Shown one piece after another: positions 1 to 64,000 of a stretch of 64,000 nucleotides of DNA. Under the pieces are notes generated by a model that did no database searches, was not told the origin of the DNA, and saw only the letters and a program-made list of their open reading frames with translations. Source of the DNA: Phormidium tenue FACHB-886 (GTDB lineage: Bacteria > Cyanobacteriota > Cyanobacteriia > Elainellales > Elainellaceae); the NCBI RefSeq assembly GCF_014764505.1, contig NZ_JACXWX010000005.1, positions 248,001-312,000 of the forward strand, written 5' to 3'. Made by a program: the position numbers and the translations under genes. Each line of letters opens with the position of its first letter. Position 1 is the first letter of the stretch.

Positions 1-35
1 AAAAACCGCCGACTGCATATAGATCGGCGGTTTTT
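1..35. terminator. Bidirectional intrinsic terminator
   Basis: Arms CCGCCGA and TCGGCGG enclose an 11-base loop and are flanked by five A's and five T's. It lies just past the stop of the minus-strand gene ending at 51 and could also end a plus-strand gene entering from the left. Confidence 0.8.
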
Positions 36-50
36 GTTGTTGAGTTTTTG

Positions 51-503
51 CTAGCACGCCATTATTTCAAGCCAACGAACATCGTAGACTTTGTGAACGC
101 AGAAGCCTGGTATGCGCCGGTAGAGATCTGAGAGTCCAACAGATGCGCCTCTATTCGACAGGGCGATCGGCGCATCTCGCCCCACTACCTTTCCCGACGC
201 ATCCAAAAACTCAATTGCTTTGACAATGCCCGCTTGAAAATCCGAGCTGGATGCTAAGGTGCAAACTTCATCTCGGCTTAGCTCACGGTAGCGGTTTTCG
301 TCCTCAGCTCGAATCTGAGCGACTGCTGCTAAAAAAGTAAATTGCTCAAAGGTCATCAAGCGCGATCGGTGTGGCACGTTTGCCCATGTCCGCCAGTTCC
401 CCCATGCGTCATTAGAGATCGCCTTCCCATAGATGACACTGCAGCAGGACCGGACAACTGAAGCTGGAAACTCGCGCTGTTTCAACTCAATCGTCATCGT
501 CAT
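51..503 (-). CDS. Hypothetical protein, 150 aa
   Basis: No family is recognised. The protein has no membrane segment or obvious signal peptide. Its start codon lies inside the end of the upstream ribbon-helix-helix gene (17-bp overlap, different frame), so the two are very likely translationally coupled and co-regulated. It could be the partner of that regulator. The transcript ends at the hairpin at 1-35. Function unknown. Confidence 0.55.
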   Translation of the reverse strand: MTMTIELKQREFPASVVRSCCSVIYGKAISNDAWGNWRTWANVPHRSRLMTFEQFTFLAAVAQIRAEDENRYRELSRDEVCTLASSSDFQAGIVKAIEFLDASGKVVGRDAPIALSNRGASVGLSDLYRRIPGFCVHKVYDVRWLEIMAC

Positions 504-729
504 CGGCTCCCTCCTCTTTGTCCACCTCAGCTCGAATTCTGCTTAGTTTGTCAATGTAGCCACTTGCTATCGCCCGATATAACCCTTCGGCTATCTGCTC
601 CTGCACCCACTGCGACACTGTAATTCCTCTGGCTTGGCAGATCCGGGTAATCGCCAGATGATCGGCATCTCCTACAGTGGCGGTTATCTTTTTCCCTTGA
701 GGCGATCGAGGCATTGACTTCTTGCTCAT
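487..729 (-). CDS. Ribbon-helix-helix DNA-binding protein, 80 aa
   Basis: Small regulator-like protein. A short beta-strand stretch (KKITATVGD) is followed by two predicted helices, which is the pattern of MetJ/Arc/CopG ribbon-helix-helix domains, and the tail is acidic (DDDDD). The ATG at 729 is preferred because the longer reading frame adds ten residues with no clear ribosome site. The divergent intergenic region holds CTAAG repeats at 11-bp spacing, the type of iteron that such proteins bind, so autoregulation or a plasmid-type partition role is plausible. The fold assignment is inference from pattern only. Confidence 0.6.
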   Translation of the reverse strand: MSKKSMPRSPQGKKITATVGDADHLAITRICQARGITVSQWVQEQIAEGLYRAIASGYIDKLSRIRAEVDKEEGADDDDD

Positions 730-785
730 GGCTACTCTTCCGATTCTCTCATCTCTCAAATTTACTCCTAGTTTCTATTCAGCTA

Positions 786-852
786 CTACTAATAGTCTAA
801 GAAAAGCCTAAGAAGTTGCTAAGTAGAAAATTCTAAGATAGATTCTACTTAG
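786..852. promoter_or_regulatory. CTAAG iterons between divergent operons
   Basis: CTAAG occurs at 797, 808 and 819 with exact 11-bp spacing, again at 833, and inverted (CTTAG) at 848. The repeats sit between the ribbon-helix-helix gene (minus) and the long plus-strand operon starting at 873. A possible plus-strand promoter overlaps them: TTGCTA at 816-821, a 17-bp gap, TAGATT at 839-844. Helical phasing suggests cooperative binding by a dimeric regulator. Confidence 0.6.
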
Positions 853-872
853 TCACCATATAGGGATTTGGC

Positions 873-1292
873 ATGAAAGAAACCAACCAAAGCGGGGCAA
901 TTGCACCTACAAGCACCAGCAAACCTGCACGCCGCAAGCGTGGTGAAGTAACAGCGCCAAAAGCTGACGAACAAGTAGCACGCGAGCGAGAAGCTGCTAA
1001 TGCGGCTGAACACCCAATCACTCAACGGTTTCAACAAACAGAGCAGACTGTGACAGGACTGCTCAACGCCCGCGACGCTTATGTAGACGATCGAATTCGC
1101 AGCGTCGGGCAAGCATTTGAAACGATGGAAAGCGACGTTCTATTAGGCGTTGCAGACTATCTAAACGAAGGGCGTCAGGCTAGGGAGGCGTTAGGGAATG
1201 CCCCGTTTCAATGCCTCGTGGACAAGTTTGTTTCATTCAGCAATTCAGCTGCACCAGCAGAAGCTGAAGGCGCAAGAGCTGAAGGACAGTAA
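873..1292 (+). CDS. Hypothetical protein, 139 aa (operon leader gene)
   Basis: First gene of a plus-strand operon running to 5452. The N-terminal ~45 residues are basic and low in complexity (Lys/Arg/Ala/Thr); the middle looks helical. No membrane segment and no recognised domain. Its last 95 bp overlap the next gene in another frame. The neighbours are mostly membrane proteins and an ATPase, so it may be a soluble component of the same assembly. Function unknown. Confidence 0.55.
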   Translation: MKETNQSGAIAPTSTSKPARRKRGEVTAPKADEQVAREREAANAAEHPITQRFQQTEQTVTGLLNARDAYVDDRIRSVGQAFETMESDVLLGVADYLNEGRQAREALGNAPFQCLVDKFVSFSNSAAPAEAEGARAEGQ

Positions 1293-1422
1293 GCAAGTAT
1301 TGACGATCGTTGGCATTGCGATCGGTGTTGTAGTTGGGATTTTAGGAATTAGCGCAGCGGTACAGGGCTATCAAGATGCAACCAAACCAGCCTATATACG
1401 ACTTCTGGAGCGAACCGACTGA
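1198..1422 (+). CDS. Small single-pass membrane protein, 74 aa
   Basis: A clear hydrophobic helix occupies about residues 34-56 (glycine- and valine-rich), followed by a short tail. The ATG at 1198 has a good ribosome site, AGGGAGG at 1182-1188. The gene overlaps its upstream neighbour by 95 bp and its downstream neighbour by 47 bp, each in a different frame. This is extreme overlap, but the membrane helix and ribosome site argue that it is real. Function unknown. Confidence 0.5.
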   Translation: MPRFNASWTSLFHSAIQLHQQKLKAQELKDSKQVLTIVGIAIGVVVGILGISAAVQGYQDATKPAYIRLLERTD

Positions 1423-2059
1423 TACGCAAAACGGGTATCAGGTGCCACCTAATGTGGTCATGAATCCGCCGCAGGGTGCGATCGTTCCGCCCAGTCCTGC
1501 AGCTGCGCCTGCACCTCGCCTTGAGGTTCAGCCTCGGCTAATGCCGCCAATTAATCCCACACTGCAGCAAACACGCGATCGCTTGGCAGGGCTGAAGCCT
1601 GCACCTGTTCGCCCCTGGTGGTTCCCGTTGGCGATGATTGGCGCTCCTTCTGTCGCCTTTATGGTCGTTGGCGTAACTGCTGTAATTGCCAGTTCAGGGC
1701 AAAACGCGCTAGTGCGATCGGCGCTGGAGGCAAACAGCGCCGTGACGATGGAAGGAATGAGAAACCGCACAGACTTTAGCCCAGTGTGTGTGATCTCTTG
1801 CTTCGGTATGGATATGGGTGCAGCTGCACAAGCCGCTACGCAAGCTCAACCCGTTCAGCCGATCGCCCCTAAATATGCAACCGCTGTGGCGATCGACGGC
1901 GTAGGGCTGAATGTATGGAATGGTGAGCGAGTAGTGAACACGATTCCCGCAGGCGACAAGCTGAAGGTAATACAGGTTTCTGGCGAGTGGACGCTGGTGG
2001 AATGGGTCGGTGCAGGCGGGTTTCAAGGTTGGGTTAAATCGCAAGGAGTGCAAAACTAA
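1376..2059 (+). CDS. Membrane protein with C-terminal SH3-like domain, 227 aa
   Basis: The N-terminal ~75 residues are Pro/Gln/Ala-rich. One transmembrane helix follows at about residues 81-106, then a linker. The C-terminal ~60 residues resemble a bacterial SH3 (SH3b) domain: the pattern GVGLNVW...G..V.TIPAGDKLKVI...GEWTLVEW...GWV is typical. SH3b domains usually bind cell-wall peptides, so the protein probably sits in the cytoplasmic membrane with the SH3b domain near peptidoglycan. Orientation and role are inference. The gene abuts the next one (stop and start overlap at 2059). Confidence 0.65.
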   Translation: MQPNQPIYDFWSEPTDTQNGYQVPPNVVMNPPQGAIVPPSPAAAPAPRLEVQPRLMPPINPTLQQTRDRLAGLKPAPVRPWWFPLAMIGAPSVAFMVVGVTAVIASSGQNALVRSALEANSAVTMEGMRNRTDFSPVCVISCFGMDMGAAAQAATQAQPVQPIAPKYATAVAIDGVGLNVWNGERVVNTIPAGDKLKVIQVSGEWTLVEWVGAGGFQGWVKSQGVQN

Positions 2060-2355
2060 TGGCTTGGGTTACAGAACCGGATTGCAAAATATCTGAGATT
2101 ACAGCAAAGTTTCCAGACGGTTTAGAGAGCGATTATGTTGACCCAATATTGGGTCGATCGCTGGTTGAACACCTGAAAAGCTACTGGCTTGTAAAGCAGA
2201 TGCATGGCTATTCGGATGGATACGAAGCAAACAAAGTTAAGGCTTACCTGGAGCCTGAAAAATTCACAGAACGCGATTGGCTAACGATCGCCAAGGTCTG
2301 TGGATTCGGCAAGTCGTGGGCGTTCCGTCAGATTGAAGACTTTGGAGGAAACTAA
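2059..2355 (+). CDS. Hypothetical protein, 98 aa
   Basis: Soluble small protein with no recognised family. It is placed between the SH3-like membrane protein and a Gln/Ala-rich protein in an operon where stops and starts overlap by a base (2059 and 2355). The C-terminal region (about residues 70-95) could form two short helices, but no defined DNA-binding motif can be claimed. Confidence 0.55.
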   Translation: MAWVTEPDCKISEITAKFPDGLESDYVDPILGRSLVEHLKSYWLVKQMHGYSDGYEANKVKAYLEPEKFTERDWLTIAKVCGFGKSWAFRQIEDFGGN

Positions 2356-2798
2356 TGAGCATACTAGCGACACTGGCACAGCAATATTTTGGTGCAGGTA
2401 ATAACGTTTCATCGCTGCAAGTTGGCAGCATGGGCGCGATCGGTTCCCAGTTTGATGCTCGCATCCAAGCTCTTACAGGAGAACTGGGGCAATGGAACCC
2501 TTCAGCAGAAGGAGCGATCGAACGCTCTCAGCAGGCTTCTGCAGCTGAAACTGAGAACGTCATCTCTCAAGAATGGTGTCGGCAAACTCAGCGCCTAGCG
2601 CGGGCAAGATTATCTGCTGCACAGACGATCGGCAACCATCAAAAAGCAATGGCTCAAATCAGCGTGCAGACTGCCAGATTGCAAGACCAGCAGGTTAAGG
2701 GGCTATTCCCGCTTGCTCTGCAAATGGGTGTCACTGCTGCATCTCACCAAGGGCGGGTGAGTGCGATCGCTCAGTCTCGCAGTCGTTTATTCGGGTGA
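2355..2798 (+). CDS. Ala/Gln-rich helical protein, 147 aa
   Basis: Low-complexity helical protein rich in Gln and Ala, with coiled-coil-like character through residues ~60-120. There is no membrane helix. Start and stop overlap the neighbours, indicating coupled translation. Composition resembles the Gln-rich protein encoded at 5162-5452 at the end of the same operon, so the two may be structural partners. Function unknown. Confidence 0.55.
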   Translation: MSILATLAQQYFGAGNNVSSLQVGSMGAIGSQFDARIQALTGELGQWNPSAEGAIERSQQASAAETENVISQEWCRQTQRLARARLSAAQTIGNHQKAMAQISVQTARLQDQQVKGLFPLALQMGVTAASHQGRVSAIAQSRSRLFG

Positions 2799-2803
2799 TC
2801 ATC

Positions 2804-2992
2804 ATGCGAACAAAAGTCAGTATCTGGGTGCGAGAAATCCCGTTGTATGAGCAGGTAATTTGGTGTTTTGCGATGGTGACAGCGATCGCTCTGATTTCAT
2901 CTTTGGTGCTTGCACTCTGGCAGTTTGGCACACTAGGCGGCATGGTAATCGGGTTTGCGCTATGTCGTTTATTGCAGGAGCTGCTGCCATGA
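2804..2992 (+). CDS. Small two-helix membrane protein, 62 aa
   Basis: Two closely spaced hydrophobic segments fill most of the protein (about residues 17-37 and 42-58). I chose the ATG at 2804; an ATG three codons upstream at 2795 is also possible. The stop overlaps the next start in an ATGA at 2989-2992. This is a membrane component of the ATPase operon. A holin role cannot be excluded, but the context favours an envelope complex. Confidence 0.55.
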   Translation: MRTKVSIWVREIPLYEQVIWCFAMVTAIALISSLVLALWQFGTLGGMVIGFALCRLLQELLP

Positions 2993-3141
2993 CGCGAACA
3001 GAGGATTTTATCCAATGTCCAGAATGTGGTGACCTCGCTGGTTTTGTAGAGACTGTAGACAGCGAAGACTGCTATCACTGCAACGCCTGTGGAGCGGACC
3101 ATCAAGAGCTTGCCGACACAACGGAAGAAACAGAGTCATGA
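2989..3141 (+). CDS. Zinc-ribbon protein, 50 aa
   Basis: Two CxxC knuckles, C10-P-E-C13 and C31-N-A-C34, with an extra Cys at 28, make a classic small zinc ribbon. The tail is acidic. The start is fixed by ATGA overlap with the upstream gene, and the end by a second overlap with the next gene at 3138. Such ribbons often bind nucleic acid or a protein partner. The role in this operon is unknown. Confidence 0.65.
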   Translation: MTRTEDFIQCPECGDLAGFVETVDSEDCYHCNACGADHQELADTTEETES

Positions 3142-3404
3142 TGATTCGGCTAGGGTTACTGGGATTCAGCGGTGCACTGTTAGCGGGTCATTTGATCCGC
3201 TTTGTGCCCGCTTTTCAGCATGGGGTGTCGATCAGCTTAGCAATCCTGCTGCTGATTGTGGTGCTGGGTGCAGCAGTTGGCGTGGCAACGATGTACATCA
3301 AGCGTCCCTACATGCGGCGGCTTGATTGGTACATGGGCGCGTTTCCAGCTGTTGTAGCGGGATTGGCGATCGTCGGGTTAGTCGTTGTAGGAGCAATGCT
3401 GTAA
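3138..3404 (+). CDS. Integral membrane protein, 88 aa, three helices
   Basis: Three hydrophobic stretches (about residues 3-22, 30-52 and 66-87) indicate a small polytopic membrane protein. The final base of its stop is the first base of the ATPase start at 3404, so it is translationally coupled to the ATPase. It is a good candidate for the membrane partner or channel subunit of that ATPase. No family recognised. Confidence 0.6.
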   Translation: MMIRLGLLGFSGALLAGHLIRFVPAFQHGVSISLAILLLIVVLGAAVGVATMYIKRPYMRRLDWYMGAFPAVVAGLAIVGLVVVGAML

Positions 3405-4840
3405 TGCTGCTGACTGAGAAACTTTTGTGGGCTGGAGCGGTCGGCGGGTTGTCGATCGCTATTCCATTTGCAGGTTCTCTGCCCACCTACGCAAAGACTG
3501 CAGCGCTCACCACATCGTTCTTTAGCGCGGCTGGATTGGTCGCGCTTGAATCGATTGGCGCAGAGTGGAAGCGTTATCAGTTGGCGCAGCAGAAGATTAA
3601 CCAGTCAGCGATCGAAGCGCAGTATGGTGCAGAAGATGCACTCCTGCAGGTTGTAGCAGAGCTGCAGCACCCGATCGCTGTTAAGAACTGGATTGCTGCC
3701 AATGTGCCCTACAATGCTCAAGAATGGGCGTTTCAGCAGGCAGGAGTGTCAGCACTTGCACTGCAAGAAATTCAGTTTGCTCGTCAAGTGATGGGCATGG
3801 TTGAGCAGCCGCTTGCAGAAATTCAATCAGAGGTTGTTAGAGCGCAGGCGCAAGAGCTTAATTTAGACGAGTGGCGTGAGGCAAACGGCGGTGGTGAAGC
3901 AACTCCAGAGGAGCTGTATGCTAACTGCCAGAAACGATCGATGATCTGGGCGGGCAACCCTAGAGAAGGCAAAACGGTGGCAGCACACTTTGCGCTGTGG
4001 CTCTGGGCAAAAGCAGATCCTAAGCTGGTCATCTTTGCTTTTGATAAGCATTTTGGGATGAACAACGATCTCAAATTTGCCAGCAACTGGGTGGGCGTGC
4101 CATTGCTTGAGGAAGTGCCGAAAAACGTTCAGACCTGCGTGGTTAAAAAATCAGCGAAGGACTTAGAGAAGTTTCTGCGCAAGGTTCAGGAGCTGCTGAC
4201 GTATCGTATTCAAAACAACATCAACACGCCTCATGTGGTTGTGCCGATCGATGAGTTCACCAACCTGCTGGAATCGCTTGACGAGAAAGAAGTAGAGTCG
4301 ATCGTCAAAATCTTTGCTGAGATTGCTACCGAAGCGCCCAAGTATGGCATCTATTTCTGGCTTATCCTGCACTCGCTAACCAAAGAGGAAATTGGCATCC
4401 CTCGCAAGGTTCTACGCGCCTGCCATGTGGTGATGGGCTGCGAGATGACTCAAGATACAGTGCAGGTCCGAAACTGCCCGCGATCGCTGCCACAGGAGGC
4501 AGTTGATTATGGTCAAAGCGTTTATCGTGAGCGTGGTCTGCCTGCTGGGTTTGTGACATCTCTGCCGATTCCACAAGGCTACCTGCCACCGCCAAACTTA
4601 CCTAATGGGCTAGCTGATCTAAAAATAGATTGGGCTGGCTCTGTTCAGACTCTGGCGGGTACTTCCAAGCCTACAGGCGATATCTATCAATTCCTCCTGC
4701 AATGGCAGCAAGAAAACCCAGACGCAAGCGACGATCGACTACTGGCAAAGTTCAAGGAACTAACCGGCAGGCAACTCAACGCCGAAGGACTGCAAAGCCT
4801 AAAAGACCTGCTCGATCGAATGCGAGGCGCAGCGGCATGA
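3404..4840 (+). CDS. Membrane-anchored FtsK/HerA-like P-loop ATPase, 478 aa
   Basis: Predicted motor ATPase. Residues ~8-48 form two membrane helices, followed by a helical linker. The Walker A motif is G184-N-P-R-E-G-K190-T191 and Walker B is VVVPIDEF with D283-E284. An N-terminal membrane anchor plus this P-loop resembles FtsK/HerA-type DNA translocases and conjugative coupling proteins. The TAATG start at 3404 is preferred over longer frames because it overlaps the preceding stop by one base. The phage has its own terminase, so this is a second, distinct motor, perhaps for DNA transfer or envelope work. Subfamily is uncertain. Confidence 0.7.
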   Translation: MLLTEKLLWAGAVGGLSIAIPFAGSLPTYAKTAALTTSFFSAAGLVALESIGAEWKRYQLAQQKINQSAIEAQYGAEDALLQVVAELQHPIAVKNWIAANVPYNAQEWAFQQAGVSALALQEIQFARQVMGMVEQPLAEIQSEVVRAQAQELNLDEWREANGGGEATPEELYANCQKRSMIWAGNPREGKTVAAHFALWLWAKADPKLVIFAFDKHFGMNNDLKFASNWVGVPLLEEVPKNVQTCVVKKSAKDLEKFLRKVQELLTYRIQNNINTPHVVVPIDEFTNLLESLDEKEVESIVKIFAEIATEAPKYGIYFWLILHSLTKEEIGIPRKVLRACHVVMGCEMTQDTVQVRNCPRSLPQEAVDYGQSVYRERGLPAGFVTSLPIPQGYLPPPNLPNGLADLKIDWAGSVQTLAGTSKPTGDIYQFLLQWQQENPDASDDRLLAKFKELTGRQLNAEGLQSLKDLLDRMRGAAA

Positions 4841-5160
4841 AAACTCTAGATTGGGACGCTCGCTATGAAACTTTCGACAACGGCTACAAGCAGCTTGTGC
4901 ACGCCGCTACAGGCTCTATCTGCTGCTGGTGTATGAAAGCATCTTCTACCTGCGTTCATCATGCTGAATACGGCAAGGGTGATATTCCTGGTGTGCATTG
5001 TTTTGCACTCTGCGATGATTGCCACAGCGACCGGCCCGATTGCGTTCATCATTCCGCGAACTGGCAGAAAAGCAAAACCGATCCAGTATTTGGGAATCGC
5101 AATACAGAACTCGCCCTGATGCGCTTAAAATTTGGCTATAGCGTCCTTTCAGGTAATTGA
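4837..5160 (+). CDS. HNH-like Cys/His cluster protein, 107 aa
   Basis: The protein carries C29-x2-C32, then H41-H42, then C59-x2-C62-H63 and H71-H72. This arrangement resembles the zinc-binding treble clef of HNH nucleases, but the catalytic histidine set is not certain. The start is set by an ATGA overlap (4837-4840) with the ATPase gene, so it is translated together with it. A DNA nicking or binding partner of the ATPase is an attractive inference, not shown. Confidence 0.55.
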   Translation: MKTLDWDARYETFDNGYKQLVHAATGSICCWCMKASSTCVHHAEYGKGDIPGVHCFALCDDCHSDRPDCVHHSANWQKSKTDPVFGNRNTELALMRLKFGYSVLSGN

Positions 5161-5161
5161 T

Positions 5162-5452
5162 ATGTATTCGCTCGAACAGCTCTATGGAATGGCTCAGGCG
5201 GGGTTAATAGATTGGTCGGTATACTATAACGCACTCAACTCACAGCAGCAGTTGCAAGCCGATCGCTCATTTCAGGTGCAGTCGGCGATCGATGACTATC
5301 AAGCTCAGCAGCAGTTCAATAATTGGGCAGTGAGCCAAGATGCGATGTATGGCACCAATGTGCAACAGCAAGCCGCGCAGCTCCGGCAACAGTGCCAGCA
5401 GGCTAGCCAGCAAGGGTCGAAGTCGATCATCAACAAATACTTCGGCGGCTAA
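5162..5452 (+). CDS. Gln-rich protein, 96 aa
   Basis: Last gene of the operon. It begins one base after the upstream stop. About a fifth of the residues are Gln, arranged in helical stretches, and no domain is recognised. It is followed at once by the conserved palindrome and then by a strong hairpin. Similar Gln/Ala-rich character in the protein at 2355-2798 suggests a shared structural role. Confidence 0.55.
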   Translation: MYSLEQLYGMAQAGLIDWSVYYNALNSQQQLQADRSFQVQSAIDDYQAQQQFNNWAVSQDAMYGTNVQQQAAQLRQQCQQASQQGSKSIINKYFGG

Positions 5453-5454
5453 AA

Positions 5455-5469
5455 CCGAAACGGTTTCGG
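5455..5469. repeat. Phage palindrome copy 1 (CCGAAACGGTTTCGG)
   Basis: Perfect odd palindrome CCGAAAC-G-GTTTCGG, flanked by AAAA and ATTTG. It sits between the last operon gene and the hairpin at 5478. Other copies are at 7761, 20331 and 27197, with a diverged one at 45290. Confidence 0.75.
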
Positions 5470-5477
5470 ATTTGAAA

Positions 5478-5510
5478 AGGGGCGATCGTCTAGTGCGATC
5501 GCCCCTCGTT
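5478..5510. terminator. Hairpin between convergent genes
   Basis: GGGGCGATCG (5479-5488) pairs with CGATCGCCCC (5496-5505) around a 7-base loop, with A's before and T's shortly after. It lies between the plus operon ending at 5452 and the minus gene ending at 5616, so it probably serves as a two-way terminator. Confidence 0.65.
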
Positions 5511-5615
5511 GTAGGTAGTTCGCTTACTCTGCCTAGTTTATCCCTCGCCGCTGCCATTGCCACCTTGAGCGATCGACTGAATCAGCCGTAGCATCAACGC
5601 TCTGTCTTTATCTGC

Positions 5616-5846
5616 CTACTGTCGCAAATCTTCAAAACGGCGGCTTGCTTCAGCGCGATCGGCTGCTGCCTGCTGTCTACCAGCTACTGCCTCTTGATGA
5701 TGAGCTTCCATTAGATCAGCAAGTTTGGCAACGGTTGATTTTAGCTCAGAGATGTTGCGGCTGGTTTCTGCAATTGCCGCGTTGACTTCTGCCATGTCGG
5801 TTTCAAGGCGATCGAGGCGCGGTTCTAGGTTCTGTGGGTTAGTCAT
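5616..5846 (-). CDS. Coiled-coil protein, 76 aa
   Basis: Almost entirely heptad-like helix, with many Glu/Leu/Ala residues. No enzymatic domain is visible. The ATG at 5846 overlaps the end of the repressor gene by eight bases, so the two form one transcript from the repressor promoter. It may be a repressor cofactor or an immunity-associated protein; this is context only. Confidence 0.55.
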   Translation of the reverse strand: MTNPQNLEPRLDRLETDMAEVNAAIAETSRNISELKSTVAKLADLMEAHHQEAVAGRQQAAADRAEASRRFEDLRQ

Positions 5847-6099
5847 CTGAATCAGCTTCATCTGGAATGTAGCGGAGTAAATCTCCCGGTTGGCAATTTA
5901 GGGTAGAACACAGCTTAAGCAGCGTCACCCGGTCAAGACGAGGTGGCATCTCATAGGTGTTTTTTAACTTGCTAACAGTAACTGGGTGCAGCCCGGTTAG
6001 TTCTGCGAGTTGGCGATAATCAATCTCTCGATCCGCCATTACAGCAGCCAAGCGCCACTTGATTGGCATTGTGTCTATTGGGATTGCGATCGCACTCAT
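5839..6099 (-). CDS. XRE-family repressor-like protein, 86 aa
   Basis: A helix-turn-helix of the XRE/Cro type spans about residues 14-70, with a DYRQLAELTGLHPVTVSKL recognition region and a following helix, as in short phage repressors. The start at 6099 is supported by GAGG a few bases upstream. Divergent promoters and repeated operator-like sites lie immediately upstream, so it is the likely lysogeny repressor or a Cro-like switch protein. It has no C-terminal peptidase, so SOS self-cleavage is not expected. It is co-transcribed with the coiled-coil gene. Confidence 0.75.
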   Translation of the reverse strand: MSAIAIPIDTMPIKWRLAAVMADREIDYRQLAELTGLHPVTVSKLKNTYEMPPRLDRVTLLKLCSTLNCQPGDLLRYIPDEADSDD

Positions 6100-6130
6100 A
6101 TTACCTCAGTTTGCTGATTGCTTATTAGCC

Positions 6131-6158
6131 AGTATAACTACTCTGTTAGTCATTTCAA
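6131..6158 (-). promoter_or_regulatory. Repressor promoter
   Basis: Reading leftward: -35 TTGAAA (6158-6153), a 16-bp spacer, -10 TATACT (6136-6131). Transcription would start near 6124, leaving a short leader before the repressor ATG at 6099. The -35 lies inside the operator at 6146-6162. Confidence 0.6.
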
Positions 6159-6162
6159 CTAA
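6146..6162. promoter_or_regulatory. Operator-like site 1
   Basis: On the minus strand this reads TTAGTTGAAATGACTAA. It shares TTAG--GAAA-GACTAA with the site at 6189-6205 and overlaps the -35 box of the leftward promoter. Confidence 0.6.
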
Positions 6163-6179
6163 TATATCAGCCAAATCGC

Positions 6180-6208
6180 TTGACGGTGTTAGCCGAAACG
6201 ACTAAAGT
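6180..6208 (+). promoter_or_regulatory. Rightward early promoter with embedded operator 2
   Basis: -35 TTGACG (6180-6185), a 17-bp spacer, -10 TAAAGT (6203-6208). The operator TTAGCCGAAACGACTAA (6189-6205) fills the spacer, so repressor binding would block this promoter. It would drive 6314-7739 and probably the genes beyond. Confidence 0.6.
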
Positions 6209-6242
6209 ATTAAATGTAAGGGCTAAACCTTGCAAAACCAAA

Positions 6243-6286
6243 CCCGCCCCTGCTGCATAGCCTGAGAAACTTCAGCAAAGGGCGGG
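6243..6286 (+). promoter_or_regulatory. Structured leader hairpin
   Basis: In the 5' leader of the rightward transcript, CCCGCCC plus TGCTG (6243-6255) pair with CAGCA plus GGGCGGG (6273-6286), with small bulges. There is no U-run after it, so it looks like a structured leader and not a terminator. Role unknown. Confidence 0.45.
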
Positions 6287-6313
6287 CGCAAACCCTACAA
6301 AAGGTTCAAGTTA

Positions 6314-6619
6314 ATGATCGCACAACTTCCCCAAATCGCAGCATTTGCAGCAGCCGAACGCGGCTCAGGTCGCCCAGACGAACTCGATCGCGCTACCACG
6401 GAACTCCTCTCTGAGTTACAAGCTCAAGCGGCAGTACCAGCCTTCCATTTCTACGTCACCGTTGAACATCCCGAGAAAGGAGAGAAGGGCTTCTACCTCG
6501 ACACGGACAGCGATCGCTTTAACGATGTGATGAAAGCCATCATCCTCCGTCGCAAGGCGTTGAAGCTATTCGGCTACAAGTTCATTGAAGCAATCGATCT
6601 TGGCTCCTCACCGTTCTAA
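6314..6619 (+). CDS. Hypothetical early phage protein, 101 aa
   Basis: First gene of the rightward early transcript, about 100 bases after the predicted start site. It is a soluble alpha/beta protein with a central strand-rich segment (FHFYVTVEHPEKGEKGFYLD). AAAAGG lies upstream of the ATG. No family is recognised. Its position, directly controlled by the repressor switch, suggests an early regulatory or host-takeover role. Confidence 0.55.
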   Translation: MIAQLPQIAAFAAAERGSGRPDELDRATTELLSELQAQAAVPAFHFYVTVEHPEKGEKGFYLDTDSDRFNDVMKAIILRRKALKLFGYKFIEAIDLGSSPF

Positions 6620-6626
6620 ATCTCAC

Positions 6627-6655
6627 CGCGATCGCTCAGCCCACGGGCGATCGCG
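6627..6655. other. HIP1-built hairpin
   Basis: CGCGATCGC (6627-6635) and GCGATCGCG (6647-6655) form a 9-bp stem with an 11-base loop. There is no T-run. It lies just past the stop at 6619 and could stabilise the mRNA end. Confidence 0.5.
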
Positions 6656-6775
6656 CTATCTCACCCCCACCTGCTTCAGTTCTCCAGAAGTGCCCCAAAC
6701 GTAAACAGGCGATCGCCCCTCTTCCACAAGCAAGCGATCGCCCTCCCTCCCATAAACACGCACAGGAGTAACTTC

Positions 6776-7348
6776 ATGCTACCCGCCACACAAGATTCAG
6801 CAGCACTCGAAGCCGAGCTCGCCCGCCTCAATGCCGAAGTTGCTCGCCTTACAGAATTAGCTTACAAAGATGCTCTCACAGGCGTTGCGAATCGCCGGAT
6901 GTTTGACGAGCGATTGAATGAAGAGTGGAGCCGTGGCTCTCGGACTGAATCGCCACTTTCGCTGCTGCTAATCGACATTGACCACTTCAAGAAGTACAAC
7001 GACACGCACGGGCACCAGGGTGGAGACGATCTGCTGCAGGGTCTAGGCGCTCTGTGGGCAGCAATTGAGATTCGCTCCTTCGATCTGCTCGCGCGCTATG
7101 GCGGTGAAGAATTCGCAGTCGTTTTGCCTGACACATCAGTTCATGGTGCACTGCGAGTAGCAGAGCGCATCAGACAAGCAGCTTATGCCAAAGGCGTTAC
7201 GGTGTCGATCGGTGTGGCAACGACTGTGCCGAGCTGGAAAACTGAAGCAGCATTGCTGGTTGAGCAGGCAGACAAAGCACTGTACTGGTCAAAGGCAGCA
7301 GGACGCGATCGCGCCACGGTATACGAAACAGAGCTTGCAGCCGCCTAA
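6776..7348 (+). CDS. Stand-alone GGDEF diguanylate cyclase, 190 aa
   Basis: Predicted to make cyclic di-GMP from two GTP. A short coiled-coil (about residues 8-28) precedes a complete GGDEF domain: DALTGVANRR at 32-41, metal-binding D67-I-D69-H-F, active-site G109-G-E-E-F113, and an intact inhibitory RxxD site (R100-D103) five residues before the signature. No sensor, membrane or receiver domain is present. AGGAG precedes the ATG. The gene lies among repressor-controlled early genes, which is unusual for a phage. It probably alters host second-messenger state; the target is unknown. Confidence 0.88.
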   Translation: MLPATQDSAALEAELARLNAEVARLTELAYKDALTGVANRRMFDERLNEEWSRGSRTESPLSLLLIDIDHFKKYNDTHGHQGGDDLLQGLGALWAAIEIRSFDLLARYGGEEFAVVLPDTSVHGALRVAERIRQAAYAKGVTVSIGVATTVPSWKTEAALLVEQADKALYWSKAAGRDRATVYETELAAA

Positions 7349-7388
7349 TTCGGGAACTGTTCATTCACACTCAATCCACAAGAAAACT

Positions 7389-7739
7389 ATGTCAGTCGAT
7401 CTCAAAGAATTTCCCCAACGTATCGCCAGCGTTCGATCGCAGCTCCTCATCCAACAGCAGAATCACCGCCGTCTGAGCGATATTCTGAATAGCCTCGATC
7501 GTGATATCGATCTGCAAATTGCATCCAGTAGTGACCTTAAAAACGAATTGCAGCGCAAAGCAGCAAAAGCTGAGCTGCAGATTGACGAAGAATACCAGGC
7601 AGCGCTGATGGAAGTGCGGAACTCAAGCGATCGCATCACTGCACTGGAGATTGAGCTAGAGCGGCTGCGAGGGCTGTTCTCTGCCAGCAAGTTAGAGGTA
7701 CGACAAGCGATCGTGCGTGCAGAGTTAGAGGCGGCTTAA
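7389..7739 (+). CDS. Coiled-coil protein, 116 aa
   Basis: Nearly continuous charged helix with heptad spacing, and no catalytic motif. The ATG at 7389 starts the predicted coiled coil; the longer frame upstream overlaps the diguanylate cyclase and looks unnatural. It lies between the cyclase and the Rad52-like gene, so it may be a replication or recombination accessory protein. No family recognised. Confidence 0.55.
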   Translation: MSVDLKEFPQRIASVRSQLLIQQQNHRRLSDILNSLDRDIDLQIASSSDLKNELQRKAAKAELQIDEEYQAALMEVRNSSDRITALEIELERLRGLFSASKLEVRQAIVRAELEAA

Positions 7740-7746
7740 GTATTCG

Positions 7747-7790
7747 ATCGCCCCTCAAATCCGAAACCGTTTCGTTTTTGCAGGGGCGAT
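7747..7790. repeat. Phage palindrome copy 2 inside a larger hairpin
   Basis: CCGAAACCGTTTCG (7761-7774; the last base of the 15-mer differs) is enclosed by ATCGCCCCT (7747-7755) and AGGGGCGAT (7782-7790). The outer stem is followed by AATTTT, so this copy could act as a terminator for the upstream gene. Its sequence matches copy 1 on the opposite strand, including the GGGGCGATCG flank. Confidence 0.65.
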
Positions 7791-7815
7791 AATTTTAATG
7801 AGAGATAATTGATTC

Positions 7816-8637
7816 ATGAGCAGCGACATTCGAGAAATTATCAAAGATCTGAAAGCCTGGTTTCCTGCGGAAGCCCACAAAGAACGCGACTTGCCGGGCG
7901 GCGGCAAATGGTTCTATATTCCGTGGCAGCTTGTAAGAGAGCGGTTTGATGAGGTTTATCCGGGCTGGGAAGTTTACTATTCCACACCTGTCTATCTTGG
8001 CGATTACTGCGTCATTACTTGCACCATCACGATCGCGGGTATCTCTAAGCAAGGCGTTGGCAATGCTGAAATCCAACTGCTCAGCAGCTCCGGCAAAAAC
8101 ATGGCTAGAGGGACAGCAGTCGAGCGCTCGACAGCAGACGCCTTTAAAAATGCAGCAGAGGTATGGGGTGTTGCCCGCTATCTCGATGAGCAAACTGATC
8201 CGAAAGCAAAAGCTGATTTCGTGCGCTACATGCAGGGCAAAGGTGACGGGCGAGCTGCTGCCTACTATCACCAGAACAATGGCAGCACTGCCAAATCGAC
8301 TTCCCCAGCGCCAAAGCAAACGAAACCCTTTGGGCAGACAACGCAGTCTAAAAAAGTTGCCCCACCTGCAACCAACGTTGTGCCACTAGCCAAACCTGCT
8401 GCTGAGCCAACTCTAATCACCGACCCTCAGCGCAATCGTCTCTGGGCGATCGCCAGCAACGCAGGGTTTACAAAGGAAGGCTGCAAAGCGCTGATATTTG
8501 CTTACGGCTTCAGCTCCAGCAAGGATATCACTACAAACGCCTATGAGGGACTCTGCGAGAAGGCTGCAGATCCAGACATGGCAGCGATCTACAACGATCG
8601 CGCTGTGAAGGAAGCAGCTGCAGAGCGGGAGTTTTAA
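7816..8637 (+). CDS. Rad52-family single-strand annealing protein, 273 aa
   Basis: Residues ~1-140 match the Rad52/Rad22-type annealing domain carried by many phages: a DLKAWFP start, a TCTITIAG strand region, the GTAVERSTADAFKNAAEVWGVARYL helix and a YLDEQ end. A Pro/Lys/Ala linker follows, then a C-terminal ~70-residue helical domain (TDPQRNRLWAIASNAGF...) common in phage recombination proteins. It would anneal single-stranded DNA during phage replication or recombination. It is early in the rightward transcript. No exonuclease partner is visible nearby. Confidence 0.85.
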   Translation: MSSDIREIIKDLKAWFPAEAHKERDLPGGGKWFYIPWQLVRERFDEVYPGWEVYYSTPVYLGDYCVITCTITIAGISKQGVGNAEIQLLSSSGKNMARGTAVERSTADAFKNAAEVWGVARYLDEQTDPKAKADFVRYMQGKGDGRAAAYYHQNNGSTAKSTSPAPKQTKPFGQTTQSKKVAPPATNVVPLAKPAAEPTLITDPQRNRLWAIASNAGFTKEGCKALIFAYGFSSSKDITTNAYEGLCEKAADPDMAAIYNDRAVKEAAAEREF

Positions 8638-8674
8638 CGCGGGCACTCTGACGTATAAGCCCAACCGTCAGACC

Positions 8675-8911
8675 GTGATCAAATCATCGGACATCTACAT
8701 CAGCGAACAGTCGATCGCCAACCTGACCCAGGCGGCGATCGATCTGCAAACCCGCTATGGTATTGAGCCTGAGAAGATAGAGCAAGCATTGGTAGGCTGG
8801 CTTGAGAATGGCATAGAATCGCTAGCTGCTGATGTGCTCTGGCACTTACAAGAGGGCAGCGGGAACGCCGTAATCGGACGCAAAGAGTTTGAACGCAGGG
8901 TGCAGAGATAG
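8675..8911 (+). CDS. Hypothetical protein, 78 aa
   Basis: Small acidic helical protein with a GTG start at 8675; no in-frame ATG offers a better start. No family is recognised. It begins 38 bases after the annealing protein and ends just before a strong terminator at 8938, so it is the last gene of the early transcript. Confidence 0.5.
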   Translation: MIKSSDIYISEQSIANLTQAAIDLQTRYGIEPEKIEQALVGWLENGIESLAADVLWHLQEGSGNAVIGRKEFERRVQR

Positions 8912-8937
8912 GGAACGAATAGACGTGGTAGATGCCA

Positions 8938-8971
8938 TCGGGAATGCTGTTTCAGCGTCCCCGATTTTTTT
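8938..8971 (+). terminator. Intrinsic terminator
   Basis: ATCGGG and CCCGAT arms are extended by four further pairs across one mismatch, with a 7-base loop followed by seven T's. It closes the early operon. Confidence 0.8.
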
Positions 8972-8977
8972 ATCTCT

Positions 8978-9241
8978 ATGTCTCCCCACGATCGCCACAC
9001 GCTCACCGCCCTCCTGCAAAGCAAATCGAAAGCGGCGCATCTATTCGGGTTTGGCATTGCCCTATTTATCTTCCTGCCCAGTGTGTTTCGAGTTGCCGGC
9101 GATGAGAACCTGACCATCTGGCAGCGATTAGAGCAGCTCTCTGTCGCAGCAGGACAAACACTTTTCACCGTTGCTCTAGCAGCTGTGCCTCCAGAAGCGA
9201 TCGCAGGCAAATCTGATTCCACCGACGATAGCGAGGCGTAG
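8978..9241 (+). CDS. Small membrane protein, 87 aa (holin-like size)
   Basis: A hydrophobic helix spans about residues 22-38 and a second weaker one about 58-72, with a charged C-terminus. It starts directly after the terminator and is followed two bases later by the next gene. Size, two helices and a charged tail fit a holin, but no lysis enzyme is recognised next to it, so that role is only possible. Confidence 0.5.
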   Translation: MSPHDRHTLTALLQSKSKAAHLFGFGIALFIFLPSVFRVAGDENLTIWQRLEQLSVAAGQTLFTVALAAVPPEAIAGKSDSTDDSEA

Positions 9242-9242
9242 T

Positions 9243-9932
9243 GTGTCAGGTTCCCCCTGGAAAAGCTTTGTTCGTTGGCTCAAACGAGCATTAGGATTCA
9301 GCGCCGATCGCCCCGCCCTGAAAATCTTGGAGGAGTATCACGCAGATGGTATCAGCGTCTTGCGGATTGAAGACGATTCAATTCCCGGATGCTGCGAGCT
9401 TTGGAGAATTGACAGGCAGCGTGAACAAATTAAGTTTTTTATTTGCATCATCAACACCCAGTCCCAGCGAGAAGACCTTGCCGGAGCTGGCAGAACACCT
9501 GTCAGCCAGCCTAGAAAACCAAAACTGGTTGACAATATCGAGCAACAAATTCAAGAGCAGAAAAATATACTCGCTACACACTATTGGATATCCGGCTGGA
9601 GTAAGAGAGTGCATAGCGTGGATGCAAAGGGTAGAGCGTACCAAGCCGATCGCACTTACGATCTGCGTCTGTTGGCTTGCGATCTCCAAGGGGCAGCCGG
9701 AGCGTTTGCAGGTGATAAGCACGCCCGTCGCTTTGCCCGAAAGATTGTCAAGCGGTTAGCCGCTAATGAGTTCCGTGAATATGGACATCACCGCACCTGG
9801 CAAGCGGCTGTAAAGTCCGTAGATTGGCAACAATGGTTGCAGGGATTGACACAAAGCCACAACGGAGGAATCGATCCAAATCATGTTCTACAGCCACCGA
9901 AATATAGGAAGCGATCTTCCCGCCGAGGCTGA
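9243..9932 (+). CDS. Hypothetical protein, 229 aa
   Basis: Starts with GTG two bases after the upstream stop. It has a basic N-terminus, a mixed alpha/beta middle and a His/Arg-rich C-terminal third. No domain is recognised and no membrane helix is seen. It is paired with the small membrane protein upstream, so a lysis or envelope function is conceivable but unproven. Confidence 0.55.
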   Translation: MSGSPWKSFVRWLKRALGFSADRPALKILEEYHADGISVLRIEDDSIPGCCELWRIDRQREQIKFFICIINTQSQREDLAGAGRTPVSQPRKPKLVDNIEQQIQEQKNILATHYWISGWSKRVHSVDAKGRAYQADRTYDLRLLACDLQGAAGAFAGDKHARRFARKIVKRLAANEFREYGHHRTWQAAVKSVDWQQWLQGLTQSHNGGIDPNHVLQPPKYRKRSSRRG

Positions 9933-10134
9933 GGAGTTCATCAAGGCACTGTTTGCCCTCTGCGATGCCTATAGAGAGCAGGGAGTCGATTGCATCAGCC
10001 TTGGCATCAGCGACAGCGATCTAAAGATTCTAGCGACTGTGCGGCTCACTCCAGAAGTCGATTTGCCTCTTCCAACCACTGAGCTACAGGTTGACGGTTC
10101 GCCTGTGGCTGGAGCAGATCTACAGCGCGAGTAA
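9883..10134 (+). CDS. Hypothetical protein, 83 aa
   Basis: Overlaps the preceding gene by 50 bp in another frame and the convergent gene at 10046 by about 90 bp. The sequence is acidic and protein-like (LDLP-type strands, few rare residues). The heavy overlap on both sides lowers confidence that it is expressed. Confidence 0.4.
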   Translation: MFYSHRNIGSDLPAEAEEFIKALFALCDAYREQGVDCISLGISDSDLKILATVRLTPEVDLPLPTTELQVDGSPVAGADLQRE

Positions 10135-10807
10135 GCATCGCTTCTAGCAGCTCAACGCGATTGTTAGTGATCTCCAGTTCTAGCAGCGCTGCCTCTAGAT
10201 GGTCTTGTTTCTGAGGTTGGGGAGTCGATCGCTCTGGCTTGGGCTGGTCGGGCTGCAGTTCCTTGGTCAGCAAGCCGATCGTCTGCCCGTCTGCAGTAGT
10301 GGCTTCAACTACCACGCCCTTGGTCGAAAGAACCTCCACGGTCTGCCCGTAGTGGGGCGAAGACTCATCCAGCACTGTTACTGTCTGCCCTGGTTGAAAC
10401 GTGGCAGCAGCTTTCGACTTCACCGCATCGGCGGCGCGGGCAATGTGAGAAGCTGTGGGCTTGCCGGTAGGGGCGATCGCCTCAGCGGCCTGCATTGCTT
10501 CCACTCGCTGTTCTACGGGCAGGGCTGTTAGCGGTCGGGCTTGGGCTTCATTGGCGGGCAAAATGACACCAATTGGTGTCATTGAGCTGACGACTTCGGC
10601 GGCTTCAATGAGCCGATTGGCGTGGGTTTTGGAGATCGTCCAGCGATCGAGGCAGTAGGTTTCAAAGTCACCATGAGAGTCGCGATATAAACGATTTTCC
10701 CGAATCTCAGCGAGCGCTTGCCCTGCCTCATGGAAGGCTTTGAGTCCCCGCTCGATCGCCGCCTCCAGGTGTGACAGCCGAATTTTCTCATCGATGCCCA
10801 GCGTCAT
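10046..10807 (-). CDS. Putative DNA-binding phage/plasmid protein, 253 aa
   Basis: The N-terminal ~70 residues (helix ...FHEAGQALAEIREN... then YCLDRWTISKTHANRLIEAA) resemble a domain frequent in phage and plasmid proteins, with an HTH-like end. The middle carries a KOW/SH3-like strand repeat (FQPGQTVTVLDE...YGQTVEVL) and the C-terminus is helical. The ATG overlaps the sigma-factor stop (ATGA, 10804-10807), so it is co-translated with the sigma factor and may modulate it or DNA. The exact family is not claimed. Confidence 0.6.
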   Translation of the reverse strand: MTLGIDEKIRLSHLEAAIERGLKAFHEAGQALAEIRENRLYRDSHGDFETYCLDRWTISKTHANRLIEAAEVVSSMTPIGVILPANEAQARPLTALPVEQRVEAMQAAEAIAPTGKPTASHIARAADAVKSKAAATFQPGQTVTVLDESSPHYGQTVEVLSTKGVVVEATTADGQTIGLLTKELQPDQPKPERSTPQPQKQDHLEAALLELEITNNRVELLEAMLTRAVDLLQPQANRQPVAQWLEEANRLLE

Positions 10808-11538
10808 TCCATCGCCTCCTGTAGCGGTGCTTTCAGTCTAATTAAGCCCTCCTGAATGAGCAAGCGAACCTCATCCACGCTACGGCTCAACTGCTTGGCT
10901 ATAGCTTCCTCGCTCAACCCCTTAAAAAAGCGCTCGATCATGCAGGTGCGGATCTCCTTGGGCAGGCAGGCAACTTGCAATTTCAGCGCTTGGTGGAGGA
11001 CAGTGCGATTGCTCTCCTCCACCTCAGCACTCAGATGGGGCGCGTTGTCGAGGTCTACCATCGGCTTGCGCTGTACTGCTTCGCTCATCCAAGCCCACTG
11101 TGCCTCGCAGATGCCATGAGCTGCTGCAGCGGTTGTGAGGTCGATCGCTCTGCCCCATTTCCCTAGCTGCTTCTGCGTCCGCTTGACCTCGCCCACCTTC
11201 TCAAACGTTCGACGCGGCACCTTGTAGCCACCCCAGTGATCGCGTAAGAAGTGCTGCATCTCGCCTTGGATATATGGGACGGCAAAGCTAGAGAAGGCAG
11301 CGCCGGTGCTGGGGTCGTACTTGTCGATCGCCTTCAACAGCCCGATTCTGCCAATCTGCGCCAAATCTTCAACGGGTTCAGGACACTGGAGGTGAACCCG
11401 ATGGGCGATTTTGAGAGCCAGCTTATCGTTCTGGGCAGCGAGTTCATTTCTCAAGCGAGGCGATCGGGTGCGACGGTAGCGGCTCCAGATTGATTCAGCG
11501 GTGACGGGCGCGGCAGGTGCGATGAGTGTTGCTGGCAT
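10804..11538 (-). CDS. Sigma-70-family RNA polymerase sigma factor, 244 aa
   Basis: Region 2 is clear: PVEDLAQIGRIGLLKAIDKYDPSTGAAFSSFAVPYIQGEM is the sigma-2 core including the DLxQ-GxxGL and F-x-x-F motifs, followed by a region-3-like block and a C-terminal region-4 HTH (LSEEAIAKQLSRSVDEVRLLIQEGL). Length and layout fit group 3 (SigB/SigF-like) factors. It would redirect host RNA polymerase, perhaps to late phage promoters. A GGAGGAA...TTCCTCC hairpin sits just upstream of the start and could control translation. Confidence 0.85.
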   Translation of the reverse strand: MPATLIAPAAPVTAESIWSRYRRTRSPRLRNELAAQNDKLALKIAHRVHLQCPEPVEDLAQIGRIGLLKAIDKYDPSTGAAFSSFAVPYIQGEMQHFLRDHWGGYKVPRRTFEKVGEVKRTQKQLGKWGRAIDLTTAAAAHGICEAQWAWMSEAVQRKPMVDLDNAPHLSAEVEESNRTVLHQALKLQVACLPKEIRTCMIERFFKGLSEEAIAKQLSRSVDEVRLLIQEGLIRLKAPLQEAME

Positions 11539-11545
11539 AGGAGGC

Positions 11546-11571
11546 GGGGGAGGAAAACTAAGCTTCCTCCG
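11546..11571 (-). promoter_or_regulatory. Hairpin in the sigma-factor leader
   Basis: On the minus strand, GGAGGAA pairs with TTCCTCC a few bases before the sigma-factor ATG. The stem sequesters purine-rich sequence that could serve as the ribosome site. Regulation is inferred. Confidence 0.4.
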
Positions 11572-11646
11572 AGTTATCGCCTACTCGACCTGTCCAATCC
11601 CCAAAGTTTATGCTGAACTTTTTGATGAAGCTTGTGTAAACGTCGG

Positions 11647-12570
11647 TTAGCTCAGCATTTTCACTGCCTTTCGCTTGGTTGCTTCACCCCGTCGATCGTA
11701 TCTGGCAGTAGTGGAAGGGTTCGAGTGCCCCATCAGCTGCTGCACCGTGGAGAGGTCGGCTCCAGCATCAAGTAGATCGCTGGCAAACGTTCGCCGCCAG
11801 TCGTGTGGGGTGTGCGCCTCTAGCTCTGCCTGACCGACTCGCTTGATTAAAATCGTCCGTACTGACTCATCGCTCATCCGCCGCTGCGTCATGTGTCCAG
11901 CTTTGTTGATGGGCAGAAACAGTGGGCCGGGTTGAGCGCCTCGCAGCTCCAGCCAGCGCTGCAGAGAGCCGATCGCCTCATCAGTTAGATAAACCTGTCT
12001 GTCTTTCCGTCCCTTACCGCTGCGAACCTTACAGCTAGATTCAGTGAGGTCTAGATCGCTCAGGTCTAAGCCGACCACTTCAAAACGTCGCAAACCCGAT
12101 CGCAGAATCCCCAGCAGCGCTGCATCTCTCATGCCTGCTGGTGACTCGTCCTCTAAGCAGGTCTGCATCAGTGCTGCCTGCTCATCTGCCGCGATCGATC
12201 GCCCGGTGGGGAGCTGCTGCGATTTGATATTTTTTACGTCCGCTGCCTGGTGATAGTCCTCAGCGGTCATCAGTCCCAACCGCCATGCTTCCCCCAGAAC
12301 CGATCGCAAGGCAGAGAGCATTCGATTTGCCGTAGCGGGTGCATAGTCTTCTTGCAGCTTGGCTCTGATGGCTGCGGTGTGGCGATAGCGCAACTGATGC
12401 CAAGTGAACTCGATCGCCGTCTGCCCCGTTGTAAGCCGGGCGATCTTCTCCAGCGCTTCACCCTGCACCCGTCTGGATTTGGGCGTGAGGCGCATGAGAT
12501 AGACCGCGACAGGATTGGTGTCGATAGCGGTTTTGGAAAGATCGGTTTGTTGGATGAGTAGCTGTGACAT
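11647..12570 (-). CDS. Tyrosine recombinase / integrase, 307 aa
   Basis: Site-specific recombinase of the XerC/phage integrase family. An N-terminal SAM-like DNA-binding domain (about residues 13-110) is followed by the catalytic domain with R161 (SGLRRFE), K186 (GKGRKDR), H256-D-W-R259, H282 (LMGHSN) and nucleophile Y291. All catalytic residues are present, so it should be active. It would integrate or excise the prophage, most likely at the tRNA-Arg gene whose 3' half lies at 47.68 kb, although the gene is far from that site. Confidence 0.9.
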   Translation of the reverse strand: MSQLLIQQTDLSKTAIDTNPVAVYLMRLTPKSRRVQGEALEKIARLTTGQTAIEFTWHQLRYRHTAAIRAKLQEDYAPATANRMLSALRSVLGEAWRLGLMTAEDYHQAADVKNIKSQQLPTGRSIAADEQAALMQTCLEDESPAGMRDAALLGILRSGLRRFEVVGLDLSDLDLTESSCKVRSGKGRKDRQVYLTDEAIGSLQRWLELRGAQPGPLFLPINKAGHMTQRRMSDESVRTILIKRVGQAELEAHTPHDWRRTFASDLLDAGADLSTVQQLMGHSNPSTTARYDRRGEATKRKAVKMLS

Positions 12571-12607
12571 ACCGCGATCGTTCCCGCTTGCCTGGCTGTC
12601 GCATTGT

Positions 12608-12928
12608 TCAGTCAGGCTCTATTGGGTCATCTCGCCCAATTCCTAGCGATCGCAGTGTGACCCGAATGCTCTCCCAGTCTTCACCGCAGTAGTAATATTG
12701 CTTGCGTCGCAAGTTGGCTAGATAATAGCCTGCCTTGCCACCATTGATCCGGAAAAGCTCAACGACAACTTGCTGCTTTGAGATGCCATACAGCAGTTCA
12801 AAATCTTGTAGATCGACCGCGATTGGCAGTTGCCTGTAAAACATTTTGCCTGACATAAGAAACCACCCTTCGGATTTCCGTCGCACAACACGGATGTAAT
12901 CTGGGTGGACAATGGCATCGTCCGACAT
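12608..12928 (-). CDS. Hypothetical protein, 106 aa (tandem paralog B)
   Basis: Near-copy of the upstream gene at 12936-13259. Both end with the same block around VVELFRINGGKAGYYL and YYYCGEDWESIR, then LGIGRDDP. The ATG at 12928 gives matching N-termini (IxHPxYxRxxxR); a longer frame runs into the paralog. No family is recognised. The conserved core suggests a small beta-rich domain. Confidence 0.6.
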   Translation of the reverse strand: MSDDAIVHPDYIRVVRRKSEGWFLMSGKMFYRQLPIAVDLQDFELLYGISKQQVVVELFRINGGKAGYYLANLRRKQYYYCGEDWESIRVTLRSLGIGRDDPIEPD

Positions 12929-12935
12929 CTTATAT

Positions 12936-13259
12936 TTATTTGCCCTCCATCGGATCGTCTCTCCCAATTCCCAGTGATCGCAGCGTAGTTCTAATGCTCT
13001 CCCAGTCTTCGCCACAGTAGTAGTATTTGCGATCGCGCAAGTTGACTAGATAGTAGCCAGCCTTGCCACCGTTGATGCGAAACAGCTCGACCACAATATC
13101 AACATCGCTCAGCCCATAATCCCTGTCTCTGCTCTCAATTTGCTCAGGGTCAAGAGGTTGGGCTCTAGGGTTATAAAACACTTTGCCCTCACGAAAGCGC
13201 CACCCTGCCGAATCACGTTTAATGATGCGGAAATAAAAGGGATGAATGATGCTGCCCAT
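12936..13259 (-). CDS. Hypothetical protein, 107 aa (tandem paralog A)
   Basis: First of two tandem paralogs, ending seven bases before the start of the second. The C-terminal half is almost identical to it; the N-terminal halves have diverged and this copy carries an extra loop (about residues 30-50). Divergently transcribed from the HU gene. Function unknown. Confidence 0.6.
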   Translation of the reverse strand: MGSIIHPFYFRIIKRDSAGWRFREGKVFYNPRAQPLDPEQIESRDRDYGLSDVDIVVELFRINGGKAGYYLVNLRDRKYYYCGEDWESIRTTLRSLGIGRDDPMEGK

Positions 13260-13312
13260 TGCTCCGGATAATAACTTGTGAAAAGTTCAATTTACAAAAA
13301 CAATCAATTTTC

Positions 13313-13341
13313 TTGCAGCAGCCGATCGGCTGAACTACAAT
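13313..13341 (+). promoter_or_regulatory. HU-gene promoter with internal palindrome
   Basis: -35 TTGCAG (13313-13318), a 17-bp spacer, -10 TACAAT (13336-13341). The spacer holds the perfect palindrome CAGCCGATCGGCTG (13319-13332), a likely operator. Confidence 0.65.
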
Positions 13342-13366
13342 TTCAGAGCCAATTTGAGGAAATCCC

Positions 13367-13642
13367 ATGAATAAAGGTGAACTGATTGATGCAGTTGCTG
13401 AGAAAGCAGAAGTTACCAAGAGGCAGGCAGATGCGATCGTCACTGCAGCGATCGACGCAATTATGGAAACCGTTGCAAGTGGTGATAAGGTTACGCTGGT
13501 TGGGTTTGGGAGTTTTGAGCCACGTGAGCGTGCTGCCCGTGAAGGCAGAAATCCGCGCACTGGCGAGACAATGACGATCGAGGCAACGAAAGTGCCTGCG
13601 TTTGCTCCGGGCAAAGGGTTTAAGGAAAAGGTTTCAAGTTAG
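13367..13642 (+). CDS. hup: HU-family DNA-bending protein, 91 aa
   Basis: Full-length HU/IHF fold: MNKGELIDAVAEKAEVTKRQA helix start, GFGSFEPRERAAREGRNPRTGE beta-arm region with the Pro at the arm tip, and the AFAPGKGFKEKV end. It binds and bends DNA. In a prophage it may assist integration, packaging or nucleoid remodelling. It has its own promoter and terminator, so it is a monocistronic unit. It may be phage-borne, not the host's main HU. Confidence 0.9.
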   Translation: MNKGELIDAVAEKAEVTKRQADAIVTAAIDAIMETVASGDKVTLVGFGSFEPRERAAREGRNPRTGETMTIEATKVPAFAPGKGFKEKVSS

Positions 13643-13682
13643 ACTAAAACGATCTCCTCTGCTGTATGCAGAGTCATGCCAG

Positions 13683-13706
13683 ACGCCCGCCTATCGGGCG
13701 TTTTTT
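13683..13706 (+). terminator. Intrinsic terminator after HU gene
   Basis: ACGCCCG (13683-13689) pairs with CGGGCGT (13695-13701) over a 5-base loop, followed by a T-run. Confidence 0.85.
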
Positions 13707-13713
13707 GTTGTGA

Positions 13714-13804
13714 TTTTGTCACCTCGATCGCCATCCTGACAAACGCCACAGCCCAAACCACAAGGGAACTTTAGCGATGTCACCCACAAAATTTGTCACC
13801 TGAC
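13714..13804 (+). promoter_or_regulatory. TTTGTCACC repeats and 8-codon leader before terS
   Basis: TTTGTCACC occurs twice as a direct repeat (about 13715 and 13792), with an inverted TGACAAA between them and a further TGTCACC at 13779. A tiny frame starting at 13777 (after AAGGGAACT) encodes MSPTKFVT and stops two bases before the terS ATG. This looks like an operator cluster plus a coupling leader. Confidence 0.4.
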
Positions 13805-14287
13805 ATGTCATCCGCCGATCGTTCTGTCGTCAAAGCTGAATATCTTAAATCTAATGACTCGATGGAGGCGATCGCCAAGCGGTTCGGCATCAGCGAGCGG
13901 ACTCTAATTCGCTGGTCGAAGGCTGACCCTGAAGGCGAGTGGACAGTGCTTCGGAAGGCGAAGACTATAGTTTCTGCACCCAAGCTGCAGGTGATCGATG
14001 GGGAGCTGCCTGCTAGAGAAAATCGGGTGCGCCGGTCTAGAGGGACGATCGATGAGCTAGAAATTATTGAGCTGGCGATCAGCGATCTCTCTGCCACGCT
14101 AGCGAGTGGGGAAACCGATAGCCGATCGCTGGGCAGCATCGCTGGGGCATTGGTGCGACTGCTGGAGTATCGCCGCAAGATTCAGCCTGCTACAGCAGCA
14201 GAGCTGGCAGAGCTAGTTTTGTCGCTAGGCATTTCGCCTACTGAATTTGTTTCTGAGTTGAAACAGCGGTGGCAACAAAGCGCGTAG
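13805..14287 (+). CDS. terS: Terminase small subunit-like protein, 160 aa
   Basis: An N-terminal helix-turn-helix (SMEAIAKRFGISERTLIRWSKAD) followed by a helical, probably oligomerising region is the usual layout of small terminases, which recognise phage DNA for packaging. It directly precedes and overlaps the large subunit gene by 19 bp. The ATG at 13805 is preferred; an in-frame TTG at 13793 is possible. Confidence 0.75.
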   Translation: MSSADRSVVKAEYLKSNDSMEAIAKRFGISERTLIRWSKADPEGEWTVLRKAKTIVSAPKLQVIDGELPARENRVRRSRGTIDELEIIELAISDLSATLASGETDSRSLGSIAGALVRLLEYRRKIQPATAAELAELVLSLGISPTEFVSELKQRWQQSA

Positions 14288-15735
14288 ATCGCAGGCAGGA
14301 ATTGATTGATGAACTGGAACTCCAGTTTGAGTTGAATCAGCCTGAGGAAGACGATTGCCCTCAGCCTCTAAGCTTTCGTGAATTTGTCGATCGCGTCTAT
14401 CCCAAGTACAAGTGGTATCATCACTGCGCTGTGCTGGCGAACGTACTGCAAGAGGTGGCAGACGGTAAGCGTAAGCGAGTCATGGTATTCATGCCGCCCA
14501 GAGCTGGGAAGTCGCAGCTCACCTCTAAGTTGTTTCCAGGCTATATGCTCTATCGCTACCCTGAGAAATGGGTGGGTTTATGCTCCTATGCAGCTGAGCT
14601 TGCCTATACTCTCAGCCGTGCCAGTCGGGATGCCTATCGGGAGATCGGCGGGCAGTTCAAAGATGATGCCAATGCCGTCAAGAACTGGGAGACGCTAGCA
14701 GGCGGCGGCTGTTGGGCAGCAGGTGTGGGCGGTGCAATTACGGGCAAAGGCTTTGGCTCAGTTGCGATCATCGATGACCCCTTGAAAAACGCAGAGGAAT
14801 CGCTGAGCGATCGCATCAAAGAAAAGCAGCGAGAATGGTACGGCTCCACGTTCTACACCCGAGCTGAACCAGAGGCAGCGATCGTGGTGGTGCAAACCCG
14901 ATGGGCAGAAGACGATCTCTCTGGCTGGCTGCTCTCACAAGAGTCAGAAGATGAGCCGGAGCACTGGCATGTGGTCAACTTTGAATCAATCAAAGAAGAA
15001 ACACCGCCGAAGTTTCCAGCCACCTGCACCGTTGAGCCAGACTGGCGATCGCCTGGTGAGGCACTCAACCCAGAGCGGTTTGATGTCAGTAAGCTCAACC
15101 GATTTAAGAAGCGGCTAGGCTCCTATTTCTTCAATGCGCTCTATCAGCAGCGACCTTCACCGCTAGAGGGCGAGCATTTCAAGCGCAACTGGTGGCAGTT
15201 TTACAGGCAGCCTCCAGCTCAGTTCGATCAGCTCATTCAATCCTGGGACTGTGCGTTTAAAGAAACCAAGTCCTCAGACTTTGTAGTGGGGCAAGTTTGG
15301 GGCAAAAAAGACGGCTACTTCTACCTGCTGCACCAAGTGCGCGATCGCATGGATATTAATGCAACACTGACCGCCATTCGCGCCCTATCTGCGAAGTATC
15401 CTAATGCCAACGCCAAACTAGTCGAGGATAAAGCCAACGGTTCAGCTGTGATCGACTTGCTCAAGCGTGAGATTCCAGGTTTAATTGCTGTGCAGCCAGA
15501 GGGCGGCAAATTGGTTAGAGCCGTGGCGATCGCGCCATTTGTGCAAGCGGGGAATGTGTTCTTGCCTGACCCATCGATCGCAGCTTGGGTAGGGCACTAT
15601 CTAGAAGAGTTTGCCACGTTCCCCAACGGCAAAAATGATGACCAGGTAGATAGTACCTCGCAGGCATTGAACTGGCTGCAATCGAATCAGGCGGGCTTCT
15701 GGGGAGTCACCGATGACGGTGGCTGGAGTTATTAA
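14269..15735 (+). CDS. terL: Terminase large subunit, 488 aa
   Basis: DNA-packaging motor and nuclease. The ATPase domain has Walker A P76-P-R-A-G-K81-S82 and Walker B VAIID169-D170. The C-terminal RNase-H-like nuclease has an aspartate after QSW (SWDCAFK), a central VEDKANG and the terminal NDDQVDSTSQAL motif, typical of Terminase_6-type C-termini. It starts at a GTG within terS. Its last 29 bp overlap a minus-strand gene, where the inverted capsid block begins. Confidence 0.92.
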   Translation: MATKRVDRRQELIDELELQFELNQPEEDDCPQPLSFREFVDRVYPKYKWYHHCAVLANVLQEVADGKRKRVMVFMPPRAGKSQLTSKLFPGYMLYRYPEKWVGLCSYAAELAYTLSRASRDAYREIGGQFKDDANAVKNWETLAGGGCWAAGVGGAITGKGFGSVAIIDDPLKNAEESLSDRIKEKQREWYGSTFYTRAEPEAAIVVVQTRWAEDDLSGWLLSQESEDEPEHWHVVNFESIKEETPPKFPATCTVEPDWRSPGEALNPERFDVSKLNRFKKRLGSYFFNALYQQRPSPLEGEHFKRNWWQFYRQPPAQFDQLIQSWDCAFKETKSSDFVVGQVWGKKDGYFYLLHQVRDRMDINATLTAIRALSAKYPNANAKLVEDKANGSAVIDLLKREIPGLIAVQPEGGKLVRAVAIAPFVQAGNVFLPDPSIAAWVGHYLEEFATFPNGKNDDQVDSTSQALNWLQSNQAGFWGVTDDGGWSY

Positions 15736-16639
15736 CAAGCGCCAGAGCGATCGCGTGCCCTGCCTCAGCGTCCTCCCAAGTCGTGTATTTCACACAGTAT
15801 GGGTCATACTCACCGCCATTGATAATCGTCTCAAATAGCAGCGGTGGGCGTCCTTCTCCAAACCGGAAATTCAGTCCTAAGAAAACTGTAGATATTTTTA
15901 CCTTTTCAACTTCATCCCAAGCAACAATGCAATCGGCTGCTTCATACCATTGCGCCCACTCCAGATGAGAATGATCGTCATAAGGAATTGGGGTTTTGCC
16001 GTCTAGAATCCAGTGCTTGACATACTCATCGAGTGGATACTCTTCCTTGTCTGGGCACACCTCTTCTTTCACGCCATAGGGATGCATCGCACAAATTAGC
16101 TTGTTGCCGTCATAAACCTCGCCGTTATAGTGCTTGCAGTTGGCGCAGTCGCGATCGTTTGGAGCAGTAGAGCTACTCGGCAGGAGACGATGTTCGGCTT
16201 CAATTCGGTCCAAGCTATGACGTAGTCTGTCGATCTCTTCCGGGTCAACTCTAGGCGTCAATACAAGATTATTTGAGCGCTGTGGCTCCTTTGCTAAAAA
16301 CCTGATCGGTTCACCAGTGTCCATCCACTCGATTGGCACACAGATTGCATATTCATGCATTATCAGATCGTCTGGAGGGTGAGTGATTGCCCAGTGCATG
16401 ACATTCCCAATCAGTTGGATATCGTCCACCATCAGCCGATCGCCACTCACAATCCGAAACCTGTCCATGTCGCTAATTAAATACAGGCGAATGAACACCA
16501 GAATCGTCTCAGTGGGATGCTCGCTACTGCGGGGTCTATATCTCCAAGTTCTGACTGGGAACCGTGCCCGTCGCAGGCTAGAATCGATCAGCGCTTGACC
16601 ATTTTGAATTGTCCAGACTTGGTGAGTTTTGTGGCTCAT
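15707..16639 (-). CDS. Conserved phage hypothetical protein, 310 aa
   Basis: The C-terminal ~100 residues show a pattern I know from many phage hypotheticals: STVFLGL..RFG.GRPPLLFET followed by a GGEYD block and TWEDAEAGHAIAL. A putative Cys cluster (C-A-N-C near residue 170, a Cys about 15 residues on, and one more) suggests zinc binding. It is the last gene of the minus-strand head block and overlaps the end of terL. Function unknown. Confidence 0.65.
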   Translation of the reverse strand: MSHKTHQVWTIQNGQALIDSSLRRARFPVRTWRYRPRSSEHPTETILVFIRLYLISDMDRFRIVSGDRLMVDDIQLIGNVMHWAITHPPDDLIMHEYAICVPIEWMDTGEPIRFLAKEPQRSNNLVLTPRVDPEEIDRLRHSLDRIEAEHRLLPSSSTAPNDRDCANCKHYNGEVYDGNKLICAMHPYGVKEEVCPDKEEYPLDEYVKHWILDGKTPIPYDDHSHLEWAQWYEAADCIVAWDEVEKVKISTVFLGLNFRFGEGRPPLLFETIINGGEYDPYCVKYTTWEDAEAGHAIALALVNNSSHRHR

Positions 16640-16649
16640 GTTTGCTCAA

Positions 16650-17057
16650 CTAACCGCTGACTCGATACACTTCCGGCGCATAGATCATAAACCGACACTG
16701 CTCCAGCTTCAGATCGTCCGGTGGCATGTAAACAGGCTGACGGCTCAGCACAAATGTTGCTTCGATCTTAGCCTTGGCGATCGCCAGCTTAGCATCATTG
16801 CCAAAGTTAACCAGTTTCACTTCCCAAGACTGATCGGCAAACGTTTGCCGATTGAACAATGGGATGGCATCGCCAATCTTGACCGTGCCGATCGTGCATC
16901 TCAGTCCAGTAGTTTTGAGATTCAGCGGCACACTATGGCCCCGCCAGATCGCAGGCTTACCGTTGCCAAATGTGCCTAGCTCCGTACCGATCGCCTGCAG
17001 GATTCTGGCTTCAAGTGCGGCAAGTTGAGCATTGATATCGGGAAGGTTAATCGCCAT
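16650..17057 (-). CDS. Putative head-tail connector/tail completion protein, 135 aa
   Basis: No family is recognised with certainty. Position just after the gp10-like neck gene, the overlapping TAATG start and its size are what is expected of a tail terminator or connector. The sequence is mixed alpha/beta with a strand-rich second half. The functional call rests on synteny only. Confidence 0.5.
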   Translation of the reverse strand: MAINLPDINAQLAALEARILQAIGTELGTFGNGKPAIWRGHSVPLNLKTTGLRCTIGTVKIGDAIPLFNRQTFADQSWEVKLVNFGNDAKLAIAKAKIEATFVLSRQPVYMPPDDLKLEQCRFMIYAPEVYRVSG

Positions 17058-17452
17058 TACTCTACTTGTAAATCTTGTGATTCTGCCAGTTTGCCGCTGT
17101 CTACAATCGAGCGGGGTGAGCCAGCAGTAGTGCCATTCGATCGCTTGGTCGGTCTATCCCACGCCCAGCGCTCATCGCGAATCATAAATTCAAACTGCCC
17201 TGCAAGGTAATGAGCCGTGTCGTCGAACGCTTCGCCAATATCGCCTGTGCGCTGGTAGTTCTCCTGCATCGCTTCTGCTAAATCGGTTTCTTCGATCGCT
17301 GCCTCTGTCCAGGGGCGGGCGGGTGTTTCAGTGCCATCAGCGCGTGCCACGCCTCCTTCATGCGCGACGGCGGCATAGTCCACTTCAGCGTTACCCCAAG
17401 TATATGTAGCCTTCGTCTTGCTAATCTTTGGTGGGTTCCAGCTCAGTTCCAT
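17057..17452 (-). CDS. HK97-gp10-like neck protein, 131 aa
   Basis: The central RPWTEAAIEETDLAEAM helix and the C-terminal SPRSIVDSGKLAESQ strand are features of gp10-type head-tail joining proteins, which link the portal/connector to the tail. The ATG at 17452 is preferred over 17473, which overlaps the zinc-ribbon gene more heavily. It lies in the minus-strand head block between the zinc-ribbon protein and a connector-like protein. Confidence 0.65.
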   Translation of the reverse strand: MELSWNPPKISKTKATYTWGNAEVDYAAVAHEGGVARADGTETPARPWTEAAIEETDLAEAMQENYQRTGDIGEAFDDTAHYLAGQFEFMIRDERWAWDRPTKRSNGTTAGSPRSIVDSGKLAESQDLQVE

Positions 17453-17456
17453 GCTC

Positions 17457-17798
17457 TTACTCCGGCTTCTCAACAGACAAAATTACACGCAGCTGACAGT
17501 CTTCCGGCTTCACCACAGAGCAGCCGCTAGCGGTGACCATCGCTAATGCTTCAGCCAGCAGACCTGCCAGATACAGGCGATCGCACTGCTTTGAAACCTT
17601 GAGGTAAGTGGCATTGCCAAACCGGCTGATCACAAGATGCAGCGGTGGATTGAGCAGTTCTTTCATATCGGCGATCGCTGTGTAGCCATGGCAGTCAGGA
17701 CATTCCAGTGATTCTGCTTCCTCTGGGCAAACCGCTGCCCATCGATGATTGCAGTGCTGGCAGATCGCATGCTCTGCCCTCCATTGCCCTTCGTTCAT
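17457..17798 (-). CDS. Zinc-ribbon phage protein, 113 aa
   Basis: C13-Q-H-C16 and C33-P-D-C36 form an N-terminal zinc ribbon. The C-terminal ~65 residues are alpha/beta without a known domain. Located between the 63-aa head gene and the neck gene. Possibly a head accessory or DNA-end binding protein; the role is unknown. Confidence 0.6.
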   Translation of the reverse strand: MNEGQWRAEHAICQHCNHRWAAVCPEEAESLECPDCHGYTAIADMKELLNPPLHLVISRFGNATYLKVSKQCDRLYLAGLLAEALAMVTASGCSVVKPEDCQLRVILSVEKPE

Positions 17799-17843
17799 AT
17801 AACTCCTAAAGTGAAAAGCCCCGGAGTGATCCGAGGCTTGAGT

Positions 17844-18035
17844 TTACTCTGCACCAGCCTTGCGGCGTTTAGGTTTGTCGGGTTCGACGGGTTCAGCTTG
17901 CGCTTCTGTCGGTTCAGTATCAACAGGAGCCTCCTTCGACCAGCCTTGTGCTGCCCATGCGGGGAAATCAACCCCGTGGACTTTGCGGGGCATTTCGCCT
18001 GCTTTGTAGATCCAGAAAGGGTCGATCTGTCGCAT
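17844..18035 (-). CDS. Small head-module protein, 63 aa
   Basis: The start at 18035 follows the upstream stop by two bases. The N-terminal half (MRQIDPFWIYKAGEMP) is ordered-looking; the C-terminal half is Glu/Pro/Lys-rich and probably disordered. The longer frame upstream overlaps the decoration-protein gene and is rejected. Function unknown. Confidence 0.55.
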   Translation of the reverse strand: MRQIDPFWIYKAGEMPRKVHGVDFPAWAAQGWSKEAPVDTEPTEAQAEPVEPDKPKRRKAGAE

Positions 18036-18036
18036 A

Positions 18037-18450
18037 TCAGTGCCCCTCAACGCAGAGGAACGCGCCATAAGTAAGGTTGCCGGGTGCACCAGTTTTTGTG
18101 GCAACTGCCCGTAGGTAAAGCGCTCCAGGTACGATATCTTCGACATACAAGCCAGAGAGAGGCAGATCGATCTGAGCTTTTGCACCGGTTGTGTCGTAGC
18201 TTTGCACTCGCTTCCAGGTTGCATTATCGACACTAGCTTCGATCGTCACTGTCCAGAAGGCAGTTCCAGCTGTATAGCCCGTGTGAGCAGCTATATCGAC
18301 GATCGCCTTGAAGGACATGTGCTTGGCAGACTTGAAAGCGATCGCTGCTTCAGCAGCCGTAGCAGCAACAGCAGGGGCGGCAAAGTTGCGTAGCTCCAGC
18401 GCTTTATCAAAGACACTAGCGCGGCGATCGCCAATTGTTGAGCGTGGCAT
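18037..18450 (-). CDS. Putative capsid decoration protein, 137 aa
   Basis: Lies directly downstream of the major capsid gene. The sequence is mostly beta with a pattern (SVDNATWKRVQSYDTTG...YLRAVATKTGAPG) resembling jelly-roll or Ig-like surface proteins, and a flexible Ala-rich stretch near residues 24-40. A head decoration or stabilising role is inferred from fold pattern and position. Confidence 0.5.
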   Translation of the reverse strand: MPRSTIGDRRASVFDKALELRNFAAPAVAATAAEAAIAFKSAKHMSFKAIVDIAAHTGYTAGTAFWTVTIEASVDNATWKRVQSYDTTGAKAQIDLPLSGLYVEDIVPGALYLRAVATKTGAPGNLTYGAFLCVEGH

Positions 18451-18482
18451 AGTATTTATCTCCTAAAGTTTCAATGGGTGAA

Positions 18483-19415
18483 CTATGCGGCGATCGGCGC
18501 GTCTGTAATGCCGCGCAGCCGTGCTCCTGCCCGACCGTGCATGATGGCGATCGAGCTGTACCAGTCCACGCGGGTGCGGAACACTGGCTTGGTTTCCAGT
18601 TCGCCCAGATCACGCACACTGATGCCCTGTGAGTCGCCGATCGCGTTCTGAATACCGCTGAGCATGTTATCGCCGAGACTGACGCAGTAGATACTGGTGC
18701 AGTTCGTGTTGGAGTTATCGGGCGCTGCTTCGGTAAACGGCATGATGTCTTGGTCCTGGTTGTCCTGATCGACTACCAGAATTCGCAGGTCGTTGTAGAT
18801 CGAGATCGGTTTACCAAATTCGTTCTTTTCAGTGGTCATGAACCCGGTGACGTTCGTATTGCGAGCGGCTTGGGTAAAGCGACGCCGCATGGCTTTGCTC
18901 ATGATCAAGTGGGTGGGGTTCATCACCTGGTCGATCAACTCGTCCAACTTATTGAGCGAGAGTGCGCCGCCGGCGATCGCGTTTGTCAGTAGCTGGGAGC
19001 CTGTAATCCGCACCTGCAGACCGTCAAATACACGCGGGTTGGTGCTGCTATCGCCTTTGATAAAGTTGCGCGTCCAAGCGTGAGCCAAAGATTTAAGCTT
19101 CATCAGTTCCTGAGAAGAGCGGACGGCTTCGCCTTGAGTGTCGATGATGTAGCGATCGACATCGAGATCGCCGCCAGCAATCTTGCACACTTCCACTTGC
19201 GGGTTGATGATGCCAGTTGATTCGTCGTAGCCTTCATTGACACCACGGAAACCGATTCCCGGCAGCGAGTCTTCACGGTTGTAAGGCAGTGCACCGCCTT
19301 GGACGTTACGGAATGGCAGAACTTCTAAAACTTCGGAAGAGGCGGCGTATTCTTCGATATAGACCGCCTCTTGCGGGTCTGCTTGTTTAGCAGCTTCTAA
19401 GAGCGTTAATGGCAT
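18483..19415 (-). CDS. Major capsid protein (HK97 fold), 310 aa
   Basis: The pattern fits a HK97-type coat protein: an N-terminal helix, the LPYNRED strand and loop, long E-loop-like segment, a TNPTHLIMSKAMRRRF spine-helix region (predicted) and C-terminal strands ending in the SIAIMHGRAGARLRGI pattern common to phage coats. It follows the scaffold gene on the minus strand, as expected. No protease gene is next to it, so capsid maturation may rely on scaffold exit alone. Confidence 0.8.
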   Translation of the reverse strand: MPLTLLEAAKQADPQEAVYIEEYAASSEVLEVLPFRNVQGGALPYNREDSLPGIGFRGVNEGYDESTGIINPQVEVCKIAGGDLDVDRYIIDTQGEAVRSSQELMKLKSLAHAWTRNFIKGDSSTNPRVFDGLQVRITGSQLLTNAIAGGALSLNKLDELIDQVMNPTHLIMSKAMRRRFTQAARNTNVTGFMTTEKNEFGKPISIYNDLRILVVDQDNQDQDIMPFTEAAPDNSNTNCTSIYCVSLGDNMLSGIQNAIGDSQGISVRDLGELETKPVFRTRVDWYSSIAIMHGRAGARLRGITDAPIAA

Positions 19416-19510
19416 GTTGTTGTCCTGAAAGCTTGGATTAGGTGAGTGGCGTCTCGCCTGAGTTGGGCTTCAGGGCATCTCGCCTCGAAGCTGTTCTGAT
19501 GCAGGATTCC

Positions 19511-20275
19511 CTATCTTCTGACCTGCTGCTGCCGCAATGCGGTAAGGCGATCGGCTCTAGGCAGATTGCTCAGGTCTTGTCCGCTGGGCAGAGCTGTTTG
19601 GGTGGGGTTCATGCCGCTGCCACGTCCAGGCTGCTGGCGATCGAAGCAGTGACCAAGAACGGGATGAGCCACCAAAGCAGCAAAATATTCAGCAGGTGTC
19701 ATCGGCTTAGATGCATCCTTTTTGCTATACAGGCGAGCACCGTTGGCATCGACCACTTCTAGCTGCCCAGCATCGTTGAGCTTCAGCGCCTTGCCCGTGT
19801 TGTTGAACAAGACATCAAAAAACGAAATGCCATCTTCGCCTGCACCAGCTCTGCCACCTGCTGCCTGGTACGCCTTCTCTGCTTGAGTGCGGGTGAGTAG
19901 ATTTGTGTACTTGCCCTGCCACTCCTGTGCCTTCTGTTGCTCAGCGCCGATCTGCTGCTGGTAGTTCGTTTCAAGGTTCTGCTTGAGTTCGGCTTCCTTC
20001 TGGTTCCACTTCTCAGCTTCAGCCTGCAATGCCTCGAACTGTTTGTACTTTTCAGGATCGATTCCCTTCACCGATTCCTGGAGCTGCCTGAGCTGGCGAT
20101 CGAAGTCTTTTGATTGTTTCTCAAAGGTGCTGGCGCGTTCCCGTTCCTTCTGAAGGGCGCTCTTGAGCCCATCAATGTTGCCTTCAGCGGGTGGTGTGGT
20201 GGTTCCAGTACCGCCGCTCTCCGGTGCTCCATCGCCTGTTACTTCGTTGTATAGCCTGTGGAATTTGAATTTCAT
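19511..20275 (-). CDS. Scaffolding protein, 254 aa
   Basis: Long charged coiled coil from about residue 35 to 140 with a Gly/Pro-rich N-terminus and a helical C-terminus, immediately upstream of the capsid gene. This is the layout of GP20-type scaffolds that shape the procapsid. It is the first gene of the minus-strand block; its promoter must lie in the 20276-20387 gap that also holds palindrome copy 3. Confidence 0.75.
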   Translation of the reverse strand: MKFKFHRLYNEVTGDGAPESGGTGTTTPPAEGNIDGLKSALQKERERASTFEKQSKDFDRQLRQLQESVKGIDPEKYKQFEALQAEAEKWNQKEAELKQNLETNYQQQIGAEQQKAQEWQGKYTNLLTRTQAEKAYQAAGGRAGAGEDGISFFDVLFNNTGKALKLNDAGQLEVVDANGARLYSKKDASKPMTPAEYFAALVAHPVLGHCFDRQQPGRGSGMNPTQTALPSGQDLSNLPRADRLTALRQQQVRR

Positions 20276-20317
20276 GGGTGTCCGATCGGCATCTCGCCTA
20301 TCAACGTCGCTTCAGGA

Positions 20318-20360
20318 TTCCTATGCAAAACCGAAACGGTTTCGGATTTAGCATAGGAAC
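20318..20360. repeat. Phage palindrome copy 3 in a cruciform
   Basis: CCGAAACGGTTTCGG (20331-20345), with flanks TTCCTATGC and GCATAGGAA that pair over the core, gives a 43-bp near-perfect inverted repeat. It lies in the gap between the divergent scaffold and portal genes, so it may also be an operator for both. Confidence 0.75.
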
Positions 20361-20387
20361 TTTAGCAGCGTTGCAACCCGCGCCGCT

Positions 20388-21857
20388 ATGCCCACGCCGC
20401 CCACCAACGATAAGACGCTACCCTCGTTTGTCAAACCCGCGCTGTTAGATGTCTTAGACGATCTGCAGCTCGTTTGGGACGTGTGGCATTCGCTCAAGGG
20501 CTGTAAGGCAGAGTATTTACCCCAAGAGGAGCGCGAACCGCCCAAAGCTTACACCAATCGCCTCAAGCGAACCAGATTCGACAATCGCTATACACCTGCG
20601 ATTAAAGGCTATGCAGGACTGCTCACCCAGTTCGCACTACTGGAGGATACTGCAGAGACGATCGCCTCCAATATCGAGAACATCGACCAGCAGGGCAATA
20701 GTCTCAAGGCGTTTCTGCTGCAGGCAGATGAGATGGTACTGCGAGATGGCGGCTGCGGAATTTTGGTAGAGTTCCCAATCGACCCCACAGACGAGACCGG
20801 AGAACCGCTGATCCAAAGCGCGGCAGATGAGCAAGAATTTGGGCTGCGTCCCTATGTGGTGCTGATCGATCGCCGCAATATCTTGAATTGGGATGTGAGT
20901 TATATCCAGGGCATTCCCGTGATTAATCGCGTCACGATCGCTGAGACGGTAGAAGTGCCTGATGGTGAATTTGGTTGCACAATGCGAACGCGCTATCGAG
21001 TGCTACGACCCGGTAGCTATCAAGTGTGGGAGCTGCAGCTGGTGCAGGGGCAGTGGATTAAGTATCTAGTAGACGAAGGGGTAACGAACCTCGATCGGGT
21101 GCCACTGATTTGGTATTCACTCAGCAAGGGTGAGCTGTTCAAAGGTTCTCTGCCCTTTCAGGACGTAGCTGAGCTGAACATCGAGCACTTCCAGAAGCGA
21201 TCGGAAAACAATGAGGTACTGCGGAAATGCAACCTGCCTGTGCCCGTGCGGAAGGGCTACCAGCGATCGCCAGAAGAGATAAAGAGCGGGGCAAAGCTGA
21301 CGATCGGACCTAACTCGCTGGTTGATGTGCCGGTGGATGGTGACTTTTATTTTGCTGAACCCACAGGGAACGCGATCGCCTCTACTCAGGCCAATATCAC
21401 AGCACTGGAAGAGGCGATCGACCGGTTGAGCTTAGCTTTCCTGACAGGAGGTGAAGCACAGAAGACGGCAACTGAAGTGATCATCGACTCTGCCCAGTGC
21501 CAAAGCTCATTGCAGAGCATGGCTGAGCGCAAAGCGAGCGCTGTGCAGCAGGTGTTTGAGTTCTGGACGCAGTACACGGGAGAGGAGGCGATCGGCGGTA
21601 TTGCCGTTGATGCCAAGGTGCTGAAGCTGCCTTCTTCGGCTCAAGATGTGCAGGTGATTCTAGATGCGATGGGCTTGAAGATTTCCAACAAGCTGGGCTT
21701 GCAGATGCTGTTAGAGCGGGGCTGGCTACCAGAGGAAACCGATTTAGAAGAAGAGCTGCAACTGATTGAAGAGGTGCAGCCTGCTCTTGCCACTGTTGAC
21801 AACAAACCTCTAGCATCCGGCAACCAAATCGATGAGGAAGCCGCCAATGCAGCCTGA
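20388..21857 (+). CDS. Portal protein (DUF4055-type), 489 aa
   Basis: The N-terminal block with the YTNRLKRTRFDNRYTPAIKGYAGLLTQF segment is characteristic of the DUF4055 portal family. The centre has the beta-rich wing, and the C-terminus is acidic. It forms the dodecameric vertex for DNA entry and tail attachment. On the plus strand, it is separated from terL by the inverted capsid block. Its end overlaps a small gene at 21847. Confidence 0.85.
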   Translation: MPTPPTNDKTLPSFVKPALLDVLDDLQLVWDVWHSLKGCKAEYLPQEEREPPKAYTNRLKRTRFDNRYTPAIKGYAGLLTQFALLEDTAETIASNIENIDQQGNSLKAFLLQADEMVLRDGGCGILVEFPIDPTDETGEPLIQSAADEQEFGLRPYVVLIDRRNILNWDVSYIQGIPVINRVTIAETVEVPDGEFGCTMRTRYRVLRPGSYQVWELQLVQGQWIKYLVDEGVTNLDRVPLIWYSLSKGELFKGSLPFQDVAELNIEHFQKRSENNEVLRKCNLPVPVRKGYQRSPEEIKSGAKLTIGPNSLVDVPVDGDFYFAEPTGNAIASTQANITALEEAIDRLSLAFLTGGEAQKTATEVIIDSAQCQSSLQSMAERKASAVQQVFEFWTQYTGEEAIGGIAVDAKVLKLPSSAQDVQVILDAMGLKISNKLGLQMLLERGWLPEETDLEEELQLIEEVQPALATVDNKPLASGNQIDEEAANAA

Positions 21858-22014
21858 CCAACCCTTCACGCCGATCGGCTCTCCTTTACCGCGTGAGGTT
21901 CTGCTGAAGCAGGCTGAGTTCACACAGGCGGAGCTAAATAGGGCGATCGCCACGGCTCACCCCAGCCTTAAGCCTTACCTGGAGGCGAAGCCCGATGCCA
22001 ACCTACGACGCTAG
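21847..22014 (+). CDS. Small phage protein, 55 aa
   Basis: The ATG at 21847 overlaps the portal stop by 11 bases. The protein is helical with a Pro-rich start and has no recognised domain. It overlaps the MuF-like gene by 20 bp. It is probably a real coupled gene, given the continuous operon. Confidence 0.5.
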   Translation: MQPDQPFTPIGSPLPREVLLKQAEFTQAELNRAIATAHPSLKPYLEAKPDANLRR

Positions 22015-22621
22015 AGCAGGGCAGTATCGAGGTGAGAATGGGCGTTTTGTGCCACGTTTGGAGATCATGCGGCTGCTCGATCAGGAAGCAGTGCGAACTC
22101 AGACTCAACTGAGGGGACATACGCGCCTGCTCATCGGCGGCAAACTCGATCTGGCTGAATGGGAAAGCCGCACTGCTGCTACTTTGAAGGCGGCTCACCT
22201 CCGTATCGCATCACTTGCGGCAGGTGGTAAAGGTAATTTGAGCCCAAAACACTATGGGGCGATCGGCTACCAGCTGCGAGGACAGTACGAATACCTCGAT
22301 AAGTTTGCCAACGACCTTGCAGCAGGTAAGCTCACGCCCAACCAAGCGCTGAGGCGATCGGCTCAGTATGGGCAGTCAATTAGAAAAACGTTTCACCGGG
22401 CAGAGCAGATCACTCGAGGCAGCGAGGGCTTCAGCGAGGCTAAGCGCAGTCTAGACCCACAAGCGAAACACTGTGCAAGTTGCTTGGCGCATTCCACACG
22501 TGGCAGGTGGAAGCCGATCGCTGAGGTTGTGTTGCCTGGTGCTGCCTGTGCGTGCGGGCAGTTCTGCCGCTGCTCAATCGTCTATCGATACCGTCGGGAA
22601 TCTTCAAAGCAAGCGAGCTAA
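21995..22621 (+). CDS. MuF-like minor head protein, 208 aa
   Basis: An N-terminal helical region is followed by a C-terminal Cys/His-rich end with HCASCLAHSTRGRW and CACGQFCRCSI, as in phage minor head proteins of the Mu gpF/SPP1 gp7 type. These enter the procapsid near the portal. The gene follows the portal, which is the normal place. Confidence 0.75.
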   Translation: MPTYDARAGQYRGENGRFVPRLEIMRLLDQEAVRTQTQLRGHTRLLIGGKLDLAEWESRTAATLKAAHLRIASLAAGGKGNLSPKHYGAIGYQLRGQYEYLDKFANDLAAGKLTPNQALRRSAQYGQSIRKTFHRAEQITRGSEGFSEAKRSLDPQAKHCASCLAHSTRGRWKPIAEVVLPGAACACGQFCRCSIVYRYRRESSKQAS

Positions 22622-22627
22622 ACTCTT

Positions 22628-23014
22628 ATGCCCTGGAACATCACTCCCCCGTCAGACTTTGAACGCATCCGCCGTATCTGCGGCATCCCAGTCAATAACT
22701 TGTGGCTGGATAACCTTCGCATTGCGATGGCATCGGTTGAGAAGCAGGCTCCAGAAGCTGTGGCAACCATTCAGGCACTGCTGACCCAATACGACCAGGT
22801 GAAAGCGCAGCGGCTCACCCAAGCCAAATCGAAAGAGGCGGGCTTGACCTACAAAAAAGTAGATGTACTCGAATGGGAGTGGGGCGATCGCGGCAACACT
22901 ACCGATTCACTGAGCCAGCTAGAGAGCGAGATTAAGCAAGAGATCGCGCTGACATTGGGCATGGATATGCCGGGAGGCGGTGGGTCAGGTTCAACCCTAT
23001 TGGAGCGGAGCTGA
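22628..23014 (+). CDS. Hypothetical phage head/tail protein, 128 aa
   Basis: Soluble helical protein with a Gly/Ser-rich end, located between the MuF-like gene and a tail protein. Size and place suggest a head-tail adaptor, but no family is recognised. The stop and next start share one base at 23014. Confidence 0.55.
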   Translation: MPWNITPPSDFERIRRICGIPVNNLWLDNLRIAMASVEKQAPEAVATIQALLTQYDQVKAQRLTQAKSKEAGLTYKKVDVLEWEWGDRGNTTDSLSQLESEIKQEIALTLGMDMPGGGGSGSTLLERS

Positions 23015-23772
23015 TGGATAGCCCGTTTATCGGCTATGAGAACGCTACGCTGACCTTCGGGCAGCTGACTACCGAAACGACCACAGACGACTTTGGCAAC
23101 TCAATGCCGCTGTTTGTGCCATTGCCGATCGTCTCCATGCTGCGGCTGGTCACCAATCCGGCGATCGATCGGCTGCTACAGGCTCAGCAGCAAATTGAGG
23201 CAGATGGACTGGCATTGGAAGGGTATTGCGTCGATCCGATGGTGCTGCCGATGGAGGTGATGGAACAGACCGAAGCCAATACGACCTTTAACAACGTACC
23301 GGGGAAGTTTGTGCTGACGCTGATCAACCCGCCATACGGACGCTACGGCATTGGGGCGTTAATCGAAGCAGAAGCGGGAACAAAAATAGCGGGCTGGTTC
23401 GTGCCGAATCGTGAGGTAATGGGCGAGCCGATCGACGGAGGACAACTGCCATCTCAAGGATCTATGAAAATTCCGTTTAGCTTTGGCGATGCTACTCCCA
23501 AAACGATCTACACCATTAAGGCTGGAAAGACCGTTTTCACGGTGCAGATCGTCATCCAAATTCCGTTTAATGGCGCTGGCGCAGCACTGAGCTTGGGCGA
23601 TGCAGAGGACAGCGATCGGCTGGTCAGAACTGAGCAGGTTGATCCAACGTTTGTGGCGGAGTACGAAACCAATCCTGCTTACACCTACGACACAGCCACG
23701 CCGATCGCGCTCACTATCGTTCCTGGAGAAGGTTGCACACAAGGTTCAGGCTATGTCCTTTTGGAGGTTTAA
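23014..23772 (+). CDS. Putative tail/structural protein, 252 aa
   Basis: Beta-rich protein with a repeating strand pattern and a C-terminal Thr/Val-rich domain. No signal or membrane helix. It lies at the beginning of the fibre genes and just after head genes. It may be a head fibre or a tail protein; this is inference from composition and order. Confidence 0.5.
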   Translation: MDSPFIGYENATLTFGQLTTETTTDDFGNSMPLFVPLPIVSMLRLVTNPAIDRLLQAQQQIEADGLALEGYCVDPMVLPMEVMEQTEANTTFNNVPGKFVLTLINPPYGRYGIGALIEAEAGTKIAGWFVPNREVMGEPIDGGQLPSQGSMKIPFSFGDATPKTIYTIKAGKTVFTVQIVIQIPFNGAGAALSLGDAEDSDRLVRTEQVDPTFVAEYETNPAYTYDTATPIALTIVPGEGCTQGSGYVLLEV

Positions 23773-23775
23773 GTT

Positions 23776-24456
23776 ATGTCCAAGTTTTTAGATTTTCTGG
23801 GTACGAGTGCTAATAGCTTTCTGATAGCGATCGGCGGGGTACGACTAAAAAACAGCACTGGGAACTTGCTAGTTCGTAACCCTGGAGATACAGCAGATGC
23901 GCAAATCACAGCATCCAAGCTGAACAACACAGGTAACACGATTTCGATCGGCTCTACCAACGTGCTGAACATTCAGCAGAATGCAGGGCAAACAGCGGGG
24001 CTGACAGTCATTTATCCCACTGGCAAAGCCACCGACGGTCAGGTACTGGCTCAAAAAGCAGGCACCGCAGCCAATGTCATTGAATTTGAGTTTGTGTCTG
24101 CTGCGAATACTGCTACTTGTTTGACAACCGACACAACCTCGTTCGCCTTCGGTTCAAGTGGCACTGTCCCAATGTTCACGCTGCCAGCTAATGCAGTAGT
24201 GGAGGCAGTTCGCGTCATTGTTGATACCGTTTTTAACGGCGCTCCATCAATGAGTGTGGGAACCAGCGGCAGCCCCAGCAAGTATATGGCATCCACTCAG
24301 GTGGACTTGAAGGATGCGGCAGGGGCAAAAATTTACGAGGTTTATCCCGGATTAACACCTGTGGGAACGGCTGAAGCCCTGCAAATTGCCTACACACCAG
24401 GGGGAGCAACAGCAGGGGCGGCGCGGGTTGAAGTCGATTACGTTGTGCCTAGCTAA
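23776..24456 (+). CDS. Putative fibre protein 1, 226 aa
   Basis: The first ~55 residues (LDFLGTSANSFLIAIGG...) are homologous to the start of the next protein, a sign of a shared anchor domain followed by variable fibre parts. The rest is rich in Gly/Ser/Thr/Ala and beta-like, as in phage fibres. The stop overlaps the next start (TAATG, 24456). Confidence 0.6.
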   Translation: MSKFLDFLGTSANSFLIAIGGVRLKNSTGNLLVRNPGDTADAQITASKLNNTGNTISIGSTNVLNIQQNAGQTAGLTVIYPTGKATDGQVLAQKAGTAANVIEFEFVSAANTATCLTTDTTSFAFGSSGTVPMFTLPANAVVEAVRVIVDTVFNGAPSMSVGTSGSPSKYMASTQVDLKDAAGAKIYEVYPGLTPVGTAEALQIAYTPGGATAGAARVEVDYVVPS

Positions 24457-25667
24457 TGGGGCTATTCCCGCACATACTAGGGACGCTTAGCAGCTTCTTC
24501 CAGTTAGGAATTGGCGGGGCGGGCATTCGATCGAACAATGGGACGATCGAAGCCCGCAATGCTGCAAATACAGCTGCAGCACCGCTTTCATGCAGCCAGC
24601 TAATGGGCATGGCTGGCAATAATTCAATTGTGATTAGCGCCAACGATGGGGCGAACAATGCGGTTGCGGAATGGCGATCGGTTGGTGGGCTAATCTACCG
24701 AGATTGGTCGGTGGATGCTTCGACTGACTTTCATAGCCGCTTTGCACTGGTCAGCGCAACCTCGTTTCTATTTCAGGGGGCAGCCGAACTTACCTACACC
24801 TTTCAAAGTCCGCTTGCCGCAATGGCAGGATTCAGCACAACCGATCTAACGGCAAGTGGTAAAGTCGATTCGCTGGGCTTGGTACAGTTGCCGATGCTGC
24901 CTCCCGAAGGTTTGACGCTTTCGCGCAACGCTACGACCCCCGCTACTCGTATTGACATTGCAGCAGGGCGGGCGATCGTCGCAGTTGGCAGCGACAGGTA
25001 TATTTGCAAGACCTCTAGCACAATCACCAAACGTCTAGATGCAGTTTGGGCAACTGGCAGCGGCAACGGCGGACGATTTAGCGGAACTGTTACCGCAAAC
25101 CAGTGGTGGCATGTGTTTATCATGCGGAACGCCACAGGATCGGTTGATTTTGGTTTCAGCCAATCGGCAACAGCAACCGATAAACCTACAGGCTGGAACG
25201 TGCGACGCATCGGCTCAATCCGCACGGATGCATCCAGCAATATTCTCGACTTTGCCAATATCGGTAACGTGTTCTACTGGGCGACAGAACGAGAAGACCT
25301 TAGAGCTGCGATCGGCACAACGGCAACGCTCTACACCCTCTCTGTTCCACCTGGAGTGAGCGGCATAGAGGCGATCGTCCGGTTGTTTTCCGGTCTTCCA
25401 GCAGCAGGAAACGGCAATGCAGTTCTGATTTCTTCACCTTTGATTAGCGATCAAGCTCCGGCACGGTTAGGTGGAGGGGCTAGCAGTGGCGATTCGGCGT
25501 ATAGCGGCAACGCAATGGCTCCGCTTGAGTACAACCAGATCAGCGTAGAAACGCTGCTCACCAACACGAGCGCTCAGGTTCGAGCAAGAGCCAGCTTTGG
25601 CGGTACGTACACTCACAATCCCCGCATCGGCACGATCGGCTGGTACGACCCAAGAGGAGCAGCATAA
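24456..25667 (+). CDS. Putative fibre protein 2, 403 aa
   Basis: Shares its N-terminal anchor (about residues 1-55) with the preceding fibre protein. The remainder is a long Gly/Ser/Thr-rich beta region with a GRFSGTVTANQWWHVFIM-type strand block, which resembles fibre or spike bodies. Likely a receptor-binding or head-fibre protein. It is followed by a small chaperone-like gene. Confidence 0.6.
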   Translation: MGLFPHILGTLSSFFQLGIGGAGIRSNNGTIEARNAANTAAAPLSCSQLMGMAGNNSIVISANDGANNAVAEWRSVGGLIYRDWSVDASTDFHSRFALVSATSFLFQGAAELTYTFQSPLAAMAGFSTTDLTASGKVDSLGLVQLPMLPPEGLTLSRNATTPATRIDIAAGRAIVAVGSDRYICKTSSTITKRLDAVWATGSGNGGRFSGTVTANQWWHVFIMRNATGSVDFGFSQSATATDKPTGWNVRRIGSIRTDASSNILDFANIGNVFYWATEREDLRAAIGTTATLYTLSVPPGVSGIEAIVRLFSGLPAAGNGNAVLISSPLISDQAPARLGGGASSGDSAYSGNAMAPLEYNQISVETLLTNTSAQVRARASFGGTYTHNPRIGTIGWYDPRGAA

Positions 25668-26116
25668 TGTGGGCAAAAGTTGAGAATGGCAAAGTGACTG
25701 GTACAAGCGCAAACGCTCCACCGACAAACGAGGCAGGTAAACCAGAGCCTGGATGGGAGGAGCGATCGGAGAACGATCCAGCGGTGAAGGCTTATTACGA
25801 AGAGCAGAACAACCCGCCTCCATCATCCGCTCCAGAGGCACTGTGGGACGAGTTTCGATCGCGCATTGCTTCACCCACCTACTTGCGGATTGTCACCACC
25901 AACGCCATCACGCAGGCACTCAACCCAATTCTGATTAGCAGGTTGGGACGGGCAGAAACCAACGCCGAAGCGCTCAATGATTTGATGACAACTTGGAACA
26001 TGATCGCCACTCATGCCAAGCCGACAGTGCTGGAGATCGCAGAGCTTAATAAGATCGCCTTTGAGTGCAAAATGCCTTTCAGGTTGGATATAGCAGGCAA
26101 GATGGTGGCGATCTAA
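25667..26116 (+). CDS. Putative fibre assembly protein, 149 aa
   Basis: The start MWAKVENGKV, a Pro-rich linker (PGWEERSE...NNPPPSSAP) and a C-terminal helical domain resemble tail-fibre assembly chaperones, and it directly follows the fibre gene. It probably assists folding of the fibres encoded upstream. The call is from pattern and order. Confidence 0.5.
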   Translation: MWAKVENGKVTGTSANAPPTNEAGKPEPGWEERSENDPAVKAYYEEQNNPPPSSAPEALWDEFRSRIASPTYLRIVTTNAITQALNPILISRLGRAETNAEALNDLMTTWNMIATHAKPTVLEIAELNKIAFECKMPFRLDIAGKMVAI

Positions 26117-26155
26117 GACATAGGAACTCTCGCAACGAAGTAATCTCGCGAGACT

Positions 26156-26881
26156 ATGCCTACATATAATTCAAAAACAATTCTGACAGCAGGAACCAAG
26201 CTGTTTGTCGCGAAGCTGGCAGAGAACCAGCGCAAGCCTGTAGAGTACACCGTAACCAATACTGCAGCCGCAACGATCGGCGCTGATGAACTGACGCTGG
26301 ATGTCACAGGCGGCGATCTAGCAGCCGGAAAGAGCCTGTTTCTGGCTGCAGGTTTAGAACTGACTTATGGGACAACGCTGGTTGAAGTGGCGCTCGATAC
26401 GATCGTTCCCTTTGGTACAGCAACGGCGGTTCCGGTTGAGCCAGTTAAAGCCGCCGTGCCCGCCAGCACTGCTAGTCAGACCTATGCAATGCTTCCCCTG
26501 CTGGGCGTGACCGAAGCTAATCCCGGCAATGAATCACAGACCGAAGACATCACCAACTTCCTCTCTGGCTTTGGTCAAGAGATGAACGTGACAGGGATTA
26601 ACCGGAACTTCCAGGTGGGTGGCTTCAAGATCAAAGGCGATCGGGCAATGGATAACATTGTGATTCCGCTGTCAGCCAATGATGAGCGGGCAGGTGAGGA
26701 GATCTACGCCCTCCTACAGCTTGAGTCTGGCGATAAATTCCGGGGTGCAGCAAAGGTAAGCAGCTTGAACTTCGCCAACGGCGTGCGAGCTTCGGTCAAG
26801 TACAGCTTCCAGCTGATGATTCAGGGAACGAGCTACAAGTACGAAAACGGTGTGGCTTACGCTGAGACTGTTAACGCTTAG
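26156..26881 (+). CDS. Major tail tube protein, 241 aa
   Basis: Beta-rich protein with a helix in the C-terminal half. It lies immediately before the chaperone/tape-measure group, the position of the tube protein in siphophages. The central SQTEDITNFLSGFGQEM and NRNFQVGGFKIKGDRAMDNI patterns fit tube subunits. It would polymerise into the tail tube whose length the tape measure sets. Confidence 0.7.
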   Translation: MPTYNSKTILTAGTKLFVAKLAENQRKPVEYTVTNTAAATIGADELTLDVTGGDLAAGKSLFLAAGLELTYGTTLVEVALDTIVPFGTATAVPVEPVKAAVPASTASQTYAMLPLLGVTEANPGNESQTEDITNFLSGFGQEMNVTGINRNFQVGGFKIKGDRAMDNIVIPLSANDERAGEEIYALLQLESGDKFRGAAKVSSLNFANGVRASVKYSFQLMIQGTSYKYENGVAYAETVNA

Positions 26882-26951
26882 TTTTGGGAACGCTCAATCC
26901 AGATACTTTTTACAGGTGTTGGACAGGGCGGGGTAACTCGCCCTTTTGTTT

Positions 26952-27194
26952 ATGGATCATCAAGTATTGCGATCGTCTGGCTGGAATCTAACGCTGATTA
27001 ATGTGCGAGTTGTAGGCAATAAGCTTTTGGCAGGCGCTGCCTACGCTGAGGGGACACTGCCAGAAGCAATCGATCTGACCACGCCGAAGCGTACGGCTAC
27101 GTTTCGGGTGAAAGTGCCTCAAGAACTGCGGCAATGCCCAACCTTTAAACTGCAGAGTGATGGGCGCGATCGGCTGGAGTTCGAGCTGGTTTAA
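26952..27194 (+). CDS. Small tail-module protein, 80 aa
   Basis: Beta-rich small protein between the tube gene and the tail chaperone. An in-frame TTG at 26946 is less likely than the ATG. It ends two bases before palindrome copy 4. No family recognised. Confidence 0.5.
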   Translation: MDHQVLRSSGWNLTLINVRVVGNKLLAGAAYAEGTLPEAIDLTTPKRTATFRVKVPQELRQCPTFKLQSDGRDRLEFELV

Positions 27195-27196
27195 AT

Positions 27197-27211
27197 CCGA
27201 AACGGTTTCGG
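27197..27211. repeat. Phage palindrome copy 4 (CCGAAACGGTTTCGG)
   Basis: Perfect 15-bp palindrome with AAAT and TTTTG flanks. It lies in the short gap between a small tail gene and the tail chaperone gene, immediately after the stop at 27194. Confidence 0.75.
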
Positions 27212-27256
27212 TTTTGCCGGGTGGGAACCCTCGCTCTGAATTTGAGAGGTTCACCC

Positions 27257-28042
27257 ATGAAGAAATTACTACCCTTTTCTACAGCGCCCAAAGTTGAGAT
27301 TGTGCCGATTGGCAATCCTGAGATCGGTGTGATTCACCTGCAGAAGAAGCGGGGCATTACGCCGAATGAGAACCCTGTAGACCTGCAGGCGGAAGGGACT
27401 CGCCAAGCACAAACTCAGCTATTGCTAGAGTCTGCGATCGCTCGGCTGGCAAAGGAAGAGGAAATTAGCCGCAAGGAAGCTCGCAAGCTGCTGTTTGATT
27501 CCAGCACAGAGGCGGACAGCGACGCGCCTTCAATGTATGACTACCTCACGCCTGACGAATCGAAAGAACTCCTCAACCTGCGGGACAACCAAGCAGCGAT
27601 CGCCATTAAAGCTGCCACACTGTTCATCAAGCATCGCATCGCCTACCCTGTAACGCTGACATCTGCTGTGAAGGCTGAAGCTAAAACGCTGCACGCTGAG
27701 CCGTTGAGCTTTGAAATTCAAGCTGAGCGGGTGCTGCTGTTTGATGGAGTGCGTGTCACGGTGAATGCTTACCACGACGCTGAGAGCGAAGAGATCAGCG
27801 CCAAGATTCCTGCTCCACTGGAGGCAGGACGTGTGGGCTATCTGTGCCGCGAAACTGGCTACAAACCTGCGATCGGCGCTCCAGAGTGGACAGAGGAAGA
27901 CACCAAAAACTATCTGACCGAAGAACTGATCCTGGAAATTTATAACTTCTATCAGCTGGAGATGGCAGGCGGTGAGCCAGAGCAGTCACCAGCCCCGGAA
28001 GCTGAGGCAGCGCCGGAGGGAAACTCAGCCTTAGCAGCTTAA
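27257..28042 (+). CDS. Tail assembly chaperone G, 261 aa
   Basis: First of the two tail chaperones that lie before the tape measure. It is helical with a low-complexity Pro/Glu/Ala C-terminus, where the slippery heptamer GGGAAAC occurs in the right phase (G GGA AAC, 28018-28024). A GAGAGG ribosome site precedes the ATG. A small fraction of ribosomes should shift -1 and make a G-T fusion of about 401 residues. Known in lambda as gpG/gpGT. Confidence 0.75.
   Translation: MKKLLPFSTAPKVEIVPIGNPEIGVIHLQKKRGITPNENPVDLQAEGTRQAQTQLLLESAIARLAKEEEISRKEARKLLFDSSTEADSDAPSMYDYLTPDESKELLNLRDNQAAIAIKAATLFIKHRIAYPVTLTSAVKAEAKTLHAEPLSFEIQAERVLLFDGVRVTVNAYHDAESEEISAKIPAPLEAGRVGYLCRETGYKPAIGAPEWTEEDTKNYLTEELILEIYNFYQLEMAGGEPEQSPAPEAEAAPEGNSALAA
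28018..28024 (+). promoter_or_regulatory. -1 ribosomal frameshift site GGGAAAC
   Basis: X-XXY-YYZ heptamer with codons GAG GGA AAC in the zero frame. After a -1 shift the frame stays open to 28461 and joins the T part. No pseudoknot was defined by eye. Confidence 0.75.
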
Positions 28043-28461
28043 AAAGGTTAGCGGAAAGACAGCCCATAAATTGGGGGTCTCTTTTCTGGCAGCTCCAAAC
28101 ATTGGGTTGCACTGACCCCCGCTTTAACGATGAGAACTTCGGCGATCAGCCGGACTGGCTGATCTTCCAGGCGCTAGAGGCTTACACCAAGCGCGATCGC
28201 ATGGCTGCCAATCGGGAGGCGAAGATCCACGCGATCGGCTGGAGTGCACTGCTGAATGGTTTTGGCGGCAAAGATTCACCAAAAACTGACTGGTGGACGC
28301 TGCTGCCTCACCCAGAAGATGTTGAGCAAGCAGAGCAGCGGTTGAGCGAACAGACGATTGATGTGATTGCAGAGCTGATTGAGGATCGGCTGCTGCCCTA
28401 TCGCTTGCTGTCAGTGTTTGCATCGATCGAGGAAGTAGCAGAGCGGCTGGCTGAGGAATGA
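28024..28461 (+). CDS. Tail assembly chaperone T part (made by -1 frameshift), 145 codons
   Basis: The open frame joins the G gene in the -1 frame through the slippery site and ends at 28461. A separate TTG start at 28102 is possible, but no ATG or clear ribosome site lies there, which itself supports a shift. The C-terminal part is helical and acidic. The gene lies right before the tape measure, as in other siphophages. Confidence 0.7.
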   Translation, partial: LSLSSLKRLAERQPINWGSLFWQLQTLGCTDPRFNDENFGDQPDWLIFQALEAYTKRDRMAANREAKIHAIGWSALLNGFGGKDSPKTDWWTLLPHPEDVEQAEQRLSEQTIDVIAELIEDRLLPYRLLSVFASIEEVAERLAEE

Positions 28462-28506
28462 CCCAAAGCAGCTTAGGAACTCTAGGAAAGTTTTGGGGAT
28501 AGGGCT

Positions 28507-31500
28507 ATGGAAGGCGTCGATCTAGGCACATTGCTACTCACACTCGGGCTGAATACCGAGACCTACGATCGCGGACTAGAAAAAGCTCATGAAGACGCCC
28601 TCGAAACGGGCAAGGCTATTGAATCAGCGTTTCGTGGTCGCTCGAATCGCCTGCCTGAGCTAACCGTGCGGGTAAACGATCGGGCCCTCACCAAACTTAA
28701 CCAGCACTACGATCTCAAAGAGGATCACGCCAAGCGGCTGCAGCGATTTCTTAATGCCAACCCACTCACGCCCAGAGTTAACACCAGAGAGCTAGATGCC
28801 CTACCTGTGAAGCTGAGAACGCTTCAGAGCGAAGTGCAGCGCTTGAGCAACGTCAATGTAGTTGTGCGAGGTGCTGCACAGGTTTCTAGCCGAGCTGGCA
28901 CTCAAGTGATCAAGGTTGAGTCTGACACCAAAGCGCTTGCCCAAGGGTTCAAGGATGCCACCAAAGATTTAGGCGATGACATTGGCAAAGAGGTGCAGCG
29001 CGGCGTCAGGAAGGGCAACCAGAAAGGAATCACTGGAACTCTAACTAGTGCTGTCACTGCTGCACCCAAGGCAGTGTTACGCGGCTTTTATGAAGGTGTG
29101 GGCATCACCTATGCTGATCAGCTCACCCGTGGGTTTATCAGAGGCGTTGAGGGCAAGTTCAACACCTCGCTGCGACGCATTGGCGAGAATTCGGGAACGC
29201 AAATCCTCAACAAGGCTGAGCGAGTCGGGGACAAGCTTGCTCAAAAGTTGGGCTTGGGAGATAGCCTCAAAATTGCTGCTGGCAAGACTTCTAATGCGCT
29301 TAAAGAGATTATTCCAGCCAATGTTTTAGAGCAGCGGTTGGGCAGAGTGGAGACAGCGATCGCCAAGACGCTTGATGGAATGCTGGAGCTGAAGTCTACG
29401 GCTGAGCAGCTCCAGAATCTGGGCGGCGTTGGCAAAGCGCTGCAAGATGTTGCCGTTGTGCCAATCGAGGGCATCGACCAGCGCCGCAGCCGCAAACAGC
29501 AGCAGGCAGTAGAGCGAGTTAGGGCTAGGGCGGCTGAGATCGCGCCAACGCTGCCAGACTTACCCGCAGGGGCAACTTCGCTGAATATCGTCTCGGGCGG
29601 CTTCGCAGGCACAAGGGGCAAGTCTTCTGCATCGGTAGCCGATCGGGTCCGGCTCATGCTGGGCAGCGAGGCGGCGGTTGATTTTGTTGAGAACCAGGAA
29701 ACTGACACCTCTGCCAACATTGACAAGATGCCCAAGTGGGCAGGGCAGATTTTAGCCCGCTTTGGCAAGCAGAACGTAATGCAGGGCTTCAACCAGGATG
29801 CGATCGAAGCAGCCGCCAAAGCACTGGCATATCAACAGAAAGGGGCAAATTTACCCACCAATTTCATCGGCTATTCAGGCGGTGGCTATGTCGCCAAGGA
29901 AGCAACTGAGCTGCTGGGGCAGATGGGCATCCGCAGCAAAGGGGTGGGAATTGGCACGCCGCTGTTCGGCTTGACCGGAAAGGTGAGTGATAGCCAGTTC
30001 CGCGCCTACATGGGTGAGTCTGATCCACTCTCAAAGCTGGGTGGGATGCTTTCCGCACAGCAGCGCACTACTTCAGCAGGCAAGGCGCACAGGCTTTCAA
30101 ACTATTTAGGCGATCAGGGCTTTCAGAAAGAGCTTGGTCGATTTTTGGGCGTTGGTACCACCGGCGCTCAACCTGCCTCATTTGAGCTGCATGGGTTTGA
30201 AGATGAGTTAAACAACTTGGCAGGCGAACTGGGCGCTGTTCTAGGGGACAGCAATCAAACGCTGTTTTTCAAAAAGACCGGGCTGTACAAAGGCTACATT
30301 GAGCAGATCAAACAGCATCGCGCCAAACTCAATACGCTAATTGCCGATGCAATGGGCGATGTGGCAGAGCAGATCGAATCATACGACCAGGCGCTGGCAG
30401 ATGCCGAAGCACTGGTGAAGCAGGTATTCGGGGTGCAGGGTGAGATCGCCCCTGCGATTAAAGCAGGTGAGGCAAAGAAAACAGCGGTGCAAACTGCGGT
30501 GAATCCGCCGCCAGTAGCTGATGCCAAAGCTCAGAAACAGGCGATCGAACAGGCTGCCAAAACCACCAAACAAGCTACAGCGACCGATGCAGCCAAGACG
30601 AAGAAATTAGCAGAAGAAGCCCTTAAGCAAGCTAAAGATCAGCTCCAGCAGGCATACAACCAGCTCATCATTGATGGAGCTAAAGCGATCGGCATTGATT
30701 CAGTACGTGTTCCTCGGATCAGCGCTTCAGATATTCCATCCGCAGGCACTTACGATGCCATCAATAACAAAATCACACTGCCGACAGATAAAGCCCATCG
30801 TCTCACTATGGGAATGGGCAAGGATATTTCTAAGCTATCGCAGCACGAATTAGACAAGACCATTGCCGACCTCAGCACGATCGCCCATGAGTCATACCAC
30901 GCTTTTCAAGGTGGCTTCAGTGGGTTGAGTTCAACCGAACTGGTTACCCAAAATAAGAATTATGCTGACCTACCGCTAAGCGCTTCAGCAGACGCTCAGA
31001 AGCAGTTCCAACGGTTGAAGCGCGGCTCGATCAACACAATGGCGGGGCGCAGTACCGACACGTTTAGCAAAAACGCATCGCTGCAAAAGCTAGACGAAAA
31101 AACTCGCCAGCAGGCGATCGAGAACGTCCGTAAGCTAGAGCAGCAGGCGTATACATTCCAAGCGCAGTTCATGGCAGCGCTAGCGCAAGAGGCGAAGAAT
31201 GGTTCTCAAAGCGTTGCTCAGGCATTTGAAAAGTCGATCGCCGCTGTGGTGGCAGAACTGAAGCAGACGGCTGAGCAGGTGAAAGCGAAAGCGGCTGCAG
31301 TTGAAGTGAAGCCTGCTGAGATCGCAGCTGATACGTCAGGGCTACAGCAGGTCGAAGCGCAGCTCAATGCCTACACGGTTGAAATCCTCAAAGAGATTAG
31401 CCGCGTATCTGGACGAGGAACGCCGAAAGGTAAGAAGGCAGATATTGTTGACGATCTACTGAAGAACGTGAAGCCGGATTCGCTGAATGCTTCGATCGGT

Positions 31501-34500
31501 GCAGTAGAACCGCTGATTGAGCGCGGCGTGAAGGGCGGCATGAAGCTGCAGAAAGTGCAGTCCAGCGAAGCAGAGAGCAAAACGGTTGCCAATCTCAGCA
31601 AGGCAGAAAAGTCGCTGGCTAAACGGCTGGAGAAGCTGAAAGCGTTGCAGGGTGAAGCGTACGAGAAAGAGTTAGGGACGCTGCTGGATCTGATTAACCA
31701 GCAGATTGCCCAGCTCGACCAGTTTGGCGCGAAGACGATCGCCGCTGAAACGCGCCTTGCGTTAGGTCAGGGCAAGGGCAGGCTAGAAGCAACCTATCGC
31801 AGGCTATCGCCACAGCTCAAACCCAAGCCGCAATCTGCAGTTAGCCAAGCAGCGATCGTTGAGAATCCCTTTAGCCTGGATGACATCTCACTGGCGAGAG
31901 TCACGCAGCAGCAGGGCAAGCAGGTCGCTCGACAGGCGCTCAAGACCTACGAGGCAATTATTCGGAGCGTTGCTAAAGTCTCCGGGGCACAGATGAAGCC
32001 TGGTGATATGCCGCGCCTGGTGGTCGATAACGATCGCCTTAAAGCGTTGGGAGCCAAGGCGCTCTACAACATCAAGCAGAATCAAATTATTGTCGATGAA
32101 TCGATCGCCAAGATCCTTGAGCAGGGCGGTAAAGCGCTCGATGAGTATGCTGATGAGCTGAAAGACTTGGTGCACGAAGGCAGACATGCCGCTCAGTTTG
32201 GCTTTGGTTCTCTGTCGCTGAAGCAGATCGGCGCGGGCGCATCGAACGTGAACATGATCGATCCGCGCAACGTCTCACAAACCGCTAAATACTATGCGCT
32301 GCAAAGCGTGCAGGTAGCTAATCAGCAGGCAAGCGGGCTGCTAGGCGATCGGGCGAAGCGAGGCATCTATCGCACTGAAGCCGATGCTTATGCCTTTGAG
32401 CAATTTACGCCGCAAGTGCTGCAGCAGGCGAAGACAGAAGCCCAAAGACGTGGCAAGCCAGAGCAGCTCACGCGAGCCTACAAAGCTGCAACAGAAGCCC
32501 CAGCAGACGGGTTGGCAATGGTGGCACGGGTGGCAGCTAAAGCCAAAGACGTTGCTTCTGAAGGCGTTAAGGGACTGATCGAACAGTTCGTGATGGTTAA
32601 CCCAGCGGTCGGCGGTGTCCTTCAGAAGCTGATCGGGCAAGTGGGGAATGTGCCCAAAGCATTCCTCAAGTTTGGGGCGATCGCGCTGGTTGCCAAATTG
32701 GTGATCGACAACCTTGGCAGGATCGTTGGGGCAGCGCTCGACACTGCGATGGCAATGGAGAAGATGGGGCGGGGCTTCAAGTTTGCCTATGGTTCTGCTG
32801 CAGCGGGCAATCAGGCGATGCAGCAAGCCAGAGAGAGAGCAGATGATCTAGGGTTAGGCGTCATGCAGACTCTAGAAGGGCAGCAGCAGTTAGCGGGTGC
32901 GACGCGCGGTACGAAGCTAGAGGGCTTTTTGACAGACCGGATGGGGGCAGCGCTGGACCAAACGATCGCTGTCGGGGGTGCTGATAATGAATCAGCAGCA
33001 CGGGCACGGCGGGCAGTTAGCCAAATTGCTCAGAAGGGAACCGTTCAAGCCGAGGAACTCACTGGGCAGCTCTCTGAAGCGCTCAGCGGATTTCCAGTGC
33101 AGCAAATTGCTGCTCGAAGCATGGGCGTTGATCTGAGCGAGTTCATTGCCCGACGCGATCGCGGTGAGATTACCTCTGAAGAGTTTTTGCCAAAATTCCT
33201 GCAGCAGCTCCAGGCAGAAACCGCAGGCGGTGTGGGAGATGCCAAGAATTCATCGACAGCAATTCAGAACCGCTTTGGTAATGCTCAAGTTGAGGCGCAA
33301 GCAGCGATCGGGCAAACGCTCTTACCTGCTCAGAATGCCGGCTTGCAAGCGATGACAGCCGCACTGGAAACGGTGAACAAACTGCTGCCAATCACGATCG
33401 AACTGATTGCTGCTATGGGTGGGGCGGTCTTGGCTGGGCTAATTCAAAAGGTTGAATTGACAACGATCGCTACCAAGGGTTGGGCAGGCGCGACAGAACT
33501 GGCACAGGGTGCAGTGAAGGGGCTGAAAGGGTTCTTAACCCAGGATGCAATGGGCTTCGCTGGGGTGACGGTTGGCATCATGGGGGCGATCGAGCTAATC
33601 AAAGGCGTTGTAGCTGCTTTTGCTGATGCGGGGCAATCTTCACGTGACTTTGCTGACCAAACTCAAAAGAGCATCGATCGCTATCGCAAGGCGCTGGCAG
33701 AAGCACGTAACGAGAAGCCGCCAGAGCTACCAGGGGCAAGCAACCCAAATGCCGTTGCTGGGGACACGAAGGAGTCTTTTCTAGAGGGCTTCTTTGGACT
33801 AGGGGGACTGTTCGGCAAGGATAAAGTGCGAGCGCTGGAAAAGAATATCCTTGACAATCCCTTGGCAGGTTTTGGTGGCATGGGATCACTATTAACAGGC
33901 TTGCAGGCATCGGGTATGGCTCCTAAGTTCAACCTGCCTCGCTATGGCGAAGTTAAAGCGCAGCAGCAGCGCCTGGGAGAAGCCGAAGCGTTCAGCAAAG
34001 GTGGAGAAGTATTTGCCAGTCTCCAATCAGAAATCGAGCAATTCAAAACCAACGACCCCAACAGCGCGATCGCTAAACTTCGCAATGCCAACGAGCAGCT
34101 AGACGCGATCCAAGCACAGCGGCGTGGGTTGCGACCTGGTGATGTGGCAGGACGACGCAAGCTAGATGAACAGGAGCAAACAGCTCTAGCGCAACAATCT
34201 AGATTCCTGAACCCCGTCTCTGAGATGCAGGCAACAGCGGCTTCGCAGATCGAAAACTACAAAGCGATGATTAAATCGGCGCGAGAACGCGGCGATGAGG
34301 GGGCAGCCAAGCAATACGAGGGTGAGCTGAAACGAGCTATTACCCTTCAGGATCAGTTCAACTCGCTAATTGGCAAGCAGGGCGGCATTCTGCAAAGTCT
34401 TGCTTATAGCTACAGTGCAATTGTTGGCAAATTAGAGGATGCAAATCGGGCGCTTGAGAAGAGCGCGAATTCTGGAAAGAAGGCGATCGCTGCCTCCCAA

Positions 34501-36984
34501 ATTTCTGGCACCATGAGCAGCGGACAGGCAGATATCGCCCGCTCGCAGCTTGACCAGCAGAACATGCGCGGCAAGATGGGTGCTAATGCTCAAGCGATTC
34601 AGCAAATTGACAGCCAATTATCAGGCGAGCGATACACTAAGGCTCTAAATTCAATTGGGCTCGAATCCTTTGGAGATATGCCGATCGCCCAATTGCGTGA
34701 ACGAATCGGGCAGATGGATGAAAAGGGTGAAGACACAAGAGCGCTTAGTCAGGGTTTAGAGCAGTTTCAGAAACGTCAGGATCTAGATCTGGAAAATTCT
34801 GGACTAGAAACCTCGATCGAAGAGTCCAAAGCTCAGCTTGTGCAGCGCCTGCGCGACTTAGCCACCCAGATCAACGACTTCTATCGCGGCATTGCTCAGC
34901 AGGCACAGGAAACGCAGCTGCAGGCACAGCAGACGGCTCTACAGGCGAACACAGCACAGGGTCAGGCGAAGCTGAAGAATGCGATGGTCGGCTTTCAGGA
35001 AAGCTTCATCAACGATTACGTTGAGTCGCTCATCTCGCTGATCGACATCCTCAACAAGCCCAAGAATGACTTCCTGCAGGCGCAGCAGCAGCTATTGGGC
35101 GCACAGAACCAATACATGCAGCAGATTCAGCAGGCTTACCAAATGGGCCAGCAGCTACCTACAGCAGAGCAGGTTGCCGGAATGCCAGCAGGCGGTGGAG
35201 CGGCACAGATGCCGATGCTGACAGCAGCACAACCTGCTGGCACAACAGCACCAATAGCAGCACAATCTGTCATGCCAGCACAATCTGCTGCTGGTGCTGC
35301 CCAAATCCCTAGTATGACCCCACAGCAGTTCCTCGCCGGACTGCAAGGGTTGAGCCAAGCCAGCGGGCAGCAGTCTGTGGCATTTGGGCAGCAAGGCTTG
35401 GAATCTGCCATGACGCTAGCAGGGCAGACCTATGCCACTCAGCAGCAGTCGATCGCCACTCAGCTCCAAGCCCAATATCAGCAGGCGCAAGCTGAAGCCC
35501 GGATGCAGGGATCTAATCTGGACTATCAAGCGTTCCAGGCTGGACGGCGCATGGAGGACCAGGGGCGCACGTTTAGCCGCAGCGCTGAAGACCTGCAGGC
35601 GCGATCGCTGACTGAAACGCCAGAGGTACAGCAGCAGAGCACCCTACGCGGCATGAGTCGAGAGTTTGAAGACTCCATGCGATCGATGCAGGACTTCCAG
35701 CGGGGACTGCAAGCCACGCAGGACCAGGCGAGCGCGACGATCGGCGCAATTCGTGACGGGGTGAGCCAAGGGCTGTATCCAGAGTCGATGCTGCAACGGA
35801 TTCCCCAGCTGCAGCAGATGGCTGAATCTGCCCGGTCGCAGATGAACCAGCTACAGGGGACGATGGCTGAGTATGAGCAAGCTTATGCCGACGCGATCGC
35901 CAAGCAGCAGGAAGAGTTTGCCTATCAGGAACAGCGCCGCCGCCAGCAGGCACAAAGCCGCTTGGAGGGCATGAACTCATCGGTGCTGAGCGAACGTGCC
36001 AATGCAGCAAGGCTGGCAGGTCAGGGCAATGTGGCGAACGACCTGGAGTATCGCAATAAGGTAAATGCTGCTGGCAGCGAGTTCAGGAATACGATTGCTG
36101 AACTAGAAGAGATGAAGCGAAGGGGTGAGATCAATACCAATGAGTTCAAGCAAATGAAGGCAGCAGCAGAGGATCTGAACAATCTGAAGCTGGACAATGC
36201 CGCCGCTGAACTGGATAAACTCAACCGTGACAATCGCTTCGCTGCAAGGCAGCAGCAGGGCGGCTATGACAACGATCTGCTGCGGGCTAGAGCCGACGAG
36301 ATGCGAAGCCGCTATGGGGACGATTCTGGGGCAAAGCGATTGGAGAATAAAGCAGCGCAGCAGCAGCTAGGACGAGATCAAGAGCAGCAGCTCTATAACC
36401 TCCAGAAGCAAAAAGAAGCAGGTGAAATCACCACCGGTCAGTTCAATAAAATGAAGTCCACGCTTGAATCTACCGGCAAGATCAAGTTGGATGGCTTAAA
36501 GCGTGAGCTGTATAGCCTTGGGGACATTGCCCAATCTTCAACAGGTAAGTTAGTGCAGGTGGCGCGAGGGATGGAGCAAATTCAAGCCCTGCGGCAGGCT
36601 GACGATCTCATCAAGCAAGCGGGCGGCAGTACAAGGGCGTTGCTCAACACCTACAACATTCAGGGAGGTAATAATGCTTATCTGCGCGATGCGATCGGTG
36701 CTAGCAATCCGCTCGTTGCTAAGTTGGCAGAGTATGAAAAGCTCTCCAGCATGACGGGCAATGCATTTCAGGGCGAGTTAACGGCTCAATCTGTGGCTTC
36801 AGCAGTCGATCGGGGTAGTATCAACAGCTCTGCTGCTGTTGCGAAGCTGGATGAACTGCTGGGCGTGCTGCGGCAGAAGGCAGGCGGCATGACCGTGAAC
36901 ATCGAAAACATTGGGGCGATCGGCGATGCAGGCGATCTAATCAGCTCGATTAGCCAAGGCAACATGCGGGCAGCGGGCTTGTAG
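28507..36984 (+). CDS. Giant tape measure protein with embedded hydrolase-like and metallopeptidase-like domains, 2825 aa
   Basis: Sets tail length and is ejected with DNA. Residues ~1-350 are helical. About 370-560 contain an alpha/beta-hydrolase-like block with nucleophile elbow G455-Y-S457-G-G. Two related blocks follow: HESYH at 794-798 with E878 (ExxAY), and HEGRH at 1223-1227 with E1291, both HExxH...E (gluzincin-like) with a shared surrounding pattern. Hydrophobic segments occur near 1385-1415, 1628-1648 and 1681-1708. A TIGR02675-like tape-measure segment lies near 1510-1560. Long Gln/Ala/Glu coiled coils fill the C-terminal half, including two ~75-residue repeats near 2490-2665. It is far longer than most tape measures. 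Confidence 0.85.
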   Translation: MEGVDLGTLLLTLGLNTETYDRGLEKAHEDALETGKAIESAFRGRSNRLPELTVRVNDRALTKLNQHYDLKEDHAKRLQRFLNANPLTPRVNTRELDALPVKLRTLQSEVQRLSNVNVVVRGAAQVSSRAGTQVIKVESDTKALAQGFKDATKDLGDDIGKEVQRGVRKGNQKGITGTLTSAVTAAPKAVLRGFYEGVGITYADQLTRGFIRGVEGKFNTSLRRIGENSGTQILNKAERVGDKLAQKLGLGDSLKIAAGKTSNALKEIIPANVLEQRLGRVETAIAKTLDGMLELKSTAEQLQNLGGVGKALQDVAVVPIEGIDQRRSRKQQQAVERVRARAAEIAPTLPDLPAGATSLNIVSGGFAGTRGKSSASVADRVRLMLGSEAAVDFVENQETDTSANIDKMPKWAGQILARFGKQNVMQGFNQDAIEAAAKALAYQQKGANLPTNFIGYSGGGYVAKEATELLGQMGIRSKGVGIGTPLFGLTGKVSDSQFRAYMGESDPLSKLGGMLSAQQRTTSAGKAHRLSNYLGDQGFQKELGRFLGVGTTGAQPASFELHGFEDELNNLAGELGAVLGDSNQTLFFKKTGLYKGYIEQIKQHRAKLNTLIADAMGDVAEQIESYDQALADAEALVKQVFGVQGEIAPAIKAGEAKKTAVQTAVNPPPVADAKAQKQAIEQAAKTTKQATATDAAKTKKLAEEALKQAKDQLQQAYNQLIIDGAKAIGIDSVRVPRISASDIPSAGTYDAINNKITLPTDKAHRLTMGMGKDISKLSQHELDKTIADLSTIAHESYHAFQGGFSGLSSTELVTQNKNYADLPLSASADAQKQFQRLKRGSINTMAGRSTDTFSKNASLQKLDEKTRQQAIENVRKLEQQAYTFQAQFMAALAQEAKNGSQSVAQAFEKSIAAVVAELKQTAEQVKAKAAAVEVKPAEIAADTSGLQQVEAQLNAYTVEILKEISRVSGRGTPKGKKADIVDDLLKNVKPDSLNASIGAVEPLIERGVKGGMKLQKVQSSEAESKTVANLSKAEKSLAKRLEKLKALQGEAYEKELGTLLDLINQQIAQLDQFGAKTIAAETRLALGQGKGRLEATYRRLSPQLKPKPQSAVSQAAIVENPFSLDDISLARVTQQQGKQVARQALKTYEAIIRSVAKVSGAQMKPGDMPRLVVDNDRLKALGAKALYNIKQNQIIVDESIAKILEQGGKALDEYADELKDLVHEGRHAAQFGFGSLSLKQIGAGASNVNMIDPRNVSQTAKYYALQSVQVANQQASGLLGDRAKRGIYRTEADAYAFEQFTPQVLQQAKTEAQRRGKPEQLTRAYKAATEAPADGLAMVARVAAKAKDVASEGVKGLIEQFVMVNPAVGGVLQKLIGQVGNVPKAFLKFGAIALVAKLVIDNLGRIVGAALDTAMAMEKMGRGFKFAYGSAAAGNQAMQQARERADDLGLGVMQTLEGQQQLAGATRGTKLEGFLTDRMGAALDQTIAVGGADNESAARARRAVSQIAQKGTVQAEELTGQLSEALSGFPVQQIAARSMGVDLSEFIARRDRGEITSEEFLPKFLQQLQAETAGGVGDAKNSSTAIQNRFGNAQVEAQAAIGQTLLPAQNAGLQAMTAALETVNKLLPITIELIAAMGGAVLAGLIQKVELTTIATKGWAGATELAQGAVKGLKGFLTQDAMGFAGVTVGIMGAIELIKGVVAAFADAGQSSRDFADQTQKSIDRYRKALAEARNEKPPELPGASNPNAVAGDTKESFLEGFFGLGGLFGKDKVRALEKNILDNPLAGFGGMGSLLTGLQASGMAPKFNLPRYGEVKAQQQRLGEAEAFSKGGEVFASLQSEIEQFKTNDPNSAIAKLRNANEQLDAIQAQRRGLRPGDVAGRRKLDEQEQTALAQQSRFLNPVSEMQATAASQIENYKAMIKSARERGDEGAAKQYEGELKRAITLQDQFNSLIGKQGGILQSLAYSYSAIVGKLEDANRALEKSANSGKKAIAASQISGTMSSGQADIARSQLDQQNMRGKMGANAQAIQQIDSQLSGERYTKALNSIGLESFGDMPIAQLRERIGQMDEKGEDTRALSQGLEQFQKRQDLDLENSGLETSIEESKAQLVQRLRDLATQINDFYRGIAQQAQETQLQAQQTALQANTAQGQAKLKNAMVGFQESFINDYVESLISLIDILNKPKNDFLQAQQQLLGAQNQYMQQIQQAYQMGQQLPTAEQVAGMPAGGGAAQMPMLTAAQPAGTTAPIAAQSVMPAQSAAGAAQIPSMTPQQFLAGLQGLSQASGQQSVAFGQQGLESAMTLAGQTYATQQQSIATQLQAQYQQAQAEARMQGSNLDYQAFQAGRRMEDQGRTFSRSAEDLQARSLTETPEVQQQSTLRGMSREFEDSMRSMQDFQRGLQATQDQASATIGAIRDGVSQGLYPESMLQRIPQLQQMAESARSQMNQLQGTMAEYEQAYADAIAKQQEEFAYQEQRRRQQAQSRLEGMNSSVLSERANAARLAGQGNVANDLEYRNKVNAAGSEFRNTIAELEEMKRRGEINTNEFKQMKAAAEDLNNLKLDNAAAELDKLNRDNRFAARQQQGGYDNDLLRARADEMRSRYGDDSGAKRLENKAAQQQLGRDQEQQLYNLQKQKEAGEITTGQFNKMKSTLESTGKIKLDGLKRELYSLGDIAQSSTGKLVQVARGMEQIQALRQADDLIKQAGGSTRALLNTYNIQGGNNAYLRDAIGASNPLVAKLAEYEKLSSMTGNAFQGELTAQSVASAVDRGSINSSAAVAKLDELLGVLRQKAGGMTVNIENIGAIGDAGDLISSISQGNMRAAGL

Positions 36985-37051
36985 GAATCCTACAGCCAGC
37001 GATCGCGTCACCGCTGTCAGAACCTCTCATCGGCGCGATCGCTCCCTTGCC

Positions 37052-37582
37052 ATGCTTAGACTCTCGATTGCTAGTTTCAATGTCCAGATTGATAAGTTCT
37101 TAGGGGCACAGCAGCCACGAACGCGCGTTAATATTGGTAGCGTCACCTACACGGCTGCAGGGGTGGCAGTGGGTAAGGGAACTTGGTTTGAGCCCTTCCA
37201 CCAGTGGGATGTGCAGGCAATCGTCACCGAAACGCAGATGAAGCAGCTCAAGCTGATTTATGCAGAGCATGAATACTGGCGAGAGCGACACACGGCAGAA
37301 GCAGAGGCGAACGCTAATGTGATGATCTGGGATACAACACAGTTCTATGAAGAGCGATTGCCCAGAAGCAGAGCAGTTGCACCGCCGATCGTTGTGGGTA
37401 ATGAAACGTTGTGCGACACTACGCCTGAAATGTTTCCGGCAGTCAACCCGACACATACTTTGTATTTCGCAAGATTTGCGGCATGGTTTTCAACAGAACC
37501 GCAATTTAGCAAGGGGTATCGCAATCCAAATCTCTTCCAAGCCCGTTTTATACTTCAAGAAACCGATCGAGTCCCCGCATGA
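37052..37582 (+). CDS. Putative distal tail protein, 176 aa
   Basis: The first gene after the tape measure normally encodes the distal tail or baseplate hub. This is a beta-rich soluble protein of suitable size. Its stop shares an ATGA with the next small gene at 37579. No family is recognised by sequence. Confidence 0.55.
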   Translation: MLRLSIASFNVQIDKFLGAQQPRTRVNIGSVTYTAAGVAVGKGTWFEPFHQWDVQAIVTETQMKQLKLIYAEHEYWRERHTAEAEANANVMIWDTTQFYEERLPRSRAVAPPIVVGNETLCDTTPEMFPAVNPTHTLYFARFAAWFSTEPQFSKGYRNPNLFQARFILQETDRVPA

Positions 37583-37833
37583 CCCGCGTACAACGCCGCA
37601 AAGCTAACAATCGCCTCACCGCTGAACAAGTTATTGAACTCCTGCAAGGCAGCAGCGAACAAGAGCCAAAATCAATTCAAGACCTGACAAGGGAAACGCA
37701 AAACACGCATAATCACGCCAGTTTGCGGAATCGACTTAATGAGCTGATGGCAGAAGGGTTAGTCGATCGTAAAGAGCAGTTCTTTCGCGGCAACCAGGTG
37801 CGCTGGGCTTACTGGCTTAAGTCGAGTTCTTAG
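37579..37833 (+). CDS. Winged-helix DNA-binding protein, 84 aa
   Basis: The pattern LTAEQVIELLQ..........SIQDLTRE...N..SLRNRLNELMAEGLVDRKEQFFRGNQVRWAYWL fits a small winged helix with a beta-wing at the end. A regulator in the middle of tail genes is unusual. Its last ~70 bp and the following ~60 bp recur in decayed form at 39394-39530, after the HEPN gene, so the cargo insertion touched this gene. Confidence 0.65.
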   Translation: MTRVQRRKANNRLTAEQVIELLQGSSEQEPKSIQDLTRETQNTHNHASLRNRLNELMAEGLVDRKEQFFRGNQVRWAYWLKSSS

Positions 37834-37895
37834 CGCGTACCTTTGAAGATATGACGAAGCTTCTGTCGGTTTAGCGCGATCGGCTTAGCATATGG
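37768..37895 (+). repeat. Direct repeat, copy A
   Basis: Begins CGTAAAGAGCAG and covers the end of the winged-helix gene plus downstream sequence to CGGCTTAGCATATG. It is imperfectly matched by copy B at 39394-39530. The HEPN gene lies between them. Confidence 0.75.
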
Positions 37896-37911
37896 AGCAT
37901 ATCCCTTAATA

Positions 37912-39282
37912 ATGACTATGGAAATCCAGCTAAGTAAAAGCGATCTCAAGACAGCCACGCAAAATTGGAACACTTTAGTAAATAGAAAAAATAAAAGTAA
38001 AAATTACTTTGTTCCTACTAGCCTTGAAGAACATGAGAAGGTTAGTAGAGACGCAGTTCGATTGAATATTGGTTGTGAACAGTGGGTTTTACTAGAAAAT
38101 GCAATAGCAGCATTTAAGGAAGTTATTAATAGAATTTACGATGCTCCTGGATTAAAAGAGGTAATATCTCGTGGAACAGTCTACATGCTTTTAACGAGGG
38201 AGTTAGAAGTAGAAATTTTCAACAGAGAAAAAGACTTACAAAATAAAAGAGAATTTGCTAGCACCTTAGAAAGTATTCAACGTTCTATCAATGAAAAAAT
38301 TAGTTATTTTGACTTCTTTTTTGTAGTTGAAGGGATGGAGCTAAAAGACCTTGAGAAAATTAGCTGTGGCAAAGTTGAAATCTTCATCTTTAATCAGCAG
38401 TTGCGGGATCAAATGGTTGCTGCTCATTTAGGGGCAGACGGTTTACAGGATTCACAAGCGTTAGCATTCACCCAGAATTTCTTTGATGAAAACTTCCTGA
38501 ATCGCGTCTGTGTAAGATCTACCGCCTATGGAGAATCTGATATTGCTCGGAAAAGAGCTTACAGGCAAGCCCGAGAGTTGATAAATTACTTCAGGTTTAC
38601 ACTCTGTATATTTATACATGAAAGAGTTTTTGAGCATTTGGTAAAAATAAATATTTCATTTGAAGCGTACAGCAATGATGAAAAAACTTTAACTAGAAGA
38701 GGCAAAGACAATGCCGTTATTTTAGGTTTTGGTCTCGGTCGTGAACCTCTACAAGATTTTTCTATTGATAGGAATCGCCTCGAAAATTTTTCTTCAAACG
38801 GCTTCCTGGATGATTTCACCGCAATTATTAATGCTTCTTCTCGGACACAGTTAGAAGGATGTATTTTGACTGCAATTCATTGGATAGGTGAAGCTCAAAA
38901 TGAATTTGACCTGGATGTATCTTTTCTAAAATATTGGACTGCATTGGAATGCATGTTTACTGTTTCTAATAACCCGACGGGCGATTTAGCCAAGGGAATC
39001 GCAACACTTAAGCTTTTTAGTGCTTATGAATTTACAAGTGTTGAAGATGCCAAAGAAGTTTATGAAGATGTGAAAGAACTTTATACCAAGCGTTCAAACA
39101 TCATTCATCGAGGTCTGAACTATTTAGCTGATCAAGTGATTAATGAGACCGACATTTCCAAGATATGTAGATATACGGCATGGAGTATCCTCAACTTGTT
39201 CCATTTACGCGCTGCTGGTCACACAAATATGCGGGAAGTTGGCGATCAAATCAACACATTGCATGAACAATGGAATGTTTAA
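37912..39282 (+). CDS. ApeA-like HEPN-domain protein, 456 aa
   Basis: Probable RNase-type defence or toxin protein. The C-terminal third ends with a HEPN-like block: KYWTALECMF helix (340-349) and R394-S-N-I-I-H399, the RX4H catalytic motif. The long N-terminal region lacks a known domain; the overall layout resembles ApeA-like HEPN proteins of anti-phage systems. The coding sequence is much more AT-rich than its neighbours and lacks CGATCG, a sign of recent transfer. It lies within the tail operon but is flanked by duplicated sequence and a terminator. Confidence 0.65.
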   Translation: MTMEIQLSKSDLKTATQNWNTLVNRKNKSKNYFVPTSLEEHEKVSRDAVRLNIGCEQWVLLENAIAAFKEVINRIYDAPGLKEVISRGTVYMLLTRELEVEIFNREKDLQNKREFASTLESIQRSINEKISYFDFFFVVEGMELKDLEKISCGKVEIFIFNQQLRDQMVAAHLGADGLQDSQALAFTQNFFDENFLNRVCVRSTAYGESDIARKRAYRQARELINYFRFTLCIFIHERVFEHLVKINISFEAYSNDEKTLTRRGKDNAVILGFGLGREPLQDFSIDRNRLENFSSNGFLDDFTAIINASSRTQLEGCILTAIHWIGEAQNEFDLDVSFLKYWTALECMFTVSNNPTGDLAKGIATLKLFSAYEFTSVEDAKEVYEDVKELYTKRSNIIHRGLNYLADQVINETDISKICRYTAWSILNLFHLRAAGHTNMREVGDQINTLHEQWNV

Positions 39283-39318
39283 TAGCTTTGGACAATTGCA
39301 TAGGTTTTCAAGCCAGCA

Positions 39319-39359
39319 GCAAACTCCGGGAATCCTAAACCGAGATTCCCGGAGTTTGC
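39319..39359. terminator. Strong hairpin after the HEPN gene
   Basis: GCAAACTCCGGGAAT (39319-39333) pairs perfectly with ATTCCCGGAGTTTGC (39345-39359), loop 11. There is only a weak T-tract after it. It would isolate the cargo from downstream genes. Confidence 0.65.
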
Positions 39360-39393
39360 ATTTAAGTGGTTGTAAACGCATCAGCACGGCGCT

Positions 39394-39530
39394 CGTAAAG
39401 AGCAGCTTTTTCGGGAGAGCAGGTGCGCTGGGCTTACTGGCTGAAGTGAGGATATGTGATCGCGATCATTTGAAGATGTGACGAAGCTTCGGACGATTTG
39501 GGGCGATCGGCTTAGTATATGAGAAGTTTC
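39394..39530 (+). repeat. Direct repeat, copy B (decayed)
   Basis: Starts CGTAAAGAGCAG and follows copy A through TGACGAAGCTTC and GCGATCGGCTTAG, with substitutions and a one-base loss that breaks the winged-helix frame. It is therefore a dead fragment of the gene at 37579-37833. Confidence 0.75.
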
Positions 39531-39742
39531 TGCTATTCACCTAAATTAGAACGATGTACAGAAAACAAATAAGTCGTCAGGAGTGACGAACGCCGCTAGA
39601 ACGATACCGTTAGGGATGTTCGCGGCTCAGCTCCATCGTTAGGTATCCATTCGCAGAAACTGTAAATGGGCTAGCGGCTGCGATGGAAATTGTTATGGTC
39701 ACTAGTGTGTAATTAAAATTTTTAAGGACAAGCATTGAGTGC

Positions 39743-40801
39743 ATGCCTATTCAGATTTCTCTTTTCAATCACAAAGGTGGAGTCAGCAAAACAACAACTA
39801 CGTTTAATTTAGGTTGGATGTTGGCTTTGAAAGGCAAGCGAGTTATACTTGCCGATTGCGATCCTCAGTGCAATTTGACTGGTATGGTGCTTGGTTTTAG
39901 AGGATCAGAGGAATTTGCAAAAATATATGAAGCGGAGGGTATACGCAATATTCGAGATGGGTTAATACCTGCATTTGAGTCGCGACCGTCTCCCATAGAG
40001 CCAGTTGTTTGTGAGGAAATATCCGGTCAACCTAATATGTTCTTGATTCCAGGACATATTGGTCTTGCTGAATACGAAGTCACCTTGGGAATTGCTCAAG
40101 AATTATCTGGCTCGCTAGTAACTTTACAAAATCTTCCTGGGTCAATAAACCATCTATTTAAAGTAACAGCGGATAAATACAACGCAGATTACATTCTTGT
40201 TGACATGAGTCCAAGTCTTGGTGCTATAAACCAAAACCTGCTTATGACCAGCGATTTTTTCTTGGTTCCGATGGCACCAGACTATTTTTCTGTAATGGCA
40301 ACAGATTCTCTTGCTTCTATATTACCTAAGTGGAAAGTTTGGTCACAACAAGCTCAAAATTCACCTGTTCTACAAAAGGCAACTTACCCTTTTCCATCAA
40401 TCTCACCAAGATTTTTAGGAACTGTTATTCAGAGATATCGCCTTAGAGGAGGAGATAAACCATCCAGTGCTTTTCAAAAATGGATAGATGAAATTGACCA
40501 GAGTGTTAAACAAAAATTAGTTCCTGCTCTAGATCAATGTAGGATGTTATTGCCGAACGAGGCTTACAGCAATATAGGCATTTCGCTTGGAGAACCATTG
40601 CTTCAGATGTCGGACTTTAATGGTCTTATTGCGCTTTCCCAAAAGCATAAAGTACCAATTTTTGATCTGAGCGATGCTCAATTAGAGCAGACTGGAATTG
40701 TTTTAGAGAGAACCAAAAGATCAATGGAACGATTCCATAGTTTGTATTCAGAAGGTGCCGACAGGGTTATCAACCTGATAACTTATGCAGAAAGCAATTA
40801 A
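39743..40801 (+). CDS. ParA-like (SIMIBI) ATPase, 352 aa
   Basis: Deviant Walker A K11-G-G-V-S-K16-T-T, second motif LADCDPQCNLT and a DMSPSLGAINQNLL motif are ParA/Soj-type. There is no ParB gene or centromere repeat nearby. Instead it overlaps a HEPN gene by 17 bp, so a defence-type pair is likelier than partition. AT-rich and free of CGATCG, unlike the phage genes. Upstream, 210 bp after copy B show no gene. Function in sensing or regulating the HEPN partner is inference. Confidence 0.8.
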   Translation: MPIQISLFNHKGGVSKTTTTFNLGWMLALKGKRVILADCDPQCNLTGMVLGFRGSEEFAKIYEAEGIRNIRDGLIPAFESRPSPIEPVVCEEISGQPNMFLIPGHIGLAEYEVTLGIAQELSGSLVTLQNLPGSINHLFKVTADKYNADYILVDMSPSLGAINQNLLMTSDFFLVPMAPDYFSVMATDSLASILPKWKVWSQQAQNSPVLQKATYPFPSISPRFLGTVIQRYRLRGGDKPSSAFQKWIDEIDQSVKQKLVPALDQCRMLLPNEAYSNIGISLGEPLLQMSDFNGLIALSQKHKVPIFDLSDAQLEQTGIVLERTKRSMERFHSLYSEGADRVINLITYAESN

Positions 40802-41384
40802 GGATTTTCGTGAAAATATAGCTCGTGCCAGAAATCTGGGCGGCTTGTACAGTGCCTTAACAAGTCTAACTACTGGCGCGATAGATGCATCAGATATATT
40901 AAGAGCACAAATAGTTCTTTCTGTGAGTGCTCTAGATTGCTTTGTTCATGAACTGACGCTGCTAGGAATGCTAGAAGTCTTTAGCGGAAAAAGACCGGCT
41001 ACTCCCTCATTCTTAAAATTCCGAATTTCCATGGATTTTGTCTTAGCAACTGGTGGTTCTTCCACGGCAAGCTCATCTTTTGAGTTAGAAATCCGTGAAC
41101 GACACAGTTTCTTGTCTTTCCAACAACCTGAAAAAGTTGCAGAAGCAATCCGATTGTTTTCAGATGTTGTGCTTTGGCAACAAGTTTCTTCAAAATTGTC
41201 TATTTCAGAAACCTCGGTGAAAAACCAACTCAAGCTTATCGTTGATAGACGAAATAAAATTGCTCATGAAGCAGACATAGATCCTACTTATGGTGTGCGA
41301 TGGCCTATTTCAGAGATTGATGTAATCAGCGCATTAGATTTTATTGAAAAGTTGTGTGAGTCCATTTACGATGTCGTTGTCTAA
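40785..41384 (+). CDS. RiboL-PSP-type HEPN protein, 199 aa
   Basis: Probable RNase toxin. The N-terminal block (DILRAQIVLSVSALDCFVHEL) and C-terminal R156-N-K-I-A-H161 (RX4H with Asn at position two) match the HEPN RiboL-PSP family. The start lies in the end of the ParA-like gene, so the two are made together. HEPN/ATPase pairs are common in toxin-antitoxin and abortive-infection systems. A terminator hairpin follows at 41477. Confidence 0.75.
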   Translation: MQKAIKDFRENIARARNLGGLYSALTSLTTGAIDASDILRAQIVLSVSALDCFVHELTLLGMLEVFSGKRPATPSFLKFRISMDFVLATGGSSTASSSFELEIRERHSFLSFQQPEKVAEAIRLFSDVVLWQQVSSKLSISETSVKNQLKLIVDRRNKIAHEADIDPTYGVRWPISEIDVISALDFIEKLCESIYDVVV

Positions 41385-41476
41385 ATATCTGATAACCGCG
41401 TGTCTCGGCATGTTTTGGCGAGGTCAAGCTCGATTCGGCGGGGTTGGGTCCGGGTTAGGTCTAGCAGGGTGAAAAC

Positions 41477-41516
41477 AAAGCGGGCTGGGCATTCTTACAA
41501 AGAACCAGCCCGCTTT
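41477..41516 (+). terminator. Hairpin ending the cargo cassette
   Basis: AAAGCGGGCTGG (41477-41488) pairs with CCAGCCCGCTTT (41505-41516), loop 16. It ends five bases before the next ATG, so it may also affect translation of the tail gene. Confidence 0.65.
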
Positions 41517-41520
41517 GTCT

Positions 41521-44334
41521 ATGACGGTTAACGCTAGCGCTCGAAGATACCGCATCTGGGTTTGTCGTCCAAGTGAAACGGATGTTTCAGAATGCTTGGA
41601 GGTCACAAACTACTGCAGTCGCGACGGCTTTCTTTCAATCTCCGATGAGCCAGTGTCAGAAGATGGCTTGCTCAGAACGACTGGAGAACTTGTCTTAACG
41701 CCACCACCAGGCGATCTAGTCTTCGACACCTGGGAAAACGAGTCGAGATGGGCGATCGGCAATATTGTCAAAGTTCAAGTTGCAGACACAAACGGGGTGA
41801 TGAGATGGCATCCGCGATCGGGTTTGCGAATTCTTAGCTATCCCGTTCCACCACATCCTTCATCACCCCAAATCCAACTTGAGCTGGGCGATTGCCTCAC
41901 TCTTCTCACTTTTAGAGAACCGGACGACGATCGCTCAGCCATAACGTTTGGCACAGGCAAGAGCAGAAGCGCGATCGTCTCCACCCTCCTTGCCGCCGCT
42001 GACATCAACTTCGACGGGGCGCTTCCCGGCTCCATCAATTACCCAATTCCCAAAACCGAAACCAGTTTCGTAGAACAGGCAGGCAGAGTGGCGATCGCTG
42101 GGATGTCCGCACTCTGGCAGGACAACCAGGGCACGGTGCGCAGTAAACGACTCAACCCGAAGCCCGCAAAGCGCCTATTCAAGCACGTTGTAGGCAGAGA
42201 CGATGCTGGCGAGTTTGAGCCCGTACAAGGAGCAGAACGACCCTGCAGCCTGGTGAAGATAGCGGGCAATGGCTATCGACTAGAGCCAACGTTTGCAGGC
42301 GATCGCTCCATCACCCGGCTCTATGCGCCTGCTAGTTCCGTGGACGGGGGCACAAACGACAACGAGATTCAGATCGGCACACGAACCACCACAACCCAGT
42401 GGATCGGCTCACGCTTCACTCAGCTAGTGGAGGAAGTCAAAGCTAGGGGGCTATTGGTTTCAGATGATGTCTACAAGGCGATCGACCCCAATGCCAATCC
42501 AGGTAGCCCTTTCCGGCAAATTGACTCGCTCATCGATGAGCAGGTTTCAGAGTATGAGGGTGGGACTCAAGGCAGGCTGAAAACCACCACACAGCGCCGC
42601 TACGCTCCAGCAGGGCAAATCTTCGCTGACCTGTACAAACGCAACCCAACACTAGGCAACATCGGCGGACTGACGCGATCGGTTCAATCAGAGCAGATCG
42701 TCACGACCTACAACTACAGAACCAGCACGGGTGAGGACACACAGCAGCAGGTGAGAGAGATTGTCGCCTCAACCTATCGCCCTGCAGGGACGATCGCCGG
42801 AGCCGCGAACGATTGGAACAAAGCTGGTGCAGCCTCACTGGTGACAGTGTTAGCACTAGCAGAACGACGCACCCAGCGCTGGACAAAGCAGGGCGGAAAC
42901 TGGAAGCTGACAGAGACGCTAGAGCAAGCGGGGCAGGTGAGGAGCGGCACGATTAAAGCGTTTCTAGCCTTGCAAACAACAGAAGACACCTCTGCCACCT
43001 CTCGCAGCGGAAACACTCAGCCGCCGTCGGCAGAAGTGCGGCAACCCAAGTTCGAACGGAAGGAAGTCACCCATGAAGGGAAAGCACAATTTAAGCCAAT
43101 CGCCGGTGATACGTATGCCACGCGGGAGCGGACGCTCTCTATTGACTACCTGACCAGTACCACAGAAGCCGATCGTCTAGCCCAAATGTTTGGCACCCTC
43201 CAGCACGGCAGGCATCGCGGCTGGAGAATCGTGTCAGCGCTCAGGGACGAATGGTTTAACTGGGAGCCGCTTTGCAGGATCGATCTAGCCTGGAACGGCT
43301 ACAACTACATAGGTTTAGCCGATCTAGTGAATTGGACGCTAGCAGGGAATGAGGCGATCGTCACGGTCGAATGCGCTCAGATGGGACGAACAGCGATCGC
43401 TCGCAACGCAGCCGATCCTTACCCCTACACAGACGGTGAGCCACTAGACCCAGAGCCAGCAGCAACCGATCTCAACCCAGAGGCAGCAAACCTGCAGCCC
43501 ATCCAGCCGATCATCAATATCGTGAGGGCGATCGACTTCACCAGTACGACTGAGATTGAGTGGCAGACCTACCCGTTTGCGCTGGGTGAAACTCGTACCG
43601 ATGAGCTGAACTTTGAGTCTGTCACTGAGATCAGCATCGGGCGATCGTTCCAGGTTGAGGGCATCAGCGAAGTCAGCATCGCCAAACTGCTGCAGCTCAA
43701 CGTGGAAGCAGTTACTGAGGTCAGCATCACGCTAGTCGAGGAAGAGCCTGTGGAGATAGCGCGAGTAGCCTACTATCCATTCGAGAACGAAGCGTGGACA
43801 GAGGCAACCGAAACCGATGTGCTCATTGATGAGGAAGGAGATAGCGATCTATTCATCTTGATTTATTCTGAGCTGAGGCGGGTTGCAGGCTTTACAGGAA
43901 TGGCGATCGAGGGATTTACCACGCTCTATTCCACCACAGAAGCGTTCAGCTTGAGCAATCATTGGAGGCTGAAAATCAAGCTGTATCCCTTATTCTCGGC
44001 GGGCTATCAGATTGTTTCGCTATTTGATGCCGAATCTTCCTACTACGGCTGGGAGTTGATTCGCCATAGCGATACGGAAATTGCTCTGCGGCTTTCTGGC
44101 GATGGCAGCGAAGGACGATATCAGCAGATCGTCTCTCCTGCGGAATTCAGCTACAACGCTTGGCATGAGATCGAGGCAGAAGCAAATTTCAACACGGGCA
44201 TACTGCGATTGAAGGTGGGCGACGAGGTGATAACAGCACCACTGACGATCGCGGCTCCACCTGCTCTGTCAGGAGTGCTCAGCGTGTTTGTCTTCGCGAT
44301 CCGAATGGATGAAATTGAATTTTTCAAGGAGTGA
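41521..44334 (+). CDS. Tail-tip/baseplate protein with C-terminal LamG-like domain, 937 aa
   Basis: The N-terminal ~500 residues are a tail-hub-like protein with many beta strands. A short repeat region (VTEISI, ISEVSI, VTEVSI) follows near residue 700-745. The last ~190 residues have the pattern of a concanavalin/LamG jelly roll, often used for sugar binding. The ATG at 41521 is preferred over an in-frame TTG at 41515. It resumes the tail operon after the defence cargo. Confidence 0.65.
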   Translation: MTVNASARRYRIWVCRPSETDVSECLEVTNYCSRDGFLSISDEPVSEDGLLRTTGELVLTPPPGDLVFDTWENESRWAIGNIVKVQVADTNGVMRWHPRSGLRILSYPVPPHPSSPQIQLELGDCLTLLTFREPDDDRSAITFGTGKSRSAIVSTLLAAADINFDGALPGSINYPIPKTETSFVEQAGRVAIAGMSALWQDNQGTVRSKRLNPKPAKRLFKHVVGRDDAGEFEPVQGAERPCSLVKIAGNGYRLEPTFAGDRSITRLYAPASSVDGGTNDNEIQIGTRTTTTQWIGSRFTQLVEEVKARGLLVSDDVYKAIDPNANPGSPFRQIDSLIDEQVSEYEGGTQGRLKTTTQRRYAPAGQIFADLYKRNPTLGNIGGLTRSVQSEQIVTTYNYRTSTGEDTQQQVREIVASTYRPAGTIAGAANDWNKAGAASLVTVLALAERRTQRWTKQGGNWKLTETLEQAGQVRSGTIKAFLALQTTEDTSATSRSGNTQPPSAEVRQPKFERKEVTHEGKAQFKPIAGDTYATRERTLSIDYLTSTTEADRLAQMFGTLQHGRHRGWRIVSALRDEWFNWEPLCRIDLAWNGYNYIGLADLVNWTLAGNEAIVTVECAQMGRTAIARNAADPYPYTDGEPLDPEPAATDLNPEAANLQPIQPIINIVRAIDFTSTTEIEWQTYPFALGETRTDELNFESVTEISIGRSFQVEGISEVSIAKLLQLNVEAVTEVSITLVEEEPVEIARVAYYPFENEAWTEATETDVLIDEEGDSDLFILIYSELRRVAGFTGMAIEGFTTLYSTTEAFSLSNHWRLKIKLYPLFSAGYQIVSLFDAESSYYGWELIRHSDTEIALRLSGDGSEGRYQQIVSPAEFSYNAWHEIEAEANFNTGILRLKVGDEVITAPLTIAAPPALSGVLSVFVFAIRMDEIEFFKE

Positions 44335-44340
44335 TGGATC

Positions 44341-44988
44341 GTGCCAACTTTTCCCGAAACCGCCGCCAAGACCGTGCTAGCACTGGGCAATTTCAGAATT
44401 ATCTTGTGCAACCTCGCAGAGCCGCCAAAGCTGCACACCGAACCCGCTCTGATTCTCAACGGAGAGATGACTCAGGCGATCGACGGCTATGCTTCGGTGG
44501 CGTTTGCGCCTATCAATGGCAGCTACAGCGAAGCGACGCAGAAATGGAGCTTTGAGCCGGTAAATGCTGTGTTCAGCGAACCTGCTGCTGGCACCGGCTA
44601 TCAGTTCACCGATGCAGTGCTGTGGCAGGGACGAGGGGCGATCTCCAACAAGCCCATCCAGTCGATCGACACTGCCAACAATACGATCTCCTGCAATATG
44701 CATGGGCTTGTCAGCGGTGACTATGCCTTCGTAGGCTCCACTGGTTCGCTGCCAACTGGACTAGCCACCCAACGCTACTGGGTGCAAGTTCTAGATACCA
44801 ACACCGTGCGGCTGCACACGAACCAAGCTCTAAGCGCGCCTGTAGATCTGACTGGCGAGGGCTTTGGCTCACTGCGGCTGATTCACGCAAATGGGGCGAT
44901 CGTTGACTCTCAGAACTTCGGCTTGAACACCATTAATCCAGGTGCATCCCAGAGCTTTGTGATCGGCTGGAAGCAATCGTATGTCTGA
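44341..44988 (+). CDS. Putative tail fibre/spike protein, 215 aa
   Basis: Starts at GTG 44341, six bases after the upstream stop. Beta-rich with Gly/Asn/Thr, and a central SCNMHGLVSGDYAFVGSTG region resembling fibre adaptors. It overlaps the next gene by 8 bp. Function inferred from order. Confidence 0.5.
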   Translation: MPTFPETAAKTVLALGNFRIILCNLAEPPKLHTEPALILNGEMTQAIDGYASVAFAPINGSYSEATQKWSFEPVNAVFSEPAAGTGYQFTDAVLWQGRGAISNKPIQSIDTANNTISCNMHGLVSGDYAFVGSTGSLPTGLATQRYWVQVLDTNTVRLHTNQALSAPVDLTGEGFGSLRLIHANGAIVDSQNFGLNTINPGASQSFVIGWKQSYV

Positions 44989-46084
44989 TGCGCGGAAGAT
45001 TGCCCGTATTAAAGCTGAGCAAGCCCGCGATCGCTATTACTCCCGCCAAATCGAGCGACAGGAAACGGCAGACACAGCCGATCGCCCTACTGCTTACCGT
45101 GGCTACGATGCGGACTCTGGCAGCCACATCACCCAGCGAACAGGGCACAATCCAGTTCCAGGCGCAATCTCACTCACCAACGGCGGACTAAGCGAGGGAG
45201 AAACGATCGCCCAAAGTGGGGGCAGCAACAGCTTCACAGCGATGCCTCACCCGCGCAAACGCAGACGCAGGCGCAGACGAATCGCCATAACCGAAACGTT
45301 GATTTCGGTTTTGTTTGTGGGAGCGAGGGATAGCTATGCAGGCGGGGCAGGGGCAACGGGAAGGACGCTACTGTTCTGGACGGTGGACAGCGATCGAGAT
45401 GAGGTCAAGCTTAATGAGATTGAGCTGACGTTTTTTCAGGGTCAGATCGGCGGGGCGAAGGGTGTGTTTGATGCGGACATCTACCACTTCTACATCACAG
45501 CCGATGAGCGCATTGTGCAGGTTTACGTCCGAGGGATGGCAGCCACAGGGACAGCAGGCGATTTAGCAGAGCTGACCACGACGCAGCAGAGCAGTAATAA
45601 CTTTGTGACAGTGCATCTGCGAGAAGGGGCGATCGCCAAAGTCGAGCTGACCAACTTTGATGCAGCCGTTGCTTACTCTGACTATTGGGACGCTTACCTG
45701 CCCTATCTATGGGGCTCAAGCGAGTTTAACCAAGAGCTGCTAGACGATCGCCTAACGATCGCGCCTGCAGGTCGTTTCACCTTGGAGCAGCCGCCCAAGC
45801 CTGAGCAGGGCAGAGACGGTTTCAAAGACCTGAAGAACTTCTTCGGAGCTGAGCCGCCAGCCTACACCTTGAGCGACGGCGATCCAGCAACGTTTGCTCT
45901 CAATGTGGATGATTTCGGATTTAGCGAGGCTGAGAAAGCTTTTGCCACTCAAGACGGTATGCCCTTTGCCGATCGCTTGAAGATTGAGCAGAGCGATCGG
46001 CTGAGCGCTCCGTTTGGGGGCTTTCAGGTGAATGCTAATTACGTTCACCTTAGATGCGCTGCAGTACGAGGATTCGTTGAATGA
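44981..46084 (+). CDS. Tail fibre-like protein with duplicated N-terminal domain, 367 aa
   Basis: Residues 1-~92 are paralogous to the whole 93-residue protein encoded next (basic helical start, then GYDADSG and SLTNGGL). A run of Arg residues then precedes a Gly/Ala- and beta-rich body. The join coincides with a diverged copy of the phage palindrome at 45289-45310. This looks like a small gene fused to a fibre gene. Confidence 0.55.
   Translation: MSDARKIARIKAEQARDRYYSRQIERQETADTADRPTAYRGYDADSGSHITQRTGHNPVPGAISLTNGGLSEGETIAQSGGSNSFTAMPHPRKRRRRRRRIAITETLISVLFVGARDSYAGGAGATGRTLLFWTVDSDRDEVKLNEIELTFFQGQIGGAKGVFDADIYHFYITADERIVQVYVRGMAATGTAGDLAELTTTQQSSNNFVTVHLREGAIAKVELTNFDAAVAYSDYWDAYLPYLWGSSEFNQELLDDRLTIAPAGRFTLEQPPKPEQGRDGFKDLKNFFGAEPPAYTLSDGDPATFALNVDDFGFSEAEKAFATQDGMPFADRLKIEQSDRLSAPFGGFQVNANYVHLRCAAVRGFVE
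45289..45310. repeat. Phage palindrome copy 5 (diverged)
   Basis: AACCGAAA and TTTCGGTT arms around a 6-base centre. It lies in coding sequence at the fusion border of the 44981 gene. Its core matches the CCGAAAC...TTTCGG copies elsewhere in the phage. Confidence 0.5.
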
Positions 46085-46362
46085 ACGCCCGAAAAATCTC
46101 TAAACTCCGTGCTACTCAAGCCCGACGGACAGCGAACCAGCGGCAGATTAACCGCCAGCAGCGGCGCGATCGCCAGCAGAGTAGCCGCGCTACTTACCAG
46201 GGCTATGACGCGGATTCTGGGCTGCATCAGTGTCAGCTAGAGGATGGCAGCACCGTGTTCAGCAGCGCTCTCACTAATGCAGGTTTGGCAGCAGGCGATC
46301 GGCTGAGTGTGGGGCGATCGCTGGGGGCAAGCTATGGGACGCTGAACGCCACGCCACGATAA
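46081..46362 (+). CDS. Small basic protein, 93 aa (paralog)
   Basis: Arg/Gln-rich helical N-terminus and a C-terminal part with GYDADSG and ALTNAGLAAGDRL. It is a stand-alone copy of the N-terminal domain of the preceding gene, with an ATGA overlap. Probably an anchor or adaptor for fibre attachment. Confidence 0.55.
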   Translation: MNARKISKLRATQARRTANQRQINRQQRRDRQQSSRATYQGYDADSGLHQCQLEDGSTVFSSALTNAGLAAGDRLSVGRSLGASYGTLNATPR

Positions 46363-46437
46363 ATAGAGAGCAGAGTGAGCGATCGCCGCCTCTTTTGGGA
46401 TTTATAGATTCAATTTAGAAAAATTGGAGAGCGAGCA

Positions 46438-46815
46438 ATGACGTTATCTGCTAGCGATCAAACCCTCTTGGACTCCCTCAAGCCTGAGCTTGTAATTTCC
46501 GCATTCAAGTACAAGGGCTGGCGTCCACTGCTCGAAAATCGTTTACCGCTCCACCTCAGAAACGCAGATGCGCTGGCACTAATCAAGGATGATAGGCATG
46601 TGGTTGTCTACTGGGGCGAGGCTTGGCATACACGCAAACTAGAAGCGATAACCACGTTTGCTGAGGCAGAAAAAATTCCTGTCTCTAGTGCAATCAGCTA
46701 TCTTGCTGACTTTATAAGCCCCGATTGCAGTGAGGGAAATCTGACAGCGACCCCTCACCGTGACCAGCCATGCCCACCCCACTCCCACTTAGCCACAACG
46801 ATCGGACGCGGCTAG
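46438..46815 (+). CDS. Hypothetical phage protein, 125 aa
   Basis: Soluble mixed alpha/beta protein. GGAGAGCG precedes the ATG. The last 46 bp overlap the next gene in another frame and give a low-complexity Pro/His end. No family recognised. Confidence 0.5.
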   Translation: MTLSASDQTLLDSLKPELVISAFKYKGWRPLLENRLPLHLRNADALALIKDDRHVVVYWGEAWHTRKLEAITTFAEAEKIPVSSAISYLADFISPDCSEGNLTATPHRDQPCPPHSHLATTIGRG

Positions 46816-47543
46816 CAAAATATCGGATCGATCGCTTTAAGGAGCTCGACATAGAGCTGCTTAGCACGGCTGTAAACCTCGACAGAACAGGGACGCTGCA
46901 TCTCAATTGCTTCAATCCAGCCTTCATTGTCAGCCTCACCAAAAAGCAGCAACAGCTAGCAACTGAAGCACATGCGATCTGTGGTGCTCAACATTTGGCG
47001 CTGTGGTCCAAGGGGGAGTGGGTCTGGCAGATTCCGACGCAAACACTACCAGCAGGGTGCGATCTACCGATTCTCACATTAGACGAACTAGAATCATTAG
47101 CAACTGATGTTCTGGAAACCCTTATGGCAACCGCAACCCTCGAACGAAATTCCACTACTGCTGCATCTGCTGAACCGATCGCTTTGCCTACTTCCAACCA
47201 GCTGCCTGGTCAGAGCATCCGGGCGATCGCAGAGGATGTGGAGCAGGACCTTGAAACGGTGCGTGAATGGTTTGGCGCTCAGAACTTGATAACGATCCCT
47301 TATGGGGGCGAGGAGATTGTTCGGGGTGAGGACGCGATTTTAGCCTACAGTCATTTTGAGCCGCTAGTCATTCAGGCGCGCATGGCCCGCCGTGGTTTAA
47401 TCGCTCCACAGTCCACTCAGAACGGTAACGGAGCGGCTGCGTCTGCCGCTGAGAAGAAAACTACCCGTCGATCGACTACTCGTAAGCCTGCGGCGGCGAA
47501 GAAGACCACCAGAGCTAAGCGATCGACTGCTGCGAAGGGTTAA
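46770..47543 (+). CDS. Protein with histone-H1-like basic tail, 257 aa
   Basis: The N-terminal ~150 residues show no known domain. Residues ~150-205 may contain a winged or HTH-like fold (IRAIAEDVEQDLETVREWFGAQ). The last ~35 residues are a Lys/Arg/Ala/Thr tail similar to histone H1 or HU extensions, suited for binding DNA. This is the last phage gene before the terminator and the tRNA scar. DNA compaction in the head or host-nucleoid binding are possible roles. Confidence 0.6.
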   Translation: MPTPLPLSHNDRTRLAKYRIDRFKELDIELLSTAVNLDRTGTLHLNCFNPAFIVSLTKKQQQLATEAHAICGAQHLALWSKGEWVWQIPTQTLPAGCDLPILTLDELESLATDVLETLMATATLERNSTTAASAEPIALPTSNQLPGQSIRAIAEDVEQDLETVREWFGAQNLITIPYGGEEIVRGEDAILAYSHFEPLVIQARMARRGLIAPQSTQNGNGAAASAAEKKTTRRSTTRKPAAAKKTTRAKRSTAAKG

Positions 47544-47570
47544 AAGCTTCACACACGACCTACCTTCAGG

Positions 47571-47592
47571 CGCGGCTGATGCCGCGTTTTTT
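47571..47592 (+). terminator. Terminator at the end of the late operon
   Basis: CGCGGC-TGAT-GCCGCG followed by six T's. Confidence 0.9.
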
Positions 47593-47676
47593 AGTGCGCT
47601 GTAGATCAGTTGTAGATCGGCAATTTTTCTCAAGCTCCAGAAGGCTTTTATTGCAAGCATTTTGAAGCTTCAATAT

Positions 47677-47723
47677 ACTGCCTTCTAAGCAGTCGGTCAC
47701 AGGTTCGAGTCCTGTCTGGGGCG
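47677..47723 (+). tRNA. 3' half of tRNA-Arg(TCT), probable att scar
   Basis: Anticodon stem ACTGC/GCAGT with loop CTTCTAA (anticodon TCT), T-arm ACAGG-TTCGAGT-CCTGT and acceptor 3' strand CTGGGGC are in the correct order. The D-arm does not match, and the 18 bases between a chance acceptor-like GCTCCAG (47634) and this part do not fit a tRNA. It is therefore a fragment left by integration into tRNA-Arg; the complete gene should lie at the other end, left of the window. Confidence 0.7.
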
Positions 47724-47799
47724 TAGAGTCAATAAAACCTAAACGAGTAGAATCTTAAGCCTGAAGGGAGGGCATAAAATTCTTCTGGAAAAAATCGTT

Positions 47800-47871
47800 A
47801 ACGAGCCCAATCAAAACTAGATAGATCGCCACAATGTAAGTTCAGCAATCTAGGCGCTAAGAGGATCAAGG
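47800..47871 (-). pseudogene. Broken partial copy of the DUF3096 gene
   Basis: About 70 bp match the 3' part of the neighbouring DUF3096 gene (47934-48004), with point changes and an extra base that breaks the frame. It lies between the tRNA scar and the intact gene. Confidence 0.7.
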
Positions 47872-47889
47872 CAAATTAGGAAACAATGT

Positions 47890-47916
47890 CATCTGAGGAA
47901 ATTATTTCATCAGATG
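47890..47916 (-). terminator. Hairpin at the DUF3096 gene end
   Basis: CATCTGA (47890-47896) pairs with TCAGATG (47910-47916); the stop codon lies in the right arm. Confidence 0.5.
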
Positions 47917-48098
47917 CGTAAGCCGAACACCTCAACGAGCCCAATCAGAATTAGATAGATCGCCACAATTAGATTCAGCAATCTAGGCACTAAGAGAATC
48001 AAAATGCCTGCAAGCAGGGCAAGCACTCCGTTTAACCTGAAGCTGACCTGGACTGTCTCTTGTGCTAGCAGCATGTATGGGCTGAGCAGGTAGCTGAG
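47910..48098 (-). CDS. DUF3096 small membrane protein, 62 aa
   Basis: Two hydrophobic helices fill residues ~22-58 (LNGVLALLAGILILLVPRLLNLIVAIYLILIGLVEV), which is the DUF3096 pattern. The ATG at 48098 gives a sensible short N-terminus; an upstream frame is possible. It is probably an inner-membrane protein of unknown role. The stop is overlapped by a 7-bp-arm hairpin (CATCTGA/TCAGATG). Confidence 0.75.
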   Translation of the reverse strand, partial: LSYLLSPYMLLAQETVQVSFRLNGVLALLAGILILLVPRLLNLIVAIYLILIGLVEVFGLRI

Positions 48099-48259
48099 CA
48101 TAATTCCTCCGCATCTTTGTGCTGGGTTACTCAAGCTGAAATCAATTACTTAAAAAATACCATAGTTAGATTTAAGTAAAAATTATCCAAGACTTGGCTG
48201 TAGTAATTTACTATCCAGCGTTTAAAGACCCGTCTTCTCTGTCGGGGGATGGATCTTGA

Positions 48260-48288
48260 TTGTACTTTTGTGAAGACAGCGCTATTTA
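48260..48288 (+). promoter_or_regulatory. Candidate treZ promoter
   Basis: TTGTAC (48260-48265), a 17-bp spacer, TATTTA (48283-48288) in the 300-bp gap before treZ. No other gene is visible in this gap. Confidence 0.5.
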
Positions 48289-48401
48289 AAAGAGTAGCAA
48301 GATTTCCAGGCCGGATTTAAGCGACCAGAAGCACTCAAGTTTAATGCTTCGGCTAGGAAAAACTCTATCACCTGTGTCCTTAATTCTCCCCACTCTGAAC
48401 T

Positions 48402-50237
48402 ATGCAACTAGGCTCCTGGTACCAAGGAAATAATCGCTGCACTTTCACAGTTTGGGCACCCCTACTCGAGCAAGTGGTTCTCCACATCATCGCGCCCAAA
48501 GAACAGTTCATTCCTATGCAGCGCCAGCCGCAGGGCTATTGGCAAGTTGAAACCGATGCTGCGCCTGGCACGCTCTATTTTTATCAACTCAATGGAGAAG
48601 TCGATCGCCCTGATCCGGCATCACAAGCACAGCCAGAGGGGGTTCATGGGGCATCGCAGGTGGTCGATCATTCGTTTGACTGGACAGACGCCGAGTGGAA
48701 GAATATTCCGCTGGCAGAGATGGTGTTTTATGAGCTACATGTGGGAACATTTACCCCCGAAGGAACGTTTGAGGCAATTATTTCCCGTTTGCCAGAACTA
48801 AAGGAACTGGGCGTGAATGCGATCGAGCTGATGCCAATTGCGCAGTTCCCTGGTTCGCGCAACTGGGGGTACGATGCTGTTTATCCGTTTGCAGCGCAAA
48901 TATCTTATGGTGGTGTGGAAGGCTTGAAGCGGTTAGTAGATGCTTGCCACCAGCAAGGGATGGCTGTTTTTCTGGATGTGATTTATAACCATCTGGGTCC
49001 TGAAGGTAATTATTTGGGCAGCTATGCACCTTATTTCACCACGAAGTACAAAACGCCCTGGGGGAATGCGCTCAACTTTGATAGCGCCTACAGTTATGGC
49101 GTGCGGGACTACTTCATCAAGAGTGCGCTGTATTGGTTCCAGCAGTGCCATATTGACGGGCTGCGGCTAGATGCAACCGATCGAATCTATGACTACGGTG
49201 CTAAGCACTTCCTCAAGGAGCTAGCAGAAAACACTGAGCAGCTATTGCAGCAGCAAGGGCGCAAGTTTCATTTGGTTGCAGAAGTCGATCTCAACGATCC
49301 ACGCTGGCTGCGTCCCTGGTCAGCTGGGGGTTTTGGGCTAGACGGTCAATGGAATGATGACTTCCATCATGCCGTTCATGCGTTATTGACCGGCGAGACG
49401 TTTCATTACTACAGAGACTTTGGCAGTCCAGAGCATATGGCGAAGGCTTATGCCAAGAATTACGTTTACACCTGGGATTATTCAGAGCATCGGCAGCACT
49501 ATCACGGGGAAGATCCTTCTGATTGTCCGTCTAGCCGCTTTGTAGTGTGCTGTCAGAACCATGACCAGGTCGGTAACCGCCTGAAGGGCGATCGGCTCTC
49601 CCACTTAATTTCCTTTGAAGGGCAAAAGCTGGCAGCAGCAGCAGTGTTGCTTTCTGCCTCAGTGCCGCTGTTGTTTATGGGTGAGGAGTATGGCGAAACT
49701 TCCCACTTCCTGTATTTTGTGAGCCACACTGATCCAGAACTGGTGGAAGCTGTGCGAAAGGGGCGTAAAGAAGAGTTTGCCGCTTTCCATGCAGAAGGAG
49801 AAGCAGACGATCCACAGGCAGAAGGCACGTTTGAGCGATCGAAGCTCAATTGGAAACTGCGCCACGAAGGACAGCACAAAGTGCTTTGGCAGTTTTACCA
49901 GACTCTGTTGCGGATGCGCCGAGAGATCCCGGCACTGGCACATCTCGATCGCCACAGCCTAGAAGCAACCGCATTGGCAGATGAGAAGGTGGTCATTTTG
50001 CGGCGATGGCACGAAAATAGCCAGGTTTTGTGCCTGCTGAATTTTAACCAGCAATCGGTTCAGCCATCTCTCTCACTACCGTCTAGACCTTGGACAAAGA
50101 TTTTGGATTCGGCTGATGTGGCTTGGGGGGGTACAGGCTCTACATTGCCAGAGGCGATCCCAATTGAACATGCTTCGCCCACGCTGACGCTGAATCCTCA
50201 AAGTGTTGTCGTCTACCACTCTGAGTCAGGACACTAG
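48402..50237 (+). CDS. treZ: Malto-oligosyltrehalose trehalohydrolase, 611 aa
   Basis: Releases trehalose from maltooligosyl-trehalose (GH13). An N-terminal CBM48-like domain (residues 1-~95) precedes the barrel: region I DVIYNH (192-197), nucleophile D257 in GLRLDATD, acid E294 in VAEVD, and region IV NHD388. All catalytic residues are present, and the length is normal. It pairs with treY 424 bp downstream to make trehalose from glycogen, useful in drought or salt stress. Confidence 0.93.
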   Translation: MQLGSWYQGNNRCTFTVWAPLLEQVVLHIIAPKEQFIPMQRQPQGYWQVETDAAPGTLYFYQLNGEVDRPDPASQAQPEGVHGASQVVDHSFDWTDAEWKNIPLAEMVFYELHVGTFTPEGTFEAIISRLPELKELGVNAIELMPIAQFPGSRNWGYDAVYPFAAQISYGGVEGLKRLVDACHQQGMAVFLDVIYNHLGPEGNYLGSYAPYFTTKYKTPWGNALNFDSAYSYGVRDYFIKSALYWFQQCHIDGLRLDATDRIYDYGAKHFLKELAENTEQLLQQQGRKFHLVAEVDLNDPRWLRPWSAGGFGLDGQWNDDFHHAVHALLTGETFHYYRDFGSPEHMAKAYAKNYVYTWDYSEHRQHYHGEDPSDCPSSRFVVCCQNHDQVGNRLKGDRLSHLISFEGQKLAAAAVLLSASVPLLFMGEEYGETSHFLYFVSHTDPELVEAVRKGRKEEFAAFHAEGEADDPQAEGTFERSKLNWKLRHEGQHKVLWQFYQTLLRMRREIPALAHLDRHSLEATALADEKVVILRRWHENSQVLCLLNFNQQSVQPSLSLPSRPWTKILDSADVAWGGTGSTLPEAIPIEHASPTLTLNPQSVVVYHSESGH

Positions 50238-50266
50238 ACGTTACTGACTAGAGGTTCCATTGAAGT

Positions 50267-50341
50267 AGTTCATCAATGAGCAGGCGGCAGAAGGTTTTGT
50301 TTGGTCTGTCTTCTATGTGCCGCCTTGCTCATTGATGAACT
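50267..50341. other. Long hairpin between treZ and treY
   Basis: Twenty-three bases from AGTTCATCAATGAGCAGG pair with the complementary stretch ending at 50341, with one bulged T. There is no U-run afterwards, so it may be an RNA-processing or attenuation element. The rest of the 424-bp gap shows no gene. Confidence 0.6.
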
Positions 50342-50661
50342 GCCCCGATAGCTACCGGTGTACAAACCCTATCTAAGTTCTTTAACAAAAAGGGGGTGGG
50401 TTGCTGGTCTAAATCGCTAGTAAGTGTAATACTTCTTGCAACGAGGCTTGTGCAGAATTGAATTGGATTCCCTGTTTGACTGCTGTTGCTTGAAATGCGT
50501 TTAAGAGACGTTGGGAGATTCAAAAGTAGCGAAGATGATACCCTCATCCCTCTACCAGGCGAACTCAGCGTCTTGGACCTGATACGCAAGATTATCGCTA
50601 GAGATAGACAACGAATCACCCCAACTTCTCTAACAATCTGTAATACTGCCTGGTTCCTACC

Positions 50662-53529
50662 ATGATGCAAATTCCTCTAGCCACTTATCGAATTCAGTTT
50701 ACGTCGGCTTTCAACTTTGCTTCTGCAAAATCGATCGTCTCTTACCTTGCGGAACTTGGAATAACTGACCTGTATGCTTCTCCAATTTTTACGGCGCGTC
50801 AAGGAAGCACACATGGGTATGATGTTGTAAATCCTCAGCAAATTAATCCGGAGCTGGGAGGGCGAGAAGCCTTTGAAGCATTGGTTCAAGACCTACAGGA
50901 GAATCATATTGGCTGGGTGCAAGATATTGTACCCAACCACATGGCATATGATAACCAAAATCATATGCTGATGGATGCACTGGAGAATGGATTTGATTCT
51001 CAATATCATAATTTTTTTGATATCGATTGGAATCATCCCTTTGGTGGCATTCGCGGGCGCGCACTGGCGCCTTTTTTGGGCAGGTTTTACGGCGATTGCT
51101 TAGAAAGTGGCGAATTGCAGCTGCGTTATGGGCAAAATGGACTGTCGATCAACTATTACGCTCTTAGCTTTCCTTTGCGGATCGAGTCCTACAGCCATGT
51201 GCTGATGTATGACCTGGGACGACTACGGAACAAGCTGGGAAGAGCGCACCCGGATTTTGTCAAGTTTTTGGGTGTTCTCTATGCGCTGAAGTACATTCCA
51301 TCGGGAGAAGAGGGACGCGAACGCTATGACCAGATCGCGTTCATTAAGCGCATGCTATGGGAGCTGTGGAATGACAGCAACGAAGTGCAACGATTTATTG
51401 AAGAAAATATTGAAATTTTTAACGGGGAAGCGGGTAATTCAGAGAGCTTCAATCTATTAGATAATTTGCTGTCTGAACAGTTCTTCCGCCTTTCCTATTG
51501 GAAGGTGGGTAATGAAGAGCTTAACTACCGCCGATTCTTTACGGTCAACGAGCTAATTTCGCTGCGCATCGAGGAACAGAATGTCTTTGACACGACCCAT
51601 TCTTTAATTTTGCAGTTAGTTAAAGAAGGCAAATTCAAGGGCTTGCGGGTTGATCATATTGATGGGCTGTATGATCCAGCGCAATATCTCAACCGATTGC
51701 GCGAGCATGATTCAGAGATTTACATCACCGTTGAGAAAATTCTGGAACCTCACGAAGATTTGCCTTTGAACTGGCCAATTCAAGGTACAACAGGCTATGA
51801 CTTCATGAGCAAGGTGAACTGCCTGTTCTGCCAGCAGTCATCAGAGGCTGAATTTGATTCAATTTACTACCAATTTATTGGCAAAGCTACGCCTTGCGAT
51901 CGGGTTATCGATGAAACTAAGCGGCTAATTATTGGCAAGTATCTGGCTGGCGATATTGACAACCTAGCGCACCTGCTAAAGCAGATTGCCGATCGACATC
52001 GCTACGCTAGTGACTTCACAATGTATGGCTTGAAGCGCGCGCTGGTAGAAATCCTGACGGTGTTCCCAGTATATCGAACCTACATCAGTCGGGAAGGAAC
52101 GCGGAAAGCCGATCAGGACTGCATGAAGCAGGTCTTGCAGAAAGCAAAAGAGAACATTCCTAACTTCAGCAACGAACTTTTCTTTATTGAAAAGTTCCTG
52201 CTGCTTGATTTTGACGATAGCCTGAGCCAGGAAGATAAAGAACTGTGGCTGCACTTCTTAATGCGAATGCAGCAGTATACAGGTCCCCTAATGGCAAAAG
52301 GGGTTGAAGATACTGCCTTCTATGTCTACAACCGTTTGATTTCGCTAAATGAGGTTGGCTCTAGCGCCTGCCAATTCGGGATCTCGGTCGATGATTTCCA
52401 TAGCTTCAACCAAAATCGCTGGGCACAGTGGCCCCATGCTGCCAATTCCACTGCCACACATGACACCAAACGCGGCGAAGATGTGCGAGCCAGAATTAAT
52501 GTGCTCTCAGAGATTCCGCAGGAGTGGGAGAGCCACGTGAAAAACTGGAGCGCTATCAATGCGCCTCTAAAAGAGGCTGTAAATGGATCAAGTGCTCCTG
52601 CCGCCAACGATGAATATTTGCTCTACCAAACCTTATTGGGTGCCTTCCCATTTGACCCGGCCGAACTGCCCGCCTTTGTAAACCGCACTCAGGATTATGT
52701 GGTTAAAGCCGTTCGTGAGGCTAAAGTGCATAGTACCTGGATGCGACCTGAGATAGCGTATGAGAACGCTTTCACTCAGTTTATTGAGCGGCTTCTAGAA
52801 GATACTGAGGATAATTTGTTCCTTCAGGTTTTTCGACCTTTCCAGAAGAAGATTCAGCACTACGGGGTCTTTAACTCCCTTTCACAAACCCTGCTGAAAA
52901 TTACGTCTCCTGGTGTTCCTGATTTATATCAGGGGACAGAGCTATGGGATTTAAGTCTGGTTGATCCGGATAACCGTCGTCCGGTTGACTTCGAGCTGCG
53001 GACAGACTATCTCAAAGAAATCAAATTAAAGCTTGAGGGAGACTCAAACGATAGCTTGCTAAGCTACATTGCAGAGCTGCTAAAAACGCCTGAAGATGGG
53101 CGCATCAAGATGTTCTTAACTTACCGAGCGCTGCAGGTTCGCCAGAATCATCGGGAGCTATTTCAGCGCGGTGGGTACGAGAAGCTGACTGTGTTGGGTA
53201 GCCTCAAAGCGCACGTTGTTGCATTCGCTAGAGATCTAGGGGATACACGGGTGATTGCGATCGTGCCTCGGCTGCTAACTTCGCTGATTAAAGAAGGTGA
53301 ATATCCGTTTGGAGAGCAGGTTTGGCATGAAACCCGAATTGTGCAACCGCCGGGATCGTCTTCAGTCTGGCAGGACGCTATGACAGGGCGCGAAATTCAA
53401 GGTGGAGATACACTGTGGCTTAGAGAGATTTTGACGCATTTTCCAGTAGCGCTTTTAGTGGGCAAATCTGAGCCAGTATTTGAGCTTGCCGATTCTGCTG
53501 TGGAAACATTTACACAGAGCGAGCGATAA
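50662..53529 (+). CDS. treY: Maltooligosyl-trehalose synthase, 955 aa
   Basis: GH13 intramolecular transglucosidase that turns the reducing end of maltodextrin into trehalose. Characteristic sequences include the start IPLATYRIQF, HGYDVV, WVQDIVPNHMAYD, the nucleophile block GLRVDHIDGL, ITVEKIL with the acid residue, and THDTKRGEDVRARI. Full length. It follows treZ in the same direction and completes the TreY/TreZ pathway; no treH is seen nearby. Confidence 0.94.
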   Translation: MMQIPLATYRIQFTSAFNFASAKSIVSYLAELGITDLYASPIFTARQGSTHGYDVVNPQQINPELGGREAFEALVQDLQENHIGWVQDIVPNHMAYDNQNHMLMDALENGFDSQYHNFFDIDWNHPFGGIRGRALAPFLGRFYGDCLESGELQLRYGQNGLSINYYALSFPLRIESYSHVLMYDLGRLRNKLGRAHPDFVKFLGVLYALKYIPSGEEGRERYDQIAFIKRMLWELWNDSNEVQRFIEENIEIFNGEAGNSESFNLLDNLLSEQFFRLSYWKVGNEELNYRRFFTVNELISLRIEEQNVFDTTHSLILQLVKEGKFKGLRVDHIDGLYDPAQYLNRLREHDSEIYITVEKILEPHEDLPLNWPIQGTTGYDFMSKVNCLFCQQSSEAEFDSIYYQFIGKATPCDRVIDETKRLIIGKYLAGDIDNLAHLLKQIADRHRYASDFTMYGLKRALVEILTVFPVYRTYISREGTRKADQDCMKQVLQKAKENIPNFSNELFFIEKFLLLDFDDSLSQEDKELWLHFLMRMQQYTGPLMAKGVEDTAFYVYNRLISLNEVGSSACQFGISVDDFHSFNQNRWAQWPHAANSTATHDTKRGEDVRARINVLSEIPQEWESHVKNWSAINAPLKEAVNGSSAPAANDEYLLYQTLLGAFPFDPAELPAFVNRTQDYVVKAVREAKVHSTWMRPEIAYENAFTQFIERLLEDTEDNLFLQVFRPFQKKIQHYGVFNSLSQTLLKITSPGVPDLYQGTELWDLSLVDPDNRRPVDFELRTDYLKEIKLKLEGDSNDSLLSYIAELLKTPEDGRIKMFLTYRALQVRQNHRELFQRGGYEKLTVLGSLKAHVVAFARDLGDTRVIAIVPRLLTSLIKEGEYPFGEQVWHETRIVQPPGSSSVWQDAMTGREIQGGDTLWLREILTHFPVALLVGKSEPVFELADSAVETFTQSER

Positions 53530-53551
53530 GACAACCAGAGATTGGCGAAAG

Positions 53552-53591
53552 GCAAAGGGCAGAAGAACTGATTGGTTCTTTTGCCCTTTGC
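53552..53591 (+). terminator. Terminator after treY
   Basis: GCAAAGGGC with AAGAAC pairs with GTTCTT and GCCCTTTGC around a 5-base loop, with T's inside and after the right arm. Confidence 0.75.
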
Positions 53592-53633
53592 TGCATTTAA
53601 TTGACTTGTTTGGCTGAGCTATGGTCTAGTCAA

Positions 53634-53661
53634 TTGAATTTGCTCTAGGCTCCGCTATATG
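53634..53661 (+). promoter_or_regulatory. Candidate sepF promoter
   Basis: TTGAAT (53634-53639), a 16-bp spacer, TATATG (53656-53661), about 84 bp before the sepF ATG. Confidence 0.45.
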
Positions 53662-53744
53662 TAGTTAAAGATTGCTGCAAATGATAAGTTTTTCTGAAAT
53701 TTGATTTAAAATAGAACAATTGAACTAGCTCAGCTGGGGTTGTT

Positions 53745-54239
53745 ATGAACTTCCTTCAACGCTTGCGGGATGTACTAGGGATTGATGAGACTTACGAAGA
53801 GTATGAAGAGTACGAGCAAGAGACTGACGATACCTATGCTGAAGAAGAAGCACCAGCGCCACGATCTCGTTCTAGTAATGTGATCGGCTTGCCTGGAGCC
53901 AACGGGCAAATGGAAATGGTGATGATGCAGCCACGATCGTTTCAGGAAATTCCGCAGGCAGTGAATGCCCTGCGCGAACGCAAGTCGGTCGTGCTTGACC
54001 TGAGCCTGATGGACACTGACCAGGCCCAGCGCAGCGCAGACTATGTAGCTGGCGGGGCTTTTGCAATCGATGGACATCAGCGCCATTTAGGAGCCTGTGT
54101 CTTTCTATTCACCCCTAGCTTTGTTCAGATCACCAACTACCAAAGCGCCAACCCACCACAACCGACTCAACGTGTTAACCCACCACAGCCGACTGTTCCA
54201 CCCCCAAGTCCTACAGCTGAGATAGGTACAGGCTTTTGA
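53745..54239 (+). CDS. sepF: Cell-division protein SepF, 164 aa
   Basis: Membrane-binding amphipathic start (MNFLQRLRDVLGI), an acidic linker (about residues 17-45), the SepF core (EIPQAVNALRERKSVVLDLSLMDTDQAQRSADYVAGGAFAIDGHQRHLGACVFLFTP) and a Pro-rich tail. SepF polymers tether FtsZ rings to the membrane in cyanobacteria and Gram-positives. The Pro/Thr tail is longer than in Bacillus. It is convergent with the gene ending at 54258. Confidence 0.93.
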   Translation: MNFLQRLRDVLGIDETYEEYEEYEQETDDTYAEEEAPAPRSRSSNVIGLPGANGQMEMVMMQPRSFQEIPQAVNALRERKSVVLDLSLMDTDQAQRSADYVAGGAFAIDGHQRHLGACVFLFTPSFVQITNYQSANPPQPTQRVNPPQPTVPPPSPTAEIGTGF

Positions 54240-54257
54240 GAAGCGTAATGCTTTCGA

Positions 54258-55040
54258 CTACTTCCCAGATATCAGTAAAGCGGGACGGCGCAACAAATAA
54301 ATCACCAGACCCACAAATGGGACCAGCCGAGCAATCCATAGGGCTTTAGCGTCGTGCCACTGGCGACGCACCATATCATCTGTGACCAGCCAAGCTTGAA
54401 ACAGCCAGAACACCAGCAGATCTACGAGAAATGAGTAGGCGAGGCGATCGCTTTCCAGCAATTGCCGCAGGGCTTGCCAGCGATGAGGTAAATCACCAAA
54501 CTCAGGACGTGCCCAAGCTGCCCACGCGATTGAGGCAAGAGCAACAGTGGCTAAGATAAGCGGCAGCGCCCGACTTTCTGCAAGTTTTTCCAGCGGTGAA
54601 ACAGCTTCAGGGGGATCAGGATTGGGTTGCCGCAGCGCTAACCAGGGTAAATAGAAAACATTGGTAAGCAATGCTGTTCCAATCAGAAAAGGAATGAACG
54701 GGAGTCGCTGCTGTCGTCCGTCAATCAGAAAGCCCCAGAACAATAATCCCCAGACGATCGTGATGTTGAACAACCCTTCTAGCATCGGGTGAAGTACAGG
54801 GGCAACGTTAGGAAACAGAGCTGGCAGAACGAACCAGAAATTGAGGCTAAGATCGATCGCTTCTTTCAATGTTTCGGGTTGAGGATGCAGCACCGATTCT
54901 CCGGGTGGGAGATCGCTGAGTAAGAGATACCCTACATAAGTTATCCAGACGACCCATAAGAATATTTTTGATGAGAAATAACCTTTATCTTGAGCGATGT
55001 CACGGCGTTGGTTTGTAAAGTTCTTGATTTGGTTCATCAT
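54258..55040 (-). CDS. Polytopic membrane protein, 260 aa
   Basis: Six or seven predicted membrane helices spread over residues ~30-250. The two tandem ATGs at 55040/55037 are favoured over the longer frame, which overlaps the synthase gene by about 110 bp. Resembles conserved cyanobacterial membrane hypotheticals; the function is not known. Confidence 0.6.
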   Translation of the reverse strand: MMNQIKNFTNQRRDIAQDKGYFSSKIFLWVVWITYVGYLLLSDLPPGESVLHPQPETLKEAIDLSLNFWFVLPALFPNVAPVLHPMLEGLFNITIVWGLLFWGFLIDGRQQRLPFIPFLIGTALLTNVFYLPWLALRQPNPDPPEAVSPLEKLAESRALPLILATVALASIAWAAWARPEFGDLPHRWQALRQLLESDRLAYSFLVDLLVFWLFQAWLVTDDMVRRQWHDAKALWIARLVPFVGLVIYLLRRPALLISGK

Positions 55041-55059
55041 ATTCAAGATGCTTGGAGGC

Positions 55060-56691
55060 TCAGAACGGTGTTTTGGTTCGCAACAGGATTGTCTTTCTAG
55101 ACTGTGGATGTTGGAAGCGGAGTTCTTTAGCATGCAGATGCAGCCGATCGACGGCAGAGCGATCGCCATATAGCCGATCGCCCAGAATGGGCGCTTTTAG
55201 ACCATTGGCTGCGTGAACTCTGAGCTGGTGAGTTCGTCCGGTGAGCGGAACGAACGATACGCGCGTGTAAGTCGCTGCTCTTTCAAGGATCTGAAAATGG
55301 GTGAGGCTAGGTTTGCCACGCTGCCAATCGACTTTTTGGCGGGGGCGATCGGCTGGATCTGCCCAGAGCGGCAAATCGATCCTGCCACAATCGAGTGTTA
55401 CTGCCCCAGCTAGAAGCGCCTCATACCCTTTGTGAACCTGCCGCTGCTGAAACTGCTGGCTAAGCTGACGATAGGTTTGAAGATCTCGCACCAGCAGCAG
55501 AATGCCAGATGTTTCTTGATCAAGCCGATGGGCTGCCATCAAGGTTGGCAGCGTCCTTTGACGAAGCCGACTAAGCACACTATCCTGCCGATCGCTAGTC
55601 CGTCCCGGTACAGACAGCAGTCCCGCAGGTTTGTTGACTGCGATCAGCCACTCGTCTTCATATAAGATCGGTAGCTCAACCTCGGCAGCAGGCGCGATTT
55701 TTTGCAGGGGAGATGGTTGTAGCCCCGACAGCAGAAACCCCATCAACGGTTGGCAGCGATCGGCACAGGCTTCATAAAACTCACCCCGTACTTTCCCGCT
55801 GTTTGTGGAAGCCGCACCCCACCAAAACTCAGCCATCGCTAGCGGCTTCAGCCGGTGGAGGGCAGCATAGTTGAGCAGCTTGGGGGCACAGCAATCACCT
55901 GTACCGGTAGGCAATGCATTGCTGAGCTGCTGGAGGGCGATCGACTCTCCGGCAAAATTGGTGAGGCAATAAACCCTATGCAGCTGCGCCTGTAGCGTTT
56001 GCGATAAAGTTTTGCGCTGCTGTTTGAGGTCGCGGATTTGGGCATCGGCTTGCTCGATCGCCTGTTTCAGCGGCAGCAAGGCAACATCTCGCTCTTGCTT
56101 GAGCCGTCGGCGGGCGATGCCCTCTTTGCGGCTTTGGTCGTTGAGCTGTTCTAGGGCGGTTGTCAGGGCTTCACCGGTTAGTGTTTCACTGAAGCGCTGA
56201 CGCTGCTGCTGTCGGGCTTGCTGGTGCTGCTGGTGCTGCTGCGACAATTGGCGTAGGCAAGTCTCAAATTCTTGGGCTAAGGCGCTGTGGTGTTGGCGAA
56301 CAGGCAAGTGCTGGAGGGCAATCAGCTTTTGCTTGAGAGCGTCTAAAACTGCTAAAGTGCGAGCTTCCTCTAGGGCAAGCTGGCTGCGTCCAGGAATAGC
56401 AGGAACCCAGCCCTCTAAGCAACTACTGCCGTTGAGTAAGCCTGAAAACGCTTTGAGGACGTGCTGTTCGCCTGCTGGCGTTTCGACGAGCAGAACACCG
56501 TACATCTTGCCCTCGCGGGAATAGCGATCGTCTCCTGCTAGCTGCCGCATTAAGCCACGGGCGATCGCTTCAGCGAGGGCAGTGCGAGGCAACCGTAGTC
56601 GCTCACCGTGGAAATCGCCTTCATACCAGTAGGCGGGCGGGACTGAAATTGCGCTAGCGGCATCGATAAAGTCTGAGAGTGGATGAAGCAT
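55060..56691 (-). CDS. RluA-type pseudouridine synthase with large N-terminal extension, 543 aa
   Basis: The last ~220 residues hold the RluA fold: a LIAVNKPAGLLSVPG segment, catalytic H388-R-L-D391-x-E-T-S-G, and the C-terminal GRTHQLRVH. The N-terminal ~330 residues include a charged coiled coil (about 140-240) and extra cyanobacterial-type domain. It converts uridines in rRNA or tRNA to pseudouridine; the target is not predictable. It overlaps nothing and starts six bases from the DUF99 gene end. Confidence 0.88.
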   Translation of the reverse strand: MLHPLSDFIDAASAISVPPAYWYEGDFHGERLRLPRTALAEAIARGLMRQLAGDDRYSREGKMYGVLLVETPAGEQHVLKAFSGLLNGSSCLEGWVPAIPGRSQLALEEARTLAVLDALKQKLIALQHLPVRQHHSALAQEFETCLRQLSQQHQQHQQARQQQRQRFSETLTGEALTTALEQLNDQSRKEGIARRRLKQERDVALLPLKQAIEQADAQIRDLKQQRKTLSQTLQAQLHRVYCLTNFAGESIALQQLSNALPTGTGDCCAPKLLNYAALHRLKPLAMAEFWWGAASTNSGKVRGEFYEACADRCQPLMGFLLSGLQPSPLQKIAPAAEVELPILYEDEWLIAVNKPAGLLSVPGRTSDRQDSVLSRLRQRTLPTLMAAHRLDQETSGILLLVRDLQTYRQLSQQFQQRQVHKGYEALLAGAVTLDCGRIDLPLWADPADRPRQKVDWQRGKPSLTHFQILERAATYTRVSFVPLTGRTHQLRVHAANGLKAPILGDRLYGDRSAVDRLHLHAKELRFQHPQSRKTILLRTKTPF

Positions 56692-56696
56692 AATCT

Positions 56697-57281
56697 TTAA
56701 GCTTGGCGACCGCTTTCCCCTTTGATGACCGCAGATGTGATCAAGTGCGCAACCCGCAACGCCTCCGGGACATGACCACGATCGCTGACCCGCTGCAAGA
56801 CTTGCGCTGTCACGAGCGGATCGGCTCCAGACACTTGAAAGTAGAAGGGCGGCGCAGCATGAATCTCACCTGCTTTCTGCATCAGCTCCAGCCGCTTCTG
56901 GGGTTCGGCAATTCGCTGCAGGGCATGCTCGATTGCGCTCATTTTGGGCATCCGCCGCATGACCGCGACGCAGGGACGGGCGATCGTAGCGGCAAGCTGT
57001 GGCAAGTCGATGATGTTGAAGCCCGCCATCGAGATGCCATCTAGCAACACCAGATGGAGCTGCGGCAGAAATTTGCTCTTCAGCAGCATGGTCGCGAGCG
57101 TTTCGGTGGCATCCCAGCCATCTGCCTGAACTTGCCCCCACAACATCCCCTCAAACCGCGTTCCAGCGCAGATTACGCCTGCGACTGCCACTGGATCGGC
57201 TGCTCGCCGCACAAACGGAGCATCGTCAAAGCCAATGACACGGATAGTTCGGTTGAGGCGCAGCAGTTCTTCGAGGTGCAT
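56697..57281 (-). CDS. DUF99 family protein, 194 aa
   Basis: VIGFDDAPF, VAGVICAGTRFEGMLWG and DGISMAGFNIIDL are DUF99 hallmarks; this family is related to endonuclease V-like folds. The ATG at 57281 avoids an odd Cys-rich N-terminal extension present in a longer frame. Lies head-to-tail with the pseudouridine synthase (six-base gap), so the two are probably co-transcribed. Function unknown. Confidence 0.8.
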   Translation of the reverse strand: MHLEELLRLNRTIRVIGFDDAPFVRRAADPVAVAGVICAGTRFEGMLWGQVQADGWDATETLATMLLKSKFLPQLHLVLLDGISMAGFNIIDLPQLAATIARPCVAVMRRMPKMSAIEHALQRIAEPQKRLELMQKAGEIHAAPPFYFQVSGADPLVTAQVLQRVSDRGHVPEALRVAHLITSAVIKGESGRQA

Positions 57282-57316
57282 GAGAGCGAGACAATGGCAG
57301 GAGCGATCGGACTGTT

Positions 57317-57443
57317 TCAATTATCGCCAGATTCATTGTCTAGAATGTCGCCCAGATAAAGCTGAACAAATTCGCGGACGGCATCTGGGTTGAGCTGCTT
57401 GAGGACTTTGGTGATTTCTACGATCGTTTCATCGGACGATCAG
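57317..57443 (-). pseudogene. Gene fragment, ~40 codons
   Basis: Reads ...ITKVLKQLNPDAVREFVQLYLGDILDN..., stops at 57317 and has no start; an upstream in-frame stop limits it. The remnant of an unrecognised gene. Confidence 0.4.
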
Positions 57444-57635
57444 CCTCCAATGTTTCGATCGTCCAGAAGTAATCGAGAACCTGTGCGACTGATCGTGCTG
57501 ATTTCTCGTGCAGGTGTGACTGCAATGACTCATTCGCTGTATCTGAAAGAAGTGGCTGCTGTGGATGACTGGCGCGATCTACAGCCAAAACCGAATACGG
57601 GAAAATGGATAAGTGTAGTAACGAAATATTTTTAG
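57441..57635 (+). pseudogene. Gene fragment, ~65 codons
   Basis: Plus-strand open stretch ending in ...SLYLKEVAAVDDWRDLQ... looks protein-like but lacks a good start and a full domain. Probably a 3' remnant. Another protein-like stretch runs on at 57688-57900 without a recognisable family. Confidence 0.35.
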
Positions 57636-58029
57636 TTGGAATAAATTGCTATACCAGTTCTCACTCATTGCAACCTGATATCTTCGATTGGAAACGGTCC
57701 GTATTCTCGATGATCTCTCCTACTTTACGGCTGATGTAAAAATCGTGCCGAAACAGAGCGTGCGATCGGGATTGTCCTTAACGCGAAACCAGTTGCAAGT
57801 AAAAGCATCAATTTGCCGATCGTTGGAATCTGCAACTCCGAATCTTCCTGCTCATTGTCTTCACCGCCAACGGCACACTGTCCTCTTAGGCAGCGTCTAT
57901 CAGCAAGTCACCCGCGCCCATCAATTTGAACTACCCATTACCCCTACAATCCCTTCCACTACACAAACCCACCCCCCTCATCACCATCAACCCAACACCC
58001 TCAACCAGCACAATCCACCTACTCTGGAG

Positions 58030-58092
58030 GGGGTGTCGGGGGACGCAGCCGTCCCCTGACAGGGGGTTTGGGGGTCTTCCCCCAAGGCTCGG
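58030..58092. repeat. Palindromic intergenic repeat
   Basis: TGTCGGGGGACG pairs with CGTCCCCTGACA, and is followed by a second small stem (TTTGGGGG...TCCCCCAA). This resembles the dispersed hairpin repeats of cyanobacterial intergenic DNA. The rest of 57.65-58.35 kb contains no gene I can support. Confidence 0.55.
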
Positions 58093-58351
58093 ATTCCTCC
58101 CCTCAACTCCCAAAAGCAACCCATCCCCACCCAAAAAACTAATAAAAAGTAAACAAAACCAACAAAATTCCCGCTCAACAAAACAATACACCGTATCCCT
58201 CCTTACTCCCCAACTGCACCCCACTTATGGCAATCTGGAACAGGAGTCTCGAACCCAAAATAACCAACATAAGTTTAGAATCACCGCCAAAATCGCCAAT
58301 TAAAAAAACTCAAGCCCCATTACTCATTCAACGTAAGTAATGTAACCCCAT

Positions 58352-59581
58352 ATGCAAACACTTCCCAATCCAGCCACCGCCACCGCCACCACCCCCGATC
58401 TACCCACCGACGGCTCCATCCATCGCCGCAAAACCCGTCCCGTTCCCGTCGGCAGCATCACGATCGGCGGTGGGCACCCCGTTGCAGTCCAGTCCATGAT
58501 CAACGAAGACACCTTGGACATTGACGGCTCCGTGGCGGCGATCCGGCGGCTGCACGAAATCGGCTGTGAGATCGTCCGCGTCACCGTCCCCAGCATGGCA
58601 CACGCCAAAGCCATGAAAGACATCCGCGCCAAACTGTTTGCCAGCTACCAACCCGTGCCGCTCGTGGCAGATGTTCACCACAACGGGTTAAAAATCGCAC
58701 TAGAAGTCGCACACCACGTCGATAACGTGCGAATTAACCCCGGTCTATATGTATTCGAGAAGCCAGACTTCGATCGCACCGAATACACCCAAGCCGAATT
58801 TGAAGAAATTGGTGCCAAGATCCGCGAAACCCTAGAGCCGCTCGTCGTACTGCTGCGCGATCAAGGCAAATCCATGCGGATTGGCGTCAACCATGGCTCC
58901 CTCGCCGAACGAATGCTGTTCACCTACGGCGACACCCCCGAAGGCATGGTAGAGTCAGCCCTAGAATTCATCCGCATCTGCGAAGACCTCAGCTTCTACA
59001 ACATCGAAATCTCCCTAAAAGCCTCCAAAGTACCCGTCATGCTCGCCGCCAACCGCCTCATGGTGAAGCGAATGGACGAACTCGGCATGGACTACCCCCT
59101 CCACCTCGGCGTCACCGAAGCAGGCGACGGCGAATACGGACGCATCAAATCCACAGCAGGCATTGGCACCCTACTCGCAGAAGGCATCGGCGACACGATC
59201 CGCGTCTCCCTCACCGAAGCCCCCGAAAAAGAAATCCCTGTCTGCTACGGCATCCTCCAAGCTCTAGGGCTACGCCGCACGATGGTGGAATATGTCGCCT
59301 GTCCCTCCTGCGGTCGTACCCTCTTCAACCTCGAAGAAGTTCTCCACAAAGTCCGCGAAGCCACCAACCACCTTACCGGGCTCAACATCGCCGTCATGGG
59401 CTGCATTGTCAACGGACCCGGCGAAATGGCAGACGCAGACTATGGCTATGTAGGCAAGCAAGCAGGCTACATCGCCTTGTATCGCGGACGGGAAGAGATC
59501 AAGCGAGTCCCAGAAGATCGCGGCGTTGAAGAGCTAATCAACTTGATCAAAGCCGACGGTAAATGGGTAGAGCCGCAGTAG
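58352..59581 (+). CDS. ispG: (E)-4-hydroxy-3-methylbut-2-enyl-diphosphate synthase, 409 aa
   Basis: Seventh step of the MEP isoprenoid pathway, using a [4Fe-4S] cluster. The TIM barrel N-terminal part ([22 protein letters not shown]) is followed by the cluster-binding C317-P-S-C320 and C351 (MGC351IVNGPGE). Length and motifs are normal, and all three ligands are present. A strong terminator follows at 59595. Essential for carotenoids, phytol and quinones. Confidence 0.96.
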
Positions 59582-59594
59582 CGATCGTAATGAA

Positions 59595-59617
59595 GGGGGC
59601 AAACTGCCCCCACTTTT
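59595..59617 (+). terminator. Terminator after ispG
   Basis: GGGGGCA-AAC-TGCCCCC followed by ACTTTTT. Confidence 0.88.
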
Positions 59618-60637
59618 TAGGCTCTCTGATTATCCCAGTAGTACTCGTTGCAGTTATCCGACAAATTTTATGATGAGTAACTCTTTAGTAAAAAATAGGT
59701 GACGTTTAGCCGTGAAGAAGCAGTTTTTGTTTTGATTTCTACTGATGCATCATCTATATAACAAAGATACGTTTTCTTCTTTTATTTTACAGCTAAGGAA
59801 ATTTAGAAAAAGTCTGACATCTGGCTCGCTACGGCGGTTTAAGTATTGAAATAGAATGCAAATGCTGCTGCCGATCGCCGACTGACATGCGTACTCTGGG
59901 AAGGAGCAATCGATGCATTTAATGTGTCGTGTTACCACAGTGCGATCGGTATTTCCAGCGCTTTTCTGCCAGACAAACTAGACAAAACGATCACCAGCAG
60001 ATGACGTTCTATTTCTTTGTCTGCTGCCTAAACTTGCAGACATCTCGTGATTGATATTTTGCGATTGAAGACTTTCTTTAAAGCTGAGCAAGCCATCTAA
60101 CAGGCTGTGTCGATTGCTTGTCCCGATGGCGCTGCACTCTCTAGGCAAACGGCTATCCATAAGCTATCTATATAGATTGGCTAAATCAGCTAGCTGCTAA
60201 GCGGCTCGATCCAGAAAAAGGAGTAACTCATCGCCTCTGCTTCGGCACTGCCCTTACACTGATTCAGCAAAAATGAATTTGTCACTTGCCCAAGCAAACG
60301 GTACACCTGCGTCAGTTTGTCTGCCAACTATACCGATACTCTAGAGCCAACTTCTCACGAAGATGCGTTCTAGTCTTGGCGTAGCTCTACTGGTGCTGAA
60401 AATTGGTAATTAAATTCATCTAAAGAATATGGAAAGAACGTTGCGGAATCTGTAACTCTTATCTATGGGGCGCAGTTAACCGAGTACACTACTCCAAGCA
60501 AGTGTGCTAGACGACCTTTGTCACTTCTTTGTAACACTGCCTTAACTTCTGTTTGCCATTGCCTGTGCTAGATTGAGCGTACCTGTGTTGCAGCTCACTC
60601 TACACATTCCCTCTGTTCAATCCTCACAGTTCAAACT
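59618..60637. other. 1-kb gap without a supported gene
   Basis: Short open frames here lack start signals and family features. The region should contain the promoter of the protease gene at 60638, but no convincing -35/-10 pair was found by eye. Confidence 0.5.
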
Positions 60638-61954
60638 ATGGTCATAACGAAACGTGGACTCGTTTTAGGAGCAACCGCCGTAGCCGTCACGGCTGTTACA
60701 GTGACGGGCGCAGGGCTGCGTCTGCCCCAGAGTCAAGCCTTTTTTCAAGAAAGTCCAAAAGAACTGATTGATGAGGTTTGGCAGATTATTGATCGCAACT
60801 ACGTCGATAGCACATTCAACCAAACCGACTGGAAAGCCGTCCGGCAAGAATATTTGGGTCGCGCCTACGGCAACCGCGAAGAAGCGTACGAGGCGATCCG
60901 AGAAATGCTGAAGAAGCTGGACGATCCCTACACGCGCTTCATGGATCCAGAGCAATTCCGCGATATGCAGATCGACACCTCCGGTGAGCTGACGGGTGTC
61001 GGAATTTCCCTCTCCCACGACGAAGAAACGAAAGAGCTGGTGGTAGTGTCACCGATCGAAGGTACGCCCGCTGACCAAGCTGGTGTTCAATCGAAGGATG
61101 TCATCATCAAAATTGATGGACAAAGCACTCAAGGCATGGACAGTGAAGATGCCGTGGCACTGATTCGCGGTCCGGTGGGAACGCGAGTGAATCTCACTGT
61201 GCGGCGGGGTGAAGAGGAGCTAGATTTTAATTTAGAACGCGCCCGCATCGAGATCCATCCGGTTAAGGCTGAACTGCAAGATAGCCCCACTGGAAAGGTC
61301 GGTTATATCCGCCTGACGCAGTTTAGCGCCAATGCCGCAGACGAAATGCGGGAAGCGATTCAAAGTTTTGAATCGCAAGGCGTGGTGGGCTACGTCTTAG
61401 ACTTGCGCTATAACCCCGGTGGCTTGCTCTACTCCGGCATTGATATTGCCCGGATGTGGATTGATGAAGGCTTGATTGTGTCTACCGTCGATCGTCAAGG
61501 CGTTTCTGAACAGGAGACTGCAAATAATACGGCGCTCACTAACAAGCCGCTTGTTGTCCTGGTTGATGGTGGGTCTGCCAGTGCCAGCGAAATTCTCTCT
61601 GGAGCGCTGCAAGATGACAAACGTGCCGTGCTGGTAGGTAGCCAAACCTTTGGTAAGGGTCTGGTACAGTCGGTACGTGGCTTGGGCGATGGCTCAGGGC
61701 TAGCTGTGACCGTTGCCAAGTACCTGACGCCCAGCGGACGCGACATCAATCATGCTGGAATTAAGCCGGATGTGGTGCTTGAGCTGAACGAACAGCAGCA
61801 GGAGCTTGTCTTTGGGGCAGACAACAAGCGAGCTACGCCAGAAGATCCGCAGTACGTCAAAGCGATAGAAGTGTTGGGCCAACGAATTGCCCAAGAGCGA
61901 TCGGGTCAGCAGGCGCAGTCAGCCCCTGCTCAACCTTCACCCGCTCAGCCCTAA
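60638..61954 (+). CDS. ctpA: C-terminal processing protease (S41), 438 aa
   Basis: Serine/lysine protease acting in the periplasm or thylakoid lumen. An N-terminal signal sequence (residues ~1-34, ending before FFQESP) is followed by a PDZ domain (about 115-195) and the catalytic domain with S315 in GGSASASEI and K340 in TFGKG, 25 residues apart as in Prc. The tail is Pro/Gln/Ala-rich. Cyanobacteria have CtpA-C paralogs; one of them matures the photosystem II D1 protein, but which this is cannot be fixed. Confidence 0.88.
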   Translation: MVITKRGLVLGATAVAVTAVTVTGAGLRLPQSQAFFQESPKELIDEVWQIIDRNYVDSTFNQTDWKAVRQEYLGRAYGNREEAYEAIREMLKKLDDPYTRFMDPEQFRDMQIDTSGELTGVGISLSHDEETKELVVVSPIEGTPADQAGVQSKDVIIKIDGQSTQGMDSEDAVALIRGPVGTRVNLTVRRGEEELDFNLERARIEIHPVKAELQDSPTGKVGYIRLTQFSANAADEMREAIQSFESQGVVGYVLDLRYNPGGLLYSGIDIARMWIDEGLIVSTVDRQGVSEQETANNTALTNKPLVVLVDGGSASASEILSGALQDDKRAVLVGSQTFGKGLVQSVRGLGDGSGLAVTVAKYLTPSGRDINHAGIKPDVVLELNEQQQELVFGADNKRATPEDPQYVKAIEVLGQRIAQERSGQQAQSAPAQPSPAQP

Positions 61955-62001
61955 CCCAAAACCTTCTGTTAAAAAAGCCTTCTGCTAAAGCAGATTCTGG
62001 A

Positions 62002-62035
62002 AGAAGGTAGAGAATTTAGGTTCTCTGCCTTCTTT
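62002..62035 (+). terminator. Terminator between convergent genes
   Basis: AGAAGG with AGAGAA pairs with TTCTCT and CCTTCT, followed by a T-run. Confidence 0.8.
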
Positions 62036-62042
62036 TTGATTT

Positions 62043-62252
62043 TTAGAGAGGCTGACATCTACCAGCACGAATTAGCCCAACTCGACGGGCGATTGCCTCC
62101 TGCTCAGAGGTATAAGGACCCCAGCGCGAATCGTTTGCTGCGTCTAACGGAGTTGAGTCGGGCGAGGGGCTACGTTCGATCGAGTTAGCTGCTACGATTT
62201 CACAATGACCATCGGGCTGCTTCACGATGTACCAGGCTTCTGTGTCTGCCAT
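62043..62252 (-). CDS. Conserved small protein, 69 aa
   Basis: Short soluble protein starting MADTEAWYIVKQPDGHCEIV with a WGPYTSEQEAIARRVGLIRAGRC end, reminiscent of small cyanobacterial hypotheticals. GGAGAAA precedes the ATG at 62252; the longer frame upstream overlaps the region before lepB. Function unknown. Confidence 0.6.
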   Translation of the reverse strand: MADTEAWYIVKQPDGHCEIVAANSIERSPSPDSTPLDAANDSRWGPYTSEQEAIARRVGLIRAGRCQPL

Positions 62253-62407
62253 CGGGCTTTCTCCATGCTGACCGTTTCTAAACTGAGAAATATGCCGGGT
62301 TCTTGTAAGCGGCTTCGCCACAGAACCCCAATCGTTCATCACTAGGTAGCGTACAGCAATTTTGGAGTGAGAAGCAGTCAGGCTCGATCGCGCTTGCACC
62401 CATTTTT

Positions 62408-63049
62408 ATGACTTCTGAACCGCAAAATCCGACACCCAATTCCGAATCCCTTGATAGTCAGCCCCAACCGCAGGTACAGAACGGTTGGCTAGGGCTGAAA
62501 AAGTCTCAGAAAGAGAATTTGCAAATAGTAGCGATCGCCCTTGTGCTAGCGGTAGTGATTCGCCTGTTTGTGGCCGAGCCGCGCTTCATTCCGTCTGATT
62601 CGATGGTTCCTACCCTGCAGATTGGCGATCGGCTGGTGGTGGAGAAGGTAAGCTATGCCCTCCGTCCGCCTGCCACGGGTGAAATTATTGTGTTTGAGCC
62701 GCCTGCTCAGCTCCAGGTTTATGGCTACCCACCTCACAAAGCATTCATCAAACGCATCATTGGAACACCCGGAGATGTAGTAGAAATCCAGGATGGCGTG
62801 GTTTATCTCAACGATCGCCCCTTAGTAGAACCCTACATTGCTGAACCGCCAGACTACGAGCTAGACCCAGTGAGAGTACCTGCCGGTGAATTCTTTGTGA
62901 TGGGCGACAACCGCAACAACAGCAATGACTCTCACATCTGGGGCTTTTTGCCCAGGCACAATATCATTGGACGTGCCATTTTTCGGTTTTTCCCGGTAGA
63001 ACGAGCAGGCAAACTAAAACAAGCGCAAATCGTTCAGAACCTAAAATAG
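62408..63049 (+). CDS. lepB: Signal peptidase I, 213 aa
   Basis: S26 peptidase that cleaves signal peptides at the membrane. A single N-terminal membrane helix (about 38-55) is followed by the catalytic S65 in SDSMVPTL and K115 in KRIIGTPGD, then GDNRNNSNDSH. Residue spacing and length fit a bacterial LepB. Convergent with the HhH gene; their ends overlap by 16 bp. Confidence 0.94.
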   Translation: MTSEPQNPTPNSESLDSQPQPQVQNGWLGLKKSQKENLQIVAIALVLAVVIRLFVAEPRFIPSDSMVPTLQIGDRLVVEKVSYALRPPATGEIIVFEPPAQLQVYGYPPHKAFIKRIIGTPGDVVEIQDGVVYLNDRPLVEPYIAEPPDYELDPVRVPAGEFFVMGDNRNNSNDSHIWGFLPRHNIIGRAIFRFFPVERAGKLKQAQIVQNLK

Positions 63050-63534
63050 TGCATTAACTCTGCGATCGCTTTTCCAGGAAGAGTAAGACGCTGTTGCAAA
63101 TCAACTAAGTTGAGATAAGCACGATGCTGCCGTTCTTCGACGATCGCCCTTGCCAAAAAGAGATCGATCGCCGGAATTCGGCTCAACGCTTCTACAGAAG
63201 CCACATTAGGGTTGAGCGGTTGGATCTCGATCGGACTATTAGAGTCGTAATAGCAGAACTGCAGCACGGGCAGGAGTGGCTGGAGCCGCTCTACCGGCAG
63301 ACTCAGTGCTGCAGCAAGATCTTCAACGCAATGAAACTGAACGCCTGACTGAGCGAGAGCAACGAGCGATCGCGCCTGGTGAATCGATAGACCGGGCAAC
63401 CGTAGCCAGTCATCTACCCCTGCCCGGTTCGCATCAATCCGCACTCCTAACTTTGCTGCTAGCTGCACCTCTGCAATTGACTGGAAGCGGTAGTAGGGAT
63501 CGTTAAGGATTTGCGATTGTATATTACGCTTCAT
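63034..63534 (-). CDS. ComEA-like helix-hairpin-helix protein, 166 aa
   Basis: Two helix-hairpin-helix stretches: NRAGVDDWLRLPGLSIHQARSLVAL and NVASVEALSRIPAIDLFLARAIVEER. These bind DNA non-specifically, as in ComEA, but no signal or membrane anchor is visible, so it is not a typical uptake receptor. Common in cyanobacteria. Overlaps the lepB end. Confidence 0.75.
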   Translation of the reverse strand: MKRNIQSQILNDPYYRFQSIAEVQLAAKLGVRIDANRAGVDDWLRLPGLSIHQARSLVALAQSGVQFHCVEDLAAALSLPVERLQPLLPVLQFCYYDSNSPIEIQPLNPNVASVEALSRIPAIDLFLARAIVEERQHRAYLNLVDLQQRLTLPGKAIAELMHYFRF

Positions 63535-63547
63535 CTCTTACCCCGTC

Positions 63548-63964
63548 TCACCCAATTTGATCCAATAGTTTGCGGCGTTTTTGCTCAAATTCATATTCTG
63601 AGATCAGCCCCTCCTGCCGTAGCTGGTCAAGCTGGCGCAAGGCATCGGCGACTGCACCCACTTGAGCAGGTTCAAGCCCCTGCCGCTTGGCTGCAGCACT
63701 GCTGGCTTGCGCCAATCCAGCCTGTGCCCCATTCCAGGAGAAAGTGCCGTGGTTTTGGGCGAACTCTTCGGAGTCCTGAAATAAGTACCAGAGACCCTCA
63801 ACCGCACTGGCAACTTTGGGAATGAGTGTCCAAGATAGAAGCAGATAAATCACGCCCCACCCCGGCTGCCTCAAATAGAACTTATGAAATCCCGAAATTG
63901 GTAAAATAACGCCCGCGATCGCCAGAACTGCCGCGACTCTGCGGTCTTTTGGCTTACTCAACAT
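63548..63964 (-). CDS. TM2 domain protein with SHOCT-like tail, 138 aa
   Basis: Residues ~9-60 form the TM2 double helix with the GFHKFYLRQPGWGVIYLL pattern. The last ~30 residues (LRQLDQLRQEGLISEYEFEQKRRKLLDQI) are a SHOCT-type short helical domain. The ATG at 63964 is preferred to a TTG three codons upstream. Probably a small inner-membrane protein of unknown function, 14 bases from the HhH gene. Confidence 0.75.
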   Translation of the reverse strand: MLSKPKDRRVAAVLAIAGVILPISGFHKFYLRQPGWGVIYLLLSWTLIPKVASAVEGLWYLFQDSEEFAQNHGTFSWNGAQAGLAQASSAAAKRQGLEPAQVGAVADALRQLDQLRQEGLISEYEFEQKRRKLLDQIG

Positions 63965-64000
63965 GCATGACAAGGAAGTTCAGTGTGCTTTCCATGATAC

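Follow-up and report, generated by a model that had tools for sequence, protein, structure and literature searches.

Tape measure proteins may carry a wall-hydrolase domain at their C-terminus, as described in excerpts of a review (PMC9863714), and in Thermus phage P23-45 the giant tape measure gp96 (5002 aa) has an RNA polymerase fused on its N-terminal side, for which action at the tape pore has been proposed (excerpts of PMC10770324). Among the polyvalent proteins of phages, conjugative elements and plasmids, zincin metallopeptidases are the commonest domain, with domain release or an effector role proposed, and the same excerpts describe MuF head proteins fused to likely effectors that are delivered into the host (PMC5512222). 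Tape measures that carry enzymes and injected proteins that carry zincins are already known, each on its own. Here, we describe a giant prophage tape measure protein in which a lipase-like alpha/beta-hydrolase domain and two zincin domains lie before the tape core. On balance, we favor a role for this protein as a carrier of virion-loaded enzymes, whereby the hydrolase and the two zincins would be delivered, and the zincin at the cargo/tape junction would release the cargo.

A giant tape measure frame and its prophage setting

The window, the whole 64,000-nucleotide stretch of DNA that was analyzed (G000:C201:248001-312000), belongs to an 8.9 Mb host genome that we take to be cyanobacterial; another genome, G027, is placed in the same family by the tool's grouping. 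The prophage spans roughly 10-48 kb of the window. A tRNA scan of the window found none, and the search of the window for an attachment repeat at the prophage ends gave no convincing one. The genes of the setting, and the parts of the tape measure that lie outside the enzyme domains, are:

11647-12570 (-), integrase
14269-15735, terminase, upstream of the tape measure
20388-21857, portal, upstream of the tape measure
26156-26881, weak major-tail-protein match, upstream of the tape measure
28507..36984 (+), giant tape measure protein, 2825 aa (single ATG open frame; TMP_3; PHROG 2335)
28519..29343 (+), N-terminal tape-measure segment, residues 5-279 (shared by homology among 13 of the 17 frames that hold both a module and TMP_3, its own included)
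32650..32706 (+), hydrophobic segment, residues 1382-1400, between cargo and tape core, membrane-helix-like (hydropathy only)
32734..33354 (+), TMP_3 core, residues 1410-1616 (TMP_3 profile)
33379..33447 (+), hydrophobic segment, residues 1625-1647 (hydropathy only)
33556..33624 (+), hydrophobic segment, residues 1684-1706 (hydropathy only)
from 48402, host-type genes (alpha-amylase, SepF)

On sequence grounds, the 2825-aa frame is a tape measure protein: it matches TMP_3 (PF20155) at 69.6 and 69.3 bits, above the curated cut-off of 41, and lies in a tail gene cluster. It also matches the tape measure family PHROG 2335 (1e-13). A Pfam scan of the whole protein listed SHOCT alone above cut-off and missed TMP_3, so that the silence of that scan means little, and it was repeated in pieces covering the protein; no further family rose above cut-off in these. 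The protein contains 12 His and no Cys, and its last 1496 residues are without His. Five of the 12 His (H528, H794, H798, H1223 and H1227) belong to the predicted catalytic sets discussed below.

Several other features of this region were noted. The SHOCT short-domain match, at about residues 2530-2552 of the tape measure, scored 28 bits against a cut-off of 27 in the whole protein, over two stretches, and 24.5 in its piece alone. Downstream of the tape measure, a near-perfect (96%) 28-nt direct repeat (37795-37822 and 39420-39447) flanks a 456-aa frame (37912-39282), and a ParA-like protein follows at 39743-40801 (PHROG 164, 1.6e-42).

Lipase-like and zincin domains before the tape core

The preliminary description had read a nucleophile elbow and two related metal sites from the letters of the DNA, and all five motifs were found where it had placed them. 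The domains and their predicted catalytic positions are:

29557..30207 (+), alpha/beta-hydrolase (lipase/esterase-like) domain, residues 351-567 (family HMM, AF2 model, PDB matches)
29869..29883 (+), nucleophile elbow GYSGG, residues 455-459, with Ser457 (motif and conservation)
30022..30024 (+), predicted catalytic Asp506 (invariant in alignments A1 and A5)
30088..30090 (+), predicted catalytic His528 (invariant in alignments A1 and A5)
30610..31248 (+), upstream zincin domain, residues 702-914 (profile, alignment)
30886..30900 (+), HESYH, residues 794-798 (motif)
31138..31152 (+), EQQAY, residues 878-882, predicted third metal ligand Glu878 (motif and conservation)
31900..32484 (+), junction zincin domain, residues 1132-1326, ending 84 residues before TMP_3 (AF2, VIA-align, profile)
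32173..32187 (+), HEGRH, residues 1223-1227 (motif)
32377..32391 (+), EADAY, residues 1291-1295, predicted third metal ligand Glu1291 (motif and conservation)

Model and alignments agree that residues 351-567 are an alpha/beta-hydrolase fold with the Ser-Asp-His order. The elbow seen earlier is completed to a triad by Asp506 and His528, and homologues, residue conservation and predicted fold are in accord. The set Gly455-Ser457-Gly459-Asp506-His528 is complete in 22 of 25 aligned rows, some of them near-duplicates (L044, L045 and L046 are close to one another), and is among the best-conserved columns. The three incomplete rows are the third copy in gp048 of phage CL131, which has lost the Ser, gp047 of the same phage, where the match stops before the His, and a piece of a broken gene in L046. 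In the AlphaFold2 model (11 rows; pLDDT 78.9, pTM 0.80), Ser457 terminates a strand that leads into a helix. Foldseek matched this model to 35 PDB chains at E<=0.001, led by TesA thioesterase, an alpha/beta serine hydrolase, lipases and cutinases, and the best 50 rows of VIA-align, esterases and lipases, gave Z 12.1-13.6 with 155-182 residues aligned and an rmsd of 3.0-4.9. The predicted activity is probably that of a lipase, esterase or thioesterase.

Profile comparison shows the two zincin domains to be homologues of one another. The set H-E-H..E..AY is complete in 15 of 16 rows, both window domains included, and is among the best-conserved columns; L034 is the exception, and the rows are partly non-independent, the junction copies of L038 and L039 being nearly identical. 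AlphaFold2 predicts for the junction zincin (13 rows; pLDDT 87.6, pTM 0.83) a long N-terminal helix, three strands, the HExxH helix and a long helix carrying Glu1291. This succession of a helix, a sheet of three strands, the HExxH helix and the helix with the Glu agrees with how excerpts of PMC5512222 describe zincins. Foldseek found no match to the junction zincin model at E<=0.001 (best E 0.67 in PDB and 0.046 in BFVD). In VIA-align, the first 12 rows were ERAP1, aminopeptidase N, anthrax lethal factor and PprI, the best being ERAP1 (Z 5.4, rmsd 3.5, 104 aligned); non-zincins are present from row 13 on, and VgrG2b, IrrE, collagenase and ArdC appear there among unrelated helical chains. Several lethal factor rows align at lethal factor residues 49-229, presumably its non-catalytic domain, and the absence of a family from the VIA-align lists does not count against it. 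The gluzincin type proposed earlier agrees with HExxH, with the downstream Glu and with the best structural rows, M1 aminopeptidases and lethal factor, which we take to be of the gluzincin clan MA(E), although Z does not exceed 5.4. For the zincin, identity is argued from the motif, from the secondary structure of the model and from the rows of VIA-align, and it is less firmly established than that of the hydrolase.

Chance origin was considered for each motif. HExxH occurs exactly twice in the tape measure, where 0.003 occurrences are expected from composition, which rules out a chance origin of the pair. GxSxG alone is weak evidence, with 1.4 occurrences expected by chance in the protein and a second one at 2418; a chance origin of the GYSGG elbow is ruled out by the Asp and His conserved alongside it. 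ExxA[YFW] is found additionally at 1825 and 2469. The predicted folds of the hydrolase and zincin domains are not coiled coil, and the H, E and S residues are kept in the nearest homologues found, of up to 42% identity (lipase) and 40% (zincin), the two outcomes that the preliminary description had named as speaking against its reading having failed to appear.

The Pfam family nearest to the zincins is DUF6782 (PF20573), a "putative metallopeptidase" that is zincin-like with HExxH, as are the window domains. A cargo segment of one relative (L023) reaches 30.9 against a cut-off of 27 in total score, with no single stretch at E<0.01, and matches at E<=1 occur in four of eight members, the best at 2e-4. 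In contrast, the window junction copy is not among these, nor does the whole window protein match. DUF6782 is mentioned nowhere in the open-access literature searched, a scope that excludes preprints.

Elsewhere in the same genome (G000:C113, L097:10039-13152, minus strand), a 1038-aa protein carries HELTH near its N-terminus, in a region that we take to be DUF4157-like, and HEMIH C-terminally, with a DUF6782 match of 31.3 bits over its C-terminal part. A 510-aa neighbor carries HELTH and HEQTH. These two proteins are possibly effectors of a contractile injection system.

Distribution and arrangement of the modules

A search with residues 330-1360 gave matches in 3 of the 36 genomes of the family and in 11 of the 388 of the class, its own genome included. 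With profiles, the zincin was found in 11 of the 388 class genomes and the lipase in 18, nine of these strong. Among the 23 lipase places listed, 11 with weak matches (E 3.3e-10 to 9.8e-6) were excluded from the counts; ten of the 11 cover the elbow region only, and these weak places look like general alpha/beta hydrolases. Virus contigs hold seven zincin loci and eight lipase loci, with two of the contigs turning up for both domains, and three loci were confirmed in named cyanobacterial genomes. TMP_3 is present in 19 of the 20 genomes or records examined. Searched as a single sequence, residues 330-1360 had no match among viral contigs, phages and plasmids, a relative's zincin found no match in phages, and a relative's lipase none in plasmids; matches came with alignments or, against phages, with a relative's lipase pair. 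Homologues of the lipase and zincin were aligned at about 20-42% identity.

Twenty-three frames hold a module, a count that excludes five duplicate loci (L035, L036, L043, L047 and L048) and virus-contig frames shorter than 400 aa. TMP_3 is also present in 17 of them, and the modules lie N-terminal to it in all 17. The module content varies:

Lipase and two zincins: the window
Lipase and one zincin: L022, L024, L037
Two zincins: L023, L038, L039
One zincin: L025, L040, L041
Two lipases: L029, L042
One lipase: L027, L028, L031, L032
Degenerate zincin: L034

Of the six module frames without TMP_3, one is the N-terminal frame of L025, whose tape measure is split. Tape measure regions split into two or three frames were seen in L025, between its two zincins, and in L042, after TMP_3; these are either real gene splits or sequence errors. 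A Rho_N-like stretch was noted in the cargo of L037 at about residue 1076 (25.5-26 bits against 24.9) and, below cut-off, in the cargo region of L036; Pfam scans in pieces found none in the window tape measure.

Eight junction zincins end 61-220 residues before TMP_3 and group together in the tree (support 81/86), and six upstream zincins group apart (86/84), support that is moderate in both cases and below the tool's starred threshold.

The lipase family is also found on head proteins. Lipase and Phage_Mu_F share one intact frame in G003 (L026), G190 (L030) and L045, and a broken frame in L046; in L044 and L049 each lies on a frame of its own, with about 0.5 and 1.9 kb between them. In G003, the MuF-lipase protein also matches ART-PolyVal weakly (E 1.7e-3; 19.6 bits, cut-off 31.2).

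The lipase family extends to an isolated phage, Aphanizomenon phage CL131 (MG209611.1, L094:13439-26299), in which gp048 holds three lipase copies, one without the catalytic Ser, and gp047 a partial copy. Both genes, annotated as hypothetical, lie directly upstream of the tape measure gene gp049. In Pfam, gp048 exceeds the cut-off for Lipase_3 with a single stretch (24.8 against 22); for DUF676 (34 against 20.3) and DUF900 it does so with the summed score of several stretches. Excerpts of PMC6293099 give the CL131 virion proteome as 23 proteins, identified by LC-MS/MS.

Not every copy appears to have kept its active site. Of the 17 zincin matches across the class, HExxH and ExxAY are both kept in 11; the other six are without HExxH, and five of these read EExxH; most of the HExxH-less alignments stop before the Glu motif. 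They sit in other giant frames (G284, G321, G250, G212 and G157; L060-L063, L068 and L069). Judged by these residues, this distant branch is probably not a peptidase, and its members may have undergone loss of activity or alteration of the metal site. Together with the Ser-less lipase of CL131, the six matches predict that some copies are not catalytic.

Proposed delivery and comparison with known systems

How might such a protein work? We suggest that the enzymes, which follow the N-terminal segment and precede the TMP_3/hydrophobic tape core, would be loaded with the tape into the virion. During infection, the tape would exit the tail and its hydrophobic part would enter the cell envelope as a DNA channel, bringing the N-terminal cargo to the inner face of the envelope or into the cytoplasm. 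There, the junction zincin would probably cut the cargo free, a release function suggested by the recurrent position of one zincin group at the cargo/tape junction, and the hydrolase and upstream zincin could target host lipids, or else acylated molecules or proteins. The lumen of a tail tube would not readily accommodate a folded hydrolase, so that packaging is a step that cargo delivery leaves unexplained.

The enzyme identities given in the preliminary description are supported, and its view that they help ejected DNA cross the cyanobacterial envelope is the main rival to effector cargo and the less favored of the two. Here, the lipase would locally hydrolyze lipids of the outer or inner membrane while the zincins trim envelope or sheath proteins. 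We regard this as rather unlikely, even though the tape measure acts at the envelope, wall-hydrolase domains are described in tape measures (excerpts of PMC9863714), a lipase plus proteases would suit a membrane-rich, protein-coated envelope, and the window protein has hydrophobic segments after its cargo. All 17 frames place the modules on the N-terminal side of the tape core, whereas the wall hydrolase in the excerpted review is C-terminal (PMC9863714), and no wall-hydrolase family (lysozyme, M23, NlpC/P60 or similar) was found in the window tape measure by Pfam scans, whole and in pieces. The occurrence of the lipase family on MuF head proteins likewise counts against envelope crossing and points to effectors rather than drilling tools.

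An improbable alternative makes the zincins maturation enzymes that would act on tape or tail proteins as the particle is assembled, with the cargo removed before or during tail completion. One zincin does lie at the junction, and excerpts of PMC5512222 report that DdrB of phage P1 is processed before packaging, with autoproteolysis driven by an MPTase proposed. However, this leaves the hydrolase and its occurrence on MuF proteins unexplained, and no zincin was found in L027, L028, L029, L031, L032 or L042. It is harder still to credit that the folds are non-catalytic scaffolds, kept for binding or stability with inherited but unused motifs: the zincin branch without HExxH and the lipase copy without Ser would fit, but the catalytic columns are among the best conserved at about 20-42% identity.

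Returning to the carrier role, a bolder extension, which we offer as a tentative possibility, is that the tape measure is a reloadable multi-enzyme warhead in cyanobacterial phages and prophages. Variable numbers of lipases and zincins would be slotted in after the N-terminal segment and before the tape core and freed by the junction zincin after ejection, the lipase module would be exchanged with the capsid-borne MuF route, and a single pool of injected effectors could be loaded at either the tail or the head. If this holds, the tape measure would be a general cargo carrier in these phages, beyond a ruler and pore former, and the lipase and protease modules would be candidate early-infection effectors against cyanobacteria. 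The junction protease would then offer a concrete handle on how tails carry and release folded enzymes, and unannotated cyanophage genes, gp048 of the isolated phage CL131 included, would gain a predicted function.

Compared with known systems, the hydrolase shares its fold and Ser-Asp-His order with minimal alpha/beta hydrolases such as cutinase and Bacillus LipA, but is only about 9-17% identical to them in the structural rows listed, and the sole Pfam match of the window lipase copy is below cut-off. We considered whether the P23-45 tape measure shares the window metallopeptidase and ruled this out, since it has no HExxH and matches neither the lipase nor the zincin profile; the local sequence of its own metallopeptidase resembles what we take to be M23 wall peptidases. 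Like the window protein, P23-45 gp96 is a giant tape measure with an enzyme on its N-terminal side (excerpts of PMC10770324), but its cargo is an RNA polymerase and its metallopeptidase is without HExxH. No report of an alpha/beta-hydrolase or HExxH zincin on a tape measure was found among the open-access literature matches listed (preprints and most subscription journals lie outside this scope), and "tape measure", "lipase" and "hydrolase fold" do not occur in the main text of PMC5512222. The polyvalent proteins are likewise large and multidomain with zincins (excerpts of PMC5512222), for which 12 MPTase clades are described; the window protein differs in having a tape measure as carrier and in its serine hydrolase. 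Its three enzyme-like domains, all on one polypeptide, would be delivered with the DNA. A parallel for the lipase is offered by MuF-type head proteins with effector domains (excerpts of PMC5512222; PMC5576092): relatives fuse the same lipase family to Phage_Mu_F, whereas the window copy rides on a tape measure.
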